This document shows, in pieces, positions 1-64,000 of a stretch of DNA of 64,000 nt. The stretch lies in assembly GCA_958295465.1 (NCBI GenBank), contig OY282353.1:1674001-1738000 (forward strand), read 5' to 3'. The notes below the pieces were generated by a model. That model worked only from the letters and a program-made list of their open reading frames with translations, made no database searches and was not told the DNA's origin. The position numbers and the translations under genes were made by a program. Origin of the DNA: an uncultured Gammaproteobacteria bacterium. GTDB taxonomy: Bacteria; Pseudomonadota; Gammaproteobacteria; HK1. Positions within the stretch are counted from its first letter, which is position 1, and each line of letters begins with the position of its first letter.

Positions 1-1
1 A

Positions 2-136
2 CCTCCGTGTCACGCGCGCCGCCGGTTCCGTCCGCCCCCGATGCTCCCGCCGCCCGCGCACCCGCCGCCCGCCGATGCGACCTCCGTGTCGCGCGCGCCG
101 CCGGTTCCATCCGCCCCCGGTGCTCCTGCCGCCCGC
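2..136. repeat. 79-bp tandem direct repeat, 1.7 copies
   Basis: Bases 2-80 are repeated from 81 to 136 with about four substitutions. The repeat is GC- and proline-codon-rich and lies immediately downstream of the ugpE stop codon. I see no gene in it; the array may continue beyond the window. Confidence 0.8.
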
Positions 137-984
137 TACTTTTCCTGCTCGATCAATCCTTTCACGAACAGGCGCTGCATGAAGACCACGACCAGCACCG
201 GCGGCAGCATCGCCAGCATCGACGTCGCCATGATCTCGTGCCAGACCGGCTCAGAGTCCGGGACCGCGACCATGCGCTGGATGCCCATGACGATGGTGTA
301 GTAGCTCTCGTCGGTGGTGACCAGGAGCGGCCACAGGTACTGGTTCCACCCGTAGATGAAGAGGATCACGAAGAGCGCCGCGATGTTGGTCCGCGACAGG
401 GGCAGGAGGATGTCGCGGAAGAACTTGAGCGGCCCGGCCCCGTCGATGCGCGCCGCCTCGGCCAGCTCCTCCGGCACCGTCAGGAAGAACTGGCGGAACA
501 GGAACGTCGCGGTCGCGCTGGCGATCAGGGGCACCGACAGGCCCCAGTAGCTGTTCAGCATGCCGAGGTCGGCCACCACCCCGAAGGTCGGCAGGATGCG
601 CACCTCGACCGGCAGCATGAGGGTGATGAAGATGATCCAGAAGCACGTCATGCGCAACGGAAACCGGAAATAGACGATGGCGTAGGCGGCGATGATGGAG
701 ATCGCGATCTTCCCGATCGCGATCATCAACGCCATGACGAGCGAGTTCCACATCATCATGCCAACCGGCACGCTGCCGGCCGCCTCCATGCCGGAGCCGA
801 GCACGGTGGTGTAGTTCTCGATGAAACGGTCCCCGGGCCACAGCGGGGTCCGCCCCGACATCAGGACCTCCACCGGATGGGTCGAGGCGACGAACGTGAT
901 CCAGATCGGGAGGGCGGTGACCAGCACCCCGATCGACAGCACGAGGTGCGACAGCACGGTGAGCCAGGGGCGGTTCTCGACCAT
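136..984 (-). CDS. ugpE: sn-glycerol-3-phosphate ABC transporter permease UgpE
   Basis: Inner-membrane permease of the UgpBAEC importer, 282 residues, matching the usual UgpE length (281). About six hydrophobic segments are visible. The cytoplasmic EAA loop that contacts the ATPase reads [14 protein letters not shown] near residue 185, and the protein ends QRLFVKGLIEQEK as UgpE proteins do. It follows ugpA by 13 bp on the same strand, so the two are co-transcribed. The ATPase UgpC may lie beyond the window edge or be supplied by the second transporter at 7.3 kb. Identification rests on close resemblance to E. coli UgpE from memory. Confidence 0.9.
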   Translation of the reverse strand: MVENRPWLTVLSHLVLSIGVLVTALPIWITFVASTHPVEVLMSGRTPLWPGDRFIENYTTVLGSGMEAAGSVPVGMMMWNSLVMALMIAIGKIAISIIAAYAIVYFRFPLRMTCFWIIFITLMLPVEVRILPTFGVVADLGMLNSYWGLSVPLIASATATFLFRQFFLTVPEELAEAARIDGAGPLKFFRDILLPLSRTNIAALFVILFIYGWNQYLWPLLVTTDESYYTIVMGIQRMVAVPDSEPVWHEIMATSMLAMLPPVLVVVFMQRLFVKGLIEQEK

Positions 985-997
985 GCGCGGTGCTCCC

Positions 998-1879
998 TCA
1001 GTAGGCCACTTTCCGCTCGATGTAGCGGAACTGGACCACGGTGAGCCCGATGACGACGACCATGAGGACCACCGACTGGGCGGCGGAGCCCCCGAGGTCC
1101 AGGCCGATGAACCCGTCGCTGAACACCTTGTAGACGAGGATGGTGGTGGCCTGCGCCGGCCCCCCGGTGGTGGTTGCGTGCACGATCCCGAAGGTGTCGA
1201 AGAAGGCGTAGACGATGTTGACCACCAGAAGGAAGAACGTGGTCGGGGAAAGCAGGGGGAAGACGATGGTCCGGAACCGCTTGAGCGGGCCGGCCCCGTC
1301 GATGGCTGCCGCTTCGATCAGCGAACGTGGAATCGCCTGGAGTCCGGCGAGAAAGAACAGGAAATTGTAGCTGACCTGCTTCCACGAGGCGGCCAGGATG
1401 ATCAGGACCATGGCGTCGGTGCCGTCGAGGTAGTGGTTCCAGTCGTAGCCGACCGCCTTCAGGCAGTAGGCGAGGACCCCGATGGAAGGATTGAACATGA
1501 AGAACCAGAGCACACCGGCCACCGCCGGAGCGACGGCATAGGGCCAGATGACCAGCGTCCGGTAGGCGGTCGTCCCCTTGATGATCCGGTCGGCCATGGC
1601 CGCCAGCAGCAGGGCGATACCGAGGGACAGGGACGTGGTCGCGACCGAGAACACGATGGTGCGGCCGAAGCTCTCCAGATAGATGGGATCCGAGAACAGG
1701 CCGGTGAAGTTGTCGAGCCAGACGAGCTTGCGGCTGAGCCCGAAGGGGTCTTCGAGCAGGACCGACTGGTAGAGGGCCTGGCTCGCGGGCCAGATGAAGA
1801 ACACCAAGGTGATGACGATCTGGGGGGCGACCAGCAGCAAGGCCAGCCCCCGCCTGGAAAATGTGACGCGCTTTTCCAA
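998..1879 (-). CDS. ugpA: sn-glycerol-3-phosphate ABC transporter permease UgpA
   Basis: Partner permease of UgpE, 293 residues with about six membrane segments. Stretches such as [29 protein letters not shown] and [20 protein letters not shown] are almost those of E. coli UgpA; the last is the EAA loop. The start ATG at 1879 gives the family length. A ugpB gene would normally precede it, but upstream lies only an inverted repeat and decayed plasmid genes. The binding-protein gene was therefore probably lost or separated when the 1.9-6.4 kb island arrived (inference). Confidence 0.92.
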
Positions 1880-1898
1880 TGAACCGGCGTTGTGCGAT

Positions 1899-1948
1899 GG
1901 CTGATCCGGCGGTCCCGAAACGATCGTCCCGGGACCGCCGGATCAGCC
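1899..1948. other. Perfect 18-bp inverted repeat (hairpin)
   Basis: Arms 1899-1916 and 1931-1948 are perfect reverse complements around a 14-base loop that itself holds CGATCG. A second, weaker hairpin (GGCGGG/CCCGCC) follows at 1951-1976. They sit just upstream of ugpA, at the edge of the decayed island. No T-run follows either arm, so a terminator is uncertain. It could be the end of a lost upstream gene or a mobile-element scar. Confidence 0.6.
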
Positions 1949-1976
1949 AGGGCGGGTCGAGGAGGGTCGGCCCGCC

Positions 1977-2205
1977 TCAGTTCGCCGCTTCGAACTTGCG
2001 CAGCAGCGCGTTGCCGCGCGGCGGGGTCCGCTCCCAGGCGACGCCTGAACCTGTCCACCAACTCAGCCTGCACGGCGTTCCACCGCGGCAGCAGCTCCAC
2101 CAGCCACACCGCCGCCAACCCCCGACCCGTCGCCAGGACGTAGGACGGCGAGAAATCAGGACAGGAGCACAGGAGCTCCAGCAGCGCCGCGGATTCGGAC
2201 AGCAC
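1977..2205 (-). pseudogene. Fragment resembling a plasmid replication-type protein
   Basis: The minus strand encodes SPSYVLATGRGLAAVWLVEL followed by LPRWNAVQAELVDRFRRRLG. This resembles the core of plasmid/phage Rep or primase-like proteins that read ...GRGL.AVWLVE...LPRW. The frame then shifts, with GNALLRKFEAAN and a stop at 1977 in another frame. No intact start exists upstream, because the next bases belong to the parA remnant on the other strand. Assignment is tentative; it fits with the adjacent ParA and ribbon-helix-helix remnants as part of one decayed replicon. Confidence 0.35.
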
Positions 2206-2215
2206 CGAATCCGAT

Positions 2216-2707
2216 TAGTGATAATCGAGATCGAGCCACAGCGCGTTGGCCGCACGCCTCGACGACGTCCTCACCACCGCCCGCGAACACGGCGCAGCAC
2301 TCACCCTCATCGACACCGCACCGCACGCCGAATCCGCCGCCCTCGCTGCGGCTCGCGCGGCCGATCTGGTCCTGGTCCCCTGCCGGCCCTCGATCCTCGA
2401 CTTGCGCGCCGTCACCGCCTCGCGCGACATCGCCACCCTCGCCGGCACCCCGGCCGCCGCCATCTTCGCCGCAGTCCCCGCCCGAGGCTCGCTCGCCAGC
2501 GAAGCCCATGACGCCCTGCAAGCCCACGGCTTCACCGTCGCGCCAGGGCGCATCGGACACCGCGCCGCCTTCGTCCACGCCATGACGGCCGGGCAAGGGG
2601 TTCAGGAGTTCGAGCCCGCGGGGAAGGCCGCGCGGGAAATCGCACGCCTCCATGAATGGACCTGCCAGCACGCGAGACAACCCGACCTGCTCACAGGAGA
2701 AGATTGA
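2216..2707 (+). pseudogene. ParA-family partition ATPase, N-terminally truncated
   Basis: From a TTG at 2246 the frame encodes the C-terminal half of a plasmid ParA: LTLIDTAPHAES (Walker B-like), LVLVPCRPSILDL, then a 100-residue tail. The Walker A lysine region is absent. Just upstream, at about 2209-2241 in another frame, IIEIEPQ resembles the LDLDPQ motif, so a deletion plus frameshift removed the N-terminus. It is followed 2 bp later by a ribbon-helix-helix gene, the usual order in small parA operons. Confidence 0.65.
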
Positions 2708-2709
2708 CC

Positions 2710-2972
2710 ATGCCGAAGAATGCCGGACTCGGAGACGCCTTGAAGAAGGTCACGGCCGCCCCGACCACCGCCCCCGCGCCTGAAGCCGTCCACGACGACC
2801 ACCGCCCCCCAGCCGCCGCGGCCGGAAGTCCATCACCGTCTACCTCGACGCCGCCGCCCATCGGCAACTGCGCCTGCTCGCGCTAGAACAAGACAGCTCC
2901 GCTCAACAGATGGTCGCCGATGCCATCAACGACCTCTTTCAGAAGCACGGCAAACCGCGCATCGCCGGCTGA
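2710..2972 (+). pseudogene. Ribbon-helix-helix partition/antitoxin-like protein with a one-base frameshift
   Basis: Starts ATG at 2710, two bases after parA. The first 30 codons give a basic, Ala/Pro-rich N-terminus. A different frame then encodes RKSITVYLDAAAHRQLRLLA and ends FQKHGKPRIAG, stop at 2970-2972. This is the RHH DNA-binding domain commonly found downstream of parA. The open interval is 263 bases, not a multiple of three. Adding one C to the six-C run near 2804-2809 restores a continuous 87-residue protein. The shift could be genuine decay, programmed slippage or a base-call error. Confidence 0.7.
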
Positions 2973-3094
2973 ATGCCCGCATGACAGCATGACACCATGC
3001 CGTCGCGCCGACGAATTCGCCGAGGCTGGCGCGTTTCAGCCGAACCCGGTTACCCTGCCGGCCGCACGCCCGCCGACCCGTACCGGACAGAGAC

Positions 3095-3475
3095 ATGAGC
3101 GCCGTCGCCTTCGACACCCTCACCGCCGCACGCGACCTCGAAGCGGCCGGCATCGAGCGCCGCCAGGCCGAAGCCATCGCCGGCACGGTCCGCATGGCAG
3201 CCGCCGCCGACCGGGAAGCTGTGGCGACGAAGGCGGACATTGCCGAGCTCCGAGCCGACCTCGCCGAACATCGTGCAGCAACCACCACCGACCTCGCCGA
3301 GATCGGAGCCCGGCTGACGGCACGCATGGACACCTTCGCCACGAAGATGGACACCTTCGCCACGAAGGCCGACCTTGCCGGCGTGCGCGCCGAGCTCGGG
3401 ACGATCCGATGGACGGTCGGCTTGATCGCCGCCTTCCTGTTCGCCATCGGCCTTCGAGTGTTCGGCTTGATCTGA
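3095..3475 (+). CDS. Small coiled-coil protein with C-terminal membrane anchor (copy A)
   Basis: 126 residues. The N-terminus carries a helical segment (LEAAGIERRQAEAIAG), then a heptad-rich coiled coil with repeated TKADxAELRADLAE-type units, and finally a single hydrophobic segment at about 105-125 (VGLIAAFLFAIGLRVFGLI). It resembles the widespread DUF1640/CCDC90-like coiled-coil family; function is unknown. A 21-bp in-frame duplication doubles MDTFATK relative to copy B. RBS-like bases precede the ATG weakly (CAGAGAC). The gene recurs at 4151-4477 and as a dead copy at 5740-5880. Confidence 0.75.
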   Translation: MSAVAFDTLTAARDLEAAGIERRQAEAIAGTVRMAAAADREAVATKADIAELRADLAEHRAATTTDLAEIGARLTARMDTFATKMDTFATKADLAGVRAELGTIRWTVGLIAAFLFAIGLRVFGLI

Positions 3476-3503
3476 CCAGGTGCCTGCCGCACCGCCCTTC
3501 CGG

Positions 3504-3525
3504 AATTGCGCCACGTGGCGCAATT
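3504..3525. terminator. Perfect 22-nt palindrome after copy A
   Basis: AATTGCGCCAC followed by its exact reverse complement, 28 bp after the stop codon. It can form an 11-bp hairpin on either strand. It probably acts as a terminator or is a duplicated repeat end. The homologous site at 4506-4527 has one mismatched pair. Confidence 0.55.
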
Positions 3526-3690
3526 ACCCCCCCGGGCAGCGACCGATAAGGAGAGTCGAGTCATGTCGAAATCGTGCCGTTCACAACTCGATTTCAGCAA
3601 AGACACGCCGCACGTCTCAACTCATCCGTACACCACTTTCGACCATAGCTCTGTACAAGAGTGACAGGCACATACGGGAGAAGAGGAAAA

Positions 3691-4029
3691 ATGGACGAAC
3701 AGGCTTTTATTCAGGCATCGCAAAAGGTGTTTAGGCCAGGGTATGAATTCGACAATTACAGAAGTGGCACCACTAGGATTTTGTGCATCAACGATGCAGC
3801 TATCAAGTATCTCAGTGGAAACACGCCGATCAGGGTGAAATTGCGTGATCTGTATATGACATACGATCACTTCAGAGGTCGTCGAGTGTCACGCCGGAAT
3901 TTGCGGGAATTTAAACCAGAGGTATTCGATTCCAAACCATGTAACTGTATGTTTCTGTTTCAATTGTTGGAGAGGATCGGGGTGGCTGGTCCAGCGGAAG
4001 GGTGGCCGCTCCAGCAGGAGTGGTACTGA
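3691..4029 (+). CDS. Orphan protein of foreign origin, function unknown
   Basis: 112 residues from the ATG at 3691, which has a good Shine-Dalgarno (AAGAGG) seven bases upstream. An in-frame upstream ATG at 3661 lacks an RBS. The sequence is basic and aromatic-rich (SQKVFRPGYEFDNYRSGTTR; RGRRVSRRNLREF) with a CNC motif near residue 96. I recognise no domain. Base composition is clearly more AT-rich than the surroundings. Together with its position between two direct repeats, this suggests recent transfer. The last dozen residues (GPAEGWPLQQEWY) come from GC-rich DNA, so the 3' end may be fused or truncated. Confidence 0.55.
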   Translation: MDEQAFIQASQKVFRPGYEFDNYRSGTTRILCINDAAIKYLSGNTPIRVKLRDLYMTYDHFRGRRVSRRNLREFKPEVFDSKPCNCMFLFQLLERIGVAGPAEGWPLQQEWY

Positions 4030-4106
4030 GCGCATTGCTAATGCTGAAACTGCCCGCTACCCGCGAACGTCCTGACAGCGCATGTGCGGCGCGGCGGATT
4101 TGGCGG

Positions 4107-4527
4107 TACCCTGCTGACCGCACGCCCGCCGACCCGTACCGGACAGAGACATGAGCGCCGTCGCCTTCGACACCCTCACCGCCGCACGCGACCTCGAAGC
4201 GGCCGGCATCGAGCGCCGCCAGGCCGAAGCCATCGCCGGCACGGTCCGCACCGCCGCCGCCACAGACCGGGAAGCACTGGCGACGAAGGCGGACCTTGCC
4301 GAGCTCCGGGCCGACCTCGCCGAGCTCGAAACCCGGCTGACGGCACGCATGGACACCTTCGCCACGAAGGCCGACCTTGCCGGCGTGCGCGCCGAGCTCG
4401 GGACGATCCGATGGACGGTCGGCTTGATCGCCGCCTTCCTGTTCGCCATCGGCCTTCGAGTGTTCGGCTTGATCTGACCAGGTGCCTGCCGCACCGCCCT
4501 TCCGGAATTGCGCCACGTAGCGCAATT
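4107..4527. repeat. Long direct repeat, copy 2
   Basis: Second copy of the module at 3050-3525, from the leader GGTACCCTGCTGACCGCACG through the gene to the downstream palindrome (4506-4527, one mismatch). Confidence 0.85.
4151..4477 (+). CDS. Small coiled-coil protein with C-terminal membrane anchor (copy B)
   Basis: 108 residues, paralogue of the protein at 3095-3475. The first 31 and last 40 residues are essentially identical between the two. This copy has a shorter coiled coil (ALATKADLAELRADLAELE) and a single MDTFATK unit. It has the same C-terminal hydrophobic anchor and the same leader and palindrome. Coiled-coil/DUF1640-like; role unknown. Confidence 0.72.
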   Translation: MSAVAFDTLTAARDLEAAGIERRQAEAIAGTVRTAAATDREALATKADLAELRADLAELETRLTARMDTFATKADLAGVRAELGTIRWTVGLIAAFLFAIGLRVFGLI

Positions 4528-4823
4528 CCGCTTTCCCGGGCAGCGCCCGATACCCGATAAGGGCAATTATCGGTCGTTGGGAGACAGGCAGGCGTGCGGA
4601 TGAACGGACATGCCGGCTTCGGGCACGACCGCCTTATCGCGGCGCTTTCGCGATCGCGGTAGCCCGGCGTTTCCGCCCGGAGAGCTTCGAGGAAGTGACC
4701 GCCGACGCCAAGGCCGCGCCGGCGGGAAGTCAGGCAGTGCTACGAAGCAGGCGGGTCAGCGCCGCTTTCGCCAGATAGCTGTATGCGTCCGGTGGCCGTT
4801 GTCATCCGTGACCAGTTCCCGGC
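4478..4823. other. Intergenic stretch, no gene seen
   Basis: After the copy-2 palindrome the 300 bp up to the next gene contain short inverted repeats (CCCGATACCCGATAAGGG; TATCGCGG/CGCGATCGCG) but no convincing reading frame in any direction. Confidence 0.5.
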
Positions 4824-5351
4824 TCAAAGCCCGTGAAGCTCACGGCAGCGCTGCCGATGGTGCTCTAGAAGCTTCTCCATGACATCCTGAACATCGCTTC
4901 GCGGGCCGCCGTCAATGTCATAATAGATGGCGGAATAGGCAGTAACCAATGCCTGTTCCGCCTGCTGCTTGACGACTTCAAAGGCGGCCTCCGCCGGTTG
5001 CATGGCGGCATCAAAGGCGGCTTCATAGACGGCATACGCCTGTCGCTCGGCGGCTTCGTGGGCGGCTTCGTGGGCGGCGACGCTGGGGGCATCCGCCTGT
5101 TGCAAGGCGGCTTCAAAGGCGGCGTCGTAGGCGGCGGTGGCGCCGGCGCGCCAAGCGGCGTCGCCGGCGGCAGACGCCTGTGGCAAGGCGGCTTCATAGG
5201 CGGCAAGCGCCGGTTGCATGGCGGCATCAAAGGCGGCATCCGCCTCCGCGTATCTAATGCAGGCTTCCACGCTCGGAATGCCTTGAGCCTGAACGGCAGG
5301 CAACGCCCCCGCGACGACCAACAGCGCAACAGTGGCCCGTATCGTCTTCAT
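4824..5351 (-). CDS. Exported alanine-rich repeat protein, function unknown
   Basis: 175 residues. Starts at the ATG ending at 5351, preceded by a GGGGAGG ribosome site. Residues 1-23 form a signal peptide (MKTIRATVALLVVAGALPAVQA, cleavage after AQA). The mature part is an irregular repeat of YEAA, FDAA and AAYDAAFEAA units, giving a regular spacing of aromatic residues on an alanine helix. A more ordinary 40-residue C-terminus with HHRQRCRELHGL follows. Two cysteines remain. It probably folds as a periplasmic helical bundle or coiled coil. It lies inside the decayed island without obvious partners. Confidence 0.6.
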   Translation of the reverse strand: MKTIRATVALLVVAGALPAVQAQGIPSVEACIRYAEADAAFDAAMQPALAAYEAALPQASAAGDAAWRAGATAAYDAAFEAALQQADAPSVAAHEAAHEAAERQAYAVYEAAFDAAMQPAEAAFEVVKQQAEQALVTAYSAIYYDIDGGPRSDVQDVMEKLLEHHRQRCRELHGL

Positions 5352-5739
5352 GGTGTTCCTCCCCATCTGGTCGTTACCGCTCAGCGCCAAGGCAGTGACG
5401 GAGCGCCCGTCACCATCCCCCGCCCCCCGTCGCCGGCATCGCTTATCAGAATGTCCGTTCCAGGGAGAGACCCCGGCCGCAGGAGAGCAAGGCGTAAGGC
5501 GGAGGCTGGCGCATGGCGGACGGTTGCGCATACTGACAGGAAGGCCGCGAGCTTTCAGCCCACTGCCAGCACCAAGCGTTTCACGATGCGCCTCATCGAG
5601 TAGTCCCCTCAAGGCGTTCGACTGGACGGCCAGGGCGGTATCTCGCCGGTAGCGTCCGGAGCCGACCGCGCTTCTCTCGCTGGCAACGGTCCCGCGGATC
5701 CTCGCTTTGCCCGATCGGGCGCGAGTCCCCCATGCGGGT

Positions 5740-5880
5740 TCCCGCGAGATCGAAGCGGCCGGCATCAAGCGTTGCCACGCCGAAGCCATCGCCGAAGGGA
5801 TGCGCCGCCACCGTCGGACCATGACGAACTCACCACGAAAGGCGACCTCGCCGCTCGGCATCTTCAACGCCGTTGCCAGC
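5740..5880 (+). pseudogene. Degenerate third copy of the coiled-coil gene
   Basis: Encodes REIEAAGIKRCHAEAIAEGM, homologous to the N-terminus of the proteins at 3095 and 4151. A frame change is followed by DHDELTTKGDLAAR, matching their TKADLA repeats. There is no start codon context and no membrane anchor. The rest of 5352-5907 shows no gene. Confidence 0.6.
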
Positions 5881-5907
5881 GTCCTTTCCTGACCCGGAGC
5901 CCGCGCC

Positions 5908-6330
5908 ATGACCGACCTCGCCACCACCGCCGCGGTCCCCGCCCCCGTCACCCCGGCCACTGACCGCTTCATCCGCGACTCCACCAGCGCCAACACCCGC
6001 CGCGCCTACGCCGGCGCCCTCGCCCGGCTGCTTGCCGCCCGCCCGCTCGACGATGCCGGCATCGCCGAATACCTCGGCACACTCGACGCGGCCGGGAAGT
6101 CGCCGGCAACCACCTCGATGTCGCCCGGCGTGCCGCAGACGCCGGCATCGAAGGCAGGGTGTCCGGGCACTCGCTCAGAGTCTGCGCAGCCCAGTCCCTC
6201 GCCGCGGCCGGGGCGAGCCTGGTCGAAATGCAGACCGCCGGCAGGTGGACCTCGCCGACCATGCCCGGACGGTACACCCGCGGACAGCGCGCCGCCCGTG
6301 GCGCCGTGGCCAGGCTCCGGTACGGCGCAA
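5908..6330 (+). pseudogene. Tyrosine recombinase/integrase with large internal deletion
   Basis: The ATG at 5908 opens an integrase N-terminal core-binding domain (SANTRRAYAGALARLLAARP). At about 6105-6114 the frame jumps to the C-terminal catalytic end: GHSLRVCAAQSLAAAGASL (box II HxxR), then a W, then MPGRYTRGQRAARGAVARLRYG with the presumptive nucleophilic tyrosine. The central 150-200 residues, including the first catalytic arginine, are missing and the two parts are out of frame. It was probably the integrase of the element whose ParA and RHH remnants lie at 2.2-3.0 kb. Confidence 0.75.
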
Positions 6331-6370
6331 CGACTGTTCTCCGTCTCCGAGATTGGCGGCATGGGTCAGT

Positions 6371-6392
6371 CCATGTAAGGTATCTTACATGG
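6371..6392. promoter_or_regulatory. Candidate GlpR operator in front of the repressor gene
   Basis: A 9-bp inverted repeat with a 4-base centre (CCATGTAAG-GTAT-CTTACATGG). Its core has the form ATGT-N10-ACAT, the spacing of the E. coli GlpR operator (ATGTTCGATAACGAACAT). It ends 36 bp before the chosen repressor start, suggesting autoregulation. A second site of the same form is at 7283-7300. Confidence 0.6.
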
Positions 6393-6427
6393 CGGACCGA
6401 GCCCCGGCCGACGACAACGGCGCATCC

Positions 6428-7207
6428 ATGCGTGACCTGACCACGAAACCAGGAATGATTACCCGTCACGAGGGCATCCTGTCGGTGCTGCGGCGCCGGG
6501 GATTCGTCTCCATCGGGGGCTTGGCGAAGTCGTTCCGGGTATCCGAACAGACGGTGCGCCGGGATCTGAAGGCGCTCGAACATCAGGGACTGGTCACCAA
6601 GTACCACGGCGGCGCGGGTCTGCCTTCCGAACCTTCGGATCGATCCTACGAGAACCGCAAAATCCGCTTCGCAGCAGAAAAGAAGCGCATTGCGAGAGTT
6701 GTTGCAGCCCGGATTCCCGAGGACGCGACTGTGTTCATCGACATCGGCACGACCATGGAAGCCATTGCCGAGGCGTTGCTCGACCACCAGAGCCTGACGG
6801 TCATCACCAACCACCTCTCGGTGGCGATCATTCTGAGCCGGCACCCCAAGTTCCAGATTCTGCTCGCCGGAGGGATTCTGCGGCACAACGATCATGCGAC
6901 CACCGGGGAAGCAGCCCGGGTGTTTCTGGAACGCTTCCGAGTCGGCTATGGGATCTTCGGCATCGGAGCCATCAATACCGACGGCGAATTGCTCGACTAC
7001 AACTATCGGGACATCGACGTCTCGAGCATGGCCATGCGCATTTCACGACGCAAGTTCATCGCCATGGATCACTCGAAGTTCGAAGCCGACGCCGTGGTCC
7101 ACGTCGGCTCCGTCGCGGACATCGACGCCATCTTCACGGATCGGCCGCCGCCCGCTGATGTCGAAGCCATCATCCGCCACCACGGCGTCACCGTCCATGT
7201 GGCCTGA
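6428..7207 (+). CDS. glpR: DeoR/GlpR-family transcriptional repressor
   Basis: 259 residues. The N-terminal winged helix-turn-helix (SIGGLAKSFRVSEQTVRRDL) and the C-terminal sugar-phosphate sensor (FIDIGTTMEAIAEALL; LLAGGILR; GIFGIGAIN; MDHSKFEADAVVHVGS) follow E. coli GlpR closely. GlpR binds glycerol-3-phosphate, which releases it from DNA. I chose ATG 6428. ATG 6455 (MITRHEG) is also possible, and ATG 6389 lies inside the putative operator. It precedes a Ugp-like transporter on the same strand, with operator-like palindromes before each unit. The true inducer could be glycerol-3-phosphate or a related polyol phosphate. Confidence 0.82.
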   Translation: MRDLTTKPGMITRHEGILSVLRRRGFVSIGGLAKSFRVSEQTVRRDLKALEHQGLVTKYHGGAGLPSEPSDRSYENRKIRFAAEKKRIARVVAARIPEDATVFIDIGTTMEAIAEALLDHQSLTVITNHLSVAIILSRHPKFQILLAGGILRHNDHATTGEAARVFLERFRVGYGIFGIGAINTDGELLDYNYRDIDVSSMAMRISRRKFIAMDHSKFEADAVVHVGSVADIDAIFTDRPPPADVEAIIRHHGVTVHVA

Positions 7208-7282
7208 TTCGGAGAAATGAACGTCTGCGGTGTTGTCCGCCCGTCACGAGGACAATGAAAATGTAATTATTTTGCTCTTTTG

Positions 7283-7300
7283 ATGTCATGTTAATGACAT
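7283..7300. promoter_or_regulatory. Candidate GlpR operator upstream of the transporter operon
   Basis: Perfect 7-4-7 palindrome ATGTCAT-GTTA-ATGACAT in an AT-rich 60-bp island between the repressor and the ABC ATPase gene. It shares the ATGT-N10-ACAT frame with the site at 6372-6391 and lies 47 bp before the ATPase start. Confidence 0.6.
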
Positions 7301-7346
7301 TCGGGTGTTGCTATCATGACGTAGGGTCGGATGTTCAAGGGAACCG

Positions 7347-8420
7347 ATGGTCGCTATCGAACTCATCCGTGTCACCAAGACCTGGGGCAGCACCGTGGCT
7401 GTCCGGGACATCTCGTTCGAGGCGGACGAAGGCAGCTTCGTGGTCCTCCTGGGACCGTCCGGGTGCGGCAAGTCGACTACCTTGCGCATGATTGCAGGTC
7501 TCGACGACGTGACCAGCGGTCGGGTGCTCATCGGCGGCAAGGAGATGACCGGGGCGCCGTCTGCCGAGCGCCGCGTGTCCATGGTGTTCCAGTCCTACGC
7601 GTTGTTTCCCCACCTGAACGCACGCGAGAACATCCTGTTCGGCCTCAAGGCGCGCAAGGTTGCGAAGGCTGAACAGCGCGATCGTCTCGTTCGCGTCGCG
7701 GAGATGGTGGGCCTGGCGGATCTGCTCGACCGCAAGCCGGCTCAGCTTTCGGGAGGCCAGCGACAGCGGGTCGCGCTGGCGCGGGCGATCATCGCGGAAA
7801 ACCCCATCTGTTTGATGGACGAGCCGCTGTCCAACCTCGACGCCAAGCTGCGGCACGAGATGCGCGTCGAGATCCGCGCCCTTCAGCAACGCCTCGGCAT
7901 GACCACCGTCTACGTGACCCACGATCAAACCGAGGCCATGAGCATGGCGGACCAGGTGGTCCTGATGCGGGACGGCGCAATCGAGCAGCAGGGTCCGCCC
8001 GCCGCGCTCTACGACTTTCCGGAGACGGTCTTCGCGGCCGGCTTCATCGGCACGCCGCCGATGAACCTGCTGAAGGTCGAGGAAGTCGGGAGCGCGCTGG
8101 TCATCGCCGGAACGGACGGCCCCGCCGTCGCCGAGGCCGGGTACGGAAATCTGGTCATGGGCATCCGTCCGGAGAAGATCGCCATCGCCGACGGCCCCGG
8201 CATCGGGGGCCGGATCGAATCCTGCGACTACCTGGGCGCCGACACCATCGTCGGCGTGCGGGTGGGCTCGCAATCGATTCTGGTTCGCGCCCACGGTCGT
8301 CATTTGTTGCCGGCCGGCAGTTACGTTCATCTTCACTGGCAGACATACGAGGTGCACTTGTTCGACGACGAAACCGGTGCGCGAATGACGGGGGCGCGTT
8401 CCCTGCCCATCGCCGCCTGA
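7347..8420 (+). CDS. Ugp/Mal-type ABC transporter ATP-binding protein
   Basis: 357 residues, the normal length for UgpC/MalK ATPases. Walker A GPSGCGKST near residue 37, Q-loop VFQSYALFPH, signature LSGGQRQRVALARAI near 133, Walker B ICLMDEPLSNLDAKLR, switch histidine THDQ. A C-terminal regulatory OB/TOBE region begins around 235 with MGIRPEKI. First gene of the unit that runs through the binding protein, two permeases and a phosphatase. It may also energise UgpA/UgpE at the left edge (inference). Confidence 0.92.
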   Translation: MVAIELIRVTKTWGSTVAVRDISFEADEGSFVVLLGPSGCGKSTTLRMIAGLDDVTSGRVLIGGKEMTGAPSAERRVSMVFQSYALFPHLNARENILFGLKARKVAKAEQRDRLVRVAEMVGLADLLDRKPAQLSGGQRQRVALARAIIAENPICLMDEPLSNLDAKLRHEMRVEIRALQQRLGMTTVYVTHDQTEAMSMADQVVLMRDGAIEQQGPPAALYDFPETVFAAGFIGTPPMNLLKVEEVGSALVIAGTDGPAVAEAGYGNLVMGIRPEKIAIADGPGIGGRIESCDYLGADTIVGVRVGSQSILVRAHGRHLLPAGSYVHLHWQTYEVHLFDDETGARMTGARSLPIAA

Positions 8421-8457
8421 AGACATCGCAATAGACAGAGAGACAGGGAGACCACCA

Positions 8458-9744
8458 ATGCCTGGAAAACTGAAATCTGCCCGGACCGCGGTTCTGGCGC
8501 TGATCGCCGGCCTGCTGCTGGCACCGGCCGCGTGGGCGGTCGAGCTGACGATGTACTACCCCGTTGCGGTCGGCGGTCCGCTGACCAAGGTCGTGGATGG
8601 CCTGGTCGCCGACTTCATGAAGGAGAACCCGGACATCGAGGTCAAGGCAATCTACGCCGGCAACTACAACGACGCCCGCATCAAGGCGTTCGCAGCGCTG
8701 AAGAGCGGCAAGCCGGCCCAGTTGTCGGTCATGTTCTCGATCGACATCTACGAGCTCATCGAGCAGGACGCCATCGTCGCCTTCGACGACATCGTCGAGA
8801 CGGACGAGGAGCGGGCGTGGCTCGAGTCGTTCTACCCGTCGCTGATGGAGAACGGCATCACCCAGGGCAAGACCTGGGGGATCCCGTTCCAGCGCTCCAC
8901 CATCGTCATGTACTACAACAAGGACGCCTTCCGTGAGGCCGGACTCGACCCGGACAATCCGCCGGCGACCTGGGAGGAGCTGGTGGCGGCCGGGCGGAAG
9001 CTGGTCAGCAAGAGCGGGGATCAGGTCGAGCGATGGGGAGTGATGATTCCGTCGACCGGATATCCGTACTGGATGTTCGGCGCGCTGACCATGCAGAACG
9101 ATCAGGTCCTGATGAACGGCGACGGCAACGAGACGTACTTCGACGCGCCGGCCACCCGGGAGGCACTGCAGTTCTGGCGCGATCTCGGCGCCGTCCACGG
9201 TGTGATGCCCTCGGGGACGATCGAGTGGGGCACGCTCAGGAAGAACTTCCTGGAGGCCAGGACCGCCATCATGTGGCACTCGACCGGCAACCTGACCGCG
9301 GTGAAGAAGAACGCCCAATTCGACTTCGGCGTCGCCATGCTGCCGGCGAAGAAGCGCCGCGGCACGCCCACCGGCGGCGGCAACTTCTACATCTTCAAGC
9401 AGACCACGCCCGAGGAGCGCAAGGCGGCCATGAAGCTGATCCGCTTCCTGACCCAGCCGGAGCGGACCGCTGAGTGGAGCATCGAGACCGGCTACATCGG
9501 CACCCGTCCGGACGCCTACGAAACCCCGGCCCTGAAGCAGTACGTGGTCGACTTCCCCCCTGCCGCGGTGGCGCGGGACCAGCTCGAGTTCGCGACCGCG
9601 GAGCTGTCCACCTACCAGACCGGCCGCGTTCGCAAGCTTCTGGATGACTCGATCCAGGCCGTGCTGACGGATCAGAAGTCGGTGGAGGATGCGCTCGGCT
9701 CGGCGCAGGAGCAGGCCGACCGCCTGTTGAAGCGCTATCGCTGA
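8458..9744 (+). CDS. UgpB-like extracellular solute-binding protein
   Basis: 428 residues with a signal peptide (MPGKLKSARTAVLALIAGLL... ending AAWA). Family-1 extracellular solute-binding fold: GNYNDARIKAFAALKSGKPA near the N-terminus, VMYYNKDAFREAGLDPDNPP, FGVAMLPAKK, and a C-terminal SAQEQADRLLKRY like UgpB. It delivers the substrate in the periplasm to the permeases encoded next. Substrate is probably glycerol-3-phosphate, a glycerophosphodiester or a related polyol, judged from the family and the GlpR-type regulator; it is not provable here. Confidence 0.88.
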   Translation: MPGKLKSARTAVLALIAGLLLAPAAWAVELTMYYPVAVGGPLTKVVDGLVADFMKENPDIEVKAIYAGNYNDARIKAFAALKSGKPAQLSVMFSIDIYELIEQDAIVAFDDIVETDEERAWLESFYPSLMENGITQGKTWGIPFQRSTIVMYYNKDAFREAGLDPDNPPATWEELVAAGRKLVSKSGDQVERWGVMIPSTGYPYWMFGALTMQNDQVLMNGDGNETYFDAPATREALQFWRDLGAVHGVMPSGTIEWGTLRKNFLEARTAIMWHSTGNLTAVKKNAQFDFGVAMLPAKKRRGTPTGGGNFYIFKQTTPEERKAAMKLIRFLTQPERTAEWSIETGYIGTRPDAYETPALKQYVVDFPPAAVARDQLEFATAELSTYQTGRVRKLLDDSIQAVLTDQKSVEDALGSAQEQADRLLKRYR

Positions 9745-9760
9745 GCATCGGAGCCGGCCT

Positions 9761-9783
9761 CGGCGGGCGGCGATCGCCCGCCG
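9761..9783. other. Intercistronic hairpin after the binding-protein gene
   Basis: Perfect 9-bp stem CGGCGGGCG/CGCCCGCCG with a 5-base loop, 17 bp after the stop of the binding-protein gene and 30 bp before the permease start. Stems here commonly stabilise the highly expressed binding-protein part of such mRNAs or partly terminate transcription. Confidence 0.55.
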
Positions 9784-9812
9784 GGACCCGCCCGAGGCAA
9801 CGGCTCGTTCCC

Positions 9813-10700
9813 GTGCCTGACCGCACGAGGCTCGTCGGCAACGCGGCGTACGGCTGGCTGCTGCTGCTGCCGGCTGCGGTCCTGCTCGCCGCATTCACCC
9901 ACTATCCGGCGGTGGCGACGCTCGCCCAGAGCCTGTTCACGAGCGGGACGGCATTGCGGCCGGCCGAGTTCACGGGCCTCGACAACTACCGATTCATGCT
10001 CGAGGACGAGGTCTTCTGGCGGGTGCTGGAGAACAACGCCTGGTACGCAATCGGCACCATCCCCATCAGCATCGCACTGGCCATGCTGATGGCGGTCTGG
10101 GTCAACCGCCGCCTGCCGTTGCGGGCGTTCGTCCGCATGAGCTACTTCACGCCGACGGTCCTGCCGATGATCGCCGTCGCCAACATCTGGCTGTTCTTCT
10201 ACACCCCTGAAATCGGCCTCATCGATCAGATCGCCGCCGGATTCGGAATCGGCTCCCACAACTGGCTCGGAAACCCGGACACGGTGCTCGGCTGCATCAT
10301 CGTCCTGACCATCTGGAAGGAGGCGGGCTTCTTCATGATCTTCTATCTGGCGGCGCTGCAGTCCCTGCCGCCGGAGCTCGAGGAAGCGGCGCGGCTGGAG
10401 GGAGCCGGCCACTGGCACTTCTTCCGCCGGGTCACGTTTCCCCTGCTCATGCCGACCACGCTGTTCGTGCTGATCAACGCGGTGATCAACTCGTTCAAGC
10501 TGGTCGACCAACTGTTCATACTGACGAAGGGCGGCCCCGACAACGCGAGCGCCCTGCTGCTCTACTACATCTACGAGGTCGCCTTCAGCTTCTTCGACCA
10601 GGCATACGCATCGACGCTCACCGTCGTTCTGCTGGCGGTGCTGGCGATCATCGCCATCGGCCAGTTCGTCATTCTCGACAAGCGAATCCACTACCGATGA
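9813..10700 (+). CDS. Carbohydrate/polyol ABC transporter permease (UgpA/MalF type)
   Basis: 295 residues from a GTG start. Six hydrophobic segments, beginning AYGWLLLLPAAVLLAAF. EAA loop LEEAARLEGAGHWHFFRRV near residue 190. It is clearly diverged from the UgpA at 998-1879, so this is a separate transporter and not a duplication. Overlaps the next gene by 4 bp (ATGA), which implies translational coupling. Confidence 0.9.
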   Translation: MPDRTRLVGNAAYGWLLLLPAAVLLAAFTHYPAVATLAQSLFTSGTALRPAEFTGLDNYRFMLEDEVFWRVLENNAWYAIGTIPISIALAMLMAVWVNRRLPLRAFVRMSYFTPTVLPMIAVANIWLFFYTPEIGLIDQIAAGFGIGSHNWLGNPDTVLGCIIVLTIWKEAGFFMIFYLAALQSLPPELEEAARLEGAGHWHFFRRVTFPLLMPTTLFVLINAVINSFKLVDQLFILTKGGPDNASALLLYYIYEVAFSFFDQAYASTLTVVLLAVLAIIAIGQFVILDKRIHYR

Positions 10701-11521
10701 AGAGCGGCGGACCTCAAGCCCTGGTGCAGGGAATCGAGAACGCGGCGGCGCTGCTGCTCGCGGTCCTCTGGCTTGCGCCCCTGCTCTACGCCTTCTGGGC
10801 GGCGTTTCACCCGCCGGAATACGCGATCCGGTTCGACCTTCTGGCTCCACTGACCCTGGAGAACTTCGGCGAGGCCTGGGAGCAGGCGCCGTTCGCGCGC
10901 TACTTCCTCAACACCTTCATGCTGGTGACGTCGATACTTGCGGCCCAGTTCGTGCTCTGCACGCTTGCCGCCTATGCCTTCGCCCGGTTCGAGTTCCCGG
11001 GCCGGAACGTCGCCTTCGCGCTCGTCCTGATGCAGTTGATGATCATGCCGGAGGTGCTGATCGTCGAGAACTACCGCACCATGAGCCACCTCGGCCTGGT
11101 CGACACGATTCTCGGCATCGGGCTGCCGTACATGGCCAGCGCATTCGGTATCTTCCTGCTGCGCCAGACCTTCAAGACCGTGCCCAAGGAGCTCGACGAC
11201 GCGGCCCGCGTCGAAGGCTGCTCGCACCTGCAGGTGCTGTGGAAGGTCTACGTGCCGCTGGCGCGTCCGACGTACATCGCCTACGGCCTTGTGTCGATCA
11301 GCTACCACTGGAACAACTTCCTGTGGCCGCTGGTGATCACCAACTCGGTGACGACACGGCCCCTGACCGTCGGGCTGGCGATATTCGGAGCGCCCGAGTC
11401 GGGGGTCGACTGGTCCGTCATCTCGGCCGCGACACTGCTCGCGGTCGCGCCGCTGCTGATCGCGTTCCTGCTGTTCCAGCGTCAGTTCGTGCAGTCGTTC
11501 ATGTACGCGGGCATCAAGTGA
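10697..11521 (+). CDS. Carbohydrate/polyol ABC transporter permease (UgpE/MalG type)
   Basis: 274 residues, six membrane segments. EAA loop ELDDAARVEGCSHLQVLWKV near 170. MalG/UgpE-like ending with QRQFVQSFMYAGIK. Second permease of the transporter. Confidence 0.9.
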   Translation: MKSGGPQALVQGIENAAALLLAVLWLAPLLYAFWAAFHPPEYAIRFDLLAPLTLENFGEAWEQAPFARYFLNTFMLVTSILAAQFVLCTLAAYAFARFEFPGRNVAFALVLMQLMIMPEVLIVENYRTMSHLGLVDTILGIGLPYMASAFGIFLLRQTFKTVPKELDDAARVEGCSHLQVLWKVYVPLARPTYIAYGLVSISYHWNNFLWPLVITNSVTTRPLTVGLAIFGAPESGVDWSVISAATLLAVAPLLIAFLLFQRQFVQSFMYAGIK

Positions 11522-11618
11522 CGGCAATCGTCAGCTCCGGAACCTCCGGGCCGGCCGCGGCGTCGACCGGAACCATTGCCGAACACGGGCGCCGCCGGCG
11601 ACTCCGGAAGCTCCATCG

Positions 11619-12548
11619 GTGAGACCCGTATCCATCCCGGAGCCGGAATCGCTCGATGCCGAGTCCGTCCTCGACTGCTACGAGCTGGCGCGCCTTCCCG
11701 CCCCGATGCGCAAGGGGCGGGCGGAGCCGACCGCGAACCTCCTTGCCCTCATCGACCGCTACGATGCGTTCATCCTCGACGGCTACGGGGTGATCAACGT
11801 CGGGCCGGAGCCGATACCGGGAATCGGGGACACGATCCACGCCCTTCGTGCGGCCGGCCGGGAGGTGATGGTCCTCACCAACGGGGCGGGACGACCCTCA
11901 CGGCAAACCGCGCGCCGCTACCGGGAGTGGGGCCTCGACATCCCGGAGCGACTCGTCGTGTCGAGCCGCGACGCCCTCGAAGCGTCGCTTGCGGCGCAAC
12001 CTCGTCCGGGATTGTGGGGCGTGATGGCGCAGCCCGACTCCGAGCTCGACACCCTGCCGGTCGAGACCGCGCTTCTCGAAGACGACGACGCACTCTACCG
12101 GCGTGCCGCGGGATTCATATTCATCCGTTCCGAGGGATGGGGCACCGCCCGGCACCGCCTTCTCGCGGATGCGCTGCGCGAGTCCCCCCGGCCCGTGCTC
12201 GTCGCCAACCCCGACGTGAGCGCCCCCTATCCCGACCGGCGCCTGTCCGCCGAGCCGGGCTACTGGGCGCTGCGCATCGAAGCGGAGACCGGCGTGCGGT
12301 GCGAGCGGTTCGGCAAGCCCTTCGCCCCCGCTTTCGAGATCGCCCTCTCCCGGCTGGGCCGTGCGGCGACGAAGCGCGAGCGGGTGGCGATGGTGGGCGA
12401 CGGGTTGCATACGGACATCCTGGGAGGGCTGGCGGCCGGGCTGGGCACGATCCTGGTCACGGACCACGGATTGCTCAGGGGACTGGATTGGGAAGCCAGG
12501 GCCGCTCGCACCGGTATCGTTCCCGATCATGTGGTTCCCGAGGCTTGA
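11619..12548 (+). CDS. HAD superfamily IIA hydrolase (NagD/TIGR01459-like)
   Basis: 309 residues from a GTG; an ATG at 11706 could be used instead. Motif I reads FILDGYGVINVG: the nucleophile Asp is kept but the usual second Asp is Tyr, as in the DxWG-type members of this subfamily. Motif II VLTNGAG, motif III lysine in FGKPFAPAF, motif IV MVGDGLHTDILGG. Cap-type IIA. Last gene of the transporter unit (97 bp after the permease), so it probably dephosphorylates the imported phospho-compound or an intermediate (inference). Confidence 0.78.
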   Translation: MRPVSIPEPESLDAESVLDCYELARLPAPMRKGRAEPTANLLALIDRYDAFILDGYGVINVGPEPIPGIGDTIHALRAAGREVMVLTNGAGRPSRQTARRYREWGLDIPERLVVSSRDALEASLAAQPRPGLWGVMAQPDSELDTLPVETALLEDDDALYRRAAGFIFIRSEGWGTARHRLLADALRESPRPVLVANPDVSAPYPDRRLSAEPGYWALRIEAETGVRCERFGKPFAPAFEIALSRLGRAATKRERVAMVGDGLHTDILGGLAAGLGTILVTDHGLLRGLDWEARAARTGIVPDHVVPEA

Positions 12549-12675
12549 ACGGCGCGCAGACGCCTGCCTGCGGACAAGGTGGTCTTCGACCCGCGTGACG
12601 ATGGACGGGACATGCCGGCAGGCATGAGGAGCGGAACGCGAAGAAAGCGGCGCGCCCAGCCTTCGCATCGTCGTC

Positions 12676-12813
12676 TCACGACACCCGAACCGCCACCCGG
12701 TGCATCGTGTTGTCGAGGTATCTCTTGGGGTTCCAGTCGATGGCATGCGGCTGCGCCACGCCCTCGCTGTCGGTCGCGCGGGCCCAGACCTCGTAGTAGC
12801 CGGAAGCCTCCAT
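12676..12813 (-). pseudogene. C-terminal fragment of a sulfite-oxidase-family molybdoenzyme
   Basis: 46 codons: ASGYYEVWARATDSEGVAQP, then DWNPKRYLDNTMHRVAVRVS and a stop. This matches the end of the Mo-cofactor oxidoreductase dimerisation domain (pattern RA.D..G..Q....WNP.GY..N..H.V.V.V). Nothing upstream on this strand continues it, so the rest of the gene is gone. It lies just upstream of the tRNA gene. Confidence 0.7.
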
Positions 12814-12839
12814 TCACGGGGCTGTTCCGTTCCCGGGGC

Positions 12840-12870
12840 TTGAGCGCCCTGGTCCCACGCGCAATATACT
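12840..12870 (+). promoter_or_regulatory. Probable tRNA promoter
   Basis: TATACT at 12865-12870 is a near-consensus -10 element, 18 bp before the mature tRNA. A TTGAGC at 12840-12845 could serve as -35 with a long 19-bp spacer. Confidence 0.5.
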
Positions 12871-12888
12871 GCGCGGCCATCGGAGAGC

Positions 12889-12973
12889 GCGAAAGTGGCG
12901 GAACAGGCAGACGCGCTGGTTTTAGGTGCCAGTGGGGCAACCCGTGGGGGTTCGAATCCCCCCTTTCGCACCA
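12889..12973 (+). tRNA. tRNA-Leu (anticodon UAG)
   Basis: The acceptor stem GCGAAAG pairs with CTTTCGC at 12963-12969, followed by A and an encoded CCA. The anticodon stem CTGGT/GCCAG encloses the loop TTTAGGT with anticodon TAG. There is a class II variable arm, and the T-arm GGGGGTTCGAATCCCCC is perfect. Length 85 nt including CCA. Confidence 0.95.
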
Positions 12974-13089
12974 ATTCCGTTCGCGAGTGCGATCGTCGCG
13001 GGCGCGGGCCGTGAATCGGCGTGCGGGCTCGGCGCCGATCGGTACTCCGACTCATCAATTTCGTCTCGTCGACGCAAGGAACTCCCGCC

Positions 13090-13686
13090 TTGAACGACAT
13101 CCCCCACCTCGTCGTCGGTATCTCCGGAGCCTCGGGCGTGATCTACGGCATCCGGTTGCTGGAGCTGCTTCGCGGGCTGCCGGTCGAGACCCATCTCGTC
13201 ATGTCGAAGGCGGCGGAGATGACCATCGCGTACGAGACCGACCGAAAACCGGCCGAGGTCAAGCGGCTCGCGTCGGTCTGCCACCCGGTCGGCGACCTCG
13301 GCGCATCGATCAGCAGCGGCTCGTTCCGGACCCTGGGCATGATCGTCGCGCCGTGCTCGGTACGCACGATGTCGGAGATCGGCACCGGGGTGACCGCAAG
13401 CCTGCTCACCCGGGCCGCGGACGTGACGTTGAAGGAGCGGCGCCGGCTCGTCCTGCTGCTGCGCGAGACGCCCCTGCACACCGGGCACCTGCGCACCATG
13501 CTCGCGCTGTCCGAGGCGGGCGGAATCGTCATGCCGCCGGTTCCCGCCTTCTACGCGGGTCTGTCCAGCATCGACGAGATGATCGACCAGACGCTGGGTC
13601 GGGCACTCGATCTGGTCGGCATCGACGCGGGGATCGCCCGGCGCTGGGGCGAGGACGTCGGCGGCACGCCTGCCGGGCGGAAGTGA
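13090..13686 (+). CDS. ubiX: Flavin prenyltransferase UbiX
   Basis: 198 residues from a TTG at 13090, which has an AAGGA ribosome site 10 bases upstream; no ATG is available. Transfers dimethylallyl phosphate to FMN to make prenylated FMN, cofactor of UbiD-type decarboxylases. Motifs: VGISGASGVIYGIRLLELL at the N-terminus, IVAPCSVRTMSEI, LVLLLRETPLHTGHL, VMPPVPAFY. No ubiD lies beside it. It could serve ubiquinone synthesis or aromatic-acid decarboxylation linked to the neighbouring hydroxybenzoate genes. Confidence 0.93.
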   Translation: MNDIPHLVVGISGASGVIYGIRLLELLRGLPVETHLVMSKAAEMTIAYETDRKPAEVKRLASVCHPVGDLGASISSGSFRTLGMIVAPCSVRTMSEIGTGVTASLLTRAADVTLKERRRLVLLLRETPLHTGHLRTMLALSEAGGIVMPPVPAFYAGLSSIDEMIDQTLGRALDLVGIDAGIARRWGEDVGGTPAGRK

Positions 13687-13788
13687 TCGCGATGGGCGTG
13701 TCGCGCCGGCCGTCCGGGTCGGCCGGGCCGGTGGTCGAGCCACGGTACAGGCCACGATACCGGGGAGCCGGGAGCTGCCGCGGGCGGG

Positions 13789-14004
13789 TCAGGCGGCGTC
13801 GGGGTTCCAGTCCGTCGGAGGCCATCCCGAGTGCTGGACGTAGGTGACCCTGGACAGCCAGCCGGCGTTGATCGGCATCGAAATTCCGGTAATGGCGCGC
13901 GCCGCATCGGAGCACAGGAAATGGATCCCGTCGGCGACCTCGCCCGGCAGGATCATGCGCCCGAGCGCGCTTTGCCGCTCCATCGCGCCCTTGTCCCGAT
14001 AGCC
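13789..14004 (-). pseudogene. C-terminal remnant of a short-chain dehydrogenase
   Basis: 72 codons ending at 13789: ALGRMILPGEVADGIHFLCS, DAARAITGISMPINAGWL, then a tail. This is the last quarter of an SDR (pattern G.P.EVA....FL.SD.A..ITG..+.+.GG). No Rossmann N-terminus or YxxxK is present upstream, so the gene is broken. Confidence 0.65.
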
Positions 14005-14255
14005 GGCGGCGTGCCGTTCCGGCGGAGGCGTTGAGGGGAAGCTCCCGCCCGTTCGATGGAGCGGGCAGCACGTCGCGGTACGGGCGAGACCGAGGGAAGA
14101 ACGCGGGCTCACGCGACTTGTTCCGCGGCCAGCCGGCTTGCCGTGGGCGAAGGCATGGTATCGTTCGGGGCCCGATGCGGAAATCCGCCCACCGGTTCGC
14201 CGGGCGGCGACCGGAAACGGGGCCATGGCGCGGAGTGAGGCATCGGTATCGCGCG

Positions 14256-15428
14256 ATGCGAACCCAGGTAGGCATCATCGGCGGCGGCCCGGCGGGTCTG
14301 CTGCTCTCGCAAATCCTCCACCGCAACGGCGTCGAGAGCGTCGTCCTCGAACGCCGCAGCCGGGAATACGTGCTCGGCCGGATCCGCGCCGGGGTGCTCG
14401 AATGGGGCTCGGTCGAGGTGCTGAGGAACGCCGGCGTGGGCGAGCGGCTCGATCGGGAAGGACGGATCCACGACGGCAGCAGGATCGCCTGGGCGGGCCG
14501 GCGGCAGCTCTTCATCGACACCCGCAAGTACGCCGGCCGGCCCATGGTGGCGTACGGCCAGACGCAGATCACGGAAGACCTGTACGCGGCGCGCGACGCC
14601 ATGGGCGGCGGCGTCATCGACGAGGCGGAGGAAGTCACGCCTCACGGCGTGGACACCGGCGCGCCCTGGCTGACCTGGCGCAAGGACGATCGGGAGCACC
14701 GCGTCGATTGCGACTTCATCGCCGGCTGCGACGGCTTCCACGGCGTCAGCCGCCAAGTCATCCCGCCCACGGTGCTGAGCACCCGCGAGAAGGTCTATCC
14801 CTTCGGCTGGCTGGGCATCCTGTCGAGAACGCCGCCGCTCGACGACATCGTCTACGCGGCCCACGATCGCGGCTTCGCCCTCGCCTCGCAGCGCAGCCCG
14901 GCGCTCAGCCGCTACTACGTCCAGTGCAGCCTCGACGACCGCCTCGAAAGCTGGCCGGACGAGCGCTTCTGGGAAGAGCTCAAGGCGCGCTTCCCCGGGG
15001 AGATCGCGGAGAGGATCGTCACCGGCCCCTCCATCGAGAAGTCCATCGCCCCGCTCAGGAGCTTCGTCGCCGAGCCGATGCGCCACGAGCGGCTGTTCCT
15101 GGCCGGGGACGCCGCGCACATCGTCCCGCCGACCGGCGCCAAGGGGCTCAATCTCGCGATCTCGGACGTCCACTACCTGTCGCGCGCCCTGATCGAGTTC
15201 TATGCCACGGGCTCGGCCCGTTACCTCGACGAGTATTCCGACACGGCGCTTGGAAGGGTGTGGGGCGCGGCCCGGTTCTCCTGGTGGCTGACGATGCTGC
15301 TGCACCGCTTCCCCGGCCAGACGGCGTTCGACCGCCGCATGCAGGAGGCGGAGCTCGACTACATCGCATCGTCCGAGCACGCGCGGCGGGTCATGTGCGA
15401 GCAGTACGCGGGTCTGCCGTTCGAATAG
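14256..15428 (+). CDS. pobA: 4-hydroxybenzoate 3-monooxygenase (PobA)
   Basis: 390 residues (usual length about 394). Converts 4-hydroxybenzoate, NADPH and O2 to protocatechuate. FAD site IIGGGPAGLLLSQIL at residues 6-20; RIRAGVLEWG, the substrate/FAD loop of this family; ribityl-binding motif LFLAGDAAHIVPPTGAKGLN around residue 280. Its product feeds ligAB at 22.9 kb, which supports the assignment. The 3' end overlaps the convergent metallo-beta-lactamase gene by 38 bp. Confidence 0.93.
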   Translation: MRTQVGIIGGGPAGLLLSQILHRNGVESVVLERRSREYVLGRIRAGVLEWGSVEVLRNAGVGERLDREGRIHDGSRIAWAGRRQLFIDTRKYAGRPMVAYGQTQITEDLYAARDAMGGGVIDEAEEVTPHGVDTGAPWLTWRKDDREHRVDCDFIAGCDGFHGVSRQVIPPTVLSTREKVYPFGWLGILSRTPPLDDIVYAAHDRGFALASQRSPALSRYYVQCSLDDRLESWPDERFWEELKARFPGEIAERIVTGPSIEKSIAPLRSFVAEPMRHERLFLAGDAAHIVPPTGAKGLNLAISDVHYLSRALIEFYATGSARYLDEYSDTALGRVWGAARFSWWLTMLLHRFPGQTAFDRRMQEAELDYIASSEHARRVMCEQYAGLPFE

Positions 15429-16788
15429 CGCCCGGCCGGCAGGCCGGCGGCCGGGCAGGCCGGTCTCGATCGATCGGCTGGATCCTGCCTTCGCGCAGCT
15501 CGCGGGCGTACACGAGGTAGTAGTTGCGCGCGGTCGCGTTGATCTGCCGCTCGGCAGCGGCCGTCAGGGCGTCCGCCTTGACCGCCCGCGCCTGCTCGAC
15601 GTGCGCTCCCAGGTCCAGCAGCAGGTCGCACAACTCCATCGCCCACTGGCAATCGCCATCGTCGAGGGCCGCGCGCGCTTTCGCCATGAGCATGTCCGCG
15701 CCGCCCGCCAGTTGCGCCAGACGGTTCGCCCGCGCCCCGGGCGGGGTTGGAAACAGGTTGCTGGGGTTCCCGTCGAACCAGCCCAGGGTGCCTGAGAAAT
15801 ACGCGCGCGCGGCCCACGCCACCGTGCCGTAGAACTCCTGCAAGTGCGGCTTTGCGGCCAGCGCCTCGGGCAGCCGCACCCGCTCCACGATCCGATCCGG
15901 GGTGAGGCCCTCGTTCATCGCTGCCGCCGACTGGCGCATGATCTCGAGGATCGCGTCGCGGTAGTCACCGAGGCGCTCGCGGATCGCCTCCGCCCCGGAC
16001 ACCGGGCGTGAATGCCCGGGGACGAGGTGGTGCGCGCCGAATCCGCCCAGGCGCTCCAGGGTGTCGGCCCAGAGATCGAAGTCGCGGTAGCGGGTCCCCC
16101 GGATGGCGTACAGATTGGGGAAGGAGTGGTAGAAATTGTCCCCCGAGAAGAGTACCCGGCGGGCGGCGTTCCAGACCACGAGATGGTCGGCGGTCTCGCC
16201 CGGCGCCGCGTGCAGCTCCAGATCGACGCCGCACAGGGTCAGCTTCAGACGGTCCTCGTCGAAGGTGCGGGTGGGCGCCATGAACCCTGCCCCCAAGCCC
16301 TCGGTCGGCCGATCGCCCGGACCGAGCCCGAGGTTGATGCGCTCGGTGTCCTGGCGCAGTCCCATGCCGAACTGCCGCGCGGTGCGCCGCAGCATGATCG
16401 CAGTCGGCGCATACCGGTCGGGGTCCCGGTGGAGATCGGACTCGAAGTTTCCGCGGGCGATGATCTCGGGCGACCCTCCTTCGCAGAACACGCTGGCCCC
16501 GCTGATGTGGTCGCGGTGGCCGTGGGTGTAGATGATCGCAGCGACCGGGAGGCTGCTGATTTCGCGAAAGCGCGCGATGATGTCGCGCGCCGCGCCGGTG
16601 CTTTCGGTCGTGTCGATGACGATCAGGCCATCCCGGCCGACGATCATCGACACGTTGGAGGCTGCGAATCCGACCGCGACGTGGACGCCGGGGACAACCT
16701 CGACGATGTCCTTGCGAAATTCGTCGCTGTGCGCCCGCAGGCGCTCCACGGGCGCAGGAACCGTCGGGCCGGATTGCGGCACGGCCAT
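15391..16788 (-). CDS. Alkyl/aryl-sulfatase-like metallo-beta-lactamase-fold hydrolase
   Basis: 465 residues. Zinc motif THGHRDH near residue 90; further metal ligands likely in SGDNFYHSFPNLY and LVPGHSRPV. A C-terminal helical dimerisation region (GWFDGNPSNLFPTPP) is typical of SdsA1/BDS1-type alkylsulfatases. The SCP2-like third domain of SdsA1 is absent or very short. It has no signal peptide, so it acts in the cytoplasm. Last gene of a five-gene operon with a TAXI-TRAP importer and a sulfatase, consistent with hydrolysis of an imported organosulfate. Confidence 0.8.
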   Translation of the reverse strand: MAVPQSGPTVPAPVERLRAHSDEFRKDIVEVVPGVHVAVGFAASNVSMIVGRDGLIVIDTTESTGAARDIIARFREISSLPVAAIIYTHGHRDHISGASVFCEGGSPEIIARGNFESDLHRDPDRYAPTAIMLRRTARQFGMGLRQDTERINLGLGPGDRPTEGLGAGFMAPTRTFDEDRLKLTLCGVDLELHAAPGETADHLVVWNAARRVLFSGDNFYHSFPNLYAIRGTRYRDFDLWADTLERLGGFGAHHLVPGHSRPVSGAEAIRERLGDYRDAILEIMRQSAAAMNEGLTPDRIVERVRLPEALAAKPHLQEFYGTVAWAARAYFSGTLGWFDGNPSNLFPTPPGARANRLAQLAGGADMLMAKARAALDDGDCQWAMELCDLLLDLGAHVEQARAVKADALTAAAERQINATARNYYLVYARELREGRIQPIDRDRPARPPACRPGAIRTADPRTART

Positions 16789-16798
16789 CGCCCGGCGG

Positions 16799-17800
16799 CT
16801 ACATGTTCACCGCGGGAACGTCGAGACCCTGTTCCCGGTAGTAGCGCAACGCGCCCGGATGCAGCTTCATGGGGCCCTCCTTGATCGCGTACTCGATCGT
16901 GATGTGCTCCAGCCAGGGCGAATCCTCGCGCGCCGCCGCCACTCCGTCCCAGAACACCCTGGTCAGCGCGTATGCCGTGTCCTCGTCGAGATCGACCCGC
17001 GCGGTGACCCCGACGGCCGCCTGCAAGGTATGGACGTCCTCCTGGTTGGTCTGCGAACCACCATAGGCGCCGGCCCGGATGATGCCGATCTCGCGCCCGG
17101 GAACCATGATCTTCCTGACCGCCTCGGTCTTCGTGCCGGCCTCGTCCACGCCCAGGAAGCGGATCCTGCTCGTCACCGAAAGCTGCTCGAACTGCGGGCA
17201 GGGGTCCAGGCATCCGGTGGTGTAGACGTCGATCTGGCGGTCCTGGAAGCCCTGGAACGCCGAGGACCAGGACGCCTTCACGTTCTCGAAGTCCTTGCCG
17301 GGCTCGTAGCCGGTGGTGGCCCGGAGCCAGTCGCGCGCCGCCGCCCAGGCGCCGCCGCCCGGCGGCCCCAGAAACACCTTCCGGCCCTTGACGTCCTCGA
17401 GGCGCTCGATGCCTTCGCCGGCGTAGACGGTGAAGTGGTACGTACCGTACGGGAACCAGAACAGCAGGCGCAGGTTCTCCGCGAGCTGCGGCGCATTCTT
17501 CAGCTTCTTGTACATCCGGGTGCCCGACTTCATGAAGTTGTAGACCGCGGGCGAGGTCATGGAGAGGTCCAGCTTGCCCTGCGCGACCTCCACCATGTGC
17601 TTGGTGGCCGCGCCGGTGGCATCCACCTGCACTTCGAACTCGTCCTGGCCCCGGTTCACGATGCTGGCCATCGTGGTCATGGTCAGGTATGCGGACGTAC
17701 CGGGCGCGATCGTGGCCATCTTGATCACGTCCTTCGCTTGTGCAGCGGTGGCGAGTCCCGTCGCGGCGATGCCGGCCAGCACGATTGTCTTGAGTGTCAT
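16799..17800 (-). CDS. TAXI-family TRAP transporter substrate-binding protein
   Basis: 333 residues with a signal peptide (MTLKTIVLAGIAATGLATAAQA). TAXI features: TIAPGTSAYLTMTTMASIVN, then TGAATKHMVEVAQGKLDLSM and a PGREIGIIRAGAYGG segment. Binds the solute in the periplasm for the fused permease encoded 26 bp upstream in the operon. TAXI substrates are poorly known; neighbouring sulfatases suggest a sulfated aromatic or alkyl acid (inference). Confidence 0.87.
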   Translation of the reverse strand: MTLKTIVLAGIAATGLATAAQAKDVIKMATIAPGTSAYLTMTTMASIVNRGQDEFEVQVDATGAATKHMVEVAQGKLDLSMTSPAVYNFMKSGTRMYKKLKNAPQLAENLRLLFWFPYGTYHFTVYAGEGIERLEDVKGRKVFLGPPGGGAWAAARDWLRATTGYEPGKDFENVKASWSSAFQGFQDRQIDVYTTGCLDPCPQFEQLSVTSRIRFLGVDEAGTKTEAVRKIMVPGREIGIIRAGAYGGSQTNQEDVHTLQAAVGVTARVDLDEDTAYALTRVFWDGVAAAREDSPWLEHITIEYAIKEGPMKLHPGALRYYREQGLDVPAVNM

Positions 17801-17826
17801 GGGATTTCCTCAAAATGGTCAGGTGG

Positions 17827-19746
17827 TCAATGAGTAGTGGCCGTCCTGCCCCGGAGGCGTGGCCGGGCGATCAGCGTCGCGGCGACCAGCGCGGCCGGAA
17901 GGGCAAGGTCCATCGCCGGCACCAGCACCAGCAGCGCGGCAACGGCCCGGACGACGCGCTCCCACGCGGGCAGCGCAGCCGTATCGTAACCCGTCAACGC
18001 GCTCGACAGGCTCCAGGTGCTGAGGCCGAACGCAACGAGCGACCAGACGAAATCCGGCGGATCGACGCCGAGCACGATCAGGATGCTCGGGTGGTAGACG
18101 AACACGAAGGGGATGATGAACCCCGCGATCGCCAGTCTCAGGGCCTGTACGCCGGTCTCCATCGGCCGCGCGCCGGCGATCGGGGCGGCGGCGAAGGCGG
18201 CCAGGGCCACCGGCGGCGTGATCGCCGAGAGCACCCCGAAATACACCACGAAGAGATGTGCGGTCAGCGTCGGCAGGCCGAGCTGCTGCAGGGCCGGGCC
18301 CATCACGATGGCGATGATCAGGTACGCGGCCCCGGACGGGACCCCCATGCCGAGGGCCAGGCAGCCGAGCATCACGAAGATCAGCGACAGGAACAGGCCG
18401 TCCCCGGACGCGGCCAGGATAGCCTGGGCAAACTTGAGACCCACCCCGGTCATGTTCACCACGCCGAGCACGAGGCCGATGGCGGCGACGATCAGCATCA
18501 GCGTGGCGCACGTCCTGCCGGCCGCGACGATCGATTCCAGTATCTTTCGTAGCGAGCGGTACTCCGGATAGAGCGCCAGCGAGAGGACGAAGGCCACGAT
18601 GGTTGCGAGGTAGCCGGCCTTCTGCGGCGTGCGGCCGGTCAGCAGCACGCCGACGATGAGCGCGAGCGGCACGAAGAAGGCGAGCGAGCGGATCCAGTCC
18701 CGGCGCGTGAGCACTTCGCGCTCGTTCTCCGGAACCGGCCTCATGCCGGCCTTGCGCGCTTCCAGCAGGGCGACTGTGAACAGGCTGGCGTAGTAGAACA
18801 GGGCCGGGATCAGCGCGGCGACCACGATTTGCAGGTAGGGGATTCCGGTGACGTCGGCCATCAGGAACGCCACCACCCCCATGACCGGGGGCATGATCTG
18901 CCCGCCGGTGGAGGCGGCTGCTTCGATGGCCCCGGCCAGCGCCGGCGAATAGCCCGCGCGCTTGATGATGGGAATGGTGAAGACCCCCGTCGAGACCACG
19001 TTGGCGACCGCCGCTCCGTTCATGGTCCCGAACATGGCGCTGCCCACGATCGAGGCGTGGGCCGGGCCGCCGGTGAAGCGGCCCGTGACCGCGAAGGCGA
19101 ACTTCAGCAGCGTGGCCCCGGCCCCGCTCGCCTGCAGGATCGCGCCGAAGATGATGAAGATCAGCACGATGCGGCTGACCACCTCCACCGGTCGGCCGAA
19201 CACCCCGTCGGTGGAATACCAGATGTTCTCCGCCACCCGGACCCAGTCCTCCGATGAGCCGCGCAACACCCCCGGGAACCAGTCGCCGAACAGCACGTAG
19301 GCCACCATGAAGACGTACACCGCCAGCATCGGCCAGCCGAAGAACAGGTACGCGGCATAGCCGACGAGAGCGAAGCCGATCCAGGCCAGGACGTGCTGCC
19401 AAGTCTCGATCTCGATGAAGAACTCTTCCTGGGCCAGCATGACGTCGAGCCATACCCACATCACCCAGAGGGAGACGCCGGCGAGCGCCGCGCGCAGCAG
19501 GAAGTGCAGCGGGCGCCGTCCCGGAGACGGCGTGCCGGCGCCCTCGTCCCTGTCTTCGCCCTCACCCTCACCCCCGCGATGGGTCAGGAACCCGATGAGG
19601 AGGGCGAGGGTGACGGTGCCGGCGGAGACCATCGAGTTGTCGAACACGCCGAAGCCGGCCACGTAGAACGCCAGCACCGAAAGGGCCGCCGCGGCCAGAT
19701 CCGCGATGCGGGCCATCGCCGCATCGATACGATTCCTGCCGCCCAT
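17827..19746 (-). CDS. TRAP transporter fused DctQ-DctM permease (TAXI type)
   Basis: 639 residues with some 16-18 hydrophobic segments: a small N-terminal 4TM (DctQ-like) part, then the large DctM part. Diagnostic DctM stretches include FGTMNGAAVANVVSTGVFTI, AAASTGGQIMPPVMG and LGMGVPSGAAYLIIA. Uses the Na+ or H+ gradient with the TAXI receptor encoded next. The operon spacing on either side is 20-26 bp. Confidence 0.9.
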   Translation of the reverse strand: MGGRNRIDAAMARIADLAAAALSVLAFYVAGFGVFDNSMVSAGTVTLALLIGFLTHRGGEGEGEDRDEGAGTPSPGRRPLHFLLRAALAGVSLWVMWVWLDVMLAQEEFFIEIETWQHVLAWIGFALVGYAAYLFFGWPMLAVYVFMVAYVLFGDWFPGVLRGSSEDWVRVAENIWYSTDGVFGRPVEVVSRIVLIFIIFGAILQASGAGATLLKFAFAVTGRFTGGPAHASIVGSAMFGTMNGAAVANVVSTGVFTIPIIKRAGYSPALAGAIEAAASTGGQIMPPVMGVVAFLMADVTGIPYLQIVVAALIPALFYYASLFTVALLEARKAGMRPVPENEREVLTRRDWIRSLAFFVPLALIVGVLLTGRTPQKAGYLATIVAFVLSLALYPEYRSLRKILESIVAAGRTCATLMLIVAAIGLVLGVVNMTGVGLKFAQAILAASGDGLFLSLIFVMLGCLALGMGVPSGAAYLIIAIVMGPALQQLGLPTLTAHLFVVYFGVLSAITPPVALAAFAAAPIAGARPMETGVQALRLAIAGFIIPFVFVYHPSILIVLGVDPPDFVWSLVAFGLSTWSLSSALTGYDTAALPAWERVVRAVAALLVLVPAMDLALPAALVAATLIARPRLRGRTATTH

Positions 19747-19766
19747 GGATCGGGGATCGGCCCAGG

Positions 19767-21368
19767 TCAGGCGATCGACAGAGGATGCGGCGAGCGCTCG
19801 GCATGCGCCTGCATTTCATGGACCAACCGAAGCAGCAGATCGCTGCGGACCCCCGCGTGCCCGGGGTCGTCCCACAGGTTGCGCAGCTCCCCCGGGTCCT
19901 CGCGCAGGTCGTAGAGCTCGCCCCAGTCGCAGCCTTCCCACACCGAGAGGCGCCAGCGATCGTCGAGCAGGGTGTTGACGGCCACCACGTCGTCGAAGCC
20001 GAGGTACGGGTACTGCGTGGTGTATTCGAGCAGCAGCCGATCGCGCACGCGGTTCGCCTCGCCCCGCAACAGCGGCGCCAGGCTGCGGCCCTGGGTGCCG
20101 TTGGCCGGCGCGAGACCGACGCGGTGCAGGATCGTGCGGGCGAGATCGAGGGTCGAGGCCAGCGCATCGATCTCGCCGCGGTTGAAGGCCGGGTCCGGGT
20201 CGCACCACAGCATCGGCACCCGCACCAGGTCGCGGTACTGCATCGGACCCTTCAGCATCAGCCCGTGCGCGCCCATCCAGTCTCCGTGGTCGCTCATCAG
20301 GCAAACGAGGGTGTTCTCGCGCAGGCCCAGGCGGTCGAGCTCGGCCAGCACCTCGCCGATCACGTCGTCGATGAACGTGATCTGCCCGTAGTTCCGGGCG
20401 ATGCACTCGCGCGCCTGGGCCTCGCCGGCGATGAAGGGAAAGGTCCAGCGGCGAAGCGGTTCGTCGTTCTCGAAATCGCGCTGAAGCAGCCGCAGCGGCG
20501 GGATCTGGTCGCGCGTCGAGCGGAAGAACGAGGGCGGCAGCTCCACCTCGGCCGGGTCGTACATGTCCCAGTACCGGCCGGGCGGGGTGAACGGGTGGTG
20601 CGGGTCCGGAAAGGAACACTGCACGAAGAACGGCTCACCGGCGTGGCCGTCGGCGTGGCGCCGCAGGTACGCGATGGTGCGCTCGCCGACGTACCGGGTC
20701 GGGTAGCAGTCTTCGCCCACCGCGGGCTGGTAGACCATCTTCTCCAATCCCGTGGCGCTCGCCTGGAGCGCGGCCTGTGGTCCGCGCCGCCCGGCGAGCT
20801 CCGGCGCCTTCGCGCGCAGCCAGTCCTCGTAATGCCCGGTACAGCGATCCCCGTGACCGACCACCAGCTCGACCTCGTCGAAGCCGTAGTACGGCGCCGG
20901 CACGGGGGAGCGGTTGCCTTGCTCCCAACGCTGGCGGAACTCCCATCCGTAGTCCTCGGCGGTGAACGGGCTGCGGTTCGCTTCGGCGAGCTCGGGCGGC
21001 GGGGCGTCGCCGCCGTCGTCGGGCCGGCGCGGCACCCTGGTCGCTTCCGTGCTCATGCCCTGGAGATGGCTCTTGCCGATGAGGGCGGTGCGATAGCCGC
21101 CGGCGCGCAGCAGGTCCACGAACGTCACCGCTTCGAGCGGCAGCGGCACGCCGTTGCAGCGCACCTTGTTCAGGCTCGGCATGCGTCCGGTCATGAAGGT
21201 CGCCCGGTTCGACATGCAGGTCGACGAGGCGACGTGGAAGCGGGAGAGCCAGCTTCCCGCTTCCGCCAGCGAGTCGATGTGCGGCGTCCTGACGACGCGG
21301 TTGCCGGCGTAGCCGACATGGTCGGCGTGCTGCTGATCGGTGACGAAGAAAAGGACGTTCGGCTGCAT
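19767..21368 (-). CDS. Sulfatase-family hydrolase
   Basis: 533 residues, no signal peptide. Alkaline-phosphatase-superfamily sulfatase: metal site FFVTDQQHADHVGY at the N-terminus; formylglycine-type motif TCMSNRATFMTG near residue 50, i.e. C-x-S-x-R instead of the usual C-x-P/A-x-R; later metal ligands LMSDHGDWMGAHGLMLKG. Architecture is like arylsulfatase/choline-sulfatase or phosphonate monoester hydrolase. The SMSRF/TDQQ pattern suggests a sulfate monoester substrate in the cytoplasm. Operon position between a CalA-like SDR and a TRAP transporter supports organosulfate catabolism. Confidence 0.83.
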   Translation of the reverse strand: MQPNVLFFVTDQQHADHVGYAGNRVVRTPHIDSLAEAGSWLSRFHVASSTCMSNRATFMTGRMPSLNKVRCNGVPLPLEAVTFVDLLRAGGYRTALIGKSHLQGMSTEATRVPRRPDDGGDAPPPELAEANRSPFTAEDYGWEFRQRWEQGNRSPVPAPYYGFDEVELVVGHGDRCTGHYEDWLRAKAPELAGRRGPQAALQASATGLEKMVYQPAVGEDCYPTRYVGERTIAYLRRHADGHAGEPFFVQCSFPDPHHPFTPPGRYWDMYDPAEVELPPSFFRSTRDQIPPLRLLQRDFENDEPLRRWTFPFIAGEAQARECIARNYGQITFIDDVIGEVLAELDRLGLRENTLVCLMSDHGDWMGAHGLMLKGPMQYRDLVRVPMLWCDPDPAFNRGEIDALASTLDLARTILHRVGLAPANGTQGRSLAPLLRGEANRVRDRLLLEYTTQYPYLGFDDVVAVNTLLDDRWRLSVWEGCDWGELYDLREDPGELRNLWDDPGHAGVRSDLLLRLVHEMQAHAERSPHPLSIA

Positions 21369-21422
21369 CCGCCGTGTTCCTCACCTGCGGGTAATATGCC
21401 GTTGCCGGGCGGCCCGCCGCGC

Positions 21423-22217
21423 TCAGAGCCCGAGGCGCCCGCTCATGGCGCGGGCCGAGACGCCGCCGTCCACCGGAAAGTTGGCGCCGTTGATCCGGGT
21501 ACTCTCATGCGAGAGCAGGAACAGGATCGCCCGCGCGGCATCCTCCGGGGAGCCGATGCCGATATCGGCGATCCGCTCCTGCACGATCTCCCCGAAGTTG
21601 TCCACGAAGTCCTGCAGGATCGGGGTGCGCGTCGCACCGGGGCTCACCGCGTTGACGCGGAGGCCGCGCGCCAGCCCGTCGCCCGAGTGCCGCATGGTCC
21701 AGGCGATCACCAGCTCCTTGCTGAACGGGTAGGCCGCTTGGGACACCAGGCCCTCGTTGTGGATGCCGTGCCTGGCGACGGCCGGCTCGACGGCGTCGAA
21801 ATCGTCGATGGCGAGGAAGGTGCGGATGCGATCCAGGTTGTTCATCCAGCCCATGCCGGCGGCCGACGCCACGCTGACCACCGCCGCGCCGTCGTTCAGT
21901 CTCGGCTCGACGCCGAGCGTCAGACGCCGTAATCCGTAGAAATTGACCTTGAGGATCTGCGCCGGCGTGAAGCGGTCACCCGGCGGCACGCCGGCGATGT
22001 TGCACAGGCCGTCGAAGCGGCCGTCCAGCGCCTGCACCGCGGCGTCCACCGAAGCGGCGTCGCCCTGGTCCAGCATCACGAACCGCTCGCACCCGATCGC
22101 CGGCTCGCGGAGATCCATACCGGTGACGCGGGCTTCTGCGTCGAGCAGCATCCGGGCAGTCTCCTCGCCGATCCCCGAGGCGACTCCGGTCACGAGAAAG
22201 TGCTTTCCGCTGAACAA
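21423..22217 (-). CDS. Coniferyl-alcohol-dehydrogenase-like SDR
   Basis: 264 residues from a TTG ending at 22217 with GGAG about ten bases upstream; no ATG lies close in frame. NAD(P) motif TGVASGIG, structural CNIAGVP, catalytic serine in VSVASAAG, catalytic YPFSK. Variants such as LKVNFYGLRRLT, GHINGANFPVDGG-like ends and VIAWTMR recall coniferyl alcohol dehydrogenase (CalA), which oxidises coniferyl alcohol to the aldehyde. First gene of the five-gene minus-strand operon. Any similar phenylpropanoid or cyclic alcohol is possible. Confidence 0.75.
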   Translation of the reverse strand: MFSGKHFLVTGVASGIGEETARMLLDAEARVTGMDLREPAIGCERFVMLDQGDAASVDAAVQALDGRFDGLCNIAGVPPGDRFTPAQILKVNFYGLRRLTLGVEPRLNDGAAVVSVASAAGMGWMNNLDRIRTFLAIDDFDAVEPAVARHGIHNEGLVSQAAYPFSKELVIAWTMRHSGDGLARGLRVNAVSPGATRTPILQDFVDNFGEIVQERIADIGIGSPEDAARAILFLLSHESTRINGANFPVDGGVSARAMSGRLGL

Positions 22218-22900
22218 GGTGGCGCCGTCTCCATGGTGAGCCGGCCGTTGCTTCGGCAATGTCCGCGCCGTGTCTTCGAGCCCCGAAGAGGCCCGCCGGC
22301 AACCCTCGGCCCGGCCGGAGGCTGCATCGCCGGTCGCCGGACACCCCCACCCGGTGCATTGCGCCGGCAACGTGCAGGCAACGCGCTCGTCGTCCCGATC
22401 GTCCGAACGAATCTGCCGGATCGGAAGTTCATCTTATCCGCTTCCGACAAGCTTTTACGATATGCTGAACGAGTTCGCCGTCCTGCCGGATCCGGTACAT
22501 GAGCCGGTTCTGCCTGCCGGGCGCACTCGCCTTCGACGTGCTCCACATCATGTCGGCGAATCGGATCGGCCAGGCGCAAGGGATGACGCCCGGCGGCGGG
22601 CCGGGGCCGATTCCCCGATCCATCGGAAAGCGCGGCGGCAGCAGGGAGGCCGGCGGCTCGTGCGAACGTCCATTGCAAAGAATCGATGGTATCGGCCGTT
22701 GCTCGAATTCCGGTGCAGGCCGGGCGGCGCCGGCGTCATGCCGTGACGGATTCCCGGGGCGCACCGACCTTCCGCCCGGGGCCTTCGGAACCTCTCGAGC
22801 GAGGGCTCGTCCCGCGGGGGCGGCCCGTGTGCGAGGAATCCTCGATGAAACCGGACGACCTCGTGCGGGCTCCCGTGAACCAATACCGGCAGAGGACACG
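22218..22900. other. Long divergent intergenic region, no gene seen
   Basis: 683 bp between the divergent SDR/sulfatase operon and ligA. I find no credible reading frame. A short AT-richer stretch at 22430-22470 (TTCATCTTATCCGCTTCC, TTTTACGATATGCT) is the likeliest promoter area. A ribosome site (GAGGACACG) precedes ligA. The length suggests binding sites for an aromatic-responsive regulator that is not in the window. Confidence 0.45.
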
Positions 22901-24218
<1,318 letters not shown>

Positions 24219-24229
24219 CGAGAACCCGC

Positions 24230-24412
24230 ATGGCCGGAAAGCGGAAGCGGGGAAAGGCGGGCGACGGAAGGAGTCGAGGCTCATGAAAACCCGCTTGGCC
24301 GGAAAGCGGAAGCATGGGAAGGCGGGCGACGGAGGGAGTCGAGGTTCATGAAAGCCTGCATGGTCGGAAAGCGGCAACACGGAAAGGCGGGCGACGGAGG
24401 GGGTCGGAACTC
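24230..24412. repeat. 65-bp tandem repeat carrying start codons and mini-ORFs upstream of ligC
   Basis: ATG codons at 24283, 24348 and 24413 (the ligC start) are exactly 65 bp apart, each preceded by GGCGGGCGACGGA-GGAG-type ribosome sites. A fourth, shorter member starts at 24230. Each unit encodes a 18-22-residue basic peptide (for example MKTRLAGKRKHGKAGDG...) whose TGA overlaps the next ATG as ATGA: mini-ORFs 24230-24286, 24283-24351 and 24348-24416. The start of ligC itself (MNICMVGEG) is a diverged version of the unit. The arrangement is a cascade of coupled upstream ORFs. Confidence 0.85.
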
Positions 24413-25363
24413 ATGAATATCTGCATGGTTGGAGAAGGGGCGTTCGCGCACAAGCACCTCGATGCGCTGGCGCGCATCGAAGGCGTGGAGGTCGCATCCA
24501 TCGTGGGCGGCGTGGCCGAGCACACCCAGGCCGTGGCCGGCAAGTACGGGATCCCCCACTGGACGATGGATCTCGACGAGGGCCTCGGCCAGCCGGGGGT
24601 GGAGGCGGCCATCCTCGCCTCGCCGACCCCGCTGCACGCCTGGCAGGCCGAGTTGGTGATGCACGCCGGCAAGCACGTGCTCATCGAGATCCCGATGGCG
24701 GATTCGTTCGTGAGCGCCGAGCGGGTGATCGAGATACAAAGGTCCACCGGCCTGATCGCGATGGTGAACCACGTGCGACGCTTCAACCCGAGCCACCAGT
24801 GGGTGCACCGGCGGATCCAGGCCGGGGAGCTGCAACTTCAGCATCTGGTGGCCGAGACCTTCTTCTTCCGCCGCACCAACATCAACGCGCTGGGCCAGCC
24901 CCGGAGCTGGACCGACCACCTGCTGTGGCATCACGCCTGCCATACGGTGGACCTGTTCCAGTACCAGACCGGCGACCTCGCCGAAGACGTTCAAATCCTG
25001 CAGGGTCCGCCCCATCCGGAGCTGGGCATCGCCATGGACATGAGCATCGGGCTGACGTCGCCCTCGGGGGCGGTGTGCACGCTCTCGCTCTCGTTCAACA
25101 ACGACGGGCCGCTCGGCACGTTCTTCCGCTACATCTGCGACAACGGCACCTGGATCGCCCGATACGACGATCTGGTGGACGGCCGGCAGCAGCCCATCGA
25201 CGTCTCCGGCGTGGACGTGTCCATGGACGGCGTCGAGCTGGCCGACCGCGAATTCATCGCCGCCATCAGGGAGGACCGGGAGCCGAACGCCAGCGTCGCC
25301 CAGTGCCGGGGCGCGATGTGGACGCTCGACCGCCTGCAGCGATGCCTGCCCTACGGCAGTTGA
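24413..25363 (+). CDS. ligC: 4-carboxy-2-hydroxymuconate-6-semialdehyde dehydrogenase (LigC, Gfo/Idh family)
   Basis: 316 residues (family about 315). NAD(P)-binding Rossmann start MVGEGAFAHKHLDALARIEG; GKHVLIEIPMADSF; strongly conserved C-terminal half with RSWTDHLLWHHACHTVDLF and LSLSFNNDGPLGTFFRYICD, as I remember Sphingobium LigC. Oxidises the LigAB product (as its cyclic hemiacetal) to 2-pyrone-4,6-dicarboxylate. No ligI or ligJ follows in the window, so the rest of the pathway lies elsewhere. Confidence 0.93.
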   Translation: MNICMVGEGAFAHKHLDALARIEGVEVASIVGGVAEHTQAVAGKYGIPHWTMDLDEGLGQPGVEAAILASPTPLHAWQAELVMHAGKHVLIEIPMADSFVSAERVIEIQRSTGLIAMVNHVRRFNPSHQWVHRRIQAGELQLQHLVAETFFFRRTNINALGQPRSWTDHLLWHHACHTVDLFQYQTGDLAEDVQILQGPPHPELGIAMDMSIGLTSPSGAVCTLSLSFNNDGPLGTFFRYICDNGTWIARYDDLVDGRQQPIDVSGVDVSMDGVELADREFIAAIREDREPNASVAQCRGAMWTLDRLQRCLPYGS

Positions 25364-25445
25364 TGCGATGGCTGCGACTCATGATCCAGCTCCCGCGCCG
25401 CTTCGCTCCGACCGGTGATCACCTTCACCGGAATGCGCAGTCGAA

Positions 25446-25589
25446 TCACAGCAGTGACGGATACTTCAGCCCGAACACCGCCAACCCCGGCATCAGGTAC
25501 TCGGCCAGGCACAGCCCTCGGCTCGACACCGGATCGTCCAACTCCTCGAAGCAGGCGCGCACCATGCGCAACAGGCCCGGCGCGCTCAA
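25446..25589 (-). mobile_element. Transposase N-terminal remnant
   Basis: 48 codons read LSAPGLLRMVRACFEELDDP and then LAEYLMPGLAVFGLKYPSLL before a TGA where the family normally has Gln followed by FD. This pattern is the N-terminus of a full-length IS transposase I have seen in proteobacteria but cannot name. The body of the gene and both IS ends are gone. The remaining bases of 25364-25821 hold no gene. Confidence 0.5.
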
Positions 25590-25727
25590 TCCCTCCCTTC
25601 AACATGCACCTTCGATTCAACAGCTCCACGGCTCCACCTGCAGCTCCATCCCCCCTCCGCCTTCAGGCACATCTTCGTATTGGAAAAGACTGCGCCATTC
25701 GGTTGGCCTCAACGCAGGGCGATTCAC

Positions 25728-25771
25728 GCCAACGTCCCCCGATACGGTCGCGTCATCGGGATTTCGCGGCC
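25728..25771 (-). repeat. Diverged partial copy of the 122-bp element
   Basis: On the minus strand, GGCCGCGAAATCCCGATG plus the following 25 bases to GGACGTTGGC match the internal and right-end part of the elements at 31590-31632 and 31710-31752. It lies just beyond the xerD stop; the left end is not recognisable. Confidence 0.55.
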
Positions 25772-25821
25772 CTGATCCGGTCGAAGCCGCCGATGCCCAG
25801 GGCACGGAGTCCGTCGCCTCT

Positions 25822-26745
25822 TCAACCCCGTGGATGATGCCGGGCGTGAATGACCTTGAGGCGCTCGCGCGCAACGTGCGTGTATATCTGGGTGGTGGAG
25901 ATATCGCGATGCCCGAGCAGCATCTGAACCACGCGCAGGTCCGCGCCGTGGTCGAGGAGATGGGTCGCGAACGCATGCCGTAGCGTATGGGGGGATATGG
26001 CGCGCGAGATCCCGGCCCGCCCGGCGTACCGCTTGACGAGATGCCAGAACGCCTGTCGAGTCATCGCACGGCCCCTGCCGGTGGGAAACAGCGCGGGGGT
26101 CAGCCTCGCCCCGAGAATCTCGGCGCGGCCCCGTTCGAGAAATCGCTCCAGCCAGTCGACGGCGGGCTCGCCGAGAGGAACCAGCCGTTCCTTGCCGCCC
26201 TTGCCGACGACCCGCAACACCCCCTGCAGCAGGTTCACCTGCTCCAGGCGCAGCCCTACCAGCTCCGAAACCCTGAGCCCCGTTGCGTAGAGCACCTCCA
26301 GCATCGTGCGGTCCCGGACCCCGAGCGCGGTGTCGACCTCGGGCGCGGCGAGCAGCCGCTCCACCTCCTGCTCGGTCAGGACGCCGGGCAACGGCCGCCC
26401 CAGCCGCGGCGCATCGATTCGATCGCAGGGGTTGTCCGAGACACGTCCTTCCCGCTCCAGATGCTGGTAGAACCGGCGCAAGGCCGAGAGGCGTCGGGCG
26501 ATGGTTCGCGGCGGCCAGTGCGCGTGCTCGCCGAGGAAATCGAGGATGTCGAGCCTGCGCGCCTCCTCGAGCCGGAGACCACGCCCGGAGAGCCACCGTG
26601 AGAATTGCGAAAGATCGCCGCGGTAGGCGGAGAGCGTCGCCGCGGCGAGCCCCCGCTCCATCCAGCTCAGATCGATGAACTCCTCGATGGCCCGGGCATC
26701 GGCCGCGTTCGGCGGCGGCAATGCCGCGGATGAGGTCGTCATCAA
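25822..26745 (-). CDS. xerD: Site-specific tyrosine recombinase XerD
   Basis: 307 residues. N-terminal SAM-like core-binding domain (ERGLAAATLSAYRGDLSQF), C-terminal catalytic domain with the arginine of ATGLRVSELVGL, the lysine of VGKGGKERLVPL, SPHTLRHAFATHLL, LLGHRDISTTQIYTHV (final Tyr nucleophile). With XerC it resolves chromosome dimers at dif. Its place next to rplS-trmD-rimM-rpsP is seen in Pseudomonas-type gammaproteobacteria and favours XerD over an element integrase. Confidence 0.92.
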   Translation of the reverse strand: MMTTSSAALPPPNAADARAIEEFIDLSWMERGLAAATLSAYRGDLSQFSRWLSGRGLRLEEARRLDILDFLGEHAHWPPRTIARRLSALRRFYQHLEREGRVSDNPCDRIDAPRLGRPLPGVLTEQEVERLLAAPEVDTALGVRDRTMLEVLYATGLRVSELVGLRLEQVNLLQGVLRVVGKGGKERLVPLGEPAVDWLERFLERGRAEILGARLTPALFPTGRGRAMTRQAFWHLVKRYAGRAGISRAISPHTLRHAFATHLLDHGADLRVVQMLLGHRDISTTQIYTHVARERLKVIHARHHPRG

Positions 26746-26915
26746 GCCGCACCGCCCGCCCGGCGCACCACGTCATCGCCAACGCGGCGCCGTCGGTGCG
26801 CAATCGGGAACGATGCCTCGGGTTCCGCCACCGGACCGGCGCGTGGTCCGAAGACACGGGGACGAGCGCATCGAATCAGGCGTCACGCTCATTCCGGGGG
26901 GAGGGAGCCTGGGGG

Positions 26916-27260
26916 TCAGATCTTCTCCCGGATCTTCGCCGCGTTTCCGGAGCGTCCGCGCAGGTAGTAGAGCTTTGCCCGGCGAACCGCTCCCCGGCGC
27001 TTGACGGTCATGTCCTGGATTTGCGGGCTATGGGTCTGGAAGACGCGCTCGACACCTTCGCCGTGGGAGATTTTCCTCACCGTGAACGATGAGTTCAGGC
27101 CGCGGTTGCGCCGGGCGATGACCACTCCCTCGAACGACTGCAACCGCTCGCGGCTCCCTTCCCTGACCTTCACCCGAACGACGACGGTGTCACCCACCGA
27201 GAACTCCGGGACCACGTCTCGAAGCTGCTCGGCCTCGATCTCGCTGATGATGCGGCTCAT
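26916..27260 (-). CDS. rplS: 50S ribosomal protein L19
   Basis: 114 residues. [20 protein letters not shown], then [20 protein letters not shown] and [20 protein letters not shown] are the L19 hallmarks. Sits at the 30S-50S interface. Last gene of the rpsP-rimM-trmD-rplS operon, one base after trmD. No clear terminator hairpin is evident downstream. Confidence 0.97.
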
Positions 27261-27261
27261 C

Positions 27262-28047
27262 TCACTTGCTCCTTTCTCCGATCGCCGCCGGGTTGGCCGC
27301 CGGCGCTCCCCGTTCGCCCACGTACTCATCCAGCAACGCCCGTTCTTCCGGGTCGAGCGCGCGGCCGCGAAGCAGATCGGGGCGGCGCTCCCAAGTGCGG
27401 CCGAGCGCCTGCTTGAGCCGCCAGCGCCGAACCGCTCCGTGATCCCCGGAGAGCAGTACTTCCGGCACCTGCCGCCCTGCGACCGTCTCCGGGCGCGTGA
27501 AGTGCGGGCAGTCGAGCAATCCGTTGGAGAATGAATCCGCGCCCGCCGAATCCTCGTGCCCGAGCGCGCCGGGGATCAGCCGCGTCATCGCGTCGATCAC
27601 GACCATCGCGGCAAGCTCGCCGCCGCTCAGGACGTAGTCCCCGAGCGAAAGCTCCTCGTCCACCTCCGTCTCGACGACCCGCTCGTCGACCCCCTCGTAA
27701 CGGCCGCAGAGCATCACCAACGCCGGCCCTTGCGCCAGATCGCGGATGTCCCGCTGTTCGACCCTCCGCCCCTGGGGCGACAGATGAATGGTGCGGCTCG
27801 CACCGCCCACCGCCCCACGTGCCGCCGTGATCGCCGCTCTCACCGGCTCGTACATCATCACCATGCCGGGACCTCCGCCGTACGGCCGATCATCGACCCG
27901 GCGGTGGCGATCCGGGGCGTAGTCGCGCGGATTCCAGCAATCGAGCTCCAGCAGTCCGCGCTCTGCCGCCCGCGCCGCCACCCCGTACCGGGCGACGGCC
28001 ATCACCATTTCCGGGAAGAGCGTCACCACCGCGACCCTCGTTCCCAT
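27262..28047 (-). CDS. trmD: tRNA (guanine-N1)-methyltransferase TrmD
   Basis: 261 residues. Makes m1G37 in tRNAs reading CNN/CGG-type codons, preventing +1 frameshifts. SPOUT-class knot: VTLFPEMV at the start, [71 protein letters not shown]. Lies 3 bp downstream of rimM and 1 bp upstream of rplS. Confidence 0.97.
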
Positions 28048-28050
28048 CGT

Positions 28051-28563
28051 TCAATCGTCCGGATGCCAGTCCACGAGGACGATCCCGCGCTCGATATCGA
28101 CCGACCGCACCACCGTCCCGGGCAGGAAAGGGATCAGCCGTTCGATACCGCCCCGAACCACCATCACGTCATTCGCGCCGGTCTCCATCATGCGCTCGAC
28201 CTCACCAAGATCGACACCGTCTCCGGTGATCGCCCGCAAACCGACGAGGTCCGTCCAGTAGTACTCGCCGTGTTCCGCTTCCGGGAGCCGCGAACGCTCC
28301 ACCGCGATCTCGCATCCACGATAGCCGTTCGCTTCATCAAGGCCGTGGCAGCCATCGAGCCGCGCGATCACCCTCCGTCCCTGCAATCGCCCTTCGGCGA
28401 CGCCGACCCGGAACCAGCATCCGTTGCGGCCTATGTGCCATGGCGCGTACCGGAGGATGTTTTCAGGCGGCTCCGTGCTCGAACGGACCTTGACCCAGCC
28501 GCGGGTTCCGAACGGCCCGACGACACTGCCGAGAAGGACGCGCCGATGCGCCGGCACAGCCAT
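28051..28563 (-). CDS. rimM: 16S rRNA processing protein RimM
   Basis: 170 residues from the ATG ending at 28563, placed so that VLLGSVVGPFGTRGWVKV follows shortly; a longer upstream start has no family support. N-terminal RimM barrel, C-terminal PRC-barrel (YYWTDLVGLRAITGDGVDLG; IPFLPGTVVRSVDIE). Assists maturation of the 30S head by binding S19. Confidence 0.94.
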   Translation of the reverse strand: MAVPAHRRVLLGSVVGPFGTRGWVKVRSSTEPPENILRYAPWHIGRNGCWFRVGVAEGRLQGRRVIARLDGCHGLDEANGYRGCEIAVERSRLPEAEHGEYYWTDLVGLRAITGDGVDLGEVERMMETGANDVMVVRGGIERLIPFLPGTVVRSVDIERGIVLVDWHPDD

Positions 28564-28606
28564 CGGTCGCCGCCGATCCGGCCCGCCGTGCGGCCGTCCC
28601 TCGCGG

Positions 28607-28843
28607 CTACAACGAGCGGAGCAGCTTCGCAACCGCGTCGCTCGCCTGAGCCCCGTGGGATTTCCAGTGCTCGACGCGCGCGGTATCGATTCGCACCCGC
28701 TCCTCGTTTTCGGTCGCGATCGGATTGTAGAAGCCGATACGCTCGATGAACCGGCCTCCGCGCCGGCTGCGGCTGTCCGCGACCACCACGTGATAGAACG
28801 GTCTTCGCTTTGCGCCCGCTCGGGCGAGTCGAATGGTCACCAT
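28607..28843 (-). CDS. rpsP: 30S ribosomal protein S16
   Basis: 78 residues: [20 protein letters not shown], then [20 protein letters not shown] and a short tail. First gene of the operon, 43 bp upstream of rimM. Confidence 0.97.
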
Positions 28844-28909
28844 CGCTTGAAACGCTCCGTTGCTTCGCCCTGCCGGGACGAGGACAGGACGGCTGATGCA
28901 AGCGGCAAA

Positions 28910-28939
28910 GTTTAGGCTTTAATCGGTCGTTGCCGCAAC
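28910..28939 (-). promoter_or_regulatory. Candidate sigma-70 promoter of the rpsP operon
   Basis: On the minus strand TTGCGG (-35) is separated by 18 bp from TAAACT (-10). The -10 lies 66 bp before the rpsP ATG, in the only AT-rich patch of this gap. Confidence 0.5.
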
Positions 28940-29010
28940 GCCGATCCTGTCCGCCGGAACGAGCCCGAAGGTACGGGCTGCGGTCGACCCCATGACGCGA
29001 AGTGGCCGAA

Positions 29011-30381
29011 TCAGCCCAACCCGGGCGGCATCATGCCCCCCATGCCCCCGCGCATTCCTTGCAGCATGCGCCCCATCCCGCCCTTCCTGCGCATGCGTTT
29101 CATCATTTTCTGCATCTGGGTGAACTGCTTGAGCAGACGGTTCACGTCCTGCACCTGGGTCCCCGAGCCGGACGCGATACGGCGCTTGCGCGAGCCCTTG
29201 ATGACCCCCGGATGGCGGCGCTCCTGAATCGTCATCGACGAGATGATCGCTTCCATGCGGATGAACTCCCGGTCGTTGACCCGATCCCGCATCCCGGCCG
29301 GCAGACCCGGTAGTCCGGGCAGCTTGTCGAGCATGCTCGTCACGCCGCCCATGCTCCGCATCTGCGCGAGCTGCTCGGCAAAGTCCTCGAAGTCGAACTG
29401 CCTGCCTTTCACGAGCTTCCTGGCGAGCTTTTCGGCCTTGTCCCGATCGACCTTCTGCTCGACCTCCTCGATGAGGCTGAGCATGTCTCCCATGCCGAGG
29501 ATGCGCGAGGCGATCCGGTCGGGATGGAACGCTTCCAGCGCCTCCGTCTTCTCGCCGACCCCGAGGAACTTGATCGGCTTGCCGGTCACGTGGCGCACCG
29601 ACAGCGCCGCTCCGCCGCGCGCGTCGCCATCGGTCTTCGTGAGCACGACCCCGGTGAGCGGCAGCGCGGCGTCGAACGCCTTCGAGGTATGCGCCGCGTC
29701 CTGGCCGGTCATGCCGTCCACCACGAACAGCGTCTCCACCGGTGAGACCGCGGCGTGGATCCGCCGGATCTCGTCCATCATCCGCTCGTCGACGTGGAGC
29801 CGCCCCGCGGTGTCCACCAGCAGCACGTCGGCGAAGCGCCGCCGCGCCTCGGTGAGCGCGCCGGTGGCGATGGCGATCGGGTCGTCACCCGGAGCGCTGG
29901 GGACGAATCCGGCTCCGACCTGATCCGCCAGTGTCCGGAGTTGATCGATGGCGGCGGGGCGGTACACGTCGCAGCTCACCGTCATCACCGATTTGTCCGC
30001 CTGTTCCCTGAGCCAGCGCGCGAGCTTCGCGACGGTCGTGGTCTTGCCCGAGCCCTGGAGACCGGCCACCAGCACCACCGCCGGCGGCTGCACGTCGAGG
30101 GTGAGTCCGGAGCTGCTCCCACCCATCAGCGCAGTCAATTCGTCGCGGACCACCCGCACCAGCGCCTGCCCCGGGGTGAGGCTCCCGAGGACGTCCTGGC
30201 CCACCGCCCGCTCGCGTACCCGCTCGATGAACTCGCGCACCACCGGCAGCGCGACGTCCGCCTCCAGCAACGCGGTCCTGACCTCGCGCAACGCCTGCCC
30301 GATGTTGTCCTCGGTGAGCCGGCCGCGGCCACGCAGCCGATCCAGGGTCGTACCAAGCCGTTTGGTCAGGTTCTCGAACAC
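29011..30381 (-). CDS. ffh: Signal recognition particle protein Ffh (SRP54)
   Basis: 456 residues. N domain, G domain with P-loop LVAGLQGSGKTTTVAKLARW near residue 105, DTAGRLHVDERMM, GVVLTKTDGDARGGAALS, and a methionine-rich M domain (FTQMQKMMKRMRRKGGMGRM) that binds signal sequences and 4.5S RNA. GTPase that targets inner-membrane proteins to FtsY. Divergent from ypjD across 311 bp. Confidence 0.97.
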   Translation of the reverse strand: MFENLTKRLGTTLDRLRGRGRLTEDNIGQALREVRTALLEADVALPVVREFIERVRERAVGQDVLGSLTPGQALVRVVRDELTALMGGSSSGLTLDVQPPAVVLVAGLQGSGKTTTVAKLARWLREQADKSVMTVSCDVYRPAAIDQLRTLADQVGAGFVPSAPGDDPIAIATGALTEARRRFADVLLVDTAGRLHVDERMMDEIRRIHAAVSPVETLFVVDGMTGQDAAHTSKAFDAALPLTGVVLTKTDGDARGGAALSVRHVTGKPIKFLGVGEKTEALEAFHPDRIASRILGMGDMLSLIEEVEQKVDRDKAEKLARKLVKGRQFDFEDFAEQLAQMRSMGGVTSMLDKLPGLPGLPAGMRDRVNDREFIRMEAIISSMTIQERRHPGVIKGSRKRRIASGSGTQVQDVNRLLKQFTQMQKMMKRMRRKGGMGRMLQGMRGGMGGMMPPGLG

Positions 30382-30692
30382 CGCGCTCGCTCCATTCCCA
30401 CGCCTTCACCGTCCGTCATTGTAGCTCGCCGGAAGGCGGTTCCGATCCGGATACCATCCAGGACGATTTCATGCCGCGGAACAGATCGCGCACGCGGCGC
30501 GGTCCGGTCGAATCGGGCCGGCGGACATCCTGGGAACCGCTTCCTTCCAGGCCCGCATACCAAGCCGTCCGCATCCAGGCCGCAAGTCGGCCAGGATGAA
30601 ATCACCCGGATACCATCTCCCGGCCCTGTTCGTATCCGGTCCATCTTGGCACCATTCACCTCTGTCCGATCGCGATTGGGTCCTGGTCGCCG
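30382..30692. other. Divergent ffh/ypjD intergenic region
   Basis: No gene seen. It contains a repeated CCGGATACCATC (near 30447 and 30607) and GATTTCAT/ATGAAATC inverted copies between them, so the middle could fold into a large loop. It probably holds both promoters. Confidence 0.45.
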
Positions 30693-31508
30693 ATGCCCAC
30701 GTTGCTCGCCGCGCTCGCGGCCGTCGTCTACCTCGTGGCGGCGGTGCGAATCGCACGCCATCTCCGTCACCCGCGGGACGAACGGCCGGCGCGCGACCTG
30801 TATGCATGCGCCACCGTGTGGTGCGGCGTCGTCCTTCATGCCATAGCGGTTCGGCCGGCGCTTGCGCTCTGGAGCGGGCCGATGCTCGATCTGCCCGCCA
30901 CCGTCTCCATCGCGGGGCTCGCCCTGGCCGGGGTGTTCGGAATCGCCCTGCTCTGGCGCATCGACCATGTCGTCGGCGCGCTCGTGCTCCCTCTCGCGGC
31001 CATCGCGCCGCTCGTCCCGGTGATGTGGTCAGGGCAGGCGCTTCCCGCCGGCGCATCCACGGCCCCCATCCACGCCGTGATCTCGATCCTGACCTATGCG
31101 GTGCTGGGCCTCGCCGCGCTGCAGGCTCTGATCCTCGGCTACCAGGAACACCGGATCCGAACCAAACGGCCGGGAGGGGCGCTGAGCGCCCTGGCTGCAC
31201 TGGATACCCAGGAGCGCTGGCTGTTCCGGCTCGTGGGGGTCGGATTCTTCCTGCTCAGCCTGAGCCTCGCCAGCGGCTTCATGTTCGTCCAGGACATGCT
31301 GGCCCAGCACCTCGCCCACAAGACGGTGCTTTCCGGTATCGCCTGGGCGATCTTCGGGGCTCTGTTGTGGGGACGCCGACGTTACGGATGGCGGGGACAG
31401 ACCGCGGTACGATGGTGCCTGGGAGGGTTCGTGGTGCTGGTGCTCGCGTACTTCGGCAGCCGCTGGATCCTGGAGGTACTGCTCGACCGGCGCTGGTACT
31501 CCGCCTGA
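30693..31508 (+). CDS. ypjD: Cytochrome c assembly (CcsA/HemX)-like inner-membrane protein YpjD
   Basis: 271 residues, about eight membrane segments. CcsA-type core: TAPIHAVISILTYAVLGLAA, FLLSLSLASGFMFVQDML, HKTVLSGIAWAIFG, matching the conserved His positions used by haem-handling proteins. In gammaproteobacteria this family (YpjD/CorE) lies between ffh and a CorC-like gene, exactly as here. Function is not firmly known; a haem or magnesium-related role is proposed for the family. Confidence 0.85.
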   Translation: MPTLLAALAAVVYLVAAVRIARHLRHPRDERPARDLYACATVWCGVVLHAIAVRPALALWSGPMLDLPATVSIAGLALAGVFGIALLWRIDHVVGALVLPLAAIAPLVPVMWSGQALPAGASTAPIHAVISILTYAVLGLAALQALILGYQEHRIRTKRPGGALSALAALDTQERWLFRLVGVGFFLLSLSLASGFMFVQDMLAQHLAHKTVLSGIAWAIFGALLWGRRRYGWRGQTAVRWCLGGFVVLVLAYFGSRWILEVLLDRRWYSA

Positions 31509-31522
31509 CGCCCTGTCGAAGC

Positions 31523-31641
31523 CGGCAATTCCCTCCAGGCCGAAAACGTCCATCGAATCACCGCGACCGGGCGCCCGGACGGCAGGGAAGGCCGCGAAAT
31601 CCCGATGGCACGACCGGATCCGGGACGTTGGCTGGCATTGC
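31523..31641. mobile_element. Older degenerate 122-bp element, interrupted at its right end
   Basis: Left end CGGCAATTCCCTC resembles the terminal repeat CAGCAATTCCCGC. The body is 70-80% identical in order to the next element. The right terminus GTTGGCTGGCATTGCCA (12 of 17 positions of the family end) is split by the younger insertion at 31642-31763: bases 31633-31641 TGGCATTGC recur at 31764-31772 and the last CA follows. Rejoined, this copy is about 121-122 bp. Confidence 0.7.
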
Positions 31642-31763
31642 CAGCAATTCCCGCTAAGCCCGAAAACATCCATTGAATCGCCACGACCAGACGCTCAGGC
31701 AGCAGAACAGACCGCGAAATCCCGATGACACGACCATGTTCGGGACGTTGGCGGGAACTGCTG
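31642..31763. mobile_element. Intact 122-bp non-autonomous inverted-repeat element (copy 1)
   Basis: Begins CAGCAATTCCCGCTAAG and ends GACGTTGGCGGGAACTGCTG (imperfect inverted ends). It is flanked by a perfect 9-bp target duplication TGGCATTGC (31633-31641 and 31764-31772). It aligns without gaps to the reverse complement of the element at 52158-52279, including AATCGCCACGA, GACGCTCA and CGAAATC blocks. No coding capacity. Confidence 0.82.
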
Positions 31764-31842
31764 TGGCATTGCCACATCCCTTGACAGCACGGGGACGGCT
31801 CCCACGTAATAGGGATCAGCACCACGCGAGGGCTCCCCGCGT

Positions 31843-33123
31843 TTGAGCGACGTTCCGCTAGGCATCCTGATCGGCGCCCTGGTCGTCCTCGTCATACTCT
31901 CGGCATGTTTCTCCGGCTCCGAGACCGGCATGATGGCCCTGAACCGGTACCGGCTGCGCCATCTCGCCAGAGCTGGACATCTGGGCGCGCGGCGCGCGAA
32001 CCGGCTTCTCGATCGCCCGGACAGGCTCATCGGCCTGATCCTCCTCGGGAACAACTTCGTGAACATCGCCGCGTCCTCCCTGGCGACGGTGCTGGCGTTG
32101 CGCCTGCTTGGGGAGGCGGGCATCGCTCTTGCGGCGGGCCTCCTCACCCTGATCATCCTGATATTCGCCGAAGTGGCGCCGAAGACCTTCGCGGCACTGC
32201 ACCCGGAGCGTGTCGCGTTTCCCGCCGCGCACGTTCTCACCTGGCTGCTCGTCGTCCTCCAGCCGCTGGTGGTCGCGGTGAACTGGATGGCGAACGGGGT
32301 GCTGCGGCTGCTGCGCCTGCCGCCGTCCGGAGCCCGTCGCGATTCCCTGAGCCGCGAGGAGCTTCGCACCGTCGTGGCGGAAGCCGGCGGACTGATCCCT
32401 CGCCGGCACCGGCAGATGCTCATGAGCGTCCTGGATCTCGAGAAGGTCACCGTGGACGACATCATGGTCCCGCGCCAGGAGATCAACGCGATCGATCTCG
32501 ATGATCCTCCCTCCGAGATCCTCGAGCAGATCATGCATGCGCAGCATACGCGCGTTCCGCTGTACCGGGGCGACATCAACGAGATCGAAGGCATCCTCCA
32601 TCTGCGCCGGGTCATCGCCCCACCGAGAGAGGACGGCCTGGCCGAGTATCTCCGGGCGCAGGCGGACGAGCCCTATTTCATACCCGCCGGTACCCCCTTG
32701 AGTGCGCAGTTGCTCAACTTCCAGCGGGCTCATGAGCGGATCGGACTCATCGTCGATGAGTACGGTGAGATCGAAGGACTCGCCACCGTGGAGGATCTGC
32801 TCGAGGAGATCGTCGGGCAATTCACCACCGATCCGACCGATTACAGCCCCGACGTCCACCCCCAGGCCGACGGCACGTATCTCGTCGACGGCTCCGCGAA
32901 CGTGCGGGAGCTCAATCGCGCGATGCACTGGGAGCTTCCCACCGACGGCCCCAGGACGATGAACGGACTCATCATCGAGCATCTCGGGTCCATCCCCGAG
33001 CCCGGCACGAGCCTCATGATCGCGGGCTACCCGATCGAAATCATGCAGACCACCGGCAACGCGGTACGAACCGCCCGGGTCATCCCTTCACTGCGCAAGA
33101 CGAGGACGGAGCCCCGTGCTTAG
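31843..33123 (+). CDS. corB: CorC/HlyC-family membrane protein with CBS domains (CorB/YfjD type)
   Basis: 426 residues from a TTG start. DUF21 membrane domain at about 1-190 (LVILSACFSGSETGMMALNR; LIGLILLGNNFVNIAASSLA; FAEVAPKTFAALHPERVAFP), two CBS domains at about 205-330 (DIMVPRQEI; RVPLYRGDINEIEGI), C-terminal CorC_HlyC domain (YLVDGSANVRELNRAM). Family members act in Mg/Co efflux or resistance. It forms with ypjD the usual pair beside ffh; the 334-bp gap between the two is filled by the nested elements. Confidence 0.9.
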   Translation: MSDVPLGILIGALVVLVILSACFSGSETGMMALNRYRLRHLARAGHLGARRANRLLDRPDRLIGLILLGNNFVNIAASSLATVLALRLLGEAGIALAAGLLTLIILIFAEVAPKTFAALHPERVAFPAAHVLTWLLVVLQPLVVAVNWMANGVLRLLRLPPSGARRDSLSREELRTVVAEAGGLIPRRHRQMLMSVLDLEKVTVDDIMVPRQEINAIDLDDPPSEILEQIMHAQHTRVPLYRGDINEIEGILHLRRVIAPPREDGLAEYLRAQADEPYFIPAGTPLSAQLLNFQRAHERIGLIVDEYGEIEGLATVEDLLEEIVGQFTTDPTDYSPDVHPQADGTYLVDGSANVRELNRAMHWELPTDGPRTMNGLIIEHLGSIPEPGTSLMIAGYPIEIMQTTGNAVRTARVIPSLRKTRTEPRA

Positions 33124-33137
33124 CGGGCGGCATAGGC

Positions 33138-33250
33138 AGGTACTTAAGCTGATCGGTACGGGATATCCGGGCTGAGAACATATTCCAGGACACCGATTCC
33201 CGATCGGTAACGTGGATACAAGCCCGGCTGATTGGCTTGAGTACTTACCT
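33138..33250. repeat. Imperfect 113-bp palindrome between corB and radA
   Basis: The left arm from AGGTACTTAAGC is mirrored by GCTTGAGTACTTACCT at the right. Inside are CCGGGCT/AGCCCGG and a perfect ACCGAT-TCCCG-ATCGGT hairpin. It lies between the convergent corB and radA genes, so it could be a bidirectional terminator or another small inverted-repeat element. I found no flanking target duplication. The rest of 33124-33422 shows no gene. Confidence 0.5.
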
Positions 33251-33422
33251 GTGAGCGGGCAGGATGCCAGCGTACCGCCAACCCCCGGATCGTGACGTCC
33301 CGCGCGAACCTGCCGGGAACCGCCGGCGGCCTCCGGCCGTCACCACCCTGTTCGAACCGCTCCGGCACCGGCGCCGCGCAGGTACCGGGAGACGGGTGCC
33401 GCGAGCCCTGCCACCGCCGCAG

Positions 33423-34772
33423 TCAGATGAGATCGAGCGCACGCTCCACGCGCTCGACCCCGATGACCTCGATCCCGCCGGGCGTTCGCCGGGGAACGTT
33501 GGCGGCCGGCACCAGCGCTTTCGAGAAGCCGTGCTTGGCGGCTTCGCGTACCCGTTCCTCCCCGCCGGGCACCGGCCGAATCTCACCCGCGAGCCCCACC
33601 TCGCCGTACACCATGAGGCCGCGGTCCACCGGGCGGGCGCTCAGGGTCGAGCGCACCGCGGCCAGGATCGCGAGGTCCGCGCTGGTCTCGGCGATACGGA
33701 CCCCGCCGACGACGTTCGCATAGACGTCCAGGCCCTGGGTCGAGACCCCGGCATGCCGGTGGAGAACCGCGAGCAGCATGTTCAACCGTCCCTGGTCGAT
33801 TCCCACCGTCAGCCGCCGCGGCGGGCCGGATGCCTCGTCGACCAGCGCCTGCAGCTCCACCAGCAACGGCCGGGTTCCTTCGCGCACCACCGTCACCACG
33901 CTCCCGGCAACATCCCCGGGGCCGTGCGCGAGAAAGATCGCCGACGGGTTGCGGACCTCCCGCAGCCCTCTCCCGGTCATCGCGAAGAGACCGAGCTCGT
34001 TCGCGGCTCCGAAGCGGTTCTTGACCGCCCGGATGACCCGGAAACGGCGGTCCGCCTCGCTTTCGAAATACAGCACGGTGTCGACCATGTGCTCCAGCAC
34101 CCGCGGCCCCGCGAGCGCCCCGTCCTTGGTGACGTGTCCGACCAGCAGCACCGATACGGCATGCTCCTTGGCGTGGCGCACGAGCCGCGCCGCGCTCTCG
34201 CGCACCTGCGCGACGCTGCCCGGAGCGGACTGCAACGCATCGGTGAACACGGTCTGTATCGAATCGATGACCGCGATCCGGGGCGACTCGCGCGCGAGCA
34301 CGTCGAGGATGGCCTCCACCCGCGTCTCCGCGAGCAGCCGCACCCGGTCCGCCGCCACCTCCATCCGTTTCGCCCGCAGCGCGACCTGCCGTATCGACTC
34401 CTCACCGGTCACGTACAGGGTGCCGCCGGCGCCACCGTCAAGACCCGCCAGGACCTGGAGCAGCAGGGTCGATTTACCGATCCCGGGCTCGCCGCCGACG
34501 AGCACCACCGCCCCCGCCACGAGCCCGCCGCCGAGTACCCGATCGAGTTCGGCCAGATTCGTCCCGACCCTGGTGTCCGGAGCGAGGTCCACGCTCGATG
34601 CCGCGACCGGTCGCCCCGACCGCCCCGGCGGCATTCGCGAGCGCGCGCCACCAGTCTCTTCGATACCTTCCTCGAGCGAGTTCCACCCCCCGCACTCGGG
34701 ACACTGTCCATGCCACTGGCGGGTGCTCGCGCCGCATTGGGTACATGCGTAGACGATGCGCTGCCTCACCAT
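33423..34772 (-). CDS. radA: DNA repair protein RadA
   Basis: 449 residues. N-terminal zinc finger YACTQCGASTRQWHGQCPEC, RecA-like ATPase with LVGGEPGIGKSTLLLQVLAG, the RadA-specific KNRFG (VKNRFGAANELGLF), and a C-terminal Lon-protease-like domain (SADLAILAAVRSTLSARPVD). Hexameric branch-migration helicase in recombination. The ATG ending at 34772 starts the zinc-finger protein directly; longer readings have no support. Confidence 0.96.
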   Translation of the reverse strand: MVRQRIVYACTQCGASTRQWHGQCPECGGWNSLEEGIEETGGARSRMPPGRSGRPVAASSVDLAPDTRVGTNLAELDRVLGGGLVAGAVVLVGGEPGIGKSTLLLQVLAGLDGGAGGTLYVTGEESIRQVALRAKRMEVAADRVRLLAETRVEAILDVLARESPRIAVIDSIQTVFTDALQSAPGSVAQVRESAARLVRHAKEHAVSVLLVGHVTKDGALAGPRVLEHMVDTVLYFESEADRRFRVIRAVKNRFGAANELGLFAMTGRGLREVRNPSAIFLAHGPGDVAGSVVTVVREGTRPLLVELQALVDEASGPPRRLTVGIDQGRLNMLLAVLHRHAGVSTQGLDVYANVVGGVRIAETSADLAILAAVRSTLSARPVDRGLMVYGEVGLAGEIRPVPGGEERVREAAKHGFSKALVPAANVPRRTPGGIEVIGVERVERALDLI

Positions 34773-35127
34773 GTCGAATCGAGTCCATCGCCTCCGGGGG
34801 CCTGCGCGGACGAGGGTATAGAACGGATGCGCGGCGCGCGAGCGGCGCCGGACGTCGGGAGTGCCGGTGACGTCGCCGCCCGGAATCTGTCCACCGCCGG
34901 TGAAGTCCTGCAAAATGGTCGGGAATCGTCCATGGCTTCCGGCCCTCGCCTCCGGTGACCGCATTCGTGGGCACGCGCGTTGCGGGGACGCGCCTTGTGC
35001 CGAATCGACGGGGAGCACGAGGGACGCCGCTCCCGGCCGTTCGCGCCACGCCGCGAAATCGGGTAACGGGTGCGGGTAGCGGACAGGGACAATCCGGGCG
35101 TTCCGGCTCCGGCGACGCCTGCTTGGG
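34773..35127. other. Divergent radA/sat intergenic region, no gene seen
   Basis: 355 bp with high-GC frames on both strands but no family resemblance, repeats or tRNA. Promoters for both genes are expected here; none stands out. Confidence 0.4.
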
Positions 35128-36867
35128 ATGGTGTGCACGACTATGGACGCAATCGCGGCTCGACCCCCGTTGAAACCGCTTCTCGTCAGTGGAACCGAAG
35201 CCGAGGCGCTGAAGATCCTGTCGTTCCACCTGCCGTCGGTGACCCTTTCGCAGCGACAGCTCTGCGACGTCGAGCTGATGATGAACGGCGGGTTCACGCC
35301 TCTCGACGGATTCATGGACCGGGACTCGTACGAGCACGTCCTGGAATCGATGCGGCTTCCCGGCGGCACACTCTGGCCCGTTCCGATCACGCTCGACGTC
35401 GATCGGGAGCTCGGGGAGGCGATCGAGCCGGGTTCACGGCTCGCGCTACGCGATCAGGAAGGGCTCGTCCTCGCGGTGCTCGACGTGTCTTCCAAGTGGG
35501 AGGCCGACAAGCGCGCCGAGGCGGAGCGGGTGTACGGCACGACGTCCGACCACCATCCCGGTGTGCGGCACCTCTACGAATGGGTCGGGGCCGTCTACGT
35601 GGGCGGCCGCGTCTCCGGCATCCAGCTCCCCACGCACTACAACTACCAGGAGTTGCGCCATACCCCCGACGAGCTGGGCCGGTTCTTCGGCCGGCTCGGA
35701 TGGAGAAGGGTCATCGGCTTCCATACCAGCCGCCCGATGCATCGGCGAGAGCGCGAGCTGACCATCGACGCGGCCAAGGAGGCCCGGGCCCACCTGCTCG
35801 TGCACCCCGTCGTCGGCGTCACCATGCACCGCGACCTGGGTCAGTTCGCGCGCATCAAGTGCTACCAGGAGATCCTGCGGCACTATCCGCGCCACCTCGC
35901 GGCCCTGTCCCTGCTGCCGCTCGCGATGCGCGGCGCCGGTCCCCGGGAAGCCCTCTGGCACGCGATCATCCGGCGCAACTACGGGTGCACCGGCTTCATC
36001 GTGGAGTGCGATCACGCGAGCCCTCTGCCTTACGACCCGGCCGGGAACGAAGCGTTCTATCCGAGCCGCGCCGCCCAGGAGCTTGCCCGCGAGCACGAGA
36101 CGGAGCTGGGGATCGCAATCTTCCCCGCCGGCCGCTTCGGCTATTCGCCGGAGGCGCGTCGCTACGTCCCGGTCGGCGACGGCGGCACGCGGGAAGAAGA
36201 CACGGTGCAGCTCGATGACGCGGGCCTCGCCGGACGCATCTTGCACGGCGGGGAGGTGCCCGGCTGGTTCACCTATCCGGAAGTGATCGAGATTCTGCGC
36301 GCCGTCTATCCGCCCCCCCGCGAGCAGGGCGTCACGCTGTTCTTCACCGGACTGTCGGGTTCCGGCAAATCGACTCTCGCCAAGATCATGTACGGCAAGT
36401 TCATCGAAGAAGGCCGGCGTTCGGTCACCCTCCTCGACGGCGACATCGTCCGGAGCCATCTGTCGAGCGAGCTGGGATTCTCCAAACCACACCGCGATCT
36501 CAACGTCCGCCGCATCGGCTTCGTGGCGAGCGAGATCACGAAGAACCGCGGGGTCGCCATCTGCGCCCCGATCGCGCCGTACGCCGCCACGCGCCGGGAC
36601 GTGCGCGAGATGATCGAGGCGCACGGAGCGATGATCGAGATCCACGTCTCCACGCCCCTGGAGGTATGCGAGGCGCGGGATTGCAAGGGGCTCTACGCAA
36701 GGGCCCGCAAGGGGGGTATCCCGGAGTTCACCGGCATCAGCGACCCCTACGAGGAGCCGGAGGAGCCGGAGCTCCGCATCGACACGACGGACCTCTCCCC
36801 GATGCAGGCCGCGCAGGAGATCTATCTCTACCTGCTCGCGAAGGGATACCTCGACCCGAGGGAGTGA
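35128..36867 (+). CDS. Bifunctional ATP sulfurylase / APS kinase
   Basis: 579 residues. Residues about 1-390 are an ATP-sulfurylase fold (PUA-like start with LSQRQLCDVELMMNGGFTPL; TMHRDLGQFARIKCYQEIL). Residues 400-579 are an APS kinase with P-loop FFTGLSGSGKSTLAKIMYGK, LDGDIVRSHLSSELGFSK and ISDPYEEPEEPEL. Converts sulfate to APS and then PAPS. The sulfurylase catalytic motifs deviate: HTSRPMHRRERE replaces QTRNPxHRAHE and ECDHASP replaces GRDHAG, so the first activity may be altered. Start could be 35128 or 35143. Confidence 0.85.
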   Translation: MVCTTMDAIAARPPLKPLLVSGTEAEALKILSFHLPSVTLSQRQLCDVELMMNGGFTPLDGFMDRDSYEHVLESMRLPGGTLWPVPITLDVDRELGEAIEPGSRLALRDQEGLVLAVLDVSSKWEADKRAEAERVYGTTSDHHPGVRHLYEWVGAVYVGGRVSGIQLPTHYNYQELRHTPDELGRFFGRLGWRRVIGFHTSRPMHRRERELTIDAAKEARAHLLVHPVVGVTMHRDLGQFARIKCYQEILRHYPRHLAALSLLPLAMRGAGPREALWHAIIRRNYGCTGFIVECDHASPLPYDPAGNEAFYPSRAAQELAREHETELGIAIFPAGRFGYSPEARRYVPVGDGGTREEDTVQLDDAGLAGRILHGGEVPGWFTYPEVIEILRAVYPPPREQGVTLFFTGLSGSGKSTLAKIMYGKFIEEGRRSVTLLDGDIVRSHLSSELGFSKPHRDLNVRRIGFVASEITKNRGVAICAPIAPYAATRRDVREMIEAHGAMIEIHVSTPLEVCEARDCKGLYARARKGGIPEFTGISDPYEEPEEPELRIDTTDLSPMQAAQEIYLYLLAKGYLDPRE

Positions 36868-36920
36868 GTCCCGCACCGCGAAGGCACAAGGTGTTGCGGC
36901 GCAAGGACAGTCCCTCGAAG

Positions 36921-36946
36921 CGGCGCCGGATCCGCGCCCGGCGCCG
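36921..36946. terminator. Bidirectional hairpin between convergent sat/cysC and dnaB
   Basis: Nine-base perfect stem CGGCGCCGG/CCGGCGCCG with an 8-base loop, sitting in the 81-bp gap between the two stop codons. No T-run is present, so termination strength is unknown. Confidence 0.5.
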
Positions 36947-36948
36947 GC

Positions 36949-38346
36949 TCAGCCCGCGAACTCCCCGGAATAGTCGACGGACGTATAGTCCGCGAAACGG
37001 GCGAACCGGCCCAGGAACGTGAGATCGACCGTTCCGATCGGGCCGTTGCGCTGCTTGCCGATGATGATCTCCGCCTTGCCCTTGTGCTTGCTCTCCTCGT
37101 CGTACACCTCGTCGCGGTAGATGAACAGGATGAGGTCCGCATCCTGCTCGATCGCGCCGGATTCACGGAGATCCGACATCACCGGACGCTTGTTCTGGCG
37201 CTCCTCGAGGCGCCGGTTGAGCTGTGAGCACGCCACCACCGGCACCATCAGCTCCTTGGCGAGCGCCTTCAGCGAACGGGAGATCTCCGAGATTTCCGTC
37301 GCGCGGTTCTCGCGCGTGCCCGGAACGTGCATGAGCTGCAGGTAGTCGACCACGACGAGACCGAGCCCGTGCTCGCGCTTGAGCCGGCGGCAGCGGGCGC
37401 GCAGCTCGGTCGGCGTCAAGGCGGGGTCGTCGACGATGAAGATGCCGGTGTCGTTGAGCAACCCGAGCTGCGAGGTCAGTCGCGGCCAGTCTTCGGGTTC
37501 CAGCCTCCCGGTGCGGACCTTCTGCTGATCGATCCGTCCGAGCGACGAGAGCATCCTCATGACGAGCTGCTCGGCCGGCATCTCCATGCTGAACACCATG
37601 ACGGACTGCCGGGCCCGTATCGCCGCTTCCTCGACGAGGTTCATCACGAACGCGGTCTTTCCCATCGACGGACGTCCCGCCACGATGATCAGATCGCCCC
37701 GCTGCAAGCCGGCCGTCTCCCGGTCGAGATCCTTGAACCCGGTTGGCGTCCCGGTGATCGGACTGTCACGCCGGGACAACTCGTCGATGCGTCCCATCAC
37801 GTGGGACAGCACGTCCCTGATGGCAACCGACTCCTGCCGGCCCGCGTTGCCCCGCTCGGCAATCTCGAAGATGCGGCGCTCCGCGTCGTCCAGCAGCTCG
37901 TGCACCGCCCGCCCTTGCGGCCGGTATGCCGCTTCCGTGATCTCGTTGCTGATCCGGATCAGATCGCGAAGCACCGCACGCTCGCGGACGATCTCCGCGT
38001 ACGCGACGATGTTCGCGGCGCTGGGGGTGTTCCCGGCGAGCTCGGCCAGGTAGGCGAGACCGCCCGCGGATTCGAGCTGACCATCCCGGTCGAGCCGCTC
38101 CGCCACGGTGACCGCGTCGCACGGCCGTCCCTCGTCGCACAGGCCCGCGACCGCGTTGAACACGGCACGATGGTCGTTACGGTAGAAACGCTCCCCGGTC
38201 AGGATATCGGCGATCCGATCCCAGGCGCCGTTGTCGATGAGAACACCGCCCAGGACCGCCTGCTCGGCCTCGACCGAGTGTGGCGGGAGGCGCAGCACGA
38301 CGGCGCCGACCTTCGGCGCACCACTGGTGATCAAGGGATCGGCCAT
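36949..38346 (-). CDS. dnaB: Replicative DNA helicase DnaB
   Basis: 465 residues. N-terminal primase-interacting domain (LPPHSVEAEQAVLGGVLIDN), RecA-like C-terminal domain with IVAGRPSMGKTAFVMNLVEE, VDYLQLMHVPGTRENRATEI, SQLNRRLEERQNKRPVMSDL and DADLILFIYRDEVYDEESKH. No intein is evident. Unwinds DNA at the fork. Downstream of rplI in the classic rpsF cluster. Confidence 0.97.
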   Translation of the reverse strand: MADPLITSGAPKVGAVVLRLPPHSVEAEQAVLGGVLIDNGAWDRIADILTGERFYRNDHRAVFNAVAGLCDEGRPCDAVTVAERLDRDGQLESAGGLAYLAELAGNTPSAANIVAYAEIVRERAVLRDLIRISNEITEAAYRPQGRAVHELLDDAERRIFEIAERGNAGRQESVAIRDVLSHVMGRIDELSRRDSPITGTPTGFKDLDRETAGLQRGDLIIVAGRPSMGKTAFVMNLVEEAAIRARQSVMVFSMEMPAEQLVMRMLSSLGRIDQQKVRTGRLEPEDWPRLTSQLGLLNDTGIFIVDDPALTPTELRARCRRLKREHGLGLVVVDYLQLMHVPGTRENRATEISEISRSLKALAKELMVPVVACSQLNRRLEERQNKRPVMSDLRESGAIEQDADLILFIYRDEVYDEESKHKGKAEIIIGKQRNGPIGTVDLTFLGRFARFADYTSVDYSGEFAG

Positions 38347-38510
38347 ATCCGCGAAAACGCCGGCCGGCGACCTCAGTCCACCTCGAACGAAGGCGACCGG
38401 AGGCAGGATAGCTTACCGGCCGCTACGAAACGACTCGATCCGGTCAGGAGCGTGCAGCGATCGGATCCGGCGCCCCCGGGGAGTGCAAGGGATGGATGGG
38501 CCACGGGCGC

Positions 38511-38975
38511 TCAACCATCGGCGGACTCCGGTTCCACCTTCAGCCTGATCGCGGCTTCGACCTCCGCGCTGACGTGGATGGTCACGGCGTATTCACCGAC
38601 CTGGCGGATGGTGTCGCCGCCGGGCATCCGCACCTGCTGGCGCGCAACCTCATGGCCGAGCTCCGCGAGGGCTTGCGCGACGTCCGCCGCCCCCACCGAT
38701 CCGAACAGGCGTCCTCCCTCCCCCGCCCTGCGCGACACCGTGATCTCGACGTCTTCGAGCACCGTCGCCTGCCTCCCCGCCGCGGCGAGGGCTTCCGCCT
38801 CCCGGCGTTCGAGCTCTTCGCGGCGCGCCTCGAACTCGGCCACGTTCCTTGGTGTCGCGGCCACCGCGATCCCCTTGGGGATCAGGTAGTTCCTGGCGAA
38901 TCCGGCCTTGACCGAGACCTTGTCGCCGAGACCGCCGAGCCGCTGCACCTTCTCCAGAAGAATCACTTCCATCAT
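38511..38975 (-). CDS. rplI: 50S ribosomal protein L9
   Basis: 154 residues (MMEVILLEKVQRLGGLGDKV start; second Met at 38972 equally possible). Conserved VKAGFARNYLIPKGIAVAAT, the long connecting helix and the C-terminal domain (LFGSVGAADVAQAL; TIHVSAEVEAAIRLKV). Preceded by GAGGTG as ribosome site. Confidence 0.97.
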   Translation of the reverse strand: MMEVILLEKVQRLGGLGDKVSVKAGFARNYLIPKGIAVAATPRNVAEFEARREELERREAEALAAAGRQATVLEDVEITVSRRAGEGGRLFGSVGAADVAQALAELGHEVARQQVRMPGGDTIRQVGEYAVTIHVSAEVEAAIRLKVEPESADG

Positions 38976-39021
38976 GACACCTCGATCCGTTTCGCCGTGC
39001 CGCGGCTCCGCATCCGGTCCA

Positions 39022-39903
39022 TTACGAACGGTCGAGCCGGGCCCGATAGTCGAGCCAGACATCCGAGAACCCCGCCACCGAGAGCGCGAGCACGGCGGCC
39101 GGGGTCACCAGCAGCAGGCTCGCATACATGGCGACGATCCAGCCGCGAGAGCCGCCTCGTAGCGCGACCAGCCCGTGCACGAGGGCAATGCCCTGGATTG
39201 CGCAGGCGGCCACGATCAGCACCAGCAAATCGTGGCCGACCCCGGCGCCCCGAGGCGCCGCGAGCAGAGCCACGACCGCCACCACCCCCGCCCCGGTCGC
39301 GAAGCGGCGCCCGACGCGCAGGTCCCGGAACTCGCGGCCGAAGCCCCCCGGATTGTCGAGCGCCGCATGACCCCAGCGGGCCAGGAACACGACGCTCATC
39401 GACGTCACCATCACCGCGACCGGCAGCCCCGTCACCACCGCTCTCAGCAGCGCGGCGAGCTGCTCGAACGCCTTGGGATCGACCTCCCCGGTCCGGGCCG
39501 CGAGGAATGCTTCGAAGGTATCCAGCCACCATTGCGCGGGATCGGGAACGGCCAGATACAGCATCACGATCGCGGCACCCGCGGCGAGGGTCGCCGCCGC
39601 GAGCACGAAGCCCTGGGACGACGTGGCCCGGAGCAGCGCGCACAAGGCGAGCGCCGGCAGGCCGGTCACCACCACGAACACCGCCGCGGGCACAATCGAC
39701 CCGGCCAGCGCCCACATCGCAACCGCGAAGACGGCGGCCGATCCGGCAAGCACCGTGAAACCTTCGCCCGTGCCGTATCGAAGCGTCGCCAGTCCGATGA
39801 TCGCCCCCCCGACGAAGCTGAACGGGGGCATCAACAGCGACAGCGCCGATACGCCGATTGCGTGGTAGCGGCTTCGCGTGACGAATCGGAGGAATCCGCC
39901 CAC
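39022..39903 (-). CDS. DUF2232 inner-membrane protein
   Basis: 293 residues with about eight to nine hydrophobic segments. It lies between rpsR and rplI, where gammaproteobacteria such as Pseudomonas and Thioalkalivibrio carry a DUF2232 membrane protein. Features: SALSLLMPPFSFVGGAIIGL at the N-terminus, a conserved-type FGREFRDLRVGRRFA segment near 205 and a C-terminal helix pair. Function unknown. Confidence 0.8.
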   Translation of the reverse strand: MGGFLRFVTRSRYHAIGVSALSLLMPPFSFVGGAIIGLATLRYGTGEGFTVLAGSAAVFAVAMWALAGSIVPAAVFVVVTGLPALALCALLRATSSQGFVLAAATLAAGAAIVMLYLAVPDPAQWWLDTFEAFLAARTGEVDPKAFEQLAALLRAVVTGLPVAVMVTSMSVVFLARWGHAALDNPGGFGREFRDLRVGRRFATGAGVVAVVALLAAPRGAGVGHDLLVLIVAACAIQGIALVHGLVALRGGSRGWIVAMYASLLLVTPAAVLALSVAGFSDVWLDYRARLDRS

Positions 39904-39918
39904 GCGGCGGTCCCCCTG

Positions 39919-40146
39919 TCAACGATGGTGGTCGGTGTAGGGAAGCAACGCGAGAAACCGCGCGCGCTTGATGGCCCGCGCGAGCTGGCGCTGGTACCGC
40001 GCGCTCGTCCCCGTGATCCGGCTCGGAACGATCTTGCCGGTCTCCGACACGTATGCCTTGAGGGTGTTGAGATCCTTGTAATCGATCTCCTTCACCCCCT
40101 CGACGGTGAAACGACAGTAGCGCCGCCTGCGGAAAAAACGCGCCAT
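39919..40146 (-). CDS. rpsR: 30S ribosomal protein S18
   Basis: 75 residues: [40 protein letters not shown], then [20 protein letters not shown]. Partner of S6 on the platform. 62 bp downstream of rpsF. Confidence 0.97.
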
Positions 40147-40208
40147 ATCACTCTCCTCGGGTTACATCGGCGGTGCGCGCCCTTCGGCACACCGTCCCGG
40201 TCGGACCA

Positions 40209-40856
40209 TCAGTCCTGCGCCGCCTCCCGGGACCGATCCGTGGGCTCACCGGCTTCGGACGATTCCGCGGACGGCTCGCCGTCCGACGCCCCGGGACCAC
40301 CGGCCTCGCCCGGCTTCGCGGCGGCGGCAGTCTCCACCGGCGCAGCAGCAGTCTCCACCGGCGCAGCAGCAGTCTCCACCGGCGCAGCAGCAGTCTCCAC
40401 CGGCGCAGCAGCAGTCTCCACCGGCGCAGCAGCAGTCTCCACCGGCGCAGCAGCAGTCTCCACCGGCGCAGCGGATTGCCGGTCGCCCGACTCGCGTCGC
40501 CGGCCCCGGCCGCCTCGCTCGTCCTTCCCGTCCTTCTCCTTCGACTTCACGAGCGGCGACGGATCCGTCGCCGCCGAATCGCGTCGGATGACGAGGTGGC
40601 GAATGACCGCGTCGTTGAACTTGAAGGCGCTGGTCATGCCGTCGAGCGCAACGTGCGTACACTCGACGTTCATGAGGACGTAGTGGGCCTTGTGGACCTT
40701 GTGGATCGGGTAGGCGAGCAGGCGCCGTCCCCAGTCTTCGAGCCGGTGAATGGAGCCCCCGTCCGATTCGACCATCGAACGGTACCGTTCGATCATCGCC
40801 GGGACCTGCTCGCTCTGGTCCGGATGGACCATGAACACCACTTCGTAGTGCCGCAT
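40209..40856 (-). CDS. rpsF: 30S ribosomal protein S6 with a long repeat extension
   Basis: 215 residues, against about 100-135 in most bacteria. Residues 1-95 are a normal S6 ([40 protein letters not shown]). The C-terminal 115 residues are low complexity: a charged segment [20 protein letters not shown], then APVETAA repeated seven times, then a Ser/Glu-rich acidic tail. E. coli S6 ends in glutamates added by RimK; here the tail is encoded instead. First gene of the rpsF-rpsR-DUF2232-rplI-dnaB cluster. Confidence 0.95.
40330..40475. repeat. Seven 21-bp tandem repeats inside rpsF
   Basis: Unit GTCTCCACCGGCGCAGCAGCA, seven near-perfect copies (GTCTCCACC at 40330, 40351, 40372 and so on every 21 bp), encoding APVETAA on the minus strand. 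Near-identity between copies implies recent expansion and copy-number instability. Confidence 0.92.
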
Positions 40857-41084
40857 CGATCGCTCCTTTCGGGATTGCCTCCCGAGCGCATCGGCTCGGT
40901 GAGGCAAGGAGTAGATGGAACCCCCGGCGGATAACGCCGGGTAGCGGTGCATGGTATGGAATTCCCGCGGGCCCTTCAATGCCTGGGGACCGTCCGGGTG
41001 CACGTCGAACGATTGGTGTCGTTCGGTTGCCGCGAGCCACTTGCGGCAAGTACGATTCCTTTCCCCCCTACCTGAGCGGCCGAC

Positions 41085-42047
41085 ATGCACGATCCTCTTC
41101 CGCGGCTGGCCCGCACGTCCTTTCCGCCGGTGCGCCGGAGCCGGCTCACGACGCTGCAGGTCAACCTGGGCTACCGCTGCAACCAGTCCTGCGTGCACTG
41201 CCACGTCAGCGCCGGCCCGAACCGCACCGAAGAGATGAGCGCCCGGACGGTGGGCGAAGTCATCCACTTCATGAAGGTGTCCGGCGTATCGGTGCTGGAC
41301 GTCACCGGCGGCGCCCCGGAGCTGAACCCGAGCTTCCGGTTCCTGGTCGATGCGGCGGTAGAGCATGGCGCGCGGATCATCGACCGGTGCAATCTCACCA
41401 TCCTCCGCGAGCCCGGCCAGGAGGACCTCGCCGAATTTCTGGCCGTCCGGCAGGTCGGCGTCGTCGCGTCGTTGCCGTGCTACCTCGACGAGAACGTCGA
41501 TCGCCAGCGTGGCCGGGGGGTCTTCGACGCGAGCATCGAAGGATTGCGGCGGCTCAACGCCCTGGGCTACGGCGGCGATGACACCGATCTCTCCCTCGAC
41601 CTCGTCTTCAATCCGCAGGGACCCGTGCTCCCGCCCCCCCAGCACGAGCTGGAGCGCACCTACAAGGCGGAGCTGTGGCGCCGCTTCGGAGTCAGGTTCA
41701 ACCGGCTGCTGACCCTGGCGAACATGCCGATCGGCCGCTTCGGCAGCATCCTCATCTCGAAGGGGCAGTTCGAGGAGTATCTCGGGATGTTGCGGGCCGC
41801 CCACGTGGACGCGAACGTCGAGCGCGTGATGTGCCGGCATACCGTGAGCATCGACTGGCAGGGGTATGCCTACGACTGCGATTTCAACCAGATGCTCGGA
41901 CTGCCGATGCGGCTCAACGGATCGCCTCGCACCCACGTCACGGATCTGACGTCGGTCGACGTCGAGGGGCGGCCGATCGTGATTCGTGACCACTGCTTCG
42001 GCTGCACCGCGGGGCAGGGCAGCGGTTGCGGCGGGGCACTGGGCTGA
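41085..42047 (+). CDS. arsS: Radical SAM protein ArsS (arsenosugar biosynthesis)
   Basis: 320 residues. Radical-SAM cluster motif [19 protein letters not shown] at about 25-43 (CxxxCxxC), SAM-binding [13 protein letters not shown], and a C-terminal DUF3641 cysteine region ([15 protein letters not shown]) likely holding auxiliary Fe-S. ArsS proteins join the adenosyl group to dimethylarsenicals on the path to arsenosugars. Two small glycosyltransferases follow, matching reported gene neighbourhoods. No arsM is in the window. Confidence 0.9.
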
Positions 42048-42258
42048 ACGGGCGCAACGGCCGGTCGCCGTCGCGCCATGCGCCGGTGATCTCGGTCATC
42101 GTCCCGGTACTCGACGATGCCGAAGCCGTCGCTTGCTTCGGCTGCACCGCGGGGCAGGGCAGCGGTTGCGGCGGGACACCGGGCTGAACGGGCGCAACGG
42201 CCGGTCGCCGTCGCGCCATGCGCCGGTGATCTCGGTCATCGTCCCGGTGCTCGACGAA
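41994..42258. repeat. 140-bp tandem duplication across the arsS/glycosyltransferase junction
   Basis: TGCTTCGGCTGCACCGCGGG starts at 41994 and again at 42134. About 125 bp are near-identical, covering the last 18 codons of arsS, its stop and the first codons of the glycosyltransferase. The first copy ends arsS and starts an abortive glycosyltransferase; the second repeats the arsS tail and starts the real one. Confidence 0.88.
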
Positions 42259-42903
42259 GCCGGAGCCATCGCGCGATGCCTCCGGCCGTTGCAGGCTCTG
42301 CGCGGGCGCGGAATCGAAGTCGTCGTGGTCGATGGCGGCAGCCGGGACGGGACCCGGGACGCCGCCGTTCCCCTGTGCGATCGAATTCTCGACGCGCCTC
42401 GTGGCCGCGCGCGGCAGATGAACGCGGGCGCCGGAGCCGCCGGCGGTCAGGTGCTGTTGTTTCTGCACGCGGATACGCGGCTTCCCTCCGGCTGGAGCAG
42501 GATGGTTCGGGACGCGCTCGAAGACCGGAGCCGCGAATGGGGCCGGTTCGACGTGCGGCTCGACGGTGCGCATCCGGTGCTGCGGGTGGTCGAGCGCGCG
42601 ATGAACCTGCGCTCGCGGCTGAGCGGCATCGCCACCGGCGATCAGGCGATCTTCGTCAACCGGGCCGCTTTCCGGGCGGCCGGCGGCTTTCCCGATATCG
42701 CCCTGATGGAAGACGTGGCGCTCAGCCGCGCGTTGCGGCGGCGCTCACGCCCGGCCTGTCTGCACGCCGCGGTGGTGACGTCGAGCCGGCGCTGGGAGCG
42801 CAATGGAATCGCCCGCACCATCATGCTGATGTGGCGGCTGAGGTTTCAGTACGCGCTCGGCGCCGACCCCGAGATACTGGCCCGCCGGTACCGGGATGGC
42901 TGA
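42226..42903 (+). CDS. TIGR04283-type family 2 glycosyltransferase
   Basis: 225 residues from GTG 42226. GT-A start [32 protein letters not shown], a PRGRARQMNAGA segment, FLHADTRLPSGW (DxD-like), GDQAIFVNRAAFRAAGGFPD and EDVALSRALRRR. This family is often found beside ArsS and the TIGR04282 protein encoded next. Within the upstream duplicate a truncated copy of its first 20 codons exists. Sugar substrate unknown; a role in arsenosugar assembly is inferred. Confidence 0.82.
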   Translation: MISVIVPVLDEAGAIARCLRPLQALRGRGIEVVVVDGGSRDGTRDAAVPLCDRILDAPRGRARQMNAGAGAAGGQVLLFLHADTRLPSGWSRMVRDALEDRSREWGRFDVRLDGAHPVLRVVERAMNLRSRLSGIATGDQAIFVNRAAFRAAGGFPDIALMEDVALSRALRRRSRPACLHAAVVTSSRRWERNGIARTIMLMWRLRFQYALGADPEILARRYRDG

Positions 42904-42906
42904 CCG

Positions 42907-43539
42907 GTGGTGCCGTCGTGGCTGAACGCTGATGCCGCCTGCCGGTTGGTGGTCATGGCTCGGGCGCCGGTTCCCGGCCGGACCAAGCGCCGGTTGATTC
43001 CTGCCATCGGGGCGGAGCGCGCCGCGGCGCTGCACCGCGCCATGATCCACCATGCGGTCACGACGGCGCTGGCCAGCGGCGTAGGGCAGGTGGAGCTGTG
43101 GTGCACGCCGAGCACCGGGCACGAGGTCTTTCGCACGCTGCAAAGCGAGACGCCGGTCGTGCTGTGTACGCAGACCGGATCGGACCTCGGGGCGAGGATG
43201 CACGCGGCCATCGGGGCGCGGCCGGGGGCGGCCGTGGTGATCGGCACCGACTGTCCGTTTCTCGAGCCGGATGCTCTCGTTCGGGCCGCCGGCGCCTTGT
43301 GCTCTGCCGAGGCGGATGTGGTGCTGGCGCCGGCTTTCGACGGCGGCTACGTGCTGATCGGCATGGACCGGCCCAGGCCGGAGCTGTTTGCCGGGGTGGA
43401 GTGGGGCACCGACAGGGTGCTGGCCCAGACCCGCGAACGGGCACGGGCGGCGCGGCTGCGGCTCCTGGAGCTGGAGGCCCGCCGGGATGTCGATCGACCG
43501 GAGGATCTCGAAGCGCTCGCCGGTGTGCTGCGCTGGTGA
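42907..43539 (+). CDS. TIGR04282/DUF2064 nucleotidyl/glycosyltransferase-like protein
   Basis: 210 residues from a GTG 3 bp after the previous stop. GT-A-like core: VMARAPVPGRTKRRLIPAIG at the N-terminus, VVIGTDCPFLEPDAL (DxD-like), VLAPAFDGGYVLIGM, W-GTDRVLAQT, DVDRPEDLEAL at the end. Partner of the TIGR04283 protein. Confidence 0.82.
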   Translation: MVPSWLNADAACRLVVMARAPVPGRTKRRLIPAIGAERAAALHRAMIHHAVTTALASGVGQVELWCTPSTGHEVFRTLQSETPVVLCTQTGSDLGARMHAAIGARPGAAVVIGTDCPFLEPDALVRAAGALCSAEADVVLAPAFDGGYVLIGMDRPRPELFAGVEWGTDRVLAQTRERARAARLRLLELEARRDVDRPEDLEALAGVLRW

Positions 43540-43793
43540 GGGATCCGATCCGGCCGGACGGCAGGTGAGGCCGGGGCGCCGGGACAGGTCGCGCAACGAT
43601 TTCCGCCGAGGACTGCCGGGGCAAGCCGCGCAACGATGTCCGCCGGGACCACCCGGTTGGCTCTGGCAGAGGATGTGCTGAATCAAAATAACAGTTTATT
43701 AACAATAAGATATGACGTAAATCTAAATTGATCCTTGAATTACCGTCCGCGCTCTCGTAGTCTTCGGCCGAGTTGCCACCTGATCCCGGCGCC
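43540..43793. promoter_or_regulatory. AT-rich promoter region upstream of mrcB
   Basis: 43680-43735 (AACAGTTTATTAACAATAAG and on) is the most AT-rich stretch nearby and probably holds the mrcB promoter. A small direct repeat (GCGCAACGAT at 43591 and 43628, 37 bp apart) precedes it. No gene. Confidence 0.45.
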
Positions 43794-46118
43794 ATGACGC
43801 GACGCCAGTCCGGCCCGACCTCCACCCGCGGAAAGCGATCGCGATCCCGATCCGTGCGACGGTCGAGGCGTGGTGGCCGAATCCGGCGGTGGGCCGTGAC
43901 GTTCACCGCGGCAGGCCTGATCCTGCTGTCGGCGTACGTCGTCTGGCTGGATTTCCGGATTCGAGACGAGTTCGAAGGCACGCGATGGGCCGTGCCCGCC
44001 CGCGTGTTCGCCCGCCCTCTCGAGCTCACCCCCGGGGCGCCGTTTACAGCGGATGCGATCGAGGCGGAGCTGAAGCTCGCCGGCTACCGGCGCGTGCGCT
44101 CCGCGTTCCGGCCCGCGAGCTTCGAGCGCGACGGCGGGCGCGTGCGTCTCGTGACCCGCGAGTTCCGATTCCCCGACGGGACCGCACCATCGCGCCGGGT
44201 CACGGTCTCCGTATCCGGAGGACGCATCGCCGCGGTCGAGGTCGATGGCGAGCCACGCCCACGGGTGCGGGTCGATCCGGCCGAGATCGCCCGGGTCTAC
44301 CCGGCACACCGCGAAGATCGGGTGTTGCTGAGGCTCGACGACGTTCCTGCCGCGTTCCTCGCGATCCTGCTGGAGGTCGAGGACCGCCGGTTCTACGAGC
44401 ACCTCGGGATCGATCCGCTGGCGATCCTGCGCGCGGCCTGGGCCAACTTGCGGGCCGGCCGCGCCGTGCAGGGCGGCAGCACCCTGACGCAACAGCTCGC
44501 CAAGAACTTCTTCCTCTCTCCCGAACGCACGATCACCCGCAAGCTGAACGAGGCGCTCATCGCGCTGCTGCTCGAGTGGCGCTACTCCAAGCACGAGCTG
44601 CTCGAGGGGTACCTGAACGAGGTGTTTCTCGGCCAGCAGGGCGCGTATGCGATCCACGGCTTCGGTCGTGCCGCCCACTACTACTTCGGGCGCGCGCTCG
44701 CGGATCTCGACCTCGACGAGATGGCCCTGCTCGCGGGGATGGTGCGCGGGCCTTCGTACTACGATCCGCGACGCCGTCCCGAGCGGGCGAAGCGGCGTCG
44801 AAACCGGGTGATCGATCTGCTCGAAGCGCGGGGCGTCGCCGGGGCCGGGGCGGCGCAGCGTGCACGGAGCGAGTCGCTTGGGGTGACCCGCCGCCCGCCG
44901 CCCGCGTCGGCGCCCTTTCCGGCGTTCGTCGATCTGGTGCGCCGGCAGCTCCGGCGCGACTACCCGGGCGAGGTGCTGCGCAGCGAGGGGCTGCGGATCC
45001 TCACGACCCTCGACCCCACCGTTCAGCGGGCGGCGGAATCGGCGCTCGATCAGTCGATGCCGTTCCTCGCACGCCGGAGCCGCATTGCGTCCGGCGAGCT
45101 CCAGGCCGCGATCGCGGTCACGGATGCCCGGTCCGGCGAAGTGCTTTCCATCGTGGGGGGCCGTGACCCGCGCGGCACCGGATTCAATCGTGCCCTCGAT
45201 GCGGTTCGTCCCGTCGGGTCGGTGGTCAAGCCCGCGGTCTATCTCGCCGCGTTGACCGAGCCGCGGTTCCATCTCGCATCCTTCGTTCGCGACGATCCGG
45301 TGCGGGTCGACGGTCCGCGCGGTCCGTGGCGGCCACGAAACCACGATGGCCGCTCCCATGGCGCGGTGTTCCTGCGCGACGCCCTCGTGCACTCCTACAA
45401 CCTCGCGACCGTCCGGCTCGGGCTCGACGTCGGGCTGGAACGGATCCGCGACACGATTCGTGCGCTGGGGGTGTCACGACCGTTCGCCACCTATCCGGCG
45501 ATGCTTCTCGGCACGATCGAACTCGCCCCCATCGAGGTCAACGCCATGTACCAATCGCTTGCGACCGGCGGTTTGCGGCTGCCGCTGCGAGCGATCCGGG
45601 GGGTTACGGATCGGCATGGGCGCCCACTCGGGCGCTATCCCGAGCGCTCCACCCGGGTCGCGGACGGCCGAGCGGTGTTTCTCGTCACCCACGCGTTGCA
45701 TGGCGTGCTGAGCGAAGGCACCGGGCGCAGGGCCCGGGCGCTCCTCGGCCGCGACCAGAGGCTTGCGGGGAAGACCGGCACCACCGGCGGCCTGCGCGAT
45801 AGCTGGTTCGCCGGCTACGGCGCGGACCGGGTCGCCGTGGTCTGGATAGGGCGTGACGACAATCGGCCCGTGAACCTGAGCGGATCGAGCGGGGCGTTGG
45901 AGGTCTGGGCCCGCCTGATGCGTGCGATCGGCGCCTCGCCGATCTCCGATGCCGCGCCGCAGGGCGTGGAATGGCATTGGGTCAGCCGAAGCGAGGGGCG
46001 GCGCATCCAGCGCGCCTGTGACGGCGCCCGGCGGCTTCCGTTCGTCACCGGGCGCCTCCCGCCCGAGGGACGGTGCGGTTCGCAGACCGCCGCACGCGGT
46101 AACGCCGCGGCCTCCTGA
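43794..46118 (+). CDS. mrcB: Bifunctional penicillin-binding protein 1B
   Basis: 774 residues from ATG 43794. Short basic cytoplasmic tail, one membrane helix (AVTFTAAGLILLSAYVVWL), UB2H-like region (TADAIEAELKLAGYRRVRSA), GT51 glycosyltransferase with EDRRFYEHLGIDPLAILRAA and GGSTLTQQLAKNFFLSPERT, transpeptidase with SxxK (RPVGSVVKPAVYLAAL), SYNLA and KTGTTGGLRDSWFAG. Polymerises and cross-links peptidoglycan in the periplasm. The UB2H part distinguishes it from PBP1A; LpoB would be its activator. Confidence 0.95.
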   Translation: MTRRQSGPTSTRGKRSRSRSVRRSRRGGRIRRWAVTFTAAGLILLSAYVVWLDFRIRDEFEGTRWAVPARVFARPLELTPGAPFTADAIEAELKLAGYRRVRSAFRPASFERDGGRVRLVTREFRFPDGTAPSRRVTVSVSGGRIAAVEVDGEPRPRVRVDPAEIARVYPAHREDRVLLRLDDVPAAFLAILLEVEDRRFYEHLGIDPLAILRAAWANLRAGRAVQGGSTLTQQLAKNFFLSPERTITRKLNEALIALLLEWRYSKHELLEGYLNEVFLGQQGAYAIHGFGRAAHYYFGRALADLDLDEMALLAGMVRGPSYYDPRRRPERAKRRRNRVIDLLEARGVAGAGAAQRARSESLGVTRRPPPASAPFPAFVDLVRRQLRRDYPGEVLRSEGLRILTTLDPTVQRAAESALDQSMPFLARRSRIASGELQAAIAVTDARSGEVLSIVGGRDPRGTGFNRALDAVRPVGSVVKPAVYLAALTEPRFHLASFVRDDPVRVDGPRGPWRPRNHDGRSHGAVFLRDALVHSYNLATVRLGLDVGLERIRDTIRALGVSRPFATYPAMLLGTIELAPIEVNAMYQSLATGGLRLPLRAIRGVTDRHGRPLGRYPERSTRVADGRAVFLVTHALHGVLSEGTGRRARALLGRDQRLAGKTGTTGGLRDSWFAGYGADRVAVVWIGRDDNRPVNLSGSSGALEVWARLMRAIGASPISDAAPQGVEWHWVSRSEGRRIQRACDGARRLPFVTGRLPPEGRCGSQTAARGNAAAS

Positions 46119-46331
46119 CGGGTTCCGGACCGGGCGGCGCCCGGGTCGCGTGGCGTGGCGGTGGCCACGAGAGCGAGCATGGTGTGGACCACCGCCGCAC
46201 GCTCGCACGGCGGCGGGCCTGGCGGGAATTGCCGGCGGTTTGCTCCGATCATGTGATTCCGATGCGAGCCTGTAGCATACTTTTCGCCACTCACCGGACA
46301 GAGGGCGGCGGACCCGAGCGGAGACGTCTCC

Positions 46332-46511
46332 ATGCACGATCGAATGCGGTCCGTCGCGGGGATGCCGACGAAGCACTGGCGCCTGCTCGACGATGGACGG
46401 GTGCAGTGCGACGTTTGCCTGCGGGCTTGGGCGGTAACCGTGAAGGTCGTGCCCTCCACCGGGATGCTGCAATCGGCCGGCACCGCTGGCCGGGTTCGGG
46501 TGGCGCGGTGA
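46332..46511 (+). pseudogene. Truncated AmrS-like radical SAM N-terminus fused to a duplicated moaD start
   Basis: MPTKHWRLLDDGRVQCDVC is the opening of AmmeMemoRadiSam-system radical SAM enzymes (AmrS: ...W..L.DGRVQCDLCPR.C). After RAW the frame runs into a copy of the moaD 5' end (AVTVKVVPSTG) and stops at 46509-46511. That TGA overlaps the moaD GTG (GTGA). The radical SAM core is absent. Confidence 0.6.
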
Positions 46512-46570
46512 CCGTCAAGGTCGTCCTCTCCACCGGGACGAGCCTCCAGCGCACCGGTGGGGAGAGGGAG
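46431..46570. repeat. 74-bp tandem duplication at the moaD start
   Basis: GCGGTAACCGTGAAGGTCGT at 46431 and GCGGTGACCGTCAAGGTCGT at 46505. The first copy is fused to the AmrS fragment, the second begins moaD. Confidence 0.65.
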
Positions 46571-46759
46571 TTCGAGGTCGATGCCCGCAATCTGCGCGGG
46601 GTGATCAGGGCGATGGACGCGCGCTTTCCCGGCCTCGGGGAGTACCTTGAAGAAGAGACCACCGTCGCGATCGACGGCCAGATCCATGAGACCGCGTACT
46701 TCCAGCGGCTGCACGAGAACGCCGAGGTGTATTTCCTGCCGAAGATCGAGGCAGGTTGA
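46508..46759 (+). CDS. MoaD/ThiS-family ubiquitin-like sulfur carrier
   Basis: 83 residues from GTG 46508. Beta-grasp pattern (TVKVVLSTGTSLQRTGGE; LRGVIRAMDARFPGLGEYL; VAIDGQIHE; AEVYFLPKIEAG). It ends KIEAG, not the usual carboxy-terminal Gly-Gly, so whether it can be adenylated and thiocarboxylated is open. No moeB-like gene is adjacent. Confidence 0.75.
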   Translation: MTVKVVLSTGTSLQRTGGEREFEVDARNLRGVIRAMDARFPGLGEYLEEETTVAIDGQIHETAYFQRLHENAEVYFLPKIEAG

Positions 46760-47033
46760 GCGGGGGTGGGACGCCCGTTTCCGATCCGCCACGTCGTATT
46801 CGCCCGTGACCCGGGCGCCGGCCCGCGCGCAGGAGCGGGAATCAGCGGGAGGAGGACGACGCTGATCTTCCGAGGCGGAATCTGTCCGCGTTCTGCGTGC
46901 TGCACGTTCCGCGGGAGAGTCACCGCCGGTACTGCACGTCGTCTTCGGTTCGCGGCGAGATGCCGGCCGCTCTTGGAGCGCAGCGGACCGGGCGGTCGAG
47001 GTCGAGCGGCGGCGAGACGCCGGCGCTGACCGG

Positions 47034-48047
47034 TCAGGCCGAGGCGCTCCCTTGCCCGGCACGGCTCGGCCACGCCTCCATCGCGATCTCGAACGAGCGC
47101 ACGCGCGCTTCGTGGTCGAAGATCTGGGACGCGATCATCAGTTCGTCGACTCCGGTGCGCTCGACGAACCGCTCCATCTGCCCGAGCACCGTTACCGGGG
47201 AGCCGACCGCCGAGCATGCGCCGTGTTCGTCGAGCATCGCCCGCTCGCGCCTGCCCAGTCGCGCTTCGAAACCGTCGTCCGGCGGCGGGAGACGGCGGGG
47301 TCTTCCCCGGCGCAGCGCCAGCGTCCATTGCCGCGCCGAGGTGCGCAGGCGGTGACCTTCCTCGTCGGTGTCGGCCGCGAACACGTTGAATCCGGCCATG
47401 GCCCAGGGCTCGGAGAGCTGCGCCGAGGGTCTGAACGATTCGCGGTAGATGTCGAGGGCAGGCATCAGGGCGGCCGGCGCGAAGTGCGATGCGAAGGCGT
47501 ATGGTAGTCCGAGCATCGCGGCGAGCTGTGCGCCATAGAGGCTCGACCCCAGGATCCAGATGGGAACGTTCTGACCGCTGCCCGGAATGGCCCGGACGTG
47601 GTCGTCCGGCCGCGGCTCGCGGAAGTAGTCCTGCAGCTCGACCACGTCGCGCGGAAAGTCGTCGGGGTCGCCGTGGAGGTTGCGCCGCAACGCGAACGCG
47701 GTGCGCTGGTCGGTGCCGGGCGCACGGCCGAGGCCGAGGTCGATGCGCCCCGGGTACAGCGCGTCGAGGGTGCCGAACTGCTCGGCGATGACCAGCGGTG
47801 CATGGTTCGGCAGCATGATCCCCCCGGCGCCCACCCGGATCGTGGACGTCCCGCCAGCAACGTGGCCGATCACCACCGCGGTCGCCGCGCTCGCGATGCC
47901 GGGCATGTTGTGGTGCTCCGCCACCCAGTAGCGGCGATACCCCAGCGCCTCGGCCCGGCGCGCGAGGTCGAGGGAGTTGCGCATCGACTGCGCGGGGCTC
48001 CCGCCTTCGGTGATGGGTGAAAGATCGAGAACGGACAGTGCGGTCAT
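47034..48047 (-). CDS. LLM-class flavin-dependent oxidoreductase
   Basis: 337 residues. Bacterial-luciferase-like TIM barrel of the YhbW type: [20 protein letters not shown] at the start, [75 protein letters not shown]. An FMNH2-dependent monooxygenase; substrate unknown. Stands alone. Confidence 0.85.
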
Positions 48048-48533
48048 GGGGTCAATCCACGTCGCGCCCGGCGACGCCCGGTGAAGGAAGAAGGCATGTC
48101 GCGGTGAAAGCGGCGGCCCCGGCGAACCGGCGGATCGACTCCGGAAGATCGGGAACGGGCAGTGCGGCCACAGGGTGCGATACGGCTCGAATCGATCTCA
48201 AGGGCGGTGACCGGACGCTCACGATACAATCGCCCCATGCCCCCCTGCGCCGCTCATCGCCGTATGCTGCGACCCGCGGCGCCGGATCTGCAAGGCCGAT
48301 CGCGGGCACGTTCGATGCCCGGTGCGAGTGGCGACCGCTGGCGCGGTCGCTCGGCGATTCCGCCGGGCGGAATCGCGGCTGCTCCGGCCAGCGCCGCGGA
48401 CGGGCGGGCACGTTCGATGTCCGGTGCGAGTGGCGACCGCGCCAGCGCCGCGGACGGGCAGGGAACGGGTTTGTTCCATACGAGAGGGCCGAGGCTCGAG
48501 TCATCTGCCGCGGTGCGGTCGCGGTCATAGCCG
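48048..48533. repeat. Intergenic region with nested tandem repeats
   Basis: GGGCACGTTCGATG plus 20 further bases is repeated at 48304 and 48406 (102 bp apart). GCCAGCGCCGCGGACGGGC is repeated at 48387 and 48441 (54 bp apart). A GGAAGATCGGGAACGGGCA near 48145 is a third relative. No gene is recognisable in 48048-48533. Confidence 0.6.
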
Positions 48534-49787
48534 ATGGGCACCGGCCGCCTCCTGCTCCGCAACCCCCGTTTTCTGCTGGTGTGGGTGGTCGGCGGCCTCA
48601 CGGGCATCGTGCGGTGGCTGCAACTCTTCGTACTCGGGCTCTACACGTTCCAGATCACCGGCTCGCCGCTGCTCGTATCGGCGGTGCCGATGTTGTGGAT
48701 GCTGCCGCTCGCATTATGCGGTCCGTTCGTCGGTGTGGTCGCGGATCGCGTCAACCGCAAGAGGCTGCTGGCGGCATCGCTGGCGATGGTGCTCGCGGTC
48801 TCCGTCGCGATGGTGCTGGTCTCGAACGCCGGCGCGTTCGGCTTTCCGTACGTCGCCGCCGCCTCGGTGCTCGGCGGCATCTTCTGGGCGACGGACATGC
48901 CGGTGCGCCGTCGCCTGCTCGGGGATCTCGCGGACGGGGACGTCGCCGCCGCGATGAGTCTCGATTCGGCCACCTCCACCGCCACCCGGATGGCCGGGCC
49001 GGTGCTCGGCGGCGTCGTGCTGCAGGTCTTCGGCCTCGCCGGCGTGTTCATTCTGAGCGCCGTGGTGTTCGCCGTGTCCCTCGGCGTCATCACGCTGACC
49101 CCGGTGCCCGCGACCCCGCGGCAGGTGCAGTCCACCTGGTTCGCCCGGGAGCTGGTCTCGGGGATCCGGTTCGTCGCCGGCGACGCCCGGCTGCGCTGGG
49201 TGCTCGCGGTCACCATCGTGTACAACCTCTGGGGGTTCCCGTTCACCTCGATGATTCCGGTCATCGGCGCCGGCCGGCTCGGCCTGGACTCGGCGATGAC
49301 CGGGCTCCTGTCCAGCACCGAGGGTCTCGGGGCGTTCATCGGCGCGATGGTCATCGCGTTCGCGGCGCGGCCGGGTGGCTTCGTGCCGTTGTATCTGTGG
49401 GGAACCGTCGCCTACCTCGCCCTGGTCGGCTGCCTGGGGGTGGTCTCGCTCATGGCCGGAGGGCCGGTGTCCTCGTTCCTCGTCGCGGCGGGGGTGCTGC
49501 TCGCGATCGGGCTCGCGGGCGCCTGCTTCTCCGCGATGCAGAGCACCCTGTCGTACCTGAATGCGCGGCCGGAGTATCGCAGCCGGGTGCTCGGGGTGCT
49601 GACGCTGTGCATCGGCACCGGACCCATCGGGTTTCTGCACGTCGGCTGGCTTGCCGAGACCTTCGGGGCGCCGGCCGCGCTGATGATCACCGGGTCCGAA
49701 GGACTGCTCGCGCTGCTGGCGCTGCGGATGGCCGGGGCGAAGTACGATACGGCCGAGTCCGGTCGCGGCACGTATGATTCGCGATGA
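48534..49787 (+). CDS. Major facilitator superfamily transporter (EntS-like)
   Basis: 417 residues, twelve hydrophobic segments. Loop 2-3 motif GVVADRVNRKRLLAASLAMV, GGIFWATDMPVRRRLLGDLA and SLDSATSTATRMAGPVLGGV (motif C-like region of drug/siderophore exporters such as EntS/MFS_3). Probably an exporter; substrate unknown. Confidence 0.82.
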   Translation: MGTGRLLLRNPRFLLVWVVGGLTGIVRWLQLFVLGLYTFQITGSPLLVSAVPMLWMLPLALCGPFVGVVADRVNRKRLLAASLAMVLAVSVAMVLVSNAGAFGFPYVAAASVLGGIFWATDMPVRRRLLGDLADGDVAAAMSLDSATSTATRMAGPVLGGVVLQVFGLAGVFILSAVVFAVSLGVITLTPVPATPRQVQSTWFARELVSGIRFVAGDARLRWVLAVTIVYNLWGFPFTSMIPVIGAGRLGLDSAMTGLLSSTEGLGAFIGAMVIAFAARPGGFVPLYLWGTVAYLALVGCLGVVSLMAGGPVSSFLVAAGVLLAIGLAGACFSAMQSTLSYLNARPEYRSRVLGVLTLCIGTGPIGFLHVGWLAETFGAPAALMITGSEGLLALLALRMAGAKYDTAESGRGTYDSR

Positions 49788-49815
49788 ACCGCGCCACGCG
49801 GGGAGGGAACGGATC

Positions 49816-50643
49816 ATGGGCAACTCGGGAAAGTCGGTCGTCGTCACCGGTGCGGCGCAGGGGATCGGGTTCGCGTGCGCGCGGCGTTTCGCGAACGACG
49901 GCGCGAAGGTGGTGCTGGCCGACATTCAGGCCGGCAAGGGCGAGGCGGCAGCCCAATCACTGCGCGAGGCCGGCGGCGAGGCGACGTTCGTCGCTTGCGA
50001 CGTGGGAGATCGCGGGCAGGTCGAGGCGCTGGTCGCGAAGACGGTCGAAGCCTACGGCGGCCTCGACGTGATGATCAGCAACGCCGCGGTGCTCCATCCC
50101 GCCGACGTGCTCGAGCTGGAGGAAGAGGATTTCGACCGGGTGGTGCGGATGAACCTCAAGGGGTTCTTCCTCACCGGCCAGGCTGCGGCGAGGCAGATGG
50201 TCGCGCAGGGCCGCGGCGGGGCGATCATCCACATGTCGTCGATCCAGGCGTACATCACCAATGCGAACCTGCTCTCCTGCACGGTGTGCAAGGGCGGGGT
50301 TGGAGTTGCCCCGTTTCAGTGGGCAGTGAAGGGTTCGGGTTTCACGCAGCTTCCTGGTAGCTCCTCTCGAAGACGAGCGCCGGGAGGGCCGAACCGATGC
50401 ACCGAGCACGGCCTGATGCTGCGGGCGGGTGCGCTGGCAGGCGGGGTCGCGTGCGGACGCCCATTCCATAGCGTGAAATTGCCCTGCCGCCGCGGCTGCC
50501 GGGCCGGCCGCGAAATCGAGTCGTCGTATCGTGTTCGGAGCGTCGGCAGGAATGGCCGCGTCAAGGTGTCGGCGCGGATCGGGCGCCGCCCGCGGTGCTA
50601 TGCTCGCGGCCTCCCCCCACGGCCCCGGCGGACCAACCCATGA
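49816..50643 (+). pseudogene. Short-chain dehydrogenase truncated at the catalytic motif
   Basis: The ATG at 49816 opens a good SDR N-terminus: VVVTGAAQGIGFACARRFAN, VACDVGDRGQVEALV, ISNAAVLHPADVLE, GAIIHMSSIQAYITNA. At the YxxxK position the sequence reads CTVCKGG, with Cys for the catalytic Tyr. Homology then stops at about 50297. An unrelated basic tail of about 115 residues keeps the frame open to a TGA that overlaps the tldD ATG (ATGA at 50640-50643). The protein is almost certainly inactive as a dehydrogenase. Confidence 0.7.
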
Positions 50644-52091
50644 GCCAGACACTCGACATCGCCCGCAACCACATCCTCGCCTCCGGCGGCCTCGTCGAGG
50701 GCGACCTCGAATCCACCCTGGGCCGGCTGCGCGAGCACTCCATCGACGAGGCGGACCTCTACTTCGAATCGACGCGCTCCGAGGCATGGGTGCTTGAAGA
50801 CGGCATCGTGAAGGAAGGCAGCCACAACATCGAGCAGGGCGTCGGAGTGCGCGCGGTGAGCGGCGAGAAGAGCGGGTTCGCGTACTCCGACGAGGTCGCC
50901 CCCGAAGCCCTCGCACACGCGGCGTCGGCCGCGCGCAGCATCGCCCGCGGGGGCGGCGACGGCCGTATCCTGGCATGGCGCGGCTCGCATGCGCCTGCGC
51001 TCTACTCTCCCGTCGATCCGATCGAAACTTTCGACGAGCACGCCCGTATCGCGCTGCTGGAGCGTGCCGACGCGGAAGCCCGGCGGGTCGATCCGCACGT
51101 CCGGCAGGTGATCGTCAGCCTCGCCGGCGAATACAGCCGGGTGCTCGTCGCCTCCAGCGACGGCACCTTCGCCGGCGACGTGCGCCCGCTGGTGCGCATG
51201 AACGTGAGCGTCATCGTCGAGCGAGACGGGCGGCGCGAGCAGGCGTCCACCGGCGGGGGCGGACGCTACGACTACCGCTACTTCACCGATGACGAGGACC
51301 GCGCATGCGCCTATGCGCGCGAGGCGGTGCGCCAGGCGCTCGTGAACCTCGATGCGGAGCCCGCACCGGCCGGCACCATGACCGTGGTGCTGGGGCCGGG
51401 CTGGCCGGGCGTGCTGCTGCACGAGGCGGTCGGGCACGGACTGGAGGGCGACTTCAACCGCAAGGGCAGCTCGGTGTTCGCCGGCCGCATCGGCGAACGG
51501 GTCGCGAGCGAGCAGTGCACGGTGGTCGACGACGGCACCCTGGAGCGCCGCCGCGGATCCCTCACCATCGACGACGAAGGCACCCCGGCCCAGTACACGA
51601 CCCTCATCGAGGACGGAATCCTGAAGGGATACATGCAGGACAAGCTGAACGCGCGACTCACGGGGACGAAATCGACCGGCAACGGACGGCGCGAATCCTA
51701 CGCCCACCTGCCGATGCCGCGCATGACCAACACCTACATGCTCCCCGGCAGGTACGAGCGCGAGGAGATCATCGCCTCGGTGGACAGGGGGCTCTACGCG
51801 GTGAGCTTCGGCGGCGGGCAGGTGGACATCACCTCCGGGAAGTTCGTCTTCTCCGCCAGCGAGGCGTACCTCATCGAAGGCGGCAAGGTCACCCGGCCGG
51901 TGAAAGGAGCGACCCTCATCGGCAACGGCCCCGACGTCCTCACCCGCGTGAGCATGGTCGGCAACGACCTGGAGCTCGACTGGGGTGTCGGGGTGTGCGG
52001 GAAGGACGGCCAGATCGTCCCGGTGGGGGTCGGACAGCCGACGCTGCGCATCGACGGGCTGACGGTGGGCGGAACGAACGTCGAGGGATAG
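50640..52091 (+). CDS. tldD: Metalloprotease TldD
   Basis: 483 residues. Zinc motif [20 protein letters not shown] near residue 262 (HExxxH), [20 protein letters not shown], then [20 protein letters not shown] and [20 protein letters not shown]. TldD forms a heterodimer with TldE/PmbA and processes small peptides such as CcdA and microcin B17. TldE is not in the window. Confidence 0.95.
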
Positions 52092-52121
52092 CGACGACTT
52101 CCCGGCCTTCCCTCGCGGCGC

Positions 52122-52498
52122 TCCCGCGAGAAGCTGATCGAATGCAAGGACAACGTGCAGCAATTCCCGCTAACCCCCCGAAGTACGGTTCCCCAGCTTG
52201 ATTTCGGGGATACTCCGGTAGTTTGAGCGTCGAATCGTAGCGATTTCACGGATGCCTTCCGTGTTAGCGGGAATTGCTGGACAACGTGAAGACCTACTGG
52301 ACCGGCGGTGACGATCTGTCGAACCTGCTCCGCTCCGGTGAAATCGTCGCCTACGACGCCTGGGACGGCACCGCCTTCAAGCTGAACACCGAAAACCCGG
52401 ACATCAACTTCACGCCCCCTGCCCACGGGACGCTGGCGCTGGTGAGCGTGTTCGTCCAGCTCGAAAAGAGGCGGTCGCCGGCTCCACGGAAACGATGA
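52122..52498 (+). pseudogene. PotD-like polyamine-binding protein fragment, split by an inserted element
   Basis: Left of the element the frame gives SREKLIECKDNV. Right of it, after removing one target duplication, it continues NVKTYWTGGDDLSNLLRSGE, then IVAYDAWDGTAFKLNTENPD and INFTPP. This is the middle of a spermidine/putrescine-type extracellular binding protein. Neither the signal peptide nor the C-terminus is present; the frame ends at 52498 in unrelated basic residues. The gene was already a remnant, or became one, when the element inserted. Confidence 0.7.
52158..52279. mobile_element. Intact 122-bp non-autonomous inverted-repeat element (copy 2)
   Basis: Perfect 17-bp terminal inverted repeats CAGCAATTCCCGCTAAC and GTTAGCGGGAATTGCTG, flanked by a perfect 9-bp target duplication GACAACGTG (52149-52157 and 52280-52288). 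It has the same length and is homologous in reverse complement to the element at 31642-31763. No open frame of note. It interrupts the potD-like fragment. Confidence 0.9.
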
Positions 52499-52632
52499 CC
52501 CCGGCCCACACCCGCTCCGGCTCGTGAAGCGTGGGCGCGCAACGGCGGAGGCGGCCGTTCAGCGCGTATGCTTCACCGGCTCCCGTCGCACCGGCTTCCT
52601 TCCACGACGATGGTGATCCTCCCGGAGGCCGC

Positions 52633-53751
<1,119 letters not shown>

Positions 53752-54109
53752 GGGGCGATTCTACGGTAAGGCTCCGCCCTTGCACGAACCTGGAAAGAAG
53801 CAGGAGGTCGCACAGAAGGGAGGCCAGCGGGCGCTGCCGGGGGGCGGTCGGGGCGGTCGTCACAGATTCGTCCGTCGTCATGGATTTCATCGCAGCCCGT
53901 TTCACCGGAAGCGGCGTGGCCGACACGGCCGGCCCCGATCACGCGGCCTCTGCCGCCTTGCCCGAGAGCCGTTGCTCCGCGTGTACCCTCGGGGAGGCGC
54001 CGCTCGCACGAACCGAACCAGGACGGTGGCTTTCGGCATTGAGTACACCGCCTTACACTGCAAGACACTGCGCGCGGGCGCGACGCCCCGATTCCCGGAG
54101 GGTGCCGAA
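53752..54109. other. Divergent aroC/aminotransferase intergenic region
   Basis: 358 bp, no gene seen. A ribosome site GGAGGG precedes the GTG of the downstream gene. A TTGAGT near 54039 followed by TTACACTG near 54052 is the only faint promoter-like pair. Confidence 0.4.
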
Positions 54110-55321
54110 GTGGGTGATCCGGCCGGCCGGCACTTCCTGCAGATCCCGGGTCCGACCAACGTGCCGGATCGGATCCTGCGTGCGATCGAGCGCCCCACCA
54201 TCGACCACCGCGGACCCGGGTTCGGGCGTCTCGGCCGGCAGGTGCTCGGGGGGTTGCGCGAGATCTTCAAAACGCGCGGCAACGTGCTGATCTTCCCCTC
54301 GTCGGGCACCGGCGCGTGGGAGGCGGCGCTCGTCAACACCCTCTCGGCCGGGGACACGGTGCTGATGAGCGAGACCGGGCACTTCTCGACGCTCTGGTCG
54401 GCGATGGCGCGGCGGCTCGGCCTGCGCGTCGAGATCCTGGAGGGCGACTGGCGCACCGGTGCGGATCCGGCGCGGATCGAGGCGCGGCTCGCCGAGGACC
54501 GCGCCCGTACGATCAAGGCGGTGACGGTCGTGCACAACGAGACCTCCACCGGGGTGACGAGCCCCGTCGGCGCGGTGCGCGCTGCGCTCGACGCCGCCGG
54601 CCACCCGGCGCTGCTGCTCGTCGACACCATCTCCTCACTCGCCTCCATCGACTACCGCCACGACGAATGGGGCGTGGACGTGACCATCGGGGGCTCGCAG
54701 AAAGGGCTGATGCTCCCCCCGGGGCTCGGCTTCAACGCGGTGAGCGACAAGGCCATGACGGCCGCGAGGTCGGGCGGGATGGTGCGCTCCTACTGGGACT
54801 GGGAGGCGATGCTCGGCGCGAACGAGACCGGGTTCTTCCCCTATACGCCGGCCACGAACCTGCTCCACGGCCTTGCCGAGGCCATCGACATGCTGATCGA
54901 GGAGGGCCTCGACAACGTGTTCCGGCGCCATGACCGGCACGCCGAGGCGACGCGGCGCGCAGTGCGCGCCTGGGGGCTGGAGGTGTGGTGCCGCGATCCC
55001 ACCGGGTACTCGTCTTCGCTGACCGCGGTGCGGGTGCCCCGGGGCCATAGCGCGGACGCCCTGCGGCACATCATCCTCGATCGCTTCGACATGTCGCTCG
55101 GCAACGGGCTCGGCCGCCTCGCCGACCGGGTGTTCCGCATCGGGCACTTGGGAGACTTCAACGACCTGATGCTCGCGGGGACGCTCTCCGGCGTCGAGAT
55201 GGGGCTGGATTTGGCCGGCGTCCCGCATGCGCGCGGCGGTGTCGGCGTGGCTCTCGCGTATCTGGCCGGCGAAGCGGCACGCACCGTCGCCGTCCCCGCT
55301 ACCGCCGCCGGTCCGGCATGA
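54110..55321 (+). CDS. Serine-glyoxylate / alanine-glyoxylate aminotransferase
   Basis: 403 residues from GTG 54110 (CCCGGAGGG ribosome site). Class-V PLP aminotransferase: LQIPGPTNVPDRILRAIERP at the N-terminus, FPSSGTGAWEAALVNTLSAG, VHNETSTGVTSPVGAVR, LVDTISSLASIDYRHDEWGV, PLP lysine in GGSQKGLMLPPGLGFNAVS, FRIGHLGDFNDLMLAGTLSG. Interconverts glyoxylate/glycine and serine/hydroxypyruvate, as in the serine cycle or photorespiratory salvage. 70 bp upstream of the FAD/Fe-S dehydrogenase, likely co-transcribed. Confidence 0.9.
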   Translation: MGDPAGRHFLQIPGPTNVPDRILRAIERPTIDHRGPGFGRLGRQVLGGLREIFKTRGNVLIFPSSGTGAWEAALVNTLSAGDTVLMSETGHFSTLWSAMARRLGLRVEILEGDWRTGADPARIEARLAEDRARTIKAVTVVHNETSTGVTSPVGAVRAALDAAGHPALLLVDTISSLASIDYRHDEWGVDVTIGGSQKGLMLPPGLGFNAVSDKAMTAARSGGMVRSYWDWEAMLGANETGFFPYTPATNLLHGLAEAIDMLIEEGLDNVFRRHDRHAEATRRAVRAWGLEVWCRDPTGYSSSLTAVRVPRGHSADALRHIILDRFDMSLGNGLGRLADRVFRIGHLGDFNDLMLAGTLSGVEMGLDLAGVPHARGGVGVALAYLAGEAARTVAVPATAAGPA

Positions 55322-55391
55322 CGCGGAGACACCGCCGGTCCGACCGGTGCGGCTCTCGCCTGCCTCGCCCGGACCACCCCGGAGGACGCGC

Positions 55392-58300
55392 GTGAGACAT
55401 CGATCCGGACTGCGGCCGGGAGACCCGGCGCTCGCCGCTCGCCTGCGTCGCGAGATCGAGGGGGAGGTGCGCTTCGACCCCGCGGATCGGGGCCGCTACA
55501 GTACCGATGCGTCCATCTATCAGATCGAGCCGATCGGCGTGGTGGCGCCGCGCAACGCGGAAGACGTCGCCCGCACGATCGCGATCTGCCGCGAGGCGGG
55601 CGCCCCGGTCCTGCCGCGCGGGGCCGGCACCTCGCAGTGCGGGCAGACCGTGGGCGAGGCGGTGGTCGTCGACACCAGCAGGTATCTCGATGGGGTGCTC
55701 GGCTTCGACGAAGGTGCGCGCCGGGTCACGGTGCAGCCCGGTGTCGTGCTCGATCGCCTCAACGCCTGGCTCGCACCGAAGAGGCTCTTCTTCCCGGTGG
55801 ACGTGTCCCCGTCCAACCGGGCCACGATCGGCGGCATGACCGGCAACAACTCCTGCGGCGCGCGCTCCATCCGCTACGGCAACATGGTGCACAACGTGCA
55901 CGCCGTCAACGCGATCCTCGCCGACGGGAGCGCGATCCGGTTCGGCGAGGCACCGGGCAATCTCGCCGGTGTCGCGGACGGCGCAGGCGACGGCCGCTAC
56001 CTCGATCTGATCCGGCGCATGCGCGCTCTCGGCGCCCGCGAGGCCGACGAGATCGCGCGACGCTTCCCGCCGCTGCTCAGACGGATCGGCGGCTACAACA
56101 TCGACGCCCTCACGCCGGGCGCGGCAGCCGATGCGCGGCGCCGAGCCGCGAGGCCGTACCGGCCTGGCGGCGGCTCCGACGTAGCAGACCTGGACATCAC
56201 CGTGCAGCCGCGCGGGGTCCCTGCAAGACCATCCCGGCCCGGTGACGGCCTCGACCTCATCGCCTCCGGCGCGGACGCCACCCCCGACGGCCACAACATG
56301 GCTCATCTGCTGGTCGGCTCCGAAGGGACCCTCGGGTTCTTCACCGGGATCGAGCTGGACCTTCAGCCGCTGCCCGCCCATCGCGTGCTGGGCGTCTGCC
56401 ACTTTCCAGCGTTTCACGATGCGATGGCCGCCACCCGGCACATCGTGGCTCTCGACCCGAGCGCGGTGGAGCTGGTGGACCGCACCCTGATGGAGCTGGC
56501 CCGCGACATCGCGGCGTTCCGCCCCGCCGTCGAGCGTTTCGTGCGGGGGCACCCCGATGCGCTGCTGCTGGTGGAGTTCGCGGGCGAGGACCGCGGCGCC
56601 CTCCTCGACCGGCTCGCGCGGCTCGGCGAGCTGATGGCGGACCTCGGCTTCCCCGGCGCGGTGGTGGAGGCGGTGGAGCCTGCGTTCCAGCGCGCGGTCT
56701 GGGACGTGCGCAAGGCGGGGCTCAACATCATGATGTCGATGAAGGGGGACGGGAAGCCGATCTCCTTCGTCGAGGACTGCGCGGTACGCCTGGAAGACCT
56801 CCCCGAGTACACCCGCCGCCTCGACGCCATCTTTGCCCGCCACGGCACCCGCGGCACCTGGTACGCGCACGCTTCGGTCGGCACCCTGCACGTGCGCCCG
56901 ATCATCGATCTCAAGACCGCGGAAGGCGCGCGCACCATGCGGGCGATCGCGGAGGAATGCTTCGAGATGGTCCGCGGCTACCGGGGCTCGCATTCCGGCG
57001 AGCATGGCGACGGCATCGTGCGCAGCGAGTTCCACGAGGCGATGTTCGGTCCCCGGCTCGTCGCCGCGTTCGAGGAGGTCAAGGACGCCTTCGACCCCGG
57101 CGGGCTGTTCAACCCGGGCAAGATCGTGCGGCCCGAGCGCATGGACGACCGCACACTCTTCCGCTACAAGCCGGGCTACGCGCCGCTGCCCGTGGAGACC
57201 GGGCTCGACTGGTCCGAATGGGGCGGGCTCCACCGCGCGGTCGAGATGTGCAACAACAACGGTGCGTGCCGCAAGTCCGACCCCGGCGTGATGTGCCCTT
57301 CGTACCGGGTGACCGCGGACGAGCAGCACGTCACGCGGGGGCGTGCGAACACGCTGCGGCTCGCCCTCACCGGTCAGCTCGGCCGCGACGCCCTCACCTC
57401 CGACGCCATGCGCGACACGATGGCGTTGTGCGTCGGATGCAAGGGCTGCCGGCGCGAATGCCCCACCGGCGTGGACATGGCGCGCATGAAGATCGAATAC
57501 CTCCACCAGCGCCGGAAGCGGCACGGGATCGGGCTGCGCGATCGCCTCGTCGCGTGGCTGCCCCGCTACGCCCCCGCCGCGAGCCGGCTCGCGTGGATGC
57601 TGAACCTGCGCGACCGGATCCCCGGACTCGCCCTCGCCACCGAGCGCCTCCTGGGGCTGAGCGCGAGGCGTCCGCTCCCGCGCTGGCGGAGCGACCCGTT
57701 CCGGACCGATGGGTTGCGGGCCGATCCTGATCCTTCGGGGGACGATGCGTTGCCGGGCCATCCCCATCCGTCAAGGGCCGATGCATCCCGGATCGATCCC
57801 GCTCCCCGGCAGGAGGATCCCGAGCCGCCGCGGGCCGGGACGTTTCAGGCGGATGTGGTTCAGGCCGATACGGTCCTCGCGGGAGAGCACGGAACCGGGC
57901 CGGCATCTCCGCAACGCCAAAGTCCCGATGCGCCCCCCGCGGAGGAATGCGGAGCCCCCGAACCGGACCACCCGACCTCCGCGCGCGGCGGCGGATCCGA
58001 GGTGGTCCTCTTCGCCGATACGTTCAACACCTGGTTCGAGCCGGAGAACGCCCGCGCCGCGGTGCGGGTGCTGGAGGCGGCGGGCTTCCGGGTCCGCGCC
58101 GCCGCGCCGCCGCCGGGAGAACGCCGCCCGCTGTGTTGCGGGCGGACGTTCCTCGCCGCCGGCCTCGTCGAGGAAGCCCGGCGCGAGCTGGAGCGGACCC
58201 TCTCGGCGCTCGCGCCGTTCATCGAGCGCGGCGTTCCCGTCGTCGGCCTGGAGCCCTCGTGCCTGCTCACGTTCCGCGACGAGGCCCTCGGGCTCGGCCT

Positions 58301-58733
58301 GGAGCGGGATTTGGGCGGAGCGCGGTTCCTGTTGTTCGAGGAATTCATCGCCGGGGCCGCCGCCGGGGAAGAGCTGGACATTCCCCTGTGCCCCCTCGCG
58401 AACCGGCGCGCCCTCCTCCACGGCCACTGCCACCAGAAGGCGTTCGGGGTCATGCCGGCGGCCGAGCGCACGCTCCGGCTCGTGCCCGGGTTGGAGGTCG
58501 AGACCGTCGCATCGAGCTGTTGCGGCATGGCCGGCGCCTTCGGCCACGAGGCCGAACACTACGAGACGTCGATGGCGATGGGCGAGCTCGACCTGCTCCC
58601 GGCGGTGCGGGCGGCGGACCGGGACACCCTGATCGTCGCCGCCGGAACGAGCTGCCGGCGCCAGATCGCCGACGGCGCGGCCCGGGAGGCGTGGCACGTC
58701 GCGAGGGTGCTGGAAGAGGCGCTTGCGGACTGA
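55392..58733 (+). CDS. Giant FAD- and Fe-S-containing dehydrogenase (GlcD/D-lactate dehydrogenase type)
   Basis: 1113 residues from GTG 55392 with GGAGG eight bases upstream. FAD_binding_4 at about 35-220 (LPRGAGTSQCGQTVGEAVVV; DVSPSNRATIGGMTGNNSCG), FAD-oxidase C-terminal domain to about 600 (HNMAHLLVGSEGTLGFFTGI; HSGEHGDGIVRSEF), ferredoxin-like cysteines (CNNNGACRKSDPGVMCPSY near 620; CVGCKGCRRECPTG near 680), CCG domains (RRPLCCGRTFLAAG; ASSCCGMAGAFGHEAE). Two inserts are unusual: about 45 residues near 250-295 and a 100-residue Pro/Asp-rich linker near 770-870. Oxidises a 2-hydroxyacid such as D-lactate, glycolate or 2-hydroxyglutarate and passes electrons to the quinone pool. Confidence 0.88.
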   Translation: MRHRSGLRPGDPALAARLRREIEGEVRFDPADRGRYSTDASIYQIEPIGVVAPRNAEDVARTIAICREAGAPVLPRGAGTSQCGQTVGEAVVVDTSRYLDGVLGFDEGARRVTVQPGVVLDRLNAWLAPKRLFFPVDVSPSNRATIGGMTGNNSCGARSIRYGNMVHNVHAVNAILADGSAIRFGEAPGNLAGVADGAGDGRYLDLIRRMRALGAREADEIARRFPPLLRRIGGYNIDALTPGAAADARRRAARPYRPGGGSDVADLDITVQPRGVPARPSRPGDGLDLIASGADATPDGHNMAHLLVGSEGTLGFFTGIELDLQPLPAHRVLGVCHFPAFHDAMAATRHIVALDPSAVELVDRTLMELARDIAAFRPAVERFVRGHPDALLLVEFAGEDRGALLDRLARLGELMADLGFPGAVVEAVEPAFQRAVWDVRKAGLNIMMSMKGDGKPISFVEDCAVRLEDLPEYTRRLDAIFARHGTRGTWYAHASVGTLHVRPIIDLKTAEGARTMRAIAEECFEMVRGYRGSHSGEHGDGIVRSEFHEAMFGPRLVAAFEEVKDAFDPGGLFNPGKIVRPERMDDRTLFRYKPGYAPLPVETGLDWSEWGGLHRAVEMCNNNGACRKSDPGVMCPSYRVTADEQHVTRGRANTLRLALTGQLGRDALTSDAMRDTMALCVGCKGCRRECPTGVDMARMKIEYLHQRRKRHGIGLRDRLVAWLPRYAPAASRLAWMLNLRDRIPGLALATERLLGLSARRPLPRWRSDPFRTDGLRADPDPSGDDALPGHPHPSRADASRIDPAPRQEDPEPPRAGTFQADVVQADTVLAGEHGTGPASPQRQSPDAPPAEECGAPEPDHPTSARGGGSEVVLFADTFNTWFEPENARAAVRVLEAAGFRVRAAAPPPGERRPLCCGRTFLAAGLVEEARRELERTLSALAPFIERGVPVVGLEPSCLLTFRDEALGLGLERDLGGARFLLFEEFIAGAAAGEELDIPLCPLANRRALLHGHCHQKAFGVMPAAERTLRLVPGLEVETVASSCCGMAGAFGHEAEHYETSMAMGELDLLPAVRAADRDTLIVAAGTSCRRQIADGAAREAWHVARVLEEALAD

Positions 58734-59034
58734 TCCAGCCCGCATTTCTCACCAGCCCCCGGCTGCGGACGCGGAGCTGACGGCACCGGCAATTCCCGGC
58801 TCCATGTTGCCGGGCGGCACGGTGGGAGATGAACCGGCTCCGCACCTGGTTCGCCACTCGGGAGAAGCAGGAGCACCGCCAGCCTCTCGCCCTTTCTCGT
58901 TCTCCGGATCGCAGGGCGACTCGGCGATGGCCGCCGCGCGGTACACGGCCCCGAGGACATCGATCTCCGGCCTCGTGCCGGGTCCGGTTGCCGGGCCGCT
59001 CGCCGCAACGGAGCCACGAAGTCGAACCCGGGTC
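58734..59034. other. Convergent intergenic region
   Basis: 301 bp between the dehydrogenase and the minus-strand helicase gene. No gene. A CCGGCAA/TTGCCGG inverted repeat at about 58787-58815 could form a terminator-like stem; CCGGCAATTCCCGGC there also resembles one end of the 122-bp element, without a matching second end. Confidence 0.45.
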
Positions 59035-60675
59035 TCAGGCCGGATCCCGGTGGATCAGCGACAGCACGGAGCGCGCCCGGCTCATGGCCACGTAATGCTC
59101 GGCGGATTTCCGGGCCGCTCCATCCGGGGCGGGAAGATCCACGACGACGATCGCCTCGTTCTCGAGACCCTTGAACTCCCCGATCCTTGCGAACCCGACC
59201 TTGTCGCCGGGGATTTCCCGCATGGAATACTCGTCCAGCCGCCGGACCCGGCGTGCGGCGGCCGGAGGCATCAGGGCAACGGAAGACTCGGCAAGATCGA
59301 GCGGCGACAGGATCGTCACCAAACCGGGCGCCAGTCCTCCCACGTCCACCAGTTCGCCGATCTCGCGTGTGGTCCGCTCGGCGGATTCCCGCCGGGTGGC
59401 GGCGCTCTGTGTGCGGACGGCGGGGCCAGCTCCGGCCCCGTGTACGCCCAGGTCGGCGTCGAGGGTGGCCTGTATCCATTCCAGGATGACCCGGGTGTTG
59501 CGGCAGTTGATTCGCAACGGCATCCGCACGGGGTCGAGCGATTCCAGGTGGTCCTTCGCACGCCGATCGAAGCGGGGGGTCAGCGACTGGTTGTTCAGGT
59601 CGTGGAACCAGCACCAGCGCCCCGTTTCCAGTCCGCCGTCCAGGACGCCGTCCAGGGTCTCGATGCAGTCCATCTCGAACAGGTCCTGCCCTTCGTCGAC
59701 GATCAGCGCGTCGAAGCGTTCCAGTCCGGCCCGGCGGCAATCGAGGCGCACGCCGTCGATCGACGATACGGCCAATCCGGGCATCGAAAGTCGTGATGCC
59801 AGATGATGCCTCAGCCAAGGGGACCGGCATACCAGAGCGACCTGCAAGCCGGCCTCGGCCCAGCGCCGGGCCAGCCGTTCGGCGAGGAAGGTCTTGCCGG
59901 TGCCCGCTCCGCCGGCGCAAAGCACCCGTGGATTCGCCTCCGCCACGTCGGCCATGCGCATCTGATCCTCGGTCAATCCCTCGATGCGCCGCCCGGCGTC
60001 CTCCATCCGATGGAGCAATCGGACGGCTTCTTCTCTCTCGCGGGCATCCACCTCCGGGCGGAGCAAGTGGACGGCTTCTTCCCTCTCGGGGGCGTCCACC
60101 TCCGGGCGCAGATACCCCTGAAGCCTCGCCAGTGCGCCATCGTCATCGTCGGGCCGGCCTTTCCATCCTGCTCGTGCGCGCCAGTACTTGAACAGACCGC
60201 ACAGCCAGCCTTCGAGGTCGCGGCTGCGACGCGCATCGGCGAACATCGCGGGGTCCCACTCGGCGCCGTCGCTCCGCCATTCGCAGTCCGGAAACACCAT
60301 CCCGTAGCCCGTGGTGAACCGGTCGAGCACGTCTTCGGGCAGGTTGGCGCGCAAGTCTTCCATCAGTCCGTGAAGCGCCGTCTCCGCCTGGCGGAACGGA
60401 CTCTCCTGGGACAGGGTGATCCCGCCGTTGCGATCCCGGTACCGCCACACGCCGTCGTGGCACGCCACCCTCCCGCCCTTGACCTCGATGGCGTACAGGC
60501 CATCGGGACCGCAGATGACGAAATCGATCTCGGGGAACCGTTTACGGGGATGCCGGGTCGGCTTCAGGGAGTGGAAGGCCACGTAGCGATCGTCGAAGGC
60601 GGCGCGCAATCTCTCGAATACCCGTTTCTCCGCCTGGCTGCCGGTATCGTAAGGCGCGCTCGGGATCATGCGCAT
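59035..60675 (-). CDS. NERD nuclease-domain / superfamily I helicase fusion
   Basis: 546 residues from MRM at 60675. Residues about 12-130 are a NERD domain with PD-(D/E)xK-like residues (FPEIDFVICGPDGLYAIEVKGG). Residues 215-546 are a UvrD-like ATPase: Walker A CAGGAGTGKTFLAERLARRW, Walker B LIVDEGQDLFEMD, LRINCRNTR, FKGLENEAIVVVDLP and YVAMSRARSVLSLIH. A 16-residue segment (VDAPEREEAVHLLRPE / VDAREREEAVRLLHRM) is duplicated between the two parts by a 48-bp repeat at about 60021-60116. Such fusions are common in phage-defence loci. Last gene of the 59-64 kb cassette. Confidence 0.85.
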   Translation of the reverse strand: MRMIPSAPYDTGSQAEKRVFERLRAAFDDRYVAFHSLKPTRHPRKRFPEIDFVICGPDGLYAIEVKGGRVACHDGVWRYRDRNGGITLSQESPFRQAETALHGLMEDLRANLPEDVLDRFTTGYGMVFPDCEWRSDGAEWDPAMFADARRSRDLEGWLCGLFKYWRARAGWKGRPDDDDGALARLQGYLRPEVDAPEREEAVHLLRPEVDAREREEAVRLLHRMEDAGRRIEGLTEDQMRMADVAEANPRVLCAGGAGTGKTFLAERLARRWAEAGLQVALVCRSPWLRHHLASRLSMPGLAVSSIDGVRLDCRRAGLERFDALIVDEGQDLFEMDCIETLDGVLDGGLETGRWCWFHDLNNQSLTPRFDRRAKDHLESLDPVRMPLRINCRNTRVILEWIQATLDADLGVHGAGAGPAVRTQSAATRRESAERTTREIGELVDVGGLAPGLVTILSPLDLAESSVALMPPAAARRVRRLDEYSMREIPGDKVGFARIGEFKGLENEAIVVVDLPAPDGAARKSAEHYVAMSRARSVLSLIHRDPA

Positions 60676-60870
60676 GACGGTGTCCGGCCCCCGAGCGCCC
60701 CGCCGATCTTCGCCTCGGTTCCGTGGTCCGGATGCGCCCTGGCCAATGACCCGAATATCCGTTTCTCCGCCTGGCTGCCGGTGTCGCGGGGCCGGTTCGG
60801 GATCATGCGCATGACGGTGTTCAGCCCCCGAGCTTCCCGCGGATCTTCGCCTCGGTCCGGTGGTCCAGGC
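60612..60870. repeat. 137-bp tandem duplication across the gene junction
   Basis: CGTTTCTCCGCCTGGCTGCC occurs at 60623 and 60760; the flanking GATCATGCGCATGACGGTGT and CGGATCTTCGCCTCGGT blocks repeat at the same distance. The unit contains the 3' end of the 529-residue protein's gene and the 5' end of the helicase gene. Confidence 0.85.
60666..60812 (-). CDS. Chimeric mini-ORF created by the junction duplication
   Basis: 48 codons: MRMIPNRPRDTGSQAEKRIF matches the helicase N-terminus (MRMIPSAPYDTGSQAEKRVF), then DHGTEAKIGGALGG matches the C-terminus of the upstream 529-residue protein (DHRTEAKIRGKLGG). It begins 8 bp after the upstream stop and its TGA (60666-60668) overlaps the helicase start by 10 bp. 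It probably relays translation between the two genes; the peptide is unlikely to have its own function. Confidence 0.45.
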   Translation of the reverse strand: MRMIPNRPRDTGSQAEKRIFGSLARAHPDHGTEAKIGGALGGRTPSCA

Positions 60871-62410
60871 GCGCCCCGGCCAGTGACTCGAAGAATCGAT
60901 CCAGGTCGATTTCAGGGGAAATCCCAGGCTCGCCGGGTAGATCGATATACGTCGAGCCCCCCTTGACGGTGAGCGTGTATTCACCGGGGCCGAGGCTGAT
61001 CCGGGTATGGACGCAGTCCCATTTCTGCGCCTTGGCAAGTTCCAGCGCCGCGGATCTCTCACGGAACCGCCAGGTCGAGCCGTCGCCGAACAGCTCGCGC
61101 AAGGGGCGGACCCTGGCCGGCGCCTGGCCCAGGTCGAGTCCGGTTCCGGCAATCCGGTGAGCCATTCGCGCCATGCGATGGGAGACCGCATCCGAGAGTG
61201 CGCGGCCGGCGCGGAGCCGGAGAGGAAGATCCATCCATCCGTCGTGGGCACCGAACAGGATGGCGGCGGCCAGCCAGTCCGGCTCGGCGAGCCGGTCGCT
61301 GTCGTAGTCGAAGAGATCCGCGCAGTCGCGGCGCAGCAGGAACAGCGTCATGGCATGGGCCAAGGGGGTATCGTGCCGCTCGAACAGCTCGCCGGCCGTT
61401 GCGCCGGCGAGCCCCGTCAGCGAGACGAGGGTGTCGTGGAGCTTCCCGACACCCGCCTGGAGGCGCGGGTCGAGGCCGCCCACGGCCGCGGCAAGGTGAG
61501 CGATCAGCACGTCCTCGGCGCTGCCGGCGCGGCCGGTGTCCCGCCACTCCACCAGCCGTTCGACGGTCTCCCAGAAAAGCCTTGCCTGGGAGGCGTTCTG
61601 CAAGCCGATCCGATCCGTCCCGGGATCCGCGGGCGCCGGCAATGACGCAACCCCGTCCCGGATCCAGGTTTCGAGTCCGGCCAGAATCGGATGGTCGTCC
61701 GCTGGGCGCGGCGCCTCGCCGCCGTCCGGGTCGAACGCCACCCGGCATGAGCGAACCGCCTGCTCGCCCTGGTTGGCGAAGAGCAGCAGCATGGCCATGA
61801 CCCCGCCGGCCGCGAGGGGACCTTGCAGCGGGGCGCTTCGCTCCGGGGGGCCTTCGCCGGGCGACGGCCAGGGGGTGTCCGGCGCCTTGGTGAAGAGAAT
61901 CCCTTGGGTTCGGAGCTTGAACTCCTTGAGCGGCACGTTGCCGAAGTCCTTCGCATCCGTTTCACATGCCCGTTTTTCTTCGGCCGACGGAAAGACGATC
62001 GACTTGATCCGGGAAACGGGCAGCGGCGCGGGGACCAGGAGCAGGCGCTCGGTCCCGTCGAGCCGGTCCGGGAAATACCGCTCCCTCGGACCGTCTTCGC
62101 CGATTGCCGTCACGTTGCCCGACAGCCCGGAGAGGCCGATCTCGACGATGATCGGCCTGAGGTGCCCCGCCTCCTGCGTACACGATTCGATCGCTTCCTT
62201 GGGCGCCCTGCCGATGAACAGGGGGATCCAGCCGGGGAAGCATTCGAGGGTGTCGCGGTAGTACTTGCCGCCGAACCCGGCGGGCGGCATCACCAGACCC
62301 GCCGCGAGCATGTACATCAGGTTCAGGTGGTTGGTGACGAGCAACCCCGGACCGGGCGCCTTCGCCGGAGCAGGCCCGTTCGTCGACGTGAACATGTCCG
62401 CGGTGGCCAT
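60821..62410 (-). CDS. Unrecognised 529-residue protein of the helicase/DUF1998 cassette
   Basis: No family recognised. Visible features: an N-terminal helical segment LLVTNHLNLMYMLAAGLVMP, GFGGKYYRDTLECFPGWIPL, PIIVEIGLSGLSGNVTAIGE, a middle helical domain with MTLFLLRRDCADLFDYDSDR and LAAAILFGAHDGWMDLPLRL, and a basic C-terminus (LDHRTEAKIRGKLGG). No P-loop, HKD, methyltransferase or PD-(D/E)xK motif is evident. The ATG abuts the stop of the preceding ATPase gene with no gap, so it is co-translated with it. It is a candidate effector or sensor of the cassette. Confidence 0.75.
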   Translation of the reverse strand: MATADMFTSTNGPAPAKAPGPGLLVTNHLNLMYMLAAGLVMPPAGFGGKYYRDTLECFPGWIPLFIGRAPKEAIESCTQEAGHLRPIIVEIGLSGLSGNVTAIGEDGPRERYFPDRLDGTERLLLVPAPLPVSRIKSIVFPSAEEKRACETDAKDFGNVPLKEFKLRTQGILFTKAPDTPWPSPGEGPPERSAPLQGPLAAGGVMAMLLLFANQGEQAVRSCRVAFDPDGGEAPRPADDHPILAGLETWIRDGVASLPAPADPGTDRIGLQNASQARLFWETVERLVEWRDTGRAGSAEDVLIAHLAAAVGGLDPRLQAGVGKLHDTLVSLTGLAGATAGELFERHDTPLAHAMTLFLLRRDCADLFDYDSDRLAEPDWLAAAILFGAHDGWMDLPLRLRAGRALSDAVSHRMARMAHRIAGTGLDLGQAPARVRPLRELFGDGSTWRFRERSAALELAKAQKWDCVHTRISLGPGEYTLTVKGGSTYIDLPGEPGISPEIDLDRFFESLAGARLDHRTEAKIRGKLGG

Positions 62411-63574
62411 TCACAGCTCCTCTCGTCGCAGCACGCCCCGGTCCGCCGGCAGGATGTGCTCGACGTCCTTGCGCCCGCCGCGCTTCATGAACATGAACAC
62501 CCGCTCCCTGGCGCGCGCGACCATGACGTAGAAGAGGCGCCTGGCCACGTCCGGGTCTCCGCGCCGGAAGTAGTGCTCGTCGATGTCCGCGAGCACCACC
62601 GTATCGAACTCGAGTCCCTTGCAGGCCTGCGCGTTGACGACCAGGACGCCGCCTTCGTCGAAGGCGACCTCGGCCCGATGCTCCCGATGGTACGTCTCGA
62701 CGGGCGCCCGGGGGTTGTCGAGCCGGACCTCCACGGATCGAAGCGCTCCCACGTAGCGCTCCCTGACCTGGTTGTTCGGCGCGATGACGCCGATCAACTG
62801 GCGGGGGTCCCGGTCGGCCAGACGCAAGATACCGCGCGCAACCTCGTCCAGCCTGTCCTGCTCGTAGCAATAGAGAAGCGGCACCGTTCCCGGAGCCGGC
62901 GCCGGCAGCTCGGGAGGGGGGCTCGCGGGATCGCCGCAATAGAACGCCCTTGCCAGTCTGGCCACTTGATAGTGGTTGCGGTAGTTCTGCCGGAGCTCGA
63001 TCACCTCGTTCGTATCGATGCCCAGACAGTCTGCGATGTCCTGCCGGCTGCTGTTGGCGTCGGTGATCTGCTGATTCTGGTCGGCGACGACGAAGAACCG
63101 GTCGAAGCCGAGGTCCACGAGGGCGCGGTAGAACTCCGGAGGCATGTCCTGGCCTTCGTCGATCACGAGGAACGGCGGCTGCCGATCTCCCGTGTCGGTC
63201 AGATCCTGAACGACTTCGTGGACACGGTCCCAGTCGATCTCCCTGTACCCGCCGTCGTCCCGCTCCCGCACCGGAACGGGCTGGTCCACAATCTTCCGAA
63301 ACATGCCCCGAAACCAGCCGTCCCATGTCCTGCTCTCAAGACCACCGCCGAACAACTGGCCGCTCGCCCGGTGCAGGAGATGGTTGAAGACCAGGAACAG
63401 GTAGTCGTCGCGCTCCCGGTAGTGGCGGCGGGCCCGGATCAGCGCGAGCACGGACTTTCCGGTTCCCGGTCCTCCCACGATCAGATGCTGGCCTTCCCTG
63501 GGCAGGGCGCGCACCGCCTCCTGCTCCTTGCCGAGGTCCTGGATGCCCGGCAGCTCGAACGTGCGCCTGGCCAT
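62411..63574 (-). CDS. Small superfamily I (UvrD-like) ATPase
   Basis: 387 residues. Walker A HLIVGGPGTGKSVLALIRAR near residue 33, Walker B LVIDEGQDMPPEFYRALVDL, VVADQNQQITDANS (motif III), LRQNYRNHYQVARLARAFYC (motif IV), QACKGLEFDTVVLADI (motif V), RLFYVMVARARERVFMF (motif VI). Compact, lacking the 1B/2B inserts of true UvrD. ATG overlaps the stop of the DUF1998 gene by one base (TGATG) and its own stop touches the next ATG. Confidence 0.87.
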   Translation of the reverse strand: MARRTFELPGIQDLGKEQEAVRALPREGQHLIVGGPGTGKSVLALIRARRHYRERDDYLFLVFNHLLHRASGQLFGGGLESRTWDGWFRGMFRKIVDQPVPVRERDDGGYREIDWDRVHEVVQDLTDTGDRQPPFLVIDEGQDMPPEFYRALVDLGFDRFFVVADQNQQITDANSSRQDIADCLGIDTNEVIELRQNYRNHYQVARLARAFYCGDPASPPPELPAPAPGTVPLLYCYEQDRLDEVARGILRLADRDPRQLIGVIAPNNQVRERYVGALRSVEVRLDNPRAPVETYHREHRAEVAFDEGGVLVVNAQACKGLEFDTVVLADIDEHYFRRGDPDVARRLFYVMVARARERVFMFMKRGGRKDVEHILPADRGVLRREEL

Positions 63575-64000
63575 CAGGCCAGCGCCTCCGCGGCGTCAGG
63601 ATCCGCAGCGTCGAGAAACGCGGGAACATCCGGCGCCGCGCCCTTGACGAAGCCTCGATCGAGGAGAACGTTGCCATACGCACAGCTCGTCTCCGGCACG
63701 AGCGCGCAGGCGTGGCAGGCAGCCCGGTTCAACAGATCCGGCCCATGGCCTTCCTGCTCCGAGCACACCGGATCCAGCGAGCACCAGACCGCGGCCTCGA
63801 ACGCACCGATCAACAGCCGGAGGAAACGTTCGGGCCTCGCCAGCTCCATCAGACCGCCCAGGGATCCCTCCTCGTCCGCAACCGCCACGTAGATCAGGAT
63901 GCCCGCCATGGGCTCCTTGCCGGTCGCGCAGTAGATGCGCTCCTTCAGCGAGGCGGCGGGGTATCCCGCTTCCGCATCGAGCTGGCGGATCAGGAGGTGG
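63574..64000 (-). CDS. DUF1998-domain (DrmB-like) protein, C-terminal part only
   Basis: The gene enters from beyond the window; about 141 residues are visible. HLLIRQLDAEAGYPAASLKE, MAGILIYVAVADEEGSLGGL, WCSLDPVC, NRAACHACALVPETSCAYGN and VLLDR match the DUF1998 domain, with three cysteine pairs that probably bind zinc. DrmB, the DUF1998 protein of DISARM, ends this way. In DISARM, DrmB partners a large helicase DrmA; any such gene here would lie beyond base 64000. Confidence 0.82.
   Translation of the reverse strand, partial: HLLIRQLDAEAGYPAASLKERIYCATGKEPMAGILIYVAVADEEGSLGGLMELARPERFLRLLIGAFEAAVWCSLDPVCSEQEGHGPDLLNRAACHACALVPETSCAYGNVLLDRGFVKGAAPDVPAFLDAADPDAAEALA

Follow-up and report, generated by a model that had tools for sequence, protein, structure and literature searches.

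The TnGBS/ISLre2 elements (p-MULT 3) and the ISKra4 group insert 15–17 bp upstream of the sigmaA -35 box, a preference that Guerillot et al. termed unusual (2014, PMC3942029). In TnGBS/ISLre2 the right end mostly adjoins the promoter and contact with the transcription initiation complex has been proposed; members of the ISKra4 group (p-MULT 4) whose ends are almost the same insert in both orientations (PMC3942029). The p-MULT transposases are defined by a 99–138-aa alpha-helical insert between the second D and the E and by a C/D(2)H motif 11–19 aa after the second D (PMC3942029). According to a 2024 review, promoters are found inside the element in many bacterial MITEs, and a search of that review by key terms returned no mention of such promoter targeting (PMC10969869).

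The MITE family described here follows a target rule that is new and resembles that of TnGBS/ISLre2 in distance: the element end is followed by a 9-bp target duplication (TSD), by exactly 8 bp, and then by an outward-pointing sigma70-type promoter, so that the -35 box lies 9 + 8 = 17 bp away. The focal locus lies in a 64,000-nucleotide window (G000:C1:1674001–1738000) of the 5.68-Mb, single-contig genome G000. Here, two successive MITE insertions have very probably taken place at this fixed promoter position. A 1.6-kb insertion sequence (IS) that shares their terminal repeats (TIRs) most likely moved them in trans. The features of the locus, and of a copy elsewhere in the window, are as follows.

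30693–31508, plus strand: ypjD-type gene (cytochrome c assembly family; PF01578, E = 8e-26), upstream
31523–31641, plus strand: older MITE copy, left 119 bp; 76% identity to the younger copy, profile match of 86 bits
31633–31641, plus strand: left copy of the 9-bp TSD, TGGCATTGC, identical to 31764–31772
31642–31763, plus strand: younger MITE copy, 122 bp; 97% identity to G000:C1:5261690–5261811
31642–31658, plus strand: left TIR of the younger copy, CAGCAATTCCCGCTAAG, paired with the right end both by folding and by alignment
31747–31763, minus strand: right TIR of the younger copy, CAGCAGTTCCCGCCAAC as read on the minus strand
31764–31772, plus strand: right copy of the 9-bp TSD, TGGCATTGC, identical to 31633–31641
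31773–31774, plus strand: final 2 bp of the older copy in the most likely reading, or else ordinary flank
31843–33123, plus strand: corB-type gene (CNNM, CBS and CorC_HlyC domains; PF01595, PF00571, PF03471; NF008604 above cut-off), downstream of the targeted promoter
52158–52279, minus strand: second-locus MITE copy of subfamily C, with the TSD GACAACGTG on both sides and a gapless alignment to the younger copy

It is confirmed that the apparent tandem repeat between ypjD and corB arose when a younger 122-bp MITE inserted into, or directly beside, the right end of an older one. The original prediction had placed two copies here, with the younger at 31642–31763 and an exact duplication around it, and both points were borne out. 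It had also expected the older copy to come to about 122 bp once the insertion was taken out: with the younger copy and one TSD removed, 31523–31641 plus 31773–31774 gives 121 bp, one base less than the 122-bp family length. The two copies share the same orientation, head-to-tail, and are identical in 93 of 122 columns. An exact 9-bp TSD surrounds the younger copy only, and the older copy was found to have no recognizable TSD of its own. The gapless alignment claimed between the younger copy and the reverse complement of the copy at 52158–52279 was likewise recovered (82 of 122 positions identical), with 51 of 88 interior positions identical compared with 37 in the best of 2000 shuffles.

Searches with a sequence-only family model, built from 40 copies, returned at least 150 copies in G000, so the focal match is not due to chance. 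Among relatives, 58 matches were found in G002, 23 in G003 and 93 (diverged) in G004, and 0–2 in the remaining family members. The copies fall into at least four subfamilies that are nearly always 122 bp long and have strongly different interiors; every subfamily has a TIR of ~17 bp, and the elements have no coding capacity. For 105 full-length copies, exact 9-bp TSDs were seen in 36 and TSDs with up to two mismatches in 72, compared with 0 and 0.16, respectively, expected from randomly paired flanks. Four copies are 100% identical to one another, and the family has therefore been mobile recently. The elements thus show hallmarks of MITEs: they are short and non-coding with TIRs, their TSDs are of constant length, and they occur in high copy number together with an autonomous partner that has the same ends. 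A structured RNA was considered as an alternative and rejected; only the terminal repeats pair consistently, interior structure is unsupported, and an Rfam search returned nothing relevant.

Several other repeats were observed. At G000:C1:5261690–5261811 a repeat of the element's terminal 9 bp, GAATTGCTG, precedes the TSD; it could have arisen by slippage or mark the footprint of a second copy, since departed, that had inserted there. In the window, a lone TIR-like sequence, GCCGGCAATTCCCGCCAGGCC, lies without a partner on the minus strand at 46214–46236, and a 21-bp tandem unit is present in seven perfect copies at 40327–40472. Longer tandem repeats occur at 41994–42272 (140 bp x2, 95%), 24198–24428 (65 bp x3.6) and 60615–60892 (137 bp x2). 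Remnants of the MITE and of its putative parent are also found in the window.

25440–25598, minus strand: decayed parent-transposase gene fragment (residues 7–59, 66% identity, tblastn E = 8e-16); a longer match has stops
25719–25783, minus strand: decayed MITE fragment, profile match to positions 59–120

The putative parent was found by a terminal-repeat search. It is an intact IS of 1621 bp at G000:C1:55332–56952 with the ends CAGCAATTCCCGCT(A/T)AC, an exact 9-bp TSD (ACCGTCCAG) and a single gene for a 438-aa transposase; it is the only intact copy in G000, the remainder being fragments. Homologues with 46–67% identity were found in other genera, including Rhabdochromatium, Thiohalocapsa, a Cellvibrionaceae MAG and an uncultured gammaproteobacterium, and these share the TIR CAGCAATTCCCGC, with 9-bp TSDs visible in several. 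Similarity between MITE and IS stops at the terminal repeats. The idea that the MITE interior derives from a known IS copy was rejected, as the interior resembles none of them, and the ends are therefore what links the MITE to this IS by descent. Mobilization of the MITE in trans by the IS is nonetheless the most likely arrangement, as judged from the shared ends, the TSD length and the target rule. Copies of the IS that have lost internal sequence, with both ends retained and 9-bp TSDs, were observed in G002 (L256, 2371–3027) and in Thiocapsa sp. KS1 (L263, 2249–3232) and are possible steps from IS to MITE. A literature search on the TIR sequence returned no relevant paper; many subscription papers were outside its scope, and an earlier report of this IS family is possible. 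Nothing useful was found under ISDol1 as a family name.

Tn5 generates 9-bp target duplications, as does the present family, and the likeness extends to the transposase. In a Foldseek search with the AlphaFold model (mean pLDDT 87), the best PDB match was Tn5 transposase (E = 1e-11, TM ~0.56, 15% identity), and DDE_Tnp_1 (PF01609), a domain of the IS4 superfamily, to which IS50/Tn5 belongs, was detected in 9 of 14 members (best E = 4e-6). The family nevertheless stands apart from IS50/Tn5 by this low identity and by falling below every curated IS4-type cut-off: none of those for IS4, IS701, IS1380 and IS1634 was reached, all NCBIfam matches were weak, and the transposase of the window genome itself scored no more than 18.5 bits against NCBIfam cut-offs of 100–150. 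It may represent an unassigned IS4-like family. The target rule, to our knowledge, is unlike the known targets of Tn5 and Tn10. None of the 14 members matched a Mutator-type family model from Pfam or NCBIfam, even at E values as high as 1, and no C/D(2)H motif could be seen by eye after D220 in the 14-sequence alignment. The insert between the second D and the E is predicted to consist of beta strands (262–267, 273–283, 292–301 and 307–314), and a 99–138-aa alpha-helical insert appears to be absent from the model.

All promoters are sequence-based predictions made with an E. coli-type matrix. At sites with intact TSDs, TTGAC was found exactly 8 bp past the TSD at 9 of 144 sides, against a background of 0.04 per position, and TTG alone occurred there 20 times compared with 1.2 expected (P ~1e-18). 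The -10 hexamers peak at spacers of 17–18 bp after the -35 box. They are also found at the predicted place at outward ends that have no TTG, with 23 and 20 at positions 40–41 compared with ~2–3. A joint -35/-10 score above 6 was obtained at offset 8 for 28 of 72 sites, compared with 0.49 expected (P ~1e-41); offsets 7 and 9 gave 5 and 8, and the mean elsewhere was 0.49. Inward-pointing promoters were not enriched in the joint-score scan. The MITEs have two similar ends and face the promoter in either orientation (27 with the left end, 13 with the right). No recognizable promoter is seen at +8 at ~45% of the sites with an intact TSD.

The same rule could be found beyond this set. Ends outside the intact-TSD set contained TTGAC at this position 7 times compared with 0.3, and scores above 6 were obtained for 4 of 8 sites in G002, 4 of 9 in G003 and 5 of 9 IS copies, mostly from other genera. 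None of six older copies in G004 had a promoter at +8. This genome, from the same genus, has many diverged copies, which may be old or may follow another target rule. In Rhabdochromatium marinum DSM 5261, where TSDs can be paired across contigs, the rule was found at 5 of 7 transposase-3' ends and 2 of 8 opposite ends. Autonomous elements mostly lie with the transposase 3' end toward the promoter, comparable to the right end in TnGBS/ISLre2.

At the focal locus the predicted corB promoter lies at the position that the rule specifies.

31773–31780, plus strand: 8-bp spacer, cacatccc, from the TSD to the -35 box, exactly the 8 bp of the family rule
31781–31786, plus strand: -35 hexamer TTGACA (predicted corB promoter), the mark of the target, kept in G002, G003 and G004; joint score 11.9
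31805–31810, plus strand: predicted -10 hexamer CGTAAT, separated from the -35 box by an 18-bp spacer

Across the four genomes, the CATCCC/TTGACAG block has been largely preserved. In G002, the closest relative (contig OY282378.1; flanks 90% identical), neither copy is present between ypjD and corB. In the congener G003 there is a single element of subfamily D, 68% identical to the older focal copy, which obeys the rule at the same promoter: its TSD, CATTGCCGG, is followed by ggcatccc and TTGACA. No convincing element was found between these genes in G004, where the intergenic region resembles the older copy no more than shuffled sequence does under one scoring scheme and only marginally more under the other. 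The uninterrupted older copy that the original prediction had hoped for at this locus in related genomes was thus not found in any of them; what G003 holds is an independent element of another subfamily. The corB promoter was used at least twice in the focal lineage and once, independently, in G003.

Stacked pairs were also found elsewhere. Copies separated by exactly the 9-bp TSD occur at 476k, 2600k, 3872k and 4798k, and at 1006k in G002. The pairs at 476k and at G002 1006k are separate insertions, because their copies belong to different subfamilies, and insertions at 476k, 4798k and G002 1006k are independent and spaced exactly 9 bp apart. If the promoter remains intact and later insertions land beside it, the younger copy is predicted to be promoter-proximal, and this holds at four pairs (the focal pair, 4798k, 4960k and 1555k). 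The young copy at 4798k is without matching TSDs, and no promoter was seen at +8 on either side of the pairs at 2600k and G002 1006k. A further candidate, the pair 1895954/1896063, was rejected as a stacked insertion; G000:C1:1895954–1896184 is a 109-bp tandem segmental duplication that includes flank and half an element.

The focal copies lie directly adjacent in the same orientation, as they would if a single 120-bp unit had been duplicated in tandem and had then diverged with no second insertion, and the pair at 2600k could indeed be such a plain duplication. For the focal pair this is hardly credible. At 97% identity the younger copy matches a distant copy far better than it matches its neighbor (76%), from which it was therefore not copied, and the exact TSD surrounds this copy only. 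The empty site in G002 likewise speaks for insertion and not for tandem expansion, the pattern that the original prediction had named as fatal to it, and the presence of an intact parent IS, like the 9-bp TSD seen across the family, adds to the case for nested transposition. How the copies adjoin is a finer point. Only 6 bp separate the end of the older copy from the TTGACA box, instead of the 17 bp of the rule, so a loss of 11 bp must be assumed. If the younger copy merely abuts the older, TGGCATTGC would be the reused TSD of the older copy, whose last 11 bp would have been lost; the four pairs in G000 with exactly 9 bp between their copies and the promoter rule, which places the target of the older copy at the same 9 bp, are in keeping with this. 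The 11 terminal bases attributed to the older copy, TGGCATTGCCA, however, fit the TIR at 8 of 11 positions, in register (14 of 17 of the consensus when the next six bases are included), and yield the 121-bp copy, whereas a shared TSD is the poorer fit, with agreement at 5 of 9 positions in the older copy's left flank. Abutment is accordingly judged quite improbable. That the younger copy sits inside the right end of the older one, with the 11 bp lost from the flank, is the favored reading, though not proven; of the original prediction on this point, the insertion at that end stands, and its placement within the end is retained as the better fit.

The rule itself could have other origins. The TTGAC motif by itself is already strongly enriched at +8, and the transposase might simply prefer this sequence 8 bp from the cut, with promoters struck merely for containing it. 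We regard this as rather unlikely, since the -10 hexamers occur at the correct spacing, far beyond a plausible transposase footprint, and do so even where TTG is missing. Survivorship, in which insertions elsewhere were purged and those upstream of genes remained, agrees with the expectation that intergenic insertions are better tolerated. Selection cannot account for spacing fixed to one base, as seen in the scores at offset 8 and its neighbors, and this explanation has very little probability. Insertion directed by the promoter is thus preferred over both. The -10 box, more than 30 bp from the TSD, is part of the signal, and the spacing is exact to the base. It is therefore proposed that the promoter is recognized via RNA polymerase or a sigma factor and not by its DNA sequence alone. 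Another promoter-bound protein might instead help in target choice, which is not the reading favored here.

Under the proposed mechanism, the IS transposase would move the 122-bp MITE by way of the shared terminal repeats, probably in a cut-and-paste or similar DDE-type reaction, and would place it so that the element end, the 9 bp to be duplicated and a further 8 bp precede the -35 box, 17 bp upstream in all. The promoter would remain intact with the right distance restored, so that the same position could be targeted again, and because the promoter stays intact each new copy would land between it and the earlier copy. Stacking at corB is accounted for by repeated, fixed-distance insertion at one promoter.

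The present IS family behaves like the Mutator-like elements and stands outside their family. In contrast to TnGBS/ISLre2, its transposase is predicted to have a beta-strand insert and a Tn5-like fold, it matches no Mutator-family model, and abundant MITEs with stacked insertions are found. The use of both orientations by the MITEs is shared with ISKra4, where the transposase is Mutator-like, unlike those examined here, which match no such model. Like the Correia elements and MITEAba12, the MITEs are short and non-coding, have TIRs and TSDs, and are probably mobilized in trans; many such MITEs have internal promoters, whereas the promoter here is the target and lies outside the element. We lean toward an independent origin of promoter-directed transposition in a Tn5-fold (IS4-like) transposase that would recognize RNA polymerase holoenzyme, with insertion 17 bp upstream leaving the promoter usable and MITEs piling up.

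A geometry shared by Mutator-like transposases and a Tn5-fold family suggests that fixed-distance promoter targeting originated repeatedly and that bacterial elements in general find a safe landing site in the transcription initiation complex, much as yeast Ty3 does in TFIIIB. A Tn5-like enzyme, which is structurally tractable, together with cultured hosts would allow direct contact with RNA polymerase to be tested, and the MITEs pinpoint many promoters of an uncultured genome at base resolution.
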